Shown here: positions 1 to 26,402 of the stretch, in pieces
Layout: each line of letters starts with the position of its first letter
Numbering within the stretch: the first letter of the stretch is position 1
Source: Ruminococcus sp.
GTDB taxonomy: Bacteria; Bacillota_A; Clostridia; Oscillospirales; Ruminococcaceae
Direction: 5' to 3'
Assembly (NCBI RefSeq): GCF_024684275.1
Contig: NZ_JAIKXF010000050.1
Coordinates: forward strand, 1 to 26,402
DNA length: 26,402 nucleotides
Notes under the pieces: generated by a model
What the model saw: the letters and a program-made list of their open reading frames with translations, nothing else
The model's database searches: none
Told to the model about the DNA's origin: nothing
Made by a program: the position numbers and the translations under genes

Positions 1-228
1 TCCTATAGTATATAACCATGTCTTGAATGCGGAATTTCCGTTGAAAACAGGTTTATCTACATAAAGCTTTATGAACACATCGATCGCGGCTTCCTCGGAC
101 AGCTCCATATCTCCGATAATACTGTAGATGTAATATATAAGACCATCTTTATAGTCTTTTATGACTTCCTCAATTGCGTCCCTGTCACCTGAGAGAAAAC
201 GGCTGTAGCTACCTGAACCGTCACTCAT
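1..228 (-). CDS. ECF-type RNA polymerase sigma factor, N-terminal part (runs off the window)
   Basis: The 76 visible codons read as region 2 of an extracytoplasmic-function sigma factor: a helix with DAIEEVIKDYKDGLIYYIYS, then the conserved SEEAAIDVFIKLY segment and the SAFKTWLYTIG stretch, which matches the region 2.3/2.4 signature (F..WLY.IARN) of the sigma-70 family. The start ATG (226-228) has an AGGAG seven bases upstream. ECF factors redirect RNA polymerase to envelope or stress genes and are usually held by a membrane anti-sigma factor. Such a factor would lie beyond the window edge, downstream on the minus strand, and is not visible. Two promoters precede the gene, one housekeeping-like and one ECF-like, which fits autoregulation. 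Family assignment is solid; the subgroup is unknown because region 4 is missing. Confidence 0.85.
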   Translation of the reverse strand, partial: MSDGSGSYSRFLSGDRDAIEEVIKDYKDGLIYYIYSIIGDMELSEEAAIDVFIKLYVDKPVFNGNSAFKTWLYTIG

Positions 229-264
229 TGTTATTCTCCTTTCGACAGGAAATATTTCCTTTGA

Positions 265-299
265 TAATTAGACGTACGAAACATCATGAATGTCGCACC
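265..299 (-). promoter_or_regulatory. Candidate ECF-sigma autoregulated promoter
   Basis: On the minus strand GGTGCGAC (292-299) is followed about 15 bases later by TACGTCTAATTA (265-276), and the sigma factor start lies 36 bases further on. CGTC-containing -10 elements are typical of ECF promoters in Firmicutes (SigW/SigX/SigV type). The same 12-base box, with a similar GGTGAGAG element upstream, precedes the gene at 9001. The exact -35/-10 boundaries are my inference. Confidence 0.5.
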
Positions 300-374
300 C
301 ATTAAAAAATTTTTATGAAAAGTTATATTTAATGTCTGTTTTTCATCTGCTTTACCTTTCTTTCGGTTGTACAT

Positions 375-403
375 ATTATATCATATCAGTTTCAGTGATT
401 CAA
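375..403 (-). promoter_or_regulatory. Housekeeping-type promoter upstream of the sigma factor gene
   Basis: Read on the minus strand: TTGAAT (398-403), a 17-base spacer, TATAAT (375-380), with TG one base before the -10 (extended -10). It would start transcription near 368 and leave a leader of about 140 nt before the sigma factor ATG. Confidence 0.7.
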
Positions 404-507
404 TGCTATTTGATGAATGACAGATATTATACAGGTCAGGATAACGGGAAGAGCATTGCAGGTTTTCCCGGAGTCATTGTTATAAGCGGAGTGCTTGCTA
501 TATATGA

Positions 508-597
508 GCTCCTTCCCGCATTTCACCTGTTACGTGCTCTCCCGACAATGAAGTTAAAACTGAATATGATTCGGTAAAGCGTGAACTCAGCAAGTAA
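508..597 (+). pseudogene. Possible remnant of a plus-strand gene end
   Basis: A reading frame open from just after a TGA near 508 ends at TAA 595-597, five bases before a strong plus-direction terminator. Its last residues (SPDNEVKTEYDSVKRELSK) look like a natural charged protein C-terminus. Upstream the frame is broken, no start with an RBS exists, and a minus-strand promoter occupies 375-403. A decayed gene tail is one explanation; chance is another. No family recognised. Confidence 0.2.
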
Positions 598-601
598 TAT
601 C

Positions 602-650
602 AAATGCCTCCGTATATTGTCTTTCGGCAGCATACGGAGGCATTTTTATT
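602..650 (+). terminator. Rho-independent terminator
   Basis: A perfect 14-bp stem, AAATGCCTCCGTAT (602-615) with ATACGGAGGCATTT (632-645), with a 16-base loop, followed by a T-rich run on the plus strand. On the minus strand the trailing sequence is less T-rich, but the hairpin may also end transcription of the dockerin gene that comes from the right. Confidence 0.75.
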
Positions 651-685
651 CTATTTATTCTTTTTATGTAATAACGAAACCATTT

Positions 686-784
686 TTAAGATTCCTTGAT
701 GCTGCCGCCCCATTCAACAACTGTGAAGCCTTTTGTAAAATCGAAGCGTGTGCGGCAATTTACTGCGTCCCAGCCATTCTTATG
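686..784 (-). pseudogene. Eroded remnant of the GH9 C-terminal module
   Basis: Just downstream of the dockerin gene stop, minus-strand sequence reads NGWDAVNCRTRFDFTKGF then TVVEWGGSIKES and a stop (686-688). These pieces match three separate parts of the C-terminal domain of the GH9 protein at 4347-8012: the segment before 4781-4788, the segment 4669-4716, and the last residues at 4360-4392. The joins fall on CGTCCCAG (766-773) and AAGCCTTTT (726-734), each of which is present at both ends of the matching deleted stretch in the GH9 gene (72 bp and 285 bp, both multiples of three). The remnant has no start codon and is out of frame with the dockerin gene. Confidence 0.75.
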
Positions 785-795
785 TCAGCGCCGTA

Positions 796-2238
796 TTAGA
801 CCTTCTGATCAGGCTCGACATAGGTAGTTATGGTTTTCTTGATAAGTTCTTTTCTCATAAGAACAAGGTCAAATATATCGAGCTTGTTGTCAAGATTAAA
901 GTCAGCTTCACCCCAGCTGTAAAGATCATTATCATATGCATTGAGCAGCCATTTCTGCAATGCTACAAGATCAGCGATGCTGAATTCACCGTCTCCGTTT
1001 ATATTTCCCGATACTTTAATCTTGGTTCTTATCACAAGATCCATTGAGCCATTGTCATACAGTGTTACCTCTGGCTGATCGTCGCACAGGAATTCAAAAT
1101 AATCTGCGGATCTGTAAAGATTTGCAAGACCGGTCTGATAGACCTGCGGATTGGATCCAACGGCATATATCGGACCTGTCATCATCCATCCACCCGGAAC
1201 ATTCGGTTCTTCAAATCGAATGTCCGTTCCGAATCCGCAGTAATGATGTTCCAGCAGATCATTCGGGATCAGTTCGCCTGTATCTTTGTCATAAACAGTG
1301 ATCCTTGTTTCTCCCTTTTTAAGGTCGGTCAGATCAGCAGACTTTTCCTCGGGGATAACTCTTTTTGTTTTCTTTTTCAGTCTGAACACAACGTCAGCTG
1401 TGTTGTTGTCATATTTCTTTACGGTAATATGATCTTCAGGTACAATAGTTCCGTTGTAATAACCCGCAGATTTTTCTTCTGTCTCCGGCAAGGAGTAACT
1501 TTCCGGTATATCAAGCAAGCCGAAGGAGAAATCGTAACCATTAAAGAAGTTTCCTAAATGTACAATTTCAGGGTTATTTCTTAATCCGGAGGGTTGTATA
1601 TTACAGTTGAGTTCACCTTCCGGAGTATCCTGACGTATATCAGTCCATATTCTTGATATTGCACCATCAGGAAGCGAAAGGAGTTCTCCGGTGTCATAAT
1701 CAACAAGGGAAACTCTCATATCTCCCGAAAGCAGTACAGTCTGCGCATTATCTATAACGGTACAGTCTGCAACAAGAGGATCTTTCATGTCTTCTTTCGA
1801 GAAAGGCGGATCTAATTCCCATACATAATTCGGTACAAACCACCATTTGATTGCGGCCTGACCATCTTTGACAGCCTGATATGCAGCTACTTTATAGGTG
1901 TCACCGGTTGAATTGTTATAGAAATATTTAGTTGAACACATCTTAAAGTTGTCGAGATATTCCTGTGATTCTTCACTCCAATTAAGACGGATACTGTTAT
2001 TGGAATCCATGCAGAAAACAACATAGTTATCCCTGACGGAGACAGCACCGTATTTTTTTACGTATTCCTTAAATTCGGCTTCACAGTCAGGCAGCCAGCT
2101 ATTAATATCATTCTCTGATCCATCAGTTGTTTCTTCTGAATAAGCATTCAGAGGCGTGAATAAATCCAGACTTTCTGCGGAAAAAGGAATAATAGCTATT
2201 GTTGCGGCTATCACAGCAGCCGCCAGTTTCTTTAACAT
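796..2238 (-). CDS. Secreted dockerin-containing protein of unknown function
   Basis: A 480-residue exported protein. Residues 1 to about 30 form a signal peptide (MLKK then a long Ala/Ile/Val core). Residues about 30-405 match no family I recognise; they are rich in Asp, Tyr and beta-type sequence and contain repeated VYDKDTGEL / VDYDTGELL phrases, suggesting beta-sandwich domains. Residues about 410-468 are a type I dockerin: the first calcium loop is N-I-N-G-D-G...D followed by LQKWLL, the second D-F-N-L-D-N-K-L-D-I-F-D followed by MRKELI. Dockerins bind cohesins, so the protein probably sits on a cellulosome-like scaffold at the cell surface. ATG 2238 is chosen because AGGTGA lies seven bases upstream and the promoter at 2290-2318 excludes an earlier in-frame Met. 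The C-terminus (TYVEPDQKV) stops where the GH9 protein continues (EYVEPDHRS) into another module, so this gene may be a truncated version. Confidence 0.85.
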   Translation of the reverse strand: MLKKLAAAVIAATIAIIPFSAESLDLFTPLNAYSEETTDGSENDINSWLPDCEAEFKEYVKKYGAVSVRDNYVVFCMDSNNSIRLNWSEESQEYLDNFKMCSTKYFYNNSTGDTYKVAAYQAVKDGQAAIKWWFVPNYVWELDPPFSKEDMKDPLVADCTVIDNAQTVLLSGDMRVSLVDYDTGELLSLPDGAISRIWTDIRQDTPEGELNCNIQPSGLRNNPEIVHLGNFFNGYDFSFGLLDIPESYSLPETEEKSAGYYNGTIVPEDHITVKKYDNNTADVVFRLKKKTKRVIPEEKSADLTDLKKGETRITVYDKDTGELIPNDLLEHHYCGFGTDIRFEEPNVPGGWMMTGPIYAVGSNPQVYQTGLANLYRSADYFEFLCDDQPEVTLYDNGSMDLVIRTKIKVSGNINGDGEFSIADLVALQKWLLNAYDNDLYSWGEADFNLDNKLDIFDLVLMRKELIKKTITTYVEPDQKV

Positions 2239-2289
2239 TATAAAGTCACCTGCCCTCCCAGAATTTGCAGCATTTAACTGCTTAATCAC

Positions 2290-2318
2290 ATTATACAACG
2301 ATATTTCACTGAATGCAA
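2290..2318 (-). promoter_or_regulatory. Promoter of the dockerin gene
   Basis: Minus strand TTGCAT (2313-2318), 17-base spacer, TATAAT (2290-2295). The predicted start near 2283 gives a leader of about 45 nt, consistent with ATG at 2238. Confidence 0.7.
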
Positions 2319-2555
2319 GAGAAAATCGTATTTTGTTCTATATATGCTAAGTTCCAAGTATTATTATCTGAACTCATGTCATGACGTACATAGTTATTGA
2401 TCGTAGGGGCATACTTTGTCCATTCGACTCGGGCAGCCACTTTTTTCGTTTTTGCCTGATTATACTTCAAAATTGCCACTCTGACGATTCTGATAGAGTG
2501 ACTTTGCGAACAAGCTGCAGCCCCCTCGCGGAGTGCTTTCTTTTTATCCTGCGTA
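2319..2555. other. Intergenic stretch between divergent promoters, content unexplained
   Basis: About 240 bases separate the divergent promoters of the dockerin gene and the CPBP gene. On the minus strand one frame stays open from roughly 2560 to a stop at 2306-2308, reading pieces such as KKALREGAAACSQSHSIRI and KTKKVAARVEWTKYAPT. It has no start codon with an RBS and runs over the dockerin promoter. It also holds a six-base-pair inverted repeat (CACTCT/AGAGTG, about 2480-2504). I cannot assign it; a dispersed intergenic repeat or gene debris is possible. Confidence 0.25.
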
Positions 2556-2584
2556 TTGCTTTAGGCTGACTGTTGTGATATAAT
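2556..2584 (+). promoter_or_regulatory. Promoter of the CPBP/XRE operon
   Basis: TTGCTT (2556-2561), 17-base spacer, TATAAT (2579-2584), with an extended -10 TG. The predicted start near 2591 leaves a leader of about 185 nt before the CPBP ATG. Confidence 0.7.
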
Positions 2585-2607
2585 ATGTTCAGAAGCACTT
2601 CATGAGC

Positions 2608-2647
2608 TCCGCCGAAAATTTGGCTATTTATAGCCAATGCAACGGAG
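2608..2647 (+). promoter_or_regulatory. Structured 5' leader element
   Basis: CTCCG and CGGAG can pair around an inner perfect hairpin TTGGCTA-TTTA-TAGCCAA, giving a two-level stem in the leader. A second hairpin (CTATCGC-CAA-GCGATAG) lies directly before the RBS of the CPBP gene at about 2746-2762. I do not recognise a known riboswitch class. Confidence 0.4.
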
Positions 2648-2670
2648 ATTAACGTGATTGTTAACGCCCG

Positions 2671-2778
2671 TTGACGGATTTCCATGCGCAGTTGGTAGAC
2701 TTCTTGGAGCAGAAATGGTACGATGGATTCATCAGGAAAAACTATCGCCAAGCGATAGAAGGAGGAATTCATCTATGA
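2671..2778 (+). CDS. Possible 35-residue leader ORF coupled to the CPBP gene
   Basis: A frame from TTG 2671 to TGA 2776-2778 encodes a plausible small acidic/aromatic peptide (begins LTDFHAQLVDFLEQKWYD, ends RQAIEGGIHL). Its stop overlaps the ATG of the CPBP gene as ATGA, the usual arrangement for translational coupling. A still shorter frame GTG 2654 to TGA 2674, preceded by GGAG six bases upstream, overlaps the TTG as TTGA, so three frames are chained head to tail. No family recognised. It could be a regulatory leader peptide, the tail of a lost gene, or chance. Confidence 0.3.
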   Translation: MTDFHAQLVDFLEQKWYDGFIRKNYRQAIEGGIHL

Positions 2779-3695
2779 AAAAATTCATAAAAAACATAAA
2801 CCCGTTCAACAACAGAACAGAAATGCCGGCTGCTGTGTTAGTTATCAAAAAGCTTCTTGCATTCATACTATGCTTTGTGGTCGGCACACTTTTAGGGAAT
2901 GCCGTTGTCATAGGTGCAATGATCGCCGGCGGAAAAAACTTTACACAGGGCGAGACTTTCAGCGAAAGCACTATGGAACTGCTGGGGCTGTATGCCATGG
3001 CAGGAATGATAGCCGCAAGTGTTCTTTACTGGAAGCTTATAGAAAAAAGAAAGCTCTCCGAAATGGGTTTGACTAAGCACATCGGCGGCTGGTTTGCAGG
3101 AGCTCTCATAGGCACCGGACTGCTGTTTGTCTGTGTTGCTGCGATAATGCTCACAGGCAGTATCAGTTTTGAAGGCTTATCTCAAGATACAAATGCTCCG
3201 ATGCTGATGCTTCTGCTGGGCGGATATATCATTCAGAGCGCTGCCGAGGAATTTCTTTGCAGAGGACTTGTATTATGTTCGCTCAGGGACAGAGTACCTA
3301 TGCCTGTCGCTGTCGCAGCAAGCACGTTTGTATTCACCTTTAATCACTGGGGCAATTTCAGCGGCAGTGAACCGAGGTATATATTCTCAGGTGTGCTATG
3401 CTTAGTCGTTATTTCGTGCGTATTCTCGTTCCTGACACTCAAAACCAAAAGCATATGGGCAGCCTGCGGACTTCATTCTTTGTGGAATTTCTGCCTGAGC
3501 TGTGTTCTCGGACTTGATCTCAGCGGAGAGAGAGCTTCGGCTGCACTCATTGACATGAAAAGTGTCGGTGAAAATCTGCTCAACGGCGGAAACTACGGCA
3601 TTGAAACAAGCATTATCACAGCAGCATTATTGGCTGCAGCAGCTGTCCTGCTGTGGCATATGTATAAAAGAAATGACAGAAAGGCAGGCGTTTAA
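2775..3695 (+). CDS. CPBP family intramembrane glutamic protease (CAAX protease/Abi family)
   Basis: A 306-residue polytopic membrane protein with about seven or eight hydrophobic segments. It carries the three CPBP motifs: the glutamate pair with arginine EEFLCRG (E158, E159, R163), a histidine after a Phe-rich helix (FTFNHWGN, H191), and the last H...N pair in CGLHSLWNF (H234, N238). In this family these residues form the intramembrane active site; characterised members cut prenylated CAAX proteins in eukaryotes or mature and confer immunity to bacteriocin-type peptides in bacteria. Start ATG 2775 has GGAGG nine bases upstream. An XRE regulator gene begins one base after its stop, so the pair forms an operon. 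The substrate cannot be told from sequence; a role in peptide maturation, immunity or regulation is inference. Confidence 0.85.
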   Translation: MKKFIKNINPFNNRTEMPAAVLVIKKLLAFILCFVVGTLLGNAVVIGAMIAGGKNFTQGETFSESTMELLGLYAMAGMIAASVLYWKLIEKRKLSEMGLTKHIGGWFAGALIGTGLLFVCVAAIMLTGSISFEGLSQDTNAPMLMLLLGGYIIQSAAEEFLCRGLVLCSLRDRVPMPVAVAASTFVFTFNHWGNFSGSEPRYIFSGVLCLVVISCVFSFLTLKTKSIWAACGLHSLWNFCLSCVLGLDLSGERASAALIDMKSVGENLLNGGNYGIETSIITAALLAAAAVLLWHMYKRNDRKAGV

Positions 3696-3696
3696 C

Positions 3697-4110
3697 ATGG
3701 AATTCAATAACAAACTGTACGAACTGCGTAAGCAGAAAGGCTTCTCGCAGGAGGAGCTCGCAAACCGTCTGAATGTATCGCGTCAGACTGTATCAAAATG
3801 GGAAGTCGGTGACTCTGCTCCTGATATGGAGAAGCTCATCGCTATCAGTGACCTTTTCGGCATATCCCTTGATGAACTGATTCTGGACAAGGCACCTGAG
3901 CCTGCACCTGCACCCATTGAGCAGGCGCCTGCAAAGTCGAAGCTTTACAGTGAGATAAAGACCGATATCAAAGAAAAAGTCCTCACAGACAGCAACAGAA
4001 AAAAATTCAAAAAAGGGCTGAAAATCGCAGGAATAATTCTTGGAGCTATACTTGCGGCAGATCTGATATCATTTGTGGTATATGTTGCCTTTAATGGCTT
4101 GCCGAAATAA
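3697..4110 (+). CDS. XRE/Cro-type HTH regulator with a C-terminal membrane anchor
   Basis: A 137-residue protein. Residues about 5-60 are a classic Xre helix-turn-helix (LYELRKQKGFSQEELANRLN followed by SRQTVSKWEVG and LDELI). Residues about 66-75 are a Pro/Ala linker, and residues about 108-133 are one hydrophobic segment (IAGIILGAILAADLISFVV), which probably anchors the regulator to the membrane. The start at 3697 is one base after the stop of the CPBP protease gene, with AGGCAGG eight bases upstream. A membrane-bound regulator next to an intramembrane protease invites the idea that the protease, or a signal at the membrane, controls DNA binding; this is inference. The target is likely its own operon. 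Confidence 0.85.
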   Translation: MEFNNKLYELRKQKGFSQEELANRLNVSRQTVSKWEVGDSAPDMEKLIAISDLFGISLDELILDKAPEPAPAPIEQAPAKSKLYSEIKTDIKEKVLTDSNRKKFKKGLKIAGIILGAILAADLISFVVYVAFNGLPK

Positions 4111-4165
4111 AAGCCGCAGAATAGTTCTTTCGTCCATCGGGCAGCATTTCTTCTGTTAAAGCGTC

Positions 4166-4194
4166 TTGACTAATATTTTATAGCTTGTTATGAT
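4166..4194 (+). promoter_or_regulatory. Strong promoter ahead of a truncated ORF
   Basis: TTGACT (4166-4171), 17-base spacer, TATGAT (4189-4194). The expected start near 4201 gives a leader of only about 18 nt to the ATG at 4219. Confidence 0.65.
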
Positions 4195-4218
4195 ATTATA
4201 AAAGGCAGGAGGTTCCTT

Positions 4219-4353
4219 ATGTCAGATACAAGAGAACTACTGCCTGTCCTGCTTTCTGAGAAGAGCAGAAAGATCAAAGGCTGCATATATAATATAAAGA
4301 ATTCCGCCCATCAGGGGCGGAATTTCTTTTATTTATTTAATTGCTATTATTGA
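4219..4353 (+). pseudogene. Truncated ORF with intact promoter and RBS, possibly a Fic-protein N-terminus
   Basis: ATG 4219 follows a perfect AGGAGG at six bases and a good promoter. The 44 residues begin MSDTRELLPVLLSEKSRKIK, then GCIYNI; after that the frame runs into the hairpin at 4299-4325 and ends in low-complexity sequence (NFFYLFNCYY). The opening resembles the N-terminus of Fic/Fido-domain proteins (a charged helix, LLxEKxxxKxKGxIY), which normally continues into a domain of over 200 residues. I therefore read it as the 5' stub of a gene cut off at the GH9 terminator, with low confidence in the Fic identity. The alternative is a genuine 44-residue small protein. The final seven bases overlap the 3' end of the convergent GH9 gene. 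Confidence 0.4.
4299..4335. terminator. Bidirectional rho-independent terminator
   Basis: GAATTCCGCCC (4299-4309), loop ATCAG, GGGCGGAATTT (4315-4325). T-rich sequence follows on the plus strand and TTTATATT on the minus strand. It lies just past the GH9 stop and probably ends that transcript; it also falls inside the truncated plus-strand ORF. Confidence 0.75.
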
Positions 4354-7300
4354 ACTTTGCTGCCGCCCCATTCTATGACTGTAAAGCCTTTTCTCTCGAA
4401 GGTATCAAGCTCCTGCGGCTCGATGTTCACAGCATTTTCAAGGGGAACATACGCCATAAATACGCGCAGCAAGCTGTCAGGTCTCGGTGTTATGTCAAGC
4501 TTGGCAGAATCAGTATAGGCATCACTCTGGAACGATATAAGGTTATACTTGTTATGCTCCATCAGCGGCAGCCAGTATACGATAAACTCGTTCATTTCTT
4601 CCTCAGTGAGTCCCATATATGTGAGCTTTTCCTTGAGGAAGCTCTCGGTATCACTGCCTGCAACACAGAAGCCTTTGGTAAAATCGAAGCGTGTGCGGCA
4701 ATTTACTGCGTCCCAGAACAGGTACTTATGATGTGTGCCGTCAGCCTTGTTCAGAAGTGTGCCGTCGGGAGAAGCTGTTACGTCCCAGCCATTATTGTAT
4801 CTCGGGTATGTCGTTGAGAGTTCTGCTTCCGTCAGCTCCAGCTCAACATGAACATCGGTCTCTTTCTCGGGATACAGGTATATTACAGGCTTATCCATGT
4901 ATACCTCATAAACGATCGTCGGAGTTTTACCATCGTCTCCTACTGTTCTGATCCAGCCGTACCGACCATCGTATTCGGTAAATATCCATTTATCGTTATT
5001 ATCCTGATATCCTAATTCCGAGAGAAGAGTATTTTTATAGATAATAGCTACAGGTTCAAAGCTCTCATCGGGACCAAGATATAATTTCAGACCGTCTGTA
5101 ACAGTACGCACCGGACCGCCGAAGCTGCGATGATCAGGTTCTACATATTCTGCTGCATTTTTACTGACAAGCTCTTTTTTCATACGAGTAAGGTCGAATA
5201 TATCGAGCTTACCGTCCTTGCAGAAATCAGCAGCCTTCCAGTCGGCAAGAGAATACTTTGCAGAGCCCAGCAGCCACTTCTGGAAAATGACTACATCAGA
5301 TACATTGAATTCGCCGTCAGCATTAACATCTCCGGATGCAGGCTTGACAACAGTTTCTGTGGAAGCCTCGTCCTGAAGGAATGATACTACCCATGCAAGT
5401 GAAGCATTGCTGCTGAGAGAAGCTTGATTGGTAGACCATGATTCTACGGAATCAGCATAAAATCTCTCGGAAGGATCATCCGGATGTCCATATCCCATTC
5501 CCATAGCCCTCACATATTGGTCAACAGCCTTTGCAGTCGGACCGCTTACGATCACTCCGTCAGGTGCCTGAGGCAGAGACTTGTCGATCTCATGCTGCCA
5601 GTATTCATGTGACGGATTCTTTGTACAGTAAGAACCATAACCTGAAATGAATGAGTATGACATAGGATTGTTGCCAAGAAGATAATCCATACCTCTTGTC
5701 ACGCCGTTCAGGTACTTATCATCACCTGTCAGGTCATAGGCATAAGCCATAGCGATCATATTATTCAAAGCGCGTCCGTTGGAATCATATTCAAAGCCGC
5801 GGTAATATATTTCAGGACCCCAGCCTGTGTCATAGTAACCGGGAGCGTCATACTTATACGGGATACCGTAACCTTGGCTTTCTTCTTCATTGATGAAATC
5901 GTCTGCCGTTTCAAGAAGTGAACTATTCAGCATCTCAGTCTGTTCATCTGTGAGCAGATACTTGTGCATCAGCAGCGACATAGAGCCTGCTGCGGCAATG
6001 TTTTCGCTTCTGAACAATGTGAATGTGAATTCTCCGGGCTGGTTTGATCCGCCTGTTATCCTTGGGGAAAACGTGAAAGCACCTTTATAATCGGAAAGAT
6101 CAGCAAGGTAGTCAGCGGCGTCTTCATCTTCCATTAACTTTGAAGTGATATAAAGCTCACAGGCTGCCCAGTAGGCATCAGCTGAGACCTCACTGTCAGG
6201 GTATAAATTCGTTCCCTGCCACAGAATTTGAGGAGCATAGAATGATACTTCGTTAGTATACTCATCAAATTCTGCTTCATACCAGTTTGCCTTGTATGCC
6301 TGATATGCCTCCTTAGCACTTTCAAGGAGCTTATCTGCATATTCAGCGTCATAAGCCTTCCAAAGTCTTGCTCCCTGTGCCGCACAGGCTGCGTAATTCA
6401 GAGTTGCCGCAAATGTAGGCGGCTTGATGACACGTATATCCTCATAATTGACATAATCAGGCCTGTTGGTAAGACTGCGCAATATATGATCGTTTATGCA
6501 GTGATAATACATACCTGAATATTTGCCCCATGTTTTCTCATCGGGCTGAACCTTCATGCGTGACATAAAATCCAGCTCATATCTGCATTCGTCAAGGATA
6601 TCGGGGTATTTATTGCCAGATTCGGGAATAACAACAGTACCCGAGCCGTCAGCGAATTTTTTGATCCCGTCTTGTGAATAGGTCGCGCGCTCGTACATAT
6701 TCTGGAGCGTCCACAGCGAAATACCGCCCTCTGTCATATTCTTGCTATGGTCATCTGCTTTATACCAGCCTCCCGATGCATCGAGCTTTGAAGAAGCATA
6801 GTAATGAGTTGCTTCATCATCTGCCAGATATTCACGTTTCCATTGAGTCTGAACATAGCCTGTTTCTGTCTTATGTACACCTGCGTGTGCAAGTTTATTT
6901 TTTTCACCCGATGTGATATATTCTGACTCGATATCTGCACCTGAACGGTTCTGATAGAAATAATTCAGTGCATTGGTCAGCATATTATGTTCGCTGTCGC
7001 TGTAAATATCGTTACCTATCCTGAACAGGAACGATCTCCAGTTCTCGCCTTTGATACGGATATAGTATTCGCCGACCTCATCAAACGCCGTAAAGTCTAT
7101 CTTGCATACATTATCGCCCGAATCAGCGTCCTTCGTCGGCTCGCCTGTTCTGCCCGTATAAACAACAACATCATCAGAAACTCTTACTATCTCATAGTCA
7201 TAGACCTTATCAAGCTTGAAATACTTTGCACCGTAGGTGAAATCTCCTTTATTATTGCCAAGTGTAGCTGTTTTTTCAAGGTTCTGGTAGTATCCAAGCT

Positions 7301-8012
7301 GATTAACAGATATAAAGTTATTCTCAAGTCCGCTGAAACCGCGGGCGGTATAGCCGTAGTTACATACAGGCGGACAGGTTATGTCATCTGTCAGGTCCTC
7401 AATGGACATATCATCGAACCAGAGCTCATCACCGCTCTTAGCATTTCCACTATACTTGGTGCCTCTTGCATACTGGAAGGCCCATTGAGCTGATTCAACA
7501 TCATTCAAAGGCTTGAATATTCCCTCATATGTCTGCCATTCGGTCGTAAGCCTTACAGAACTCGAAGGCCATTGACCGCCCATATCAGGTCCCATGTGCA
7601 TATCGTTTGTCGAACCGTCAAGCACAAAGTATTCCTCGCTGTCGCTGAGATTGCCGATAAAGGAATAAAGCTCCATACCCTCACGCTTCGCCTTTGACTT
7701 AAAGCTTACCTTGTACTCGTGACCTGCCTTGAAGCTGAGATTCCTGTGTCTGAACTGGAGATCCCATCTTTCCTTGTCGGCACCTTCCGGTATTAGGATC
7801 TTGATGTGTACATTTCCATCAGAAAGCTCAAAGTCCTGCCTCGCAGGGGATGTTTCCGCAGTATGCCATGGAATCATCTTATGAGAAAATGATGTCTCTC
7901 CAAGAAGCTCATAGGCAGAAGCCCTGACAGGCTCCGCGATACTGACACCCGTCGGCACGAGCATTGCCGCTGACAGTATCCCTGCAGCGATCTTCTTATA
8001 ATTTTTATGCAT
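4347..8012 (-). CDS. Dockerin-bearing GH9-family protein with altered catalytic residues (CBM4/16-Ig-GH9-dockerin-SH3-like)
   Basis: A 1221-residue secreted protein. Residues 1-33: signal peptide. About 40-205: a CBM4/16-like (CenC-type) carbohydrate-binding domain. About 230-335: the Ig-like domain that precedes many GH9 enzymes (FISVNQLGY...). About 340-880: a GH9 (alpha/alpha)6 barrel. About 894-952: type I dockerin (D-V-N-A-D-G...D; D-F-C-K-D-G...D). About 970-1030: SH3-like; about 1040-1221: a domain with KPVIYLYPE and a WGG C-terminus. GH9 enzymes cut beta-1,4-glucan with a DAGDH aspartate base and a C-terminal glutamate acid. Here DAGDH reads KADDH (418-422), the PHHR-type motif reads PSHE (800-803) and the TNE acid reads TNQ (Q863), so hydrolysis is doubtful. 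Start 8012 is chosen for GGGAGGG six bases upstream and the signal peptide; an in-frame Met 25 codons earlier lacks a good RBS. Confidence 0.88.
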   Translation of the reverse strand: MHKNYKKIAAGILSAAMLVPTGVSIAEPVRASAYELLGETSFSHKMIPWHTAETSPARQDFELSDGNVHIKILIPEGADKERWDLQFRHRNLSFKAGHEYKVSFKSKAKREGMELYSFIGNLSDSEEYFVLDGSTNDMHMGPDMGGQWPSSSVRLTTEWQTYEGIFKPLNDVESAQWAFQYARGTKYSGNAKSGDELWFDDMSIEDLTDDITCPPVCNYGYTARGFSGLENNFISVNQLGYYQNLEKTATLGNNKGDFTYGAKYFKLDKVYDYEIVRVSDDVVVYTGRTGEPTKDADSGDNVCKIDFTAFDEVGEYYIRIKGENWRSFLFRIGNDIYSDSEHNMLTNALNYFYQNRSGADIESEYITSGEKNKLAHAGVHKTETGYVQTQWKREYLADDEATHYYASSKLDASGGWYKADDHSKNMTEGGISLWTLQNMYERATYSQDGIKKFADGSGTVVIPESGNKYPDILDECRYELDFMSRMKVQPDEKTWGKYSGMYYHCINDHILRSLTNRPDYVNYEDIRVIKPPTFAATLNYAACAAQGARLWKAYDAEYADKLLESAKEAYQAYKANWYEAEFDEYTNEVSFYAPQILWQGTNLYPDSEVSADAYWAACELYITSKLMEDEDAADYLADLSDYKGAFTFSPRITGGSNQPGEFTFTLFRSENIAAAGSMSLLMHKYLLTDEQTEMLNSSLLETADDFINEEESQGYGIPYKYDAPGYYDTGWGPEIYYRGFEYDSNGRALNNMIAMAYAYDLTGDDKYLNGVTRGMDYLLGNNPMSYSFISGYGSYCTKNPSHEYWQHEIDKSLPQAPDGVIVSGPTAKAVDQYVRAMGMGYGHPDDPSERFYADSVESWSTNQASLSSNASLAWVVSFLQDEASTETVVKPASGDVNADGEFNVSDVVIFQKWLLGSAKYSLADWKAADFCKDGKLDIFDLTRMKKELVSKNAAEYVEPDHRSFGGPVRTVTDGLKLYLGPDESFEPVAIIYKNTLLSELGYQDNNDKWIFTEYDGRYGWIRTVGDDGKTPTIVYEVYMDKPVIYLYPEKETDVHVELELTEAELSTTYPRYNNGWDVTASPDGTLLNKADGTHHKYLFWDAVNCRTRFDFTKGFCVAGSDTESFLKEKLTYMGLTEEEMNEFIVYWLPLMEHNKYNLISFQSDAYTDSAKLDITPRPDSLLRVFMAYVPLENAVNIEPQELDTFERKGFTVIEWGGSKVQ

Positions 8013-8110
8013 GATATTCCCTCCCATCATATCTTTTAAAACAGTACAGCAGATACTGTACGATTTCAGCTGTGATTCTTTATTCATCAGGTTTAATTCT
8101 CTTTGATTAC

Positions 8111-8139
8111 AGATTATCATAAATTTTATCATATGTCAA
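8111..8139 (-). promoter_or_regulatory. Promoter of the GH9 gene
   Basis: Minus strand TTGACA (8134-8139), 17-base spacer, TAATCT (8111-8116). The leader of about 90 nt contains an ACAGTA/TACTGT inverted repeat (8041-8060) that could form a small hairpin or operator. Confidence 0.65.
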
Positions 8140-8405
8140 CAGTTCCGGCAGATCAAAAAAGAAATTTTCATTATTTATGCATTATACATCTATGCAGTAA
8201 TAAAGCCGATCATCATACACATTCGTCAGCAGATCATCTTATTTAAAAAAATAAGTCCCCACAGCTGCGGAGACTTTCTGTTTTACTCTTCGTTGCTTAC
8301 TCAAAGTGAGCGGCTAAGCCCTCGGACAGTTGCTTTTGCTTGAATTTGACGTTGTTCTTTGGTATATTAAATAGATTTGAAATTGAAAGTTAAATATATT
8401 GCTTA
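8140..8405. other. Intergenic stretch with one terminator and an unexplained short frame
   Basis: Apart from the terminator at 8241-8276, I see only an AT-rich stretch. On the minus strand a short frame (TKEQRQIQAKATVRGLSRSL then stop, about 8309-8371) has no start codon. It may be a repeat fragment or chance. No RNA gene recognised. Confidence 0.3.
8241..8276 (-). terminator. Terminator downstream of the SASP gene
   Basis: On the minus strand AAGTCTCCGCAG can pair with CTGTGGGGACTT (two G-T pairs, inner bases opening as the loop), followed by ATTTTTTT. This is the usual layout of an intrinsic terminator for the gene at 8406-8663. Confidence 0.6.
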
Positions 8406-8663
8406 TCATATTCCGACCTGCATATAGTATGTATACACGACCTTATGTCCCTTTGATCTCACGCTGTTTCGCGGAATCCTCCATTGCTGTTCCGGACACA
8501 TCATATTGACCATGCTGCCGCCGATAGAACCAGCCTCACGGGAGGTAAGATCACCGTTATAGCCCTGCTTGAGGTTGATACCGAGCTCGTTTGCAGACTC
8601 CATCTTGAATCTTTCGAGAGCCTCTCTGCCCTTTTCTGTCATTGCGCCCTTGTTATTGCTCAT
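8406..8663 (-). CDS. Alpha/beta-type small acid-soluble spore protein (SASP) with an atypical C-terminus
   Basis: Residues 1-52 match the SASP family: ALERFKMESANELGI, then GYNGDLTSREAGSIGGSMV. Alpha/beta SASPs coat spore DNA and are degraded on germination by the GPR protease. The family is normally 60-75 residues long and ends in a short MVKKMI..-type helix. Here the 85-residue frame departs after GGSMVNMM into CPEQQWRIPRNSV and a Tyr/Val-rich tail, which looks unlike any SASP end I know, so a frameshift or replaced 3' end is possible. The start ATG (8661-8663) has AGGAG nine bases upstream. It stands alone with a terminator. Its presence suggests a sporulation ability, or a relic of one. 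Confidence 0.8.
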   Translation of the reverse strand: MSNNKGAMTEKGREALERFKMESANELGINLKQGYNGDLTSREAGSIGGSMVNMMCPEQQWRIPRNSVRSKGHKVVYTYYMQVGI

Positions 8664-8702
8664 TTCTGTTATCTCCTAAAAAAGTTTTTGATGCCGTGGG
8701 AG

Positions 8703-8732
8703 TATTATGGCTCTGCAATGATTTTTTATGAC
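8703..8732 (-). promoter_or_regulatory. Possible sigma-G-like promoter of the SASP gene
   Basis: Minus strand GTCATA (8727-8732), 17-base spacer, CATAATA (8703-8709), resembling the forespore sigma-G pattern (TGMATA-N17-CATACTA). The match is partial; support comes mainly from the SASP gene starting 40 bases downstream. Confidence 0.35.
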
Positions 8733-8795
8733 AGGGAAATTTATGTACAAACTGACGAAATTCAGCATAATAATACAGTACAGAAGCATTTTCCC

Positions 8796-8825
8796 TTGAT
8801 TTGACCGTCCCGATCGTCGTATAAT
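8796..8825 (+). promoter_or_regulatory. Possible distal promoter for the membrane protein at 9001
   Basis: TTGATT (8796-8801), 18-base spacer, TATAAT (8820-8825) on the plus strand. It lies about 175 bases before the next gene, so a long leader would result. I see no ORF or known RNA between 8830 and 8925. Confidence 0.35.
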
Positions 8826-8927
8826 ATTATTACTGTACCAACTTGACCTTGTCAGCAAATGCTCCGATAAAGTAATATTCCTTGCGGAACAATAAATCTG
8901 AGTATCACTGCAAATTTTTTCAAAAAA

Positions 8928-8961
8928 GGTGAGAGTTTTTACATTTTTATACGTCTAATTA
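8928..8961 (+). promoter_or_regulatory. Candidate ECF-sigma promoter shared with the sigma factor gene
   Basis: GGTGAGAG (8928-8935) then TACGTCTAATTA (8950-8961), about 40 bases before the ATG. The 12-base box is identical to the one upstream of the sigma factor gene at 265-276, with a similar GGTGnGA element at nearly the same spacing. A TATAAT at 8972-8977 might serve the housekeeping sigma factor, but no good -35 goes with it. Confidence 0.5.
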
Positions 8962-9000
8962 ATAGATACACTATAATCTTTAAAAGGGGAGCTTATTACT

Positions 9001-11310
9001 ATGCTGATATCTTCAATTATTACGGTCATATGCTTCGGCGCAGCCATTGCTGCCGATGCTGTCCTCGGAAAGAGATTCGCAGGCGATAAAAAGATCGCTG
9101 AGACCGCAGGAAAATTCCGAAAAAAGCTTGCTGCGGCAGCCTGTATACTCATATGTGTATACGTTCTGCTCATTGCCATAACCTCTTCAAATATGATAAA
9201 CGGCGAAAGCGGTCTTTCCGCCGCTGCTGTATCAGCCGTAAGCCTGCTCTCTTTCGGAGCTTTGCTCGCTGAGCGCTATACAGGTGAAAAAACAGGAAGG
9301 CTTCTCAAAAGAGGCGCTGTATGGGCTTTGATATTTCTTGCTGCCGAGGTATTCATTTTCAACGGCAAAAGCTTCGGAACTGTCTATGTAAACGAGGCTG
9401 TCTCCCCGTATGATATAGAGATCACAGGCTCAGGCCACGCAGAAAATGATGAGGAGGTCATTCTGTCAGGCAATTCAAAGCTGACCTTCACAAACCTGCC
9501 CGATAATATAAATGATATTGATATGGAGCTTGACGGCGAAAAGGACATTTCTCCATTTGATGTAAAGCTCAGTATTACAGACGACAACCTCTCCTTACGC
9601 GAGTACACTCTTCAGCACAAGCGTGTAAGCGGCTATGATACCAAGCTTTCAATGAGCTTCAAGCCATACGGCAAGCTCCGCAGCATATTCATAAGCTTTG
9701 AAGGCGTGGACAAGCAGATCATTATACGCAATATCCGAGTGCTTAGCAAGCCTGCATACGCATTCTCAAATATAAGATTCTTTGCTTTGCTTGCCGCTGC
9801 ACTGCTTCTTATCGCTGTAAAGGTATACAAATTCTATGAGGTCACCTACGACAGCCGAAAGAACTCACATATCATCGCTGTTGCGGCAATGATAATGCTT
9901 GTGGTATTTACGGGATATTTTTTCAGCTTACCCGATCAGAAGCCCCGTGACTATGCCCCTGAAGCCGACTACATTGACGATCCCTATGCAGCTACTCTGA
10001 AGGCTTTCATAAAAGGTCAGGTCTATCTTGACACTAATGCCGATTCTGCGCTGGAAACTCTCGACAATACCTACGACGACAGCGAAAGAGCCGACAAGGG
10101 AGTCAGCTTCCTCTGGGATTACGCCTACTATAAGGGACATTATTACTGCTATTTCGGCGCTGCCCCCGTTGTGACCTTCTATTATCCCTATTATAAGCTT
10201 ACAGGCAAATTCCCGACTATGGCTATGGCTAACAATTTCTTCATGGTAATGGGACTTCTCTTTATGTGCCTGTCTATTCTTTCGGCATTAAAGCTTCTCA
10301 AAGTCAAGCCGAATCTGCTGCTTCTGCTGCTGCTTATGCCCACAGCGGCTGCTGCAATAGGCATATGGTTCACAGGAAACTGCATAGACAGATACACTCT
10401 ACCATCAATAACAGGTCTGTGCTTCATCATGCTGTGCTTTGCCGCAGGAATGACTGCCCTGAACACAAAAAGCAAAAAAGCAAAGCCTGTTCTGCTGTTC
10501 ATAAGCGGTGCAGCACTGGCGCTGTGTGTAGCTTCAAGACCGACTATAGCCCTTTGCGCAGCTATTCTCGTTCCATATTTCTGGCGAGTTCTCTTTGATA
10601 AGAATGAAAAGCTGCTGTGGAGATCAGCCCTTGCGGCAAGCTTTTTAGTTCCCCTTGCAATTGGCGCTGTAATTATAATGAAGTACAATGCGGCACGTTT
10701 TGATTCGCCATTCCAGTTCGGTGCGATATACCAGATGACTATCAGCAATGCAGGAGCAAACAAGCTCTCGCTGACACGTATCCCCGATACTATAATACAC
10801 TATTTCGTTCATCCGCCGAGACTGAGAACCTCTTTCCCGTTTATTGAGACAGCTCCCGTATATATGGAGAATTATACTGCATACACCTATATATCCTCAG
10901 GCTGCGGAGTTCTCATGTTCCCAGTTTTCATGTTCGGAGCATTCATGCTGCCCTATGCCCTCGGAAAGAAGTCAAAGGAGCAGTCCGACAGGAACAGACG
11001 TCAGCTTGTATGGATATGCCTTGCGGTATCATTCATAACCGCATGGCTTGATATGTCACTGGGCGGCATAGTTACCCATTATCTGTTTGACATCACCCCT
11101 CTGCTGTTTATTACAGCTATGCTTGGTATATTCCGCGGCTGTGACAAGCCTCACGAAAACAAGGGAAGATATATCCTTGCAGGCATTTCAATGGCAGCAA
11201 CTATGGTATTCACACTGGCGCTTTGCCTTGATATCGGCGACGGCGGACTTATCAGGCATTGTCATCAGTTCCTTGACAGAGCGGAAGACTTATTGATATT
11301 CTGGCAGTAA
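9001..11310 (+). CDS. Large polytopic membrane protein, GT-C glycosyltransferase-like
   Basis: A 769-residue protein with about a dozen hydrophobic segments. Residues about 1-125 hold three or four membrane helices. About 125-255 form a soluble, beta-rich extracytoplasmic domain. The rest alternates helices with loops. A large loop (about 310-385) has an acidic stretch, YAPEADYIDDPY, then GQVYLD, and leads to WDYAYYKGHYYCYFGAAPVV...YPYYKLTGK. That Trp/Tyr/Gly-Pro pattern is one I associate with GT-C-type membrane glycosyltransferase-like proteins of Firmicutes, which use polyprenyl-phosphate sugars outside the membrane; the assignment is by resemblance only. Start ATG 9001 has GGGGAG nine bases upstream. 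It is monocistronic, bounded by the terminator at 11312-11346. A role in envelope glycosylation under ECF control is inference. Confidence 0.65.
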   Translation: MLISSIITVICFGAAIAADAVLGKRFAGDKKIAETAGKFRKKLAAAACILICVYVLLIAITSSNMINGESGLSAAAVSAVSLLSFGALLAERYTGEKTGRLLKRGAVWALIFLAAEVFIFNGKSFGTVYVNEAVSPYDIEITGSGHAENDEEVILSGNSKLTFTNLPDNINDIDMELDGEKDISPFDVKLSITDDNLSLREYTLQHKRVSGYDTKLSMSFKPYGKLRSIFISFEGVDKQIIIRNIRVLSKPAYAFSNIRFFALLAAALLLIAVKVYKFYEVTYDSRKNSHIIAVAAMIMLVVFTGYFFSLPDQKPRDYAPEADYIDDPYAATLKAFIKGQVYLDTNADSALETLDNTYDDSERADKGVSFLWDYAYYKGHYYCYFGAAPVVTFYYPYYKLTGKFPTMAMANNFFMVMGLLFMCLSILSALKLLKVKPNLLLLLLLMPTAAAAIGIWFTGNCIDRYTLPSITGLCFIMLCFAAGMTALNTKSKKAKPVLLFISGAALALCVASRPTIALCAAILVPYFWRVLFDKNEKLLWRSALAASFLVPLAIGAVIIMKYNAARFDSPFQFGAIYQMTISNAGANKLSLTRIPDTIIHYFVHPPRLRTSFPFIETAPVYMENYTAYTYISSGCGVLMFPVFMFGAFMLPYALGKKSKEQSDRNRRQLVWICLAVSFITAWLDMSLGGIVTHYLFDITPLLFITAMLGIFRGCDKPHENKGRYILAGISMAATMVFTLALCLDIGDGGLIRHCHQFLDRAEDLLIFWQ

Positions 11311-11311
11311 C

Positions 11312-11346
11312 AAAAATCCCGAAAGCTTACGGCTTTCGGGATTTTT
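11312..11346. terminator. Bidirectional terminator between convergent genes
   Basis: A perfect 15-bp stem AAAAATCCCGAAAGC / GCTTTCGGGATTTTT with a five-base loop. It has T runs in both directions and so serves the gene at 9001 and the minus-strand operon ending at 11470. Confidence 0.9.
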
Positions 11347-11360
11347 CAATAATCAGCAGG

Positions 11361-11445
11361 GGCTGATGCCCACATCAGCCTTCCAAATTGATTTAATTTC
11401 TGCTCAGCAAAGTTCAGGGCAATAACCGCCTAAAGGCAGTTATTG
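11361..11445. other. Two further hairpins in the convergent intergenic region
   Basis: GGCTGATG-CCCA-CATCAGCC (11361-11380) and CAATAACCGCC-TAAA-GGCAGTTATTG (11420-11445, one mismatch or wobble) precede the terminator on the minus strand. Neither has a T run. They may stabilise the 3' end of the ttcA-type mRNA. Confidence 0.5.
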
Positions 11446-11469
11446 AGGATATTATCCGACATTACAGGC

Positions 11470-12582
11470 TCAATACCTGTCAGTGAAGCGGTGGACTCCC
11501 TCGTTATCCTTATAGGCGATGACAGTATTCACGTTGACGTTTTCCACGCTTCGGAAAATATTCTTCTCCACCTGCGGATTCACCTTTTTCAGCTCTGCGA
11601 TGAGATTCTTTATCTCAAGCCGCTTTGACACAGAGCGGCTGTCAGGCTCGCAGGTAGTGCAGGTATCCGTGAACTTGCAGGCGCACTGTATGAAATGCAG
11701 GTCATTATAGTCGCGCCAGTGCTTTATCTCAGCCTCGCGGACAAGATACAGCGGTCTTATGAGCTCCATTCCCTCAAAGTTGGTGCTGTGGAGCTTTGGC
11801 ATCATGGTCTGCACCTGTCCGCCGTAGAGCATACCCATGAGTATAGTCTCGATAACATCATCAAAATGATGTCCTAAGGCTATCTTATTGCAGCCCAGTG
11901 CCTTTGCGTGGCTGTAGAGGTAGCCGCGGCGCATTCTTGCGCATATGTAGCAGGGATTTTTCTCGATATTGTATACCGAATCGAATATATCCGATTCAAA
12001 GATATGGACGGGTATGGACATTGAACGGGCATTTTCCTCGATAACTCTGCGGTTCTCTGGACTGTATCCGGGATCCATAACAAGGAATACCACCTCAAAC
12101 GGGAACTTGTCATGACGTTTCAGCTCCTGAAAAAGCTTTGCCATGAGCATTGAGTCCTTGCCTCCCGATATACAGACGGCTATCCTGTCATTTGGCTGAA
12201 CCAGCTCGTACTCGTTTATCGCCTTTGTGAACTTGCACCATATGGACTTCTTGAACTTCTTGCGCAGGCTAAGCTCCACCGCCTCGGTGACATCGCGCTG
12301 CTCCATTTTCCCGCGGAGCCACTCCACGTAGCCTCCTGCCAGCTCACAGGCGTCATAGCCCCTGTCGCAGAGCTGGTCGGCTATATCACCGCTGATGATA
12401 CCGCCCTTGCAGTATATTACTATCCTCTTGTCACGGGGAAGCTCCGCCGTGAGCACCTGCTCCTGCGGTATATTCACAGCTCCGCTGATATGCCCGTACT
12501 CAAAGGCAGAGCTGTCGCGTATATCCACAAGCACTGTCCCCTCTGAGTCTTTTAATTCTGCGGCAGTAATAGTCCTGCTCAT
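11470..12582 (-). CDS. Rhodanese-TtcA fusion: PP-loop tRNA thiolation-type ATPase
   Basis: A 370-residue cytoplasmic protein. Residues 1-95 are a rhodanese domain with the active-site cysteine loop CKGGIISG (C58), which carries sulfur as a persulfide. Residues about 110-330 are a PP-loop ATPase of the TtcA/TtuA group: SGGKDS at 139-144, a CxxC with basic residues (CYICARMRRG, C211/C214) and GHHFDD at 237-242. The Cys-rich segment CACKFTDTCTTC follows near residue 300; TtcA-type enzymes hold an iron-sulfur cluster on such cysteines and thiolate tRNA (s2C32 in E. coli TtcA). A rhodanese fused in front would supply the sulfur. The ATG overlaps the histidine kinase stop by four bases (ATGA), so it is the third gene of a two-component operon. 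The exact tRNA target is not known. Confidence 0.85.
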   Translation of the reverse strand: MSRTITAAELKDSEGTVLVDIRDSSAFEYGHISGAVNIPQEQVLTAELPRDKRIVIYCKGGIISGDIADQLCDRGYDACELAGGYVEWLRGKMEQRDVTEAVELSLRKKFKKSIWCKFTKAINEYELVQPNDRIAVCISGGKDSMLMAKLFQELKRHDKFPFEVVFLVMDPGYSPENRRVIEENARSMSIPVHIFESDIFDSVYNIEKNPCYICARMRRGYLYSHAKALGCNKIALGHHFDDVIETILMGMLYGGQVQTMMPKLHSTNFEGMELIRPLYLVREAEIKHWRDYNDLHFIQCACKFTDTCTTCEPDSRSVSKRLEIKNLIAELKKVNPQVEKNIFRSVENVNVNTVIAYKDNEGVHRFTDRY

Positions 12583-14270
12583 ATATTTTCTCCTTGCTCG
12601 TTATTTTTCTTCTCAATGGGCAGCTCAATGGTAAACACAGTACCCTTGTCAGGCTCGCTGTCAACACGGACAGTACCGTTGTGGTACATCACGCCGTGCT
12701 TTACAATGGAAAGTCCAAGACCTGTGCCCTTTATCTTGCGTGAGCGGCTCTTGTCAACACGGTAAAAGCGCTCAAAAATACGTCCTATGTGCTGCTTTGG
12801 TATGCCTATACCCGTATCGCTGACGGTGATTATGGCACGTTTAGGCGCGTGTGAAATCTTAACGTCCAGACCTCCGCCGCTGACATTGTACTTTATGCCG
12901 TTGTCGCAGAGATTGTACAGCACCTCACTGAGGATAGTCCTGCTTCCCGGAAGCGACACCCTCTCGCCTGTGAGGGACACCTTCACGCCCTTTTCCTCTG
13001 CACTGAGATTCAGTCGGTCAAGAACCTCCTCAGCCAGTGAATACAGCTCAACGCTCTCATTCTCACGGGGAGCGGAATCCTCGTCAAGCTTGGACAGGGA
13101 AATTATGTCGTTTATAAGATTTATGAGCCTTTCGGCTTCTCCGCGGATATTTCCGCCAAACTTAGCAACGTCCCCGGGCTGTACCATACCGCTGGCAAGC
13201 ATATCCGCCGTGCCGTAGATAGTGGTAAGGGGAGTTTTCAGCTCATGTGACACATTTGACGTAAACTCGCGGCGCATGGTCTCAAGCTCCTGCCTTTCGG
13301 TAACGTCCATGATGAACACCACAAGTCCGCAGACCATGTCGATACTATTGGCAGGGCTGGCTATGACCTCGCGCTGACCGCCCCCTGTCCGGAGTATACA
13401 CTCCGAGCGTCTGCCGCCCAGTGCGTTCAGCAGACAGCGGCGGAAAATATCGGAATTATTCAGCGCGTATATGCTCTGTCCCATAGTGAAGCTTCCCGTG
13501 CCGAGAAGCTTCAGTGCGGCAGTATTGCAGGCAAGCACCATGAGCTTTGGATCGGCGATTATCAGTCCCTCTGTCATGCTCTCTGTCATAAGGCTGAACT
13601 GCTCTCGCCTGCTCTGTATCTCGTCCATTTGCCTGCTTACCTTGCTGTTCTGAGTACGAAGCTTTTCCAGCAGAGGCGCAAGCTCCTTATAGTTCTTCTG
13701 CGCGTCTGGATGTTCAAGGTCAATGTCGTTTATGGGCTTAACGATATTGCGTGATACAGCGCTTGCGGAAAGCGCTGAAAACAGGGCTGCTGCCGCAAGT
13801 ATCAGCAGTATGGGGTTCAGCACCTTGAGGAGCTGTGCGGCAAATGAGCTGTGAGCTTCAGAAACTCTGATAACAGAGCCGTCGCTGAGCCTTACTGCGT
13901 GGTTTACGGTCTTTTTCATTATGGTCTCTGAGTAGCGTGACGAGCTGCCCTCACCTGTTTGCAGAGCCTCGGATACCTCCTCACGGTCAGAATGGTTTTC
14001 AAGTGAATCCGCGTCCTTGTCAGAGTCGAATATGACCGTTCCGCCGCTGTCTATCCATGTAACGCGGATAAAGCCGCCAAAGTCTGTATCATACAGGAAA
14101 TCGCTCCCGCCCTTTTCCACGGCAGAGGCTATGAGCCGCGCCTCGTTCTCTGCCTGCTCGGCAGCGGCGTCCGCTGTCCTGTTATTCATCAGCGCAGTGA
14201 TGAGCAGCATTACCGCAATTACCGATATACAGCAGATAGACACGATGCTCAGGAATATTTTCTTAGTCAT
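12579..14270 (-). CDS. PhoR-like sensor histidine kinase
   Basis: A 563-residue membrane kinase. Residues about 5-28 are the first membrane helix; about 30-150 an extracytoplasmic sensor region; about 150-175 the second helix. A PAS domain follows (TESMTEGLIIADPKLMVL), then the HisKA box FTSNVSHELKTPL (phosphorylated H342), and an HATPase domain with N box NLCDNGIKYN, DTGIGI and GTGLGLSIVKH. All motifs look intact. It would phosphorylate the response regulator encoded directly upstream, with which it overlaps by eight bases. ATG 14270 is preferred to the in-frame GTG 14282 because AGGTGA lies eight bases before it. The signal is unknown; no phosphate transport genes are nearby, so calling it phoR would be unsafe. 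Confidence 0.88.
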   Translation of the reverse strand: MTKKIFLSIVSICCISVIAVMLLITALMNNRTADAAAEQAENEARLIASAVEKGGSDFLYDTDFGGFIRVTWIDSGGTVIFDSDKDADSLENHSDREEVSEALQTGEGSSSRYSETIMKKTVNHAVRLSDGSVIRVSEAHSSFAAQLLKVLNPILLILAAAALFSALSASAVSRNIVKPINDIDLEHPDAQKNYKELAPLLEKLRTQNSKVSRQMDEIQSRREQFSLMTESMTEGLIIADPKLMVLACNTAALKLLGTGSFTMGQSIYALNNSDIFRRCLLNALGGRRSECILRTGGGQREVIASPANSIDMVCGLVVFIMDVTERQELETMRREFTSNVSHELKTPLTTIYGTADMLASGMVQPGDVAKFGGNIRGEAERLINLINDIISLSKLDEDSAPRENESVELYSLAEEVLDRLNLSAEEKGVKVSLTGERVSLPGSRTILSEVLYNLCDNGIKYNVSGGGLDVKISHAPKRAIITVSDTGIGIPKQHIGRIFERFYRVDKSRSRKIKGTGLGLSIVKHGVMYHNGTVRVDSEPDKGTVFTIELPIEKKNNEQGENI

Positions 14271-14946
14271 CGCTCTCGTCACCTGCCTTATAGCCTACGC
14301 CGCGGATAGTCTCTATCAGCTCGCCGCAGCTTCCCAGCTTTGAGCGGAGAGTTCGGATATGAACGTCCACAGTACGGCTCTCGCCCGAGAAATCATAGCC
14401 CCATATCTCGCGTAGAAGCCTGTCTCGTGAAAATACCTCTCCCTTGTTTTTCACTAAGAGAAGGAGCATATCGTACTCTTTAAGGGTAAGGGTGACCTTT
14501 TCTCCGTCTGCAAAGACCTCATGCTTAGAGGGATATATGCAAAGCCCCGAAAGCTCTATCTTTCCCGTATCCGAAGGAATATCAGCCGTTCGGCGCAGAA
14601 GCGCCTTTATACGGGACATGAGCTCACGCATACCAAAGGGCTTTGCTATGTAGTCATCGGCTCCGCTGTCAAGCCCCTCCACCTTGTCAGTTTCTGTGTC
14701 CTTTGCGGTCAGCATTATCACAGGGAGCTTCTGTGTCTCGGGAGCACTGCGCAGCTTTTTCAGCACCGTCAGACCGTCCTCCTCGGGCAGCATTCTGTCC
14801 AGCAGCAGCAGCTCGGGGAGCTCCCTTGCCATAGCCTCGCGGAGAGCGCTCGGCGTCTCGAAGCCCTCTGCCTCCATACCGCTGTTTCTCAGGGCATACA
14901 GCACAAAATCACGGATACCCTGCTCGTCTTCAAGCATATATATCAT
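14263..14946 (-). CDS. OmpR/PhoB-family response regulator
   Basis: A 227-residue protein with a receiver domain (acidic pair E6/D7, phospho-acceptor D50 in LLLLDRMLPEEDG, T/K switch residues in MLTAKD and IAKPF) and a winged-helix DNA-binding domain (about 130-225: LTLKEYDMLLLLVKNKGEVFSR split by the usual recognition helix SRTVDVHIRTLRSKLG, ending IRGVGYK). It is the first gene of a three-gene operon with its kinase and the rhodanese-TtcA gene. The ATG (14944-14946) has an AAGGGG five bases upstream. Binding sites cannot be identified from this window. Confidence 0.92.
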   Translation of the reverse strand: MIYMLEDEQGIRDFVLYALRNSGMEAEGFETPSALREAMARELPELLLLDRMLPEEDGLTVLKKLRSAPETQKLPVIMLTAKDTETDKVEGLDSGADDYIAKPFGMRELMSRIKALLRRTADIPSDTGKIELSGLCIYPSKHEVFADGEKVTLTLKEYDMLLLLVKNKGEVFSRDRLLREIWGYDFSGESRTVDVHIRTLRSKLGSCGELIETIRGVGYKAGDESDD

Positions 14947-14982
14947 AAAATGCCCCTTTCAATGTTTCAAATCTATCGTAAC

Positions 14983-15004
14983 GGAACGGCACGGGCGCCG
15001 TTCC
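14983..15004 (-). other. Leader hairpin of the two-component operon
   Basis: GGAACGGC-ACGGGC-GCCGTTCC, an eight-base-pair perfect stem in the 5' untranslated region between the promoter (15024-15052) and the response regulator start. It has no T run, so an RNA-stability or regulatory hairpin is more likely than an attenuator. Confidence 0.5.
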
Positions 15005-15023
15005 CTGCTGATCGCTAAATAAT

Positions 15024-15052
15024 ATTATACGCTATAGCAGTGATAAATTCAA
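15024..15052 (-). promoter_or_regulatory. Promoter of the response regulator operon
   Basis: Minus strand TTGAAT (15047-15052), 17-base spacer, TATAAT (15024-15029). Start expected near 15017, leader about 70 nt. Confidence 0.8.
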
Positions 15053-15125
15053 CCCCTATGTTAAAAACAGCCGAAAATCTGATACTGTGTGCCATAAAAT
15101 TTTTGTGTATTTTTTAAAAGAATAG

Positions 15126-15154
15126 TTGAATTTTTCAGCCGTTTGTGTTATACT
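15126..15154 (+). promoter_or_regulatory. Promoter of the 15.2-21.8 kb operon
   Basis: TTGAAT (15126-15131), 17-base spacer, TATACT (15149-15154). It is divergent from the response regulator promoter, with about 70 bases between the two -35 boxes. Confidence 0.75.
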
Positions 15155-15233
15155 GTAATGTGCAGACTTATGCAACTTTTAATATATCCGCCCTGCGTTC
15201 ATGCGCATTTTCGGACGGAAGATCGGAGTAATT

Positions 15234-15575
15234 ATGGATCTTTTAAATATTCTCACTTCCCTTGCACAGATATCCGACGCGGAACACCCCTCAATCTTCC
15301 CATTCGGTTTTTCTATGCATATCGCACTTGCTATCATCTCGGTCGTTTTCTTTGCCTACAGATTCGCAACTCAGAAAAGACCATTCCAGCTTATCTTCGC
15401 TATTGCCGTGCCGATCTCTCTGGCACTCTGGATATCCGATAACAAGACTCTTTTCTACACCGTTGGTCTTATCGAGTTCATTCTCATTCTTGCAGCATTT
15501 ATCTCCACATTCATCTGCAAGCCCAAGAATAATGAAAAGGCTGGCGGCGATGACAAGAAGACAGAGGAGAAATAA
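15234..15575 (+). CDS. Small membrane protein of unknown function
   Basis: A 113-residue protein with about three hydrophobic segments (roughly 20-45, 52-68, 74-97) and a short hydrophilic, Lys/Glu-rich C-terminal tail (NEKAGGDDKKTEEK). I recognise no family. The ATG at 15234 is chosen because GGAG stands five bases upstream; an in-frame Met eleven codons earlier lacks an RBS. It is the first gene of the operon, and the next gene starts three bases after its stop. Confidence 0.65.
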   Translation: MDLLNILTSLAQISDAEHPSIFPFGFSMHIALAIISVVFFAYRFATQKRPFQLIFAIAVPISLALWISDNKTLFYTVGLIEFILILAAFISTFICKPKNNEKAGGDDKKTEEK

Positions 15576-15578
15576 GCC

Positions 15579-16529
15579 GTGAAAATAGCTGTTCTCGACT
15601 GGTACACCGTAAATATCAGCGGCGATATCCCAACTTCTCAGCTTGAGGAGCTGGGCGAGGTAAAGATGATCCCCCTTACAAAGCCCGAGGAGACTGCCGC
15701 AAATATCGGTGACGCAGATGTAGTTCTCTGCAACAAGGTGCTCATCACCAAAGAGGTCATGGACGCCTGCCCCAATATAAAATATGTAGGTCTTTTCGCT
15801 ACAGGCTACAATAACGTAGATGTGGACTATGCTGCTAAAAAGGGCATAGTTGTCTGCAATGCAGGTCAGTACTCCACAAACGCTGTGGCACAGCAGACCT
15901 TCGCTTACATACTCGACCGCTTCAGCCGCGTAAGAGATTACGATACCGCCGTTAAGAACGGCGAGTGGGAGCGCTCTCCTGCGTTCTCTTACTTCCCCGT
16001 TCCCACATCTGAGCTTGCAGGCAAGACTCTCTCTGTAGTGGGCTTCGGCTCTATCGGACGCAAGGTAGCCGAGATAGGCTCTGCCTTCGGAATGAATATA
16101 GTGGTGAGCACAAGGACTCAGCCAAATAACTGTCCTTATGAGGTCACAGACCTTTATACAGCCGCTGAAAAGGCTGACGTTCTCACTTTCCACTGTCCTC
16201 TCACAGACAAGACCGCAGGTATCGTCAACAAGGAGCTTCTTTCACACATGAAGCCCTCGGCTATGCTGGTAAATACCTCAAGAGGCGGAGTTGTGAACGA
16301 GGCAGACCTTGCAGAGGCTCTGAACAGTGAAAAAATAGCTGCCGCTTACCTCGATGTACTGGTAAAGGAGCCAATGTCTCCCGATACGCCATTAAAAGGC
16401 GCAAAAAACTGTGTTATCACTCCCCATACCGCATGGGCTCCGCTGGAAACGAGACAGCGCCTTGTGGACATCGTGTGTGACAACATCAGAGCGTGGCAGA
16501 ATGGCTCACCAAAAAACAAAGTCAACTGA
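15579..16529 (+). CDS. D-2-hydroxyacid dehydrogenase (NAD-dependent, glycerate dehydrogenase-like)
   Basis: A 316-residue cytoplasmic enzyme of usual family length. The NAD-binding motif is GFGSIG (155-160). The catalytic triad of the family is present: Arg in NTSRGG (R235), Glu in VKEP (E264) and His in TPHTAW (H283). The family reduces 2-oxoacids to D-2-hydroxyacids; similar sequences are often named glycerate dehydrogenase or hydroxypyruvate reductase, but phosphoglycerate or lactate dehydrogenase activity cannot be excluded. No ACT regulatory domain is present, which argues against a full-length SerA. The GTG start has GAGGAG nine bases upstream. It lies just before the proline genes, without an obvious metabolic link. 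Confidence 0.88.
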   Translation: MKIAVLDWYTVNISGDIPTSQLEELGEVKMIPLTKPEETAANIGDADVVLCNKVLITKEVMDACPNIKYVGLFATGYNNVDVDYAAKKGIVVCNAGQYSTNAVAQQTFAYILDRFSRVRDYDTAVKNGEWERSPAFSYFPVPTSELAGKTLSVVGFGSIGRKVAEIGSAFGMNIVVSTRTQPNNCPYEVTDLYTAAEKADVLTFHCPLTDKTAGIVNKELLSHMKPSAMLVNTSRGGVVNEADLAEALNSEKIAAAYLDVLVKEPMSPDTPLKGAKNCVITPHTAWAPLETRQRLVDIVCDNIRAWQNGSPKNKVN

Positions 16530-16543
16530 AAGAAGTCAGAACT

Positions 16544-17335
16544 ATGAGAAATATATCCGAAAAACAGCGTATCGTCATAAAACTGGGCACCTCTACCCTC
16601 GCCCACAAGACGGGAAAGCTCAATATACGCCGCATGACCAACCTTGTGCGCGTTATTTCCGACCTGCACAACTCAGGACGTGAGATAATCATGGTGTCCT
16701 CGGGTGCTGTGGGACTTGGTGCAGGCAAGCTTGGACTTCCCGAAAAGCCAAAGGATACCAAGACCAAGCAGGCTGTTGCCGCTATCGGTCAGTGCGAGCT
16801 CATGCACGTTTACGACGATATGTTCGCAAAATACAGCGTCACTGTGGCGCAGATACTTCTCACAAAGGCGATAATCAACAATCCCAGCCACTGCGAAAAC
16901 TTCAGGACCACCGTTGAATCGCTGGTAGGTATGGACGTTATCCCGATCGTAAACGAAAATGACACAATTGCCATAGATGAGCTGGAGCTTGAAATAGGCG
17001 AAAACGACTCCCTCTCCGCCCTCGTTGCGGAGCTTTCCGGAGCCGACCTTCTGCTGATACTGTCGGACATTGACGCTCTCTATGACGGCGACCCCCGTGA
17101 AAACCCCGACGCCGAGCCTATCCCCCTCGTTGAGAAAATAACTCCCGAGATAGAAGCTATGGCAGGAGGCGCAGGCACAAGTCTGGGCACAGGCGGTATG
17201 TCAACAAAGATAAACGCCGCCAAAATTGCCACAAACGCCGGTATAGACATGATAATCATGAACGGAAGGGACCCCGAAAAGCTCTATGACCTCTTTGAGG
17301 ACAAGGAGATAGGCACTCTTTTCAAGGCACAGTAA
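16544..17335 (+). CDS. proB: Glutamate 5-kinase, short form without PUA domain
   Basis: A 263-residue cytoplasmic kinase that makes gamma-glutamyl phosphate, the first step of proline synthesis. Amino-acid kinase motifs are clear: IVIKLGTSTL at the start, MVSSGAVGLG, the glutamate-site loop NENDTI, SDIDALYDGDP, and the lysine-bearing GTGGMSTKINAAKIA near the end. It ends right after the kinase domain, so the C-terminal PUA domain of the E. coli type is absent, as in several Firmicutes. ATG 16544 is chosen by homology (next codons RNISEKQR) and starts 14 bases after the dehydrogenase stop; its RBS (GAAAGAAG) is weak. Feedback inhibition by proline is known for the family. Confidence 0.93.
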   Translation: MRNISEKQRIVIKLGTSTLAHKTGKLNIRRMTNLVRVISDLHNSGREIIMVSSGAVGLGAGKLGLPEKPKDTKTKQAVAAIGQCELMHVYDDMFAKYSVTVAQILLTKAIINNPSHCENFRTTVESLVGMDVIPIVNENDTIAIDELELEIGENDSLSALVAELSGADLLLILSDIDALYDGDPRENPDAEPIPLVEKITPEIEAMAGGAGTSLGTGGMSTKINAAKIATNAGIDMIIMNGRDPEKLYDLFEDKEIGTLFKAQ

Positions 17336-17347
17336 AGGAGATAGGAT

Positions 17348-17842
17348 ATGGTAATATCAACAGGCGCAGACCGCGTCTCTAAAATAGATACCTACCTCAA
17401 CTGTGCGGAGGTGTTCGCCTACAGGAGCACCTGCTTAAAACGAAAATACGGCGCTGTCATAGTCAAAAACGACGCCGTGGTATCCACAGGCTACAACGGC
17501 TCTCCGCGAGGTATGGAGAACTGCTGTGACAAGGGCGAGTGCCCGAGGATACCACTTGATATGCATCAGGGTGACGGTTACGCCATGTGCAAGGCTGTCC
17601 ACGCAGAGGCAAATGCCCTGCTGAATTGCTCCCGTGAGCAGACCGTGGGCGCTGACCTTTATCTTACAGGCGTGAATCCTGCGGACGGCTCGACACATCA
17701 GGCAAAGCCATGTCCGCTGTGTGCAAGGCTCATAATACAGGCGGGGATAAAAAATGTTTATCTCCGTCAGAGTGCCAATGCAGACGACTATACCATCATT
17801 CCTGCCGAAAAGCTGGAGTGGTTCAAGGAAGGCTCTGCATGA
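17348..17842 (+). CDS. dCMP deaminase-family protein (ComEB-like)
   Basis: A 164-residue zinc-dependent cytidine/deoxycytidylate deaminase fold. The zinc and catalytic motif is HAEAN (H85, E87) with PCPLC (C122, C125). The extra Cys/His residues in the insertion (CCDKGECPR, DMHQGDGYAMC) match the dCMP deaminase group, which often binds a second zinc. It would convert dCMP to dUMP for dTTP synthesis; close relatives are named ComEB in Bacillus. RBS AAGGAG, seven bases before ATG. It sits between proB and proA, an unusual place for a pyrimidine gene. Its stop overlaps the next start (ATGA). Confidence 0.88.
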   Translation: MVISTGADRVSKIDTYLNCAEVFAYRSTCLKRKYGAVIVKNDAVVSTGYNGSPRGMENCCDKGECPRIPLDMHQGDGYAMCKAVHAEANALLNCSREQTVGADLYLTGVNPADGSTHQAKPCPLCARLIIQAGIKNVYLRQSANADDYTIIPAEKLEWFKEGSA

Positions 17843-18174
17843 AGATACTTATACAAAGTCCCGATGACAGACTCTCGCTGGAAAACGGCGTAATAAAAGC
17901 TGTCGCAAGCGGAAGCTGTCACAGATTTCCGCTGAGTGAGCTGGCAGAAGCCATTATCCTCACCACTGACGTCGGTCCGTTCTATGACGATATGGGACTT
18001 GCCCTCAGAATGAAGGACAGCACAGCTGTGTTTATTCTTTCGGAGCACAGAGACTATGATACATTTCTCTTCGACCAGCTTGCAAAAGCCGTTGAGATCG
18101 ACTACGAAGCCATAATACAGGCTTCGTCCTGTACGGAAAACAAAATTTTCATCATATATAAACAAGAGGTGTAA
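17839..18174 (+). CDS. Small conserved protein of unknown function
   Basis: A 111-residue soluble protein. It contains the pattern LTTDVGPFYDDMGLAL, then later DYEAIIQASSCTENKIFIIY. I have seen the same layout (TT[DK].GPF.DD, then a C-terminal A...STEN...W/Y) in uncharacterised bacterial proteins, but know no function. The ATG overlaps the dCMP deaminase stop by four bases, and proA begins two bases after its own stop, so it is translated as part of the operon. No signal peptide or membrane segment. Confidence 0.75.
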   Translation: MKILIQSPDDRLSLENGVIKAVASGSCHRFPLSELAEAIILTTDVGPFYDDMGLALRMKDSTAVFILSEHRDYDTFLFDQLAKAVEIDYEAIIQASSCTENKIFIIYKQEV

Positions 18175-18176
18175 AT

Positions 18177-19424
18177 ATGAGTTATACAGAGGAACTGGGC
18201 AAAAGAGCCAAGGCTGCCGAGGCAGCTGCGGCAGGAGCTTCAACTTCACTGAAAAACAGCGCTCTCGCTGCTATATCAAAGGCTCTTCTGGCAAACAAGG
18301 AGCTTATTATCGCTGAGAATGCAAAGGACATCGCCAATGCAAAGGCAAACGGCATGACCGAGGCTAAGCAGGACAGACTCAAGCTCGACGAAAAGCGTAT
18401 CGAAGGCATCGCCAAGGGCGTTGACGAGCTTATCGCTCTTGCCGATCCTATCGGTGAGGTCATCGGCGGCGGAAACCGTCCCAACGGCTTGCAGATAATC
18501 AAAACAAGAGTACCTCTCGGAGTTATCGGCATAATCTTTGAGTCACGCCCGAATGTTACTGTTGATGCGGCTGCACTGTGCCTTAAAGCAGGCAACGTGG
18601 TCATCTTAAAGGGCGGCAAGGAGGCTATAAACTCAAATATCTGCCTCGGAAACATAATGCGAAAGGCTATCGAGGAGGCAGGGCTCCCTGCTGATATGAT
18701 ACAGGTAGTCGAGAATACCGACCGTGAAACAACTACAGAGCTAATGCGTCTCAACGGCTACGTTGACGTTATTATCCCGAGAGGCGGCGCAAACCTCATA
18801 CAGGCTGTAGTCAAGAACGCTACTGTTCCTGTTATCGAAACAGGCGCGGGCAACTGCCACGTTTACGTTGATGCCTCCGCAGACCTTGATATGGCTGTGG
18901 AGATAACCGACAACGCCAAAACTCAGCGTCCTTCCGTATGCAACGCTATCGAGAGCCTTCTCGTACATAAGGACATCGCTGATAAGTTCCTGCCCATGAT
19001 AGCAGAGCGCTTCAAGAAGCACGATGTAAAGATATACGGCTGTGACAGAACTATCGCTGTTCTCGGTGATTCCGTTGAAAAGGCTACAGAAACAGAATAT
19101 GCTACTGAATTCAACGATTTCATTATCGCAGTAAAGGTAGTCGATGACATCGACGAGGCTATCGCTCATATAAGAAAATACAGCACCCGTCATTCCGAGT
19201 GCATAGTTACAAGCTCGCTGGAAAACGCACAGAAGTTCCAGAAACAGGTAGATGCTGCGGCAGTTTACGTCAACGCTTCCACACGTTTCACTGACGGCGG
19301 CGAATTCGGCTTCGGAGCAGAAATAGGCATTTCTACACAGAAGCTCCACGCAAGAGGTCCTATGGGGCTTACAGAACTTACTACAGTAAAATATCTGATA
19401 AACGGTAACGGTCAGATAAGATAA
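18177..19424 (+). CDS. proA: Gamma-glutamyl phosphate reductase
   Basis: A 415-residue cytoplasmic enzyme of usual length. It reduces gamma-glutamyl phosphate to glutamate-5-semialdehyde with NADPH, the second step of proline synthesis, pairing with ProB upstream. Aldehyde-dehydrogenase-fold motifs are present: GVIGIIFESRPNVTVDAA, the lysine loop ILKGGKEA, PRGGANLI, and the catalytic cysteine in QRPSVCNAIE (C255). The C-terminal GGEFGFGAEIGISTQ is diagnostic. AGAGGTG lies five bases before the ATG. No proC gene is present in the window. Confidence 0.95.
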   Translation: MSYTEELGKRAKAAEAAAAGASTSLKNSALAAISKALLANKELIIAENAKDIANAKANGMTEAKQDRLKLDEKRIEGIAKGVDELIALADPIGEVIGGGNRPNGLQIIKTRVPLGVIGIIFESRPNVTVDAAALCLKAGNVVILKGGKEAINSNICLGNIMRKAIEEAGLPADMIQVVENTDRETTTELMRLNGYVDVIIPRGGANLIQAVVKNATVPVIETGAGNCHVYVDASADLDMAVEITDNAKTQRPSVCNAIESLLVHKDIADKFLPMIAERFKKHDVKIYGCDRTIAVLGDSVEKATETEYATEFNDFIIAVKVVDDIDEAIAHIRKYSTRHSECIVTSSLENAQKFQKQVDAAAVYVNASTRFTDGGEFGFGAEIGISTQKLHARGPMGLTELTTVKYLINGNGQIR

Positions 19425-19457
19425 ATATAGCATTTTATTTGATTTTTGGAGGTCGAA

Positions 19458-21767
19458 ATGGCTATTAGAAAAGATCTTGACGATATGCTCAACAGCCTTA
19501 TGGACGGCGGCAGCAGCGGAAGTACTCCCGCAAGAAGCCATAATACTCCGAGAGCCGCGAGAAAAAGCAAATTCGACGATATGTCCGTCGATGACCTGCT
19601 CCACGCTCTCGAGGAGGAAAAACATCATATAGAGGAACAGCCCGTTGTCCCCGATGACACGCCGCCTGCTGTATGGGAATTCGCTCCCCCGTCACAGGAT
19701 ACCACTGTGCCTGAGCCTGTTTCAGAAACAGAGCCCGAGGAGGCAGTTCCCCATATCATAGACGAGGTCATGCATACCGAGGCGTCTGCTGAGGTCACAA
19801 GGGTATTTGATACAGTTCCCATGAACGAGGAGCTGCCTAAGCCCGTCAAGAAAAAGAAAATAGTTATAACAGGCGAACTGCCCGACTATGAGGCGCTCCG
19901 CCGTGAGGAAATGGAACGCGAAAGAAAGGCTATGCTTGCTGCCGAGAACGCTGCCGAGGAGCAGAGAGCCGCTGAAAGGGCGCGCAGAGCTGCCGAGGCT
20001 GCTGCTGAGAGACAGCGCCTTATGGAAGAAGCTGAGCAGCGACGTATGGCGCGTGAGGCTGAGGAAGCCGAGCGTCAGCGCAGAATCGCAGAGGCTGCCG
20101 AACAGGCTCGTCTCGAAGAGGAAGCCGAAAGACAGCGCCGTATCGCTCAGATAGAGGCTGAAAAGCAGCGCAAGGCTGAGGAAATGGCTATGCAGGCGCG
20201 TCTCGCTGAAGAAGCAGAACAGCGCAGACTTGCTGAGGAAGCCGAAAAACAGCGTCAGGCTGAGGAACTGCGCCGACTTGCCGAGGAAGCAGAAAGAAGC
20301 GCTCCCGCTTCTCTTGCAGAGGAGATAATCTCAAATTCTGTATCAGATAACGAGGTGGATTCCACTATTGAGGCTCTCGGTGAAGCAGCTGAGACTCCTG
20401 CCGAGACAATTGAAGAAGCTGCTCCCGAGGCTGAAAAAACCAGTAAGATAGGCGGCTTCTTCAAGAAGCTGAAAAACAAGGGCAAGGACGAGGAAAAACC
20501 AGAAGCTCAAGCTGAAACAGCTCCCGAGGAGGGACTTTTCGAGGGCGATGACAGCGCAGTTTCCGCTACAGACCTCATTGACGCAGCTATTGCTGCCATT
20601 AATCACCCCGAGGACACTACTCCCGATAACTACAGCGATCCCGTAGGCAGTATGCTTGACAATATCCGTGAGGACGCTGCCGAGGCTATCGCCGATATAA
20701 ATACTCCAAAGATCTCTGAGCCCCTTATCCTCACCGATGAGGACATCATAAACGGTCTTACCCCAGACCTTAAAGAACGCTTTGACGCTCTACCTGCCGA
20801 TAAACAGCGACAGGTCATAGATATGAGACGCTCACAAATGGGTGCTGTAGCTCCAGAGGCTGTATCAGAACCTGCTGCCGAGATAAGCGAAGCTCCTGCT
20901 GTGGACGAGTACGAGGAGGCTATCAACGAAGCCACCAGTACAGAGGGCTTATTCGAGGCTGAGGAAGCCGCCGAGGATACCGCAGCAGAGACTGCTGAGG
21001 CTCCTGCCGAAAAGGAGAATAAAGAGCCTTCAACATTCAAGAAGATATTTGACGAGGATCCTGCCGAGCTGATCGCTCAGCGCAGTGAACACGTCGAGAG
21101 CTCCGAAGCAGAGACATTCGCAGACACTCCAAAGAAAAAACGCCTGTATACCGTGCTTGGCGTGGTACTCACAGCCTTTGCTGTCATCGGTATCATCGCT
21201 ACTATCGCAAAGGGTATCGGCTTTGCAAAGAGCTTTACCTCAGGTGAGGTAAAGAAGGACAGCTTCACACAGATGATATACCCTGCCGCTATCATGGATA
21301 TAGAGCCATTCAGCGAGCCTTCTCAGCTCACCTCAGAACAGGTCATAACAGCTACTATATGGTCAATAATCATGGACGACAGCAAGGTATCAAAGTATGA
21401 GCTTACTCTTGATACGGTAAGTATCCCCGATGTTGACGTCGAGAAGTACGCAGTAGAGCTATTCGGCGAGAATATCCCTCCCTTTGAACACGCTACAGTT
21501 GGTCCTGTAGAGTCCAGATTCTACTACTCCGACGGCGCTTACAACGTTAAAGTAAAAACTATCACTCACACATACGCTCCTGAGATAAAGTCTATCACCA
21601 AGAACGGAAACGAGTATACCCTCGCTGTTGACTATATCGCAGAACTACCGCAGTGGATGGATAAGACCGTTGCGAAGCAGGCTGAGTTCAAGCTTATCGA
21701 GAAAGAGGACGGTACGTTCCAGTACAGCTCGATGAAGATACTCTCAGTAAACAACGGAAATCTGTAA
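19458..21767 (+). CDS. Large acidic coiled-coil, single-pass membrane protein of unknown function
   Basis: A 769-residue protein. Residues about 1-130 are low-complexity and acidic, with a short N-terminal DLDDMLNSLMDGG motif. About 130-290 form a long charged coiled coil built on repeats of EEAERQRRxAEEAE. About 290-555 are acidic and Ala/Glu/Pro-rich with a LKERFDALPADKQRQVIDMR stretch. A basic cluster (KKKR) and one membrane helix follow at about 558-585. The last 170 residues are a predicted extracytoplasmic beta-rich domain. The N-terminus lacks a signal peptide, so topology is N-in/C-out. ATG 19458 with GGAGG five bases upstream is preferred to the TTG that overlaps the RBS. It is the last gene before the terminator at 21772. 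Residue composition suggests a cell-envelope or division-associated scaffold; this is inference. Confidence 0.75.
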   Translation: MAIRKDLDDMLNSLMDGGSSGSTPARSHNTPRAARKSKFDDMSVDDLLHALEEEKHHIEEQPVVPDDTPPAVWEFAPPSQDTTVPEPVSETEPEEAVPHIIDEVMHTEASAEVTRVFDTVPMNEELPKPVKKKKIVITGELPDYEALRREEMERERKAMLAAENAAEEQRAAERARRAAEAAAERQRLMEEAEQRRMAREAEEAERQRRIAEAAEQARLEEEAERQRRIAQIEAEKQRKAEEMAMQARLAEEAEQRRLAEEAEKQRQAEELRRLAEEAERSAPASLAEEIISNSVSDNEVDSTIEALGEAAETPAETIEEAAPEAEKTSKIGGFFKKLKNKGKDEEKPEAQAETAPEEGLFEGDDSAVSATDLIDAAIAAINHPEDTTPDNYSDPVGSMLDNIREDAAEAIADINTPKISEPLILTDEDIINGLTPDLKERFDALPADKQRQVIDMRRSQMGAVAPEAVSEPAAEISEAPAVDEYEEAINEATSTEGLFEAEEAAEDTAAETAEAPAEKENKEPSTFKKIFDEDPAELIAQRSEHVESSEAETFADTPKKKRLYTVLGVVLTAFAVIGIIATIAKGIGFAKSFTSGEVKKDSFTQMIYPAAIMDIEPFSEPSQLTSEQVITATIWSIIMDDSKVSKYELTLDTVSIPDVDVEKYAVELFGENIPPFEHATVGPVESRFYYSDGAYNVKVKTITHTYAPEIKSITKNGNEYTLAVDYIAELPQWMDKTVAKQAEFKLIEKEDGTFQYSSMKILSVNNGNL

Positions 21768-21771
21768 TATC

Positions 21772-21803
21772 AAAGCCACAGTATGATTTACTGTGGCTTT
21801 TTT
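21772..21803 (+). terminator. Operon terminator
   Basis: AAAGCCACAGTA-TGATT-TACTGTGGCTTTTTT, a 12-bp stem with a T run immediately after, five bases past the stop of the coiled-coil protein gene. It closes the 15.2-21.8 kb unit. Confidence 0.9.
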
Positions 21804-21831
21804 AATGCATAATGCATAATTGTAAGCAAAC

Positions 21832-21918
21832 GGGGCGATGAAGGAATCGCCCCCTACATGAATTTACCGTCATTTATATTTATTTTGAGTATTTCGGGCG
21901 AGCGGAACTCGCCCCTTC
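21832..21918. repeat. Pair of short GC-rich palindromic repeats
   Basis: GGGGCGAT-GAAGGA-ATCGCCCC with CTACA after it (21832-21858), and GGGCGAG-CGGAA-CTCGCCCC (21896-21915). They resemble the pair at 24236-24309: a GGGCG/CGCCC stem, variable inner bases, and a TGTAG/CTACA edge. They lie between an operon terminator and the next promoter. Confidence 0.6.
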
Positions 21919-22035
21919 TCTTAGTTTTTAACTCTTAGTTCTAACCTCTAATTATTACAAATGAGAAAAATTCTCCCGTGAAATTATTACAAAAAAAATA
22001 CAAATTCACAGTATCGCAGATTATTCGCCCCCAAA
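21860..22035. other. AT-rich intergenic DNA, no gene seen
   Basis: Apart from the second palindrome at 21896-21915, it holds tracts such as TAGTTTTTAACTCTTAGTT and ATTATTACAAA repeated with small changes (about 21951-21960 and 21983-21995). No ORF with an RBS and no RNA gene recognised. Confidence 0.4.
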
Positions 22036-22038
22036 CAG

Positions 22039-22067
22039 TTGACATTTTCTGTTTTTCTTGCTAAAAT
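22039..22067 (+). promoter_or_regulatory. Promoter of the kinase-like gene
   Basis: TTGACA (22039-22044), 17-base spacer, TAAAAT (22062-22067). Predicted start near 22074, leader about 45 nt. Confidence 0.75.
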
Positions 22068-22118
22068 AGATATGATGCCTATTTTGTGCATTGACTACTT
22101 TTAGGAGGAGGAACTGCT

Positions 22119-24113
22119 TTGGGAGATAGTAAATTTTGCAACAGATGCATGGAAAAATATGACGAGTCTATGCACGTTTGTCCGTCCTGCGGATACGTGG
22201 AAACAGATGAACATAACCCCATGTATGTCCCACCAGGTACGATACTCCATAGCAAATACCTCTGCGGTGTTCTTCTGGAATACAACGGCGAGGGTGCGAC
22301 CTATATCGGCGCTGATACCACTACAGGCAAAAAGGTGCTCATAAGAGAATATATGCCTATAAACCTCTGCACCCGTGTCAAGAATAAGGCTGTGATCAGC
22401 GTAAATTACAATAATCTTGCCAAGTACAAGGCTTTCATGGCTGAATATACCGAGCTCAACAAGTCTCTTGCGAGACTACGCAATAACTCGAATATTCCGC
22501 CTGTGCTGGATATGTTCGCAGAGAATAACACCACATATACCATTTTTGAATACATCGAGGGCGTTAAGATACTGGATTACCTAAAGGAAAATGCAGGCGA
22601 GCTCAGCTGGGATCAGGTCGCTAAGATCTTTCCTCCCCTGTTCACCACTATCGGTATCCTTCACAATGCCGGCATAATCCACCGTGCTATAAGCCCCGAT
22701 ACAGTCTATATCACCGATAAGGGCGAGCTAAAGCTCTTCGGCTTCTGCGTATCAGCTGTCAGAACTGCCAATGCAGGTCTGGAATATGAGCTTTTCAAGG
22801 GCTATGCAGCTCCTGAGCAGTATTCCGCAAGCAGCAGCAGCCGTCAGGGTTCATGGACTGACGTTTACGGAGTCTGTGCGCTCCTGTACAGAGCTCTCAC
22901 AGGCTGTATGCCTGTTGACTCAATGAGCCGCCAGAACCACGACGACCTCCACGAGCCCCATATGCTGGATTCACGTATACCGCGCCATGTTTCAAGAGTT
23001 ATAATGGAGGGCATGAATCTCAATGGCAGAGACCGTATCCAGACCATCACCGAGCTGGTCACAAAGCTCTTTGAACAGCCTGCTGAGGACGAGGAAAAGC
23101 CTCTGGACAATACAAGCACTGTTCTTCTGAACAGCGGTATCGGCAATACAGCAGCCTCTGCACTGCACGAAGCTCCGCAGCAGCCTGTATATCATCAGGA
23201 AAATCCCCAGAACGTTATCCACGAGCGCAGCGCTCCTGTATACAAGAAGCCTCGCCGTGATGACAGCTACAGCTATGAAAAGATAAATACCGTTGACAGG
23301 ATAAAGGTACCGATAATCGTTGCTCTACTGTTCCTGGCGATCATGATGATACTGGGCGTTATCTTCTATAAGCTCATCGTTCCGCCTGAGCAGAAATCCA
23401 ACATTTCCAGCAGCAGACGCTCGTCGTCAGTTTCGGATAAGGTCGTGGACAACAATAAGGAGCCCACTAAAGAGAAAAACATCGAAATGCCTAATCTTAT
23501 CAAGCAGTTCTATTCATTATGCAAGGATAAGTGGAAGGACGACTTCGTTCTTGACGCTGATTTTGAGTATAACAACGATTATGACAATGATGTTATCTTT
23601 GAACAGAGCGTCGAAGCAGGCGAAAAGATAGCTCAGGGCGACGTTATCAAGATAAAGGTCAGCAAGGGTAAAGAAACTGCTACTATCCCCGATTATCAGG
23701 GACTTACTAAGGATCAGTACAAAAACGAACTTGACAAGGCAGGTATCCATGACCATAATTACCAGTTTGTAGAGTCAAAGGACTCCTACGGCAAGGCAAA
23801 TACTATCGTTGGATTGCAGGTTGACGGCAAGACCGTTACTCCTAACTCTACATTCAATAACAAGAGCGGCAAAAAGCTCACAGTATTCTACGTTTCCGCA
23901 AATGCAGTTACTGCTCAGCAGACAACAGCTGCACCTACTACAGAAGCACCTGCAACTACTGTTGTGGTAACTACTCAGGCGCCTGTCCCCACCACTGAGG
24001 CACCTACTGCACCGCCTGAGCCTGTGACAAATCCGCCTGAACCGATAACAAATCCTCCCGAGCCCCCTGTTGAGCAGCCTGCTGAACAGCCTGCTGACGG
24101 CGGCGGAGAATAA
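22119..24113 (+). CDS. Zinc-ribbon, Ser/Thr-kinase-like (predicted pseudokinase), PASTA-like membrane protein
   Basis: A 664-residue protein. Residues 7-24 are a zinc ribbon (C7, C10, C21, C24). About 42-320 have the Hanks-type kinase fold: a degraded glycine loop (LEYNGEGATY), LIREYMP where kinases have VAIKEYFP (Lys to R76), HRAISPDTV where they have HRDxxPxN (Asp to A190, Asn to T195), and LFGFC where they have IDFGx (Asp to G208). The APEQY motif at 231-235 is kept. About 395-423 is a membrane helix. Two PASTA-like repeats follow (about 455-510 and 515-580), which in PknB/PrkC-type kinases bind muropeptides. A Thr/Pro-rich tail with TNPPEP repeats ends the protein. The TTG start has an AGGAGGAGG just upstream. 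It probably senses the cell wall but signals without phosphotransfer; that is inference from motifs. Confidence 0.82.
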   Translation: MGDSKFCNRCMEKYDESMHVCPSCGYVETDEHNPMYVPPGTILHSKYLCGVLLEYNGEGATYIGADTTTGKKVLIREYMPINLCTRVKNKAVISVNYNNLAKYKAFMAEYTELNKSLARLRNNSNIPPVLDMFAENNTTYTIFEYIEGVKILDYLKENAGELSWDQVAKIFPPLFTTIGILHNAGIIHRAISPDTVYITDKGELKLFGFCVSAVRTANAGLEYELFKGYAAPEQYSASSSSRQGSWTDVYGVCALLYRALTGCMPVDSMSRQNHDDLHEPHMLDSRIPRHVSRVIMEGMNLNGRDRIQTITELVTKLFEQPAEDEEKPLDNTSTVLLNSGIGNTAASALHEAPQQPVYHQENPQNVIHERSAPVYKKPRRDDSYSYEKINTVDRIKVPIIVALLFLAIMMILGVIFYKLIVPPEQKSNISSSRRSSSVSDKVVDNNKEPTKEKNIEMPNLIKQFYSLCKDKWKDDFVLDADFEYNNDYDNDVIFEQSVEAGEKIAQGDVIKIKVSKGKETATIPDYQGLTKDQYKNELDKAGIHDHNYQFVESKDSYGKANTIVGLQVDGKTVTPNSTFNNKSGKKLTVFYVSANAVTAQQTTAAPTTEAPATTVVVTTQAPVPTTEAPTAPPEPVTNPPEPITNPPEPPVEQPAEQPADGGGE

Positions 24114-24139
24114 TTAAAAATTGAAAGCATAAAAATTTT

Positions 24140-24180
24140 GCCCCTGAGTGTAAAAAACGCTCAGGGGCATTGTTTATGTT
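24140..24180 (+). terminator. Terminator after the kinase-like gene
   Basis: GCCCCTGAG (24140-24148) pairs with CTCAGGGGC (24160-24168), followed by ATTGTTTATGTT. The T run is imperfect, but the position 27 bases after the stop codon supports it. Confidence 0.65.
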
Positions 24181-24235
24181 CGGGTGCTAAGGTAAATCAT
24201 AATTTAACGCCTTTGGCGTCCCGAAAAATTGGTAT

Positions 24236-24309
24236 TGTAGGGGCGAACATTGTTCGCCCGTGTCAAAATTGATGTGTATGTTTGCGGGCGCACATTGTGC
24301 GCCCCTACA
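24236..24309. repeat. Inverted pair of palindromic repeats (REP/MITE-like unit)
   Basis: TGTAG-GGGCGAACA-T-TGTTCGCCC (24236-24259) and GGGCGCACA-T-TGTGCGCCC-CTACA (24286-24309). Each is a near-perfect palindrome; the two face opposite ways, so the outer TGTAG...CTACA ends also pair and the whole 74-base unit can fold as a cruciform-like structure. It lies in the 3' flank of the ABC permease gene, where it may act as a terminator. Confidence 0.65.
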
Positions 24310-24324
24310 TCATTAAATTTTGAT

Positions 24325-25107
24325 TTATTTAAGGTCTGATTTATTAAAAATAAGAATTCCGCCTAATGTTGAGATTATCGTTATTCCAAACATGAACAGC
24401 ATCATTCTCAGCCAGTGCTCGGGTATAGCCTCTGTTCCGAGCAGGTCCATCTGATATGACGGAACAGCCTCCTTGACTATCTCCATTATTTTCGGGTGCT
24501 TATGCAGAAGCAGAAGCGCAAGTGAGAACATGGAAACGATATAATGCATACTGATAGAGAGCACAAAGCCGCCTACGTTCTTCATTGAATTGCAAAGGAA
24601 AACGATCAGCGAGGTCATTGCTATCTCTATGGGCAGCACAAGGAGCATATTCACTATGATAGCCTTGTTGGGGAAATCCCTGAAGCCAAGCATAAGTCCG
24701 CCGAATGCAAGAGCGATAAAAATATATACCAGCTCATATATCATCATAACAGTCAGCGAAACTATGAGATTTGCAAGATATATCTTTGTTCTTGAGTGAC
24801 CGACGATTATCTTGTTTCTAATGGTGTTATTTCGGAAATCCTGTACGATGAGCATACCTGCGGCAATTCCCACAAGAAGCACCATAACGCCTGTATGGCT
24901 GAAAAGAAGGTCATCTGCGTAGGACTTAAAGCCTGCCAACATCTCAGCAGCCTCGCCGTCCTCTCTTGAAGCAGCCTCCATAAAGCTGTTTGAAGCCGCA
25001 TATAGCAGAGTAAACAGCACGGGTATAGCCGCCATAACTGCCATTACGATATAAAATCTCTTACCCTTAAAAAGTCGTCTATAGCCTTCTGCCAGCAAAT
25101 TAGCCAT
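24325..25107 (-). CDS. ABC transporter permease (ABC-2 / BcrB-like)
   Basis: A 260-residue protein with six predicted membrane helices: one near 20-40 after a short basic N-terminus (AEGYRRLFKGKRF), a large extracytoplasmic loop rich in Glu/Asp after it, and five more from about 75 on. The segment VQDFRNNTIRNKIIVGHSR is typical of bacitracin/lantibiotic-type export permeases (a cytoplasmic coupling region after the second helix). ATG 25107 has AGGAGGTG six bases upstream and overlaps the ATPase stop by eight bases; a GTG three codons earlier is possible but overlaps the RBS. With the ATPase it forms an exporter; the substrate is unknown, perhaps a peptide antibiotic or lipid. Confidence 0.85.
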   Translation of the reverse strand: MANLLAEGYRRLFKGKRFYIVMAVMAAIPVLFTLLYAASNSFMEAASREDGEAAEMLAGFKSYADDLLFSHTGVMVLLVGIAAGMLIVQDFRNNTIRNKIIVGHSRTKIYLANLIVSLTVMMIYELVYIFIALAFGGLMLGFRDFPNKAIIVNMLLVLPIEIAMTSLIVFLCNSMKNVGGFVLSISMHYIVSMFSLALLLLHKHPKIMEIVKEAVPSYQMDLLGTEAIPEHWLRMMLFMFGITIISTLGGILIFNKSDLK

Positions 25108-26011
25108 TACGAACACCTCCTACAAGTCCCATGAAGTAGTTTTCGAGGCTCTCATGGCTCTCGGACATGGAATTAACAAAACATTTTTTCTCGTTGAGCG
25201 CAAGAACAAGTGGAGTTACCTGCAAAGGAGTAAATATATCCGCCTCATTTGGCGAATATACCCTATATTCAGCCTTCATACCGTCAAGCACCTCTGCAAG
25301 GAGCTTCGTATCGTTTACATTAATATGGAGTGAGCGTCGGCTTACCTTTTCAAGCTCCTCAGCGCTCATTTCCTTGATACAGCGTCCCTGCTCGATAAAG
25401 CCGTAATGTGTGGCAAGACGCGAGAGTTCGTCAAGGATATGGCTGGAAATAAGGATAGTGATCCCCTTTTCGCGGTTCAGCCTGAGTATCATCTCACGAA
25501 CCTCCATGATACCCTGTGGATCGAGTCCGTTGATAGGCTCGTCGAGAACAAGAAACTCGGGATCACCCACCAGTGAAAAAGCGATGCCAAGTCTCTGGCG
25601 CATACCGAGAGAGAAGTGCTTAGCCTTTTTCTTGCCTGTGTTGGGAAGTCCCACAAGCTTTAGTATCTCGTCCAGCTTTTCATCTGAGATACCCAGAGCC
25701 TTAGTCTGCTGGATAAGGTTATCCTTTGCTGACATCTCGGGGTGAAGTGACGGAGTTTCGACCACCGCGCCTATTTTTCTGCGCTTTTCAAGTATATTTC
25801 CGTCGGTATTCTTTGTCCCGAAGAGAGTAAACTCTCCCGAGGACGGATTATTCAGCCCCGTAACTATACGGATAAGGGTAGTTTTTCCTGCGCCGTTCCT
25901 TCCCACCATACCGTAGATAGCGCCTTTTGGAACATTAATGGTAAAATCGGTGAGAGCATTGAATCTTCCGTATTTTTTACAAAGCTGCTGAGTCTGAAGA
26001 ACATATTCCAT
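25100..26011 (-). CDS. ABC transporter ATP-binding protein (BcrA-like)
   Basis: A 303-residue ATPase. Walker A GRNGAGKT (about 37-44), signature FSLGMRQRLGIA, Walker B FLVLDEPINGLD, and the switch histidine in ISSH are all intact. Residues about 215-303 form the C-terminal extension seen in exporters of the bacitracin/lantibiotic-resistance type. It would drive the permease encoded by the overlapping downstream gene. The start ATG (26009-26011) has GGCAGGG seven bases upstream. It begins about 35 bases after the tuf terminator, and no clear promoter is visible, so some readthrough from tuf may drive it. Confidence 0.9.
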   Translation of the reverse strand: MEYVLQTQQLCKKYGRFNALTDFTINVPKGAIYGMVGRNGAGKTTLIRIVTGLNNPSSGEFTLFGTKNTDGNILEKRRKIGAVVETPSLHPEMSAKDNLIQQTKALGISDEKLDEILKLVGLPNTGKKKAKHFSLGMRQRLGIAFSLVGDPEFLVLDEPINGLDPQGIMEVREMILRLNREKGITILISSHILDELSRLATHYGFIEQGRCIKEMSAEELEKVSRRSLHINVNDTKLLAEVLDGMKAEYRVYSPNEADIFTPLQVTPLVLALNEKKCFVNSMSESHESLENYFMGLVGGVRNG

Positions 26012-26043
26012 GTTTATACCCTGCCTTTTGTATAGATATTATG

Positions 26044-26078
26044 TAAAAAGGCGGCCATGCCACAGGGCACGACCGCCT
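26044..26078 (-). terminator. Terminator of tuf
   Basis: Minus strand AGGCGGTCGTGCC / GGCATGGCCGCCT (two internal mismatches) with a CTGT loop, followed by TTTTTAC. It stands 30 bases after the tuf stop codon. Confidence 0.8.
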
Positions 26079-26107
26079 AAAGTCGTTGATAATTAAAGTA
26101 TCAAAGA

Positions 26108-26402
26108 TTATTCGTTGATCTTTGTAACAACGCCTGAACCAACTGTTCTACCACCCTCACGGATAGCGAAACGAAGTCCCTCTTCGATAGCGATAGGTGT
26201 GATGAGCTCAACGTCCATAGCAACGTTATCGCCAGGCATACACATTTCCTTGTCAGCAGGGAGAGTTACAACACCAGTAACGTCAGTTGTTCTGAAGTAG
26301 AACTGAGGTCTGTAGTTGTTGAAGAAAGGAGTATGACGGCCGCCCTCTTCCTTCTTCAGTACGTAAACCTGACCGCTGAACTTTGTGTGTGGGTGAATTG
26401 AG
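26108..26402 (-). CDS. tuf: Elongation factor Tu, C-terminal part (runs off the window)
   Basis: The last 98 codons of EF-Tu, from [15 protein letters not shown] through [10 protein letters not shown] and [15 protein letters not shown] to the typical end [15 protein letters not shown]. This is domain 3, which contacts aminoacyl-tRNA and EF-Ts; the full protein (about 395-400 residues) delivers aminoacyl-tRNA to the ribosome. Codon use is strongly biased, as expected for a highly expressed gene. The start lies beyond the right edge. Confidence 0.98.

Follow-up and report, generated by a model that had tools for sequence, protein, structure and literature searches.

A dockerin-bearing GH9-family protein of Ruminococcus with an altered active site is one of many eroded, probably nonhydrolytic homologues

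The closest described systems to the protein studied here are CbhA and CelK of Clostridium thermocellum, cellobiohydrolases of CBM4-Ig-GH9 order, to which it is homologous in fold, CBM4, Ig, and GH9. According to the accessible parts of two studies (PMC4071793 and PMC5651568), the second Asp of the GH9 DAGD motif is the base and a Glu is the acid. Proteins that keep a glycosidase fold and have lost catalytic residues are known as pseudoglycosidases; those named in the accessible part of PMC7828330, YKL-39 and klotho, are animal proteins of other GH families, and an inactive cellulase of a beetle is reported in the portion of PMC10981690 available to us. CttA of Ruminococcus flavefaciens is also a noncatalytic dockerin protein, binds cellulose, attaches to ScaE, and has two CBMs belonging to a new type; descent from an enzyme is not mentioned in the available sections of PMC2930009 and PMC2721979. 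These two papers and three others (PMC4081043, PMC5301203, and PMC3672088) count GH9-dockerin genes among the enzymes and, in their accessible text, do not discuss lost active sites. A literature search, with subscription journals mostly outside it, gave no recognized report of inactive GH9 cellulosome subunits in Ruminococcus, so that a pseudo-GH9 cellulosome family appears to be unreported within this partial coverage.

We analyzed a window of 26,402 nucleotides from a Ruminococcus sp. (contig NZ_JAIKXF010000050.1), in which a preliminary description made from the sequence alone had placed a gene for a dockerin-bearing GH9 protein. The open reading frame (ORF) and the Pfam matches to GH9 and Dockerin_1 agree with that placement (Table 1), and a ribosome-binding site, GGGAGGG, closely precedes the start codon. 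The protein belongs to the GH9 family in sequence and fold (PF00759 above its cut-off and an (alpha/alpha)6 barrel), and the dockerin expected of a cellulosome subunit scores 33.1 bits against a cut-off of 22.9 and is modeled with high confidence. The CelK model matches residues 35 to 950, dockerin included, but the score against the NCBIfam CelK equivalog is 409.6, with a cut-off of 1700. Unlike CbhA and CelK, the protein retains a single triad residue and a minority of the glucan subsites, and it carries an extra C-terminal cassette. Its closest homologues among the best 120 of 693 protein matches (P0002 to P0016) share 72 to 90% identity over the searched part. Related genomes also have intact paralogues whose modules follow the same order as far as the dockerin; L099 and L129 of R. 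flavefaciens ATCC 19208, for example, share about 56% and 41% identity with the query in the region of residues 226 to 885. These paralogues differ in having DAGDH, HHR, and TNE or VNE.

Table 1. Features of the pseudo-GH9 gene, in coordinates of the window
Feature	Position	Strand	Basis or detail
Whole gene	4347..8012	-	1221 aa, ATG at 8012; signal peptide-CBM4-Ig-pseudo-GH9-dockerin-SH3-like-conserved C-terminal module
Probable signal peptide, residues 1-33	7914..8012	-	By-eye reading of the sequence
CBM4/9 module (Pfam CBM_4_9), residues 38-180	7473..7901	-	Pfam
CelD_N Ig-like domain, residues 233-323	7044..7316	-	Pfam
Pseudo-GH9 (alpha/alpha)6 barrel, residues 343-876	5385..6986	-	Pfam GH9, 201.9 bits, and predicted fold
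Altered nucleophile/base motif GGWYKADDH, residues 414-422 (K418, D420; base D421 kept)	6747..6773	-	
Altered substrate motif PSHE, residues 800-803 (CbhA H737 to S, R739 to E)	5604..5615	-	
Acid position Q863, codon CAA, in STNQ	5424..5426	-	Codon read directly
Type I dockerin (Dockerin_1), residues 894-948	5169..5333	-	Pfam and confident model
Bacterial SH3-like domain, residues 973-1022	4947..5096	-	Below Pfam cut-off; confidently modeled
Conserved C-terminal module, residues 1032-1221, KPVIYLYPE from 1041	4350..4919	-	

The three GH9 motifs reported as changed in the preliminary description all read as it gave them, and the Lys at position 418 is encoded by AAA, read directly. The best solved relatives are the CbhA chains 1rq5 and 1ut9, and alignment to 1ut9 pairs K418 with D383, D421 with D386, S801 with H737, E803 with R739, and Q863 with E795. 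Two residues of the Asp, Asp, Glu triad of an active GH9 cellulase are replaced in this way, with the base D421 retained; the proposed loss of the canonical catalytic apparatus stands, and the alignment to solved GH9 chains places no alternative Glu at the acid position. The Gly of DAGDH is likewise replaced (D420), which had been overlooked. The Glu-to-Gln exchange at the acid position is also the one that separates 1rq5 from 1ut9 in the alignment, 1rq5 being reportedly a CbhA mutant made inactive. Judged from these residues, the protein very probably does not hydrolyze by the GH9 mechanism.

By its sequence, the pseudo-GH9 protein is one member of a large family and no lone oddity. Among 121 proteins (the query and the best 120 of its 693 matches), we called those with D418, D421, H801, and E863 all present intact and the others eroded; 50 were intact and 71 eroded, a ratio biased towards eroded because the matches are to an eroded query. 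Position 418 is changed in 65 of the eroded proteins, 801 in 64, 863 in 40, and 421 in 26; P0046 keeps the triad and lacks H801 alone. Several such proteins (P0003, P0009, and P0013) are named simply glycoside hydrolase family 9 protein in public records. A census of genes matching the query at an E value of 1e-20 or lower covered 15 genomes, namely, six R. flavefaciens isolates and metagenome bins named Ruminococcus or Oscillospiraceae, all chosen for holding loci from a scan with the eroded-protein alignment. Of the CBM4-Ig-GH9 genes found, 24 were intact (one or two in each genome) and 41 were eroded (one to eight in each); each genome has 10 to 17 GH9 matches in all, and the scoring covers the CBM4-Ig-GH9 genes. 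GH9 gene counts are commonly taken as cellulolytic capacity, yet 41 of these 65 genes are eroded in genomes selected for such genes. A 94-row tree with the motif columns masked (a quick LG+G4 run that returned a long-branch warning) requires at least three changes between the intact and eroded states. Fifty eroded rows form one clade (SH-aLRT 97), another 14 group apart from it together with one intact protein from strain 007c, and the eroded rows P0067 and P0077 each stand alone. P0067 fell inside the intact clade in FastTree, unlike in the 94-row tree.

The orthologue group of the query comprises 18 proteins, query included, 17 of which have data at positions 418, 421, 801, 803, and 863; P0017 (K418, Ser at 803, and Ala at 863) groups there in trees and was left out of the count. 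Position 418 is Lys in 14 of the 17 and Arg in 3, S801 and E803 are constant, and the base Asp 421 is always kept, whereas position 863 is Glu in 11 and Gln in 6. The Gln was found in isolates MA2007, YL228, and ATCC 19208 and the Glu in YAD2003. This pattern indicates, from the alignment, that the first Asp was lost early and that the acid position varied later. Orthologues sharing the Lys and Gln changes, which the preliminary description had suggested looking for, therefore exist in large part for the Lys and in a minority for the Gln; its reading of Gln 863 is correct, but as a defining change the Gln falls away. The retained D421 and the frequent E863 mean that weak or changed catalysis may remain, with D421 working alongside a different helper or on another substrate. 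We regard such an altered enzyme as improbable, given the Gln at the acid position in six orthologues, including the ATCC 19208 protein, the same exchange in the CbhA pair, and the replacement of the partner Asp by Lys. None of 15 loci examined together with as much as 6 kb of flanking DNA, 6 direct orthologues among them, shows the gene order of the window; locus L023 has a homologue of the window's ABC ATPase gene (58% over 301 amino acids) and a weak response-regulator match, and the dockerin protein at 796-2298 of the window has partial matches at 10 of the 15 loci.

Beyond the motifs, most of the cellulose subsites are changed as well, which had not been seen before. The residues of Cbh9A that touch the glucan chain (subsites +2 to -3) were taken from the accessible part of PMC5651568, not from a comparison of our own, and mapped onto the protein through the CbhA alignment; G546, S547, and E606 of that list were left out as loop positions that are variable or gapped in the intact group. 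Seven of the nine tested residues are replaced (W473 to L511, G553 to N602, W616 to S669, W678 to Y742, H737 to S801, R739 to E803, and T797 to S865), five of them nonconservatively (W473L, G553N, W616S, H737S, and R739E), and L476 and Y555 are kept. Only Y555 remains of the conserved subsite residues G553, Y555, W616, W678, H737, and R739 of an active GH9 cellulase. Together with the triad, 9 of 12 positions are replaced; the 50 intact homologues all carry the same residue at each of the 12, which for H737 and the triad follows from how the group was defined. Across the 71 eroded proteins, the ancestral residue fills on average 31% of the cells in these 12 columns, compared with 73% (median column, 89%) in 248 other GH9 columns whose conservation among the intact proteins is 98% or more; the permutation P values of 2e-5 for the 12 columns and 2.3e-4 for the eight subsite columns that do not define the groups are a guide only, as the sequences are related. 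The loss is partial across the eroded family: R739 is kept in 39 and L476 in 44 of 70 rows with data, and W473 is Trp in 31 of 70. Most tested subsites being lost, and several paralogues occurring per genome, also set pseudo-GH9 apart from YKL-39 and klotho, as far as the available part of PMC7828330 describes them.

On the whole, the replacements argue against the cleft holding cellulose in this protein, and the earlier proposal that it binds but does not cut cellulose through its GH9 domain does not fit the changes from W616, W678, H737, R739, G553, and W473 to S, Y, S, E, N, and L. A lectin-like cleft gripping a cellulose chain without cutting has some precedent, in that pseudoglycosidases retaining binding are known (PMC7828330, accessible part) and the available text of PMC4071793 briefly suggests a "maintained binding role" where GH9 members have altered residues; in addition, Y555 is kept, and position W473, although Leu in the query, is Trp in 13 of 18 orthologues. 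With most tested subsite residues gone, we still consider it quite unlikely. The W616 position is Ser in 8 orthologues, Cys in 8, Ile in 1, and Trp in 1.

The preliminary claim that the gene is not decaying is borne out: omega was 0.302 over the GH9 region in a set of 8 orthologues (the comparison runs with omega fixed at 1 had kappa fixed at 2 too), and full-length orthologues occur in isolates MA2007, YL228, ATCC 19208, and YAD2003. These orthologues and omega rule out strain-specific decay or a sequencing error. Three of the 41 eroded census genes are split into two ORFs (L077, L125, and L141), but for the query, a decaying or misassembled gene is hardly tenable and already largely refuted. 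Purifying selection maintains the barrel together with the Ig, CBM4, and dockerin modules. The protein fits the description of a pseudoglycosidase, its enzyme fold being kept under selection and its catalytic residues lost.

Within the cleft, the evidence is divided. In three of four eroded groups, dN/dS is higher in the cleft than in the rest of GH9 (0.33 versus 0.25, 0.31 versus 0.21, and 0.32 versus 0.18). The formerly invariant cleft columns are now among the more variable ones of the eroded family (entropy percentiles: 418, 91st; 420, 96th; 863, 88th), and on a tree of eroded rows, position 863 changed between Glu and other residues at least 16 times. A more variable cleft also fits relaxed constraint with a spacer role, in which the barrel would only hold CBM4 and dockerin rigidly apart while its unused cleft drifts. 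This plain structural role, possible but doubtful in our estimate, is the main rival to a recognition module. Against it, the orthologue-group cleft is under purifying selection at 0.33, the cleft of the fourth group (4 sequences) evolves no faster than the rest (0.14 versus 0.16), and K/R418, S801, and E803 do not vary among the orthologues with data.

Selection keeps the eroded genes intact in the relatives examined, so their function is probably something other than the cleavage of cellulose. Our best explanation, to which we give about an even chance, is that the protein is a secreted, dockerin-bearing nonhydrolase whose barrel has been repurposed as a recognition module. After secretion, the dockerin would plug it into the cellulosome through a cohesin, CBM4 would hold it on plant-wall glucan, and the remodeled cleft, specific to each paralogue group, would bind something other than a cellulose chain. 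More tentatively, the GH9 barrel may have been converted repeatedly in ruminococci into a multicopy set of noncatalytic recognition modules on the cellulosome, pseudo-cellulase receptors in which each paralogue group has its own cleft and senses or grips different plant-wall or other ligands. If these proteins are recognition or structural subunits, cellulosomes contain a class of enzyme-derived noncatalytic parts. The question is open to direct comparison, since strains with eroded genes also have intact paralogues of this architecture. In CBM4 itself, the Trp and Tyr columns that the intact proteins conserve persist in 63 to 70 of 69 to 70 eroded rows; F68 and H180, well conserved in the intact proteins, persist in just 6 of 69 rows and 3 of 70, respectively, and the query too has other residues there.

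A C-terminal extension of approximately 270 residues beyond the dockerin was absent from the preliminary description. The dockerin is followed by the SH3-like domain and then by a strongly conserved module starting near KPVIYLYPE, for which we claim no fold because its AF2 model (alignment of 74 rows) has a pLDDT of <50 nearly throughout. A profile search of PDB sequences gave matches around the dockerin only, and Foldseek gave no match at an E value of 0.001 or better, with dockerins and SH3 domains making up most of its top rows. The Pfam scores for SH3_3, BRK, and I42 were weak, falling short of the cut-off, and were set aside, the SH3 assignment being supported by the model instead.

By sequence comparison, the SH3-like and C-terminal modules belong to a cassette common to other dockerin proteins of related bacteria. 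Residues 955 to 1221 matched 541 proteins, and carriers among the best 120 of these include pseudo-GH9, GH8, LRR, and unclassified dockerin proteins; the C-terminal module occurs in 30 of the 71 eroded proteins and none of the 50 intact ones. Seven genomes named R. flavefaciens have 2 to 13 cassette matches each, and of 398 genomes sampled from the phylum, 7 have matches, among them the center, G003. Among the orthologues, dS comes to about 1.0 in the C-terminal module and 0.9 in the dockerin, compared with 0.41 in GH9; part of this excess may be general, since the intact group (dockerin, 0.65 versus 0.43) and, slightly, the other tail-bearing eroded group (0.59 versus 0.45) show it too. The query module is 95% identical to those of the orthologues P0002 and P0004, 86 to 87% identical to those of the non-GH9 dockerin proteins P0122 to P0126, and 81% and 77% identical to those of the orthologues P0003 and P0013. 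This closer match to non-GH9 proteins than to two orthologues suggests that the cassette has been exchanged between paralogues.

Synonymous sites of the GH9 gene and its orthologues have diverged more in the region encoding the dockerin and the C-terminal cassette (the SH3-like and C-terminal modules) than in the region encoding the GH9 domain, and other groups likewise had an excess of synonymous divergence there, which was smaller. At the sequence level, it looks as if paralogues may have swapped the dockerin and cassette.

The product of the second dockerin gene was 61 to 69% identical, over about 440 to 480 residues, to dockerin proteins matched by the C-terminal module search. Since a remnant of this module directly follows the stop codon of the gene and its relatives carry the full module, the module seems to have been removed by deletion.

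Features of the window.
Feature	Position	Strand	Basis
Dockerin and C-terminal cassette of GH9 gene	4350-5333	minus	raised synonymous divergence
Second dockerin protein gene	796-2298	minus	similarity to dockerin proteins
C-terminal module remnant	689-772	minus	75% over 28 aa, E 3.6e-7
Terminator-like hairpin	8044-8061	minus	hairpin scan of region
Promoter-like site upstream of GH9 gene	8156-8128	minus

Upstream of the GH9 gene, a terminator-like hairpin lies between the promoter-like site and the ribosome-binding site; it possibly arose by chance, because two such hairpins were found in the scanned region versus 0.7 expected.

A second, more divergent lineage of eroded GH9 proteins (those with altered active-site positions) comprises loci L113-L124 and L137-L140, with motifs such as GGWYTDDNC ... 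TCNSV, and an intact protein of strain 007c stands beside it. Eroded genes also occur in clusters, with three inside 16 kb in UBA1190 (genome G005, locus L006, contig C34, 82241-98084) and two inside 11 kb in strain MA2007.
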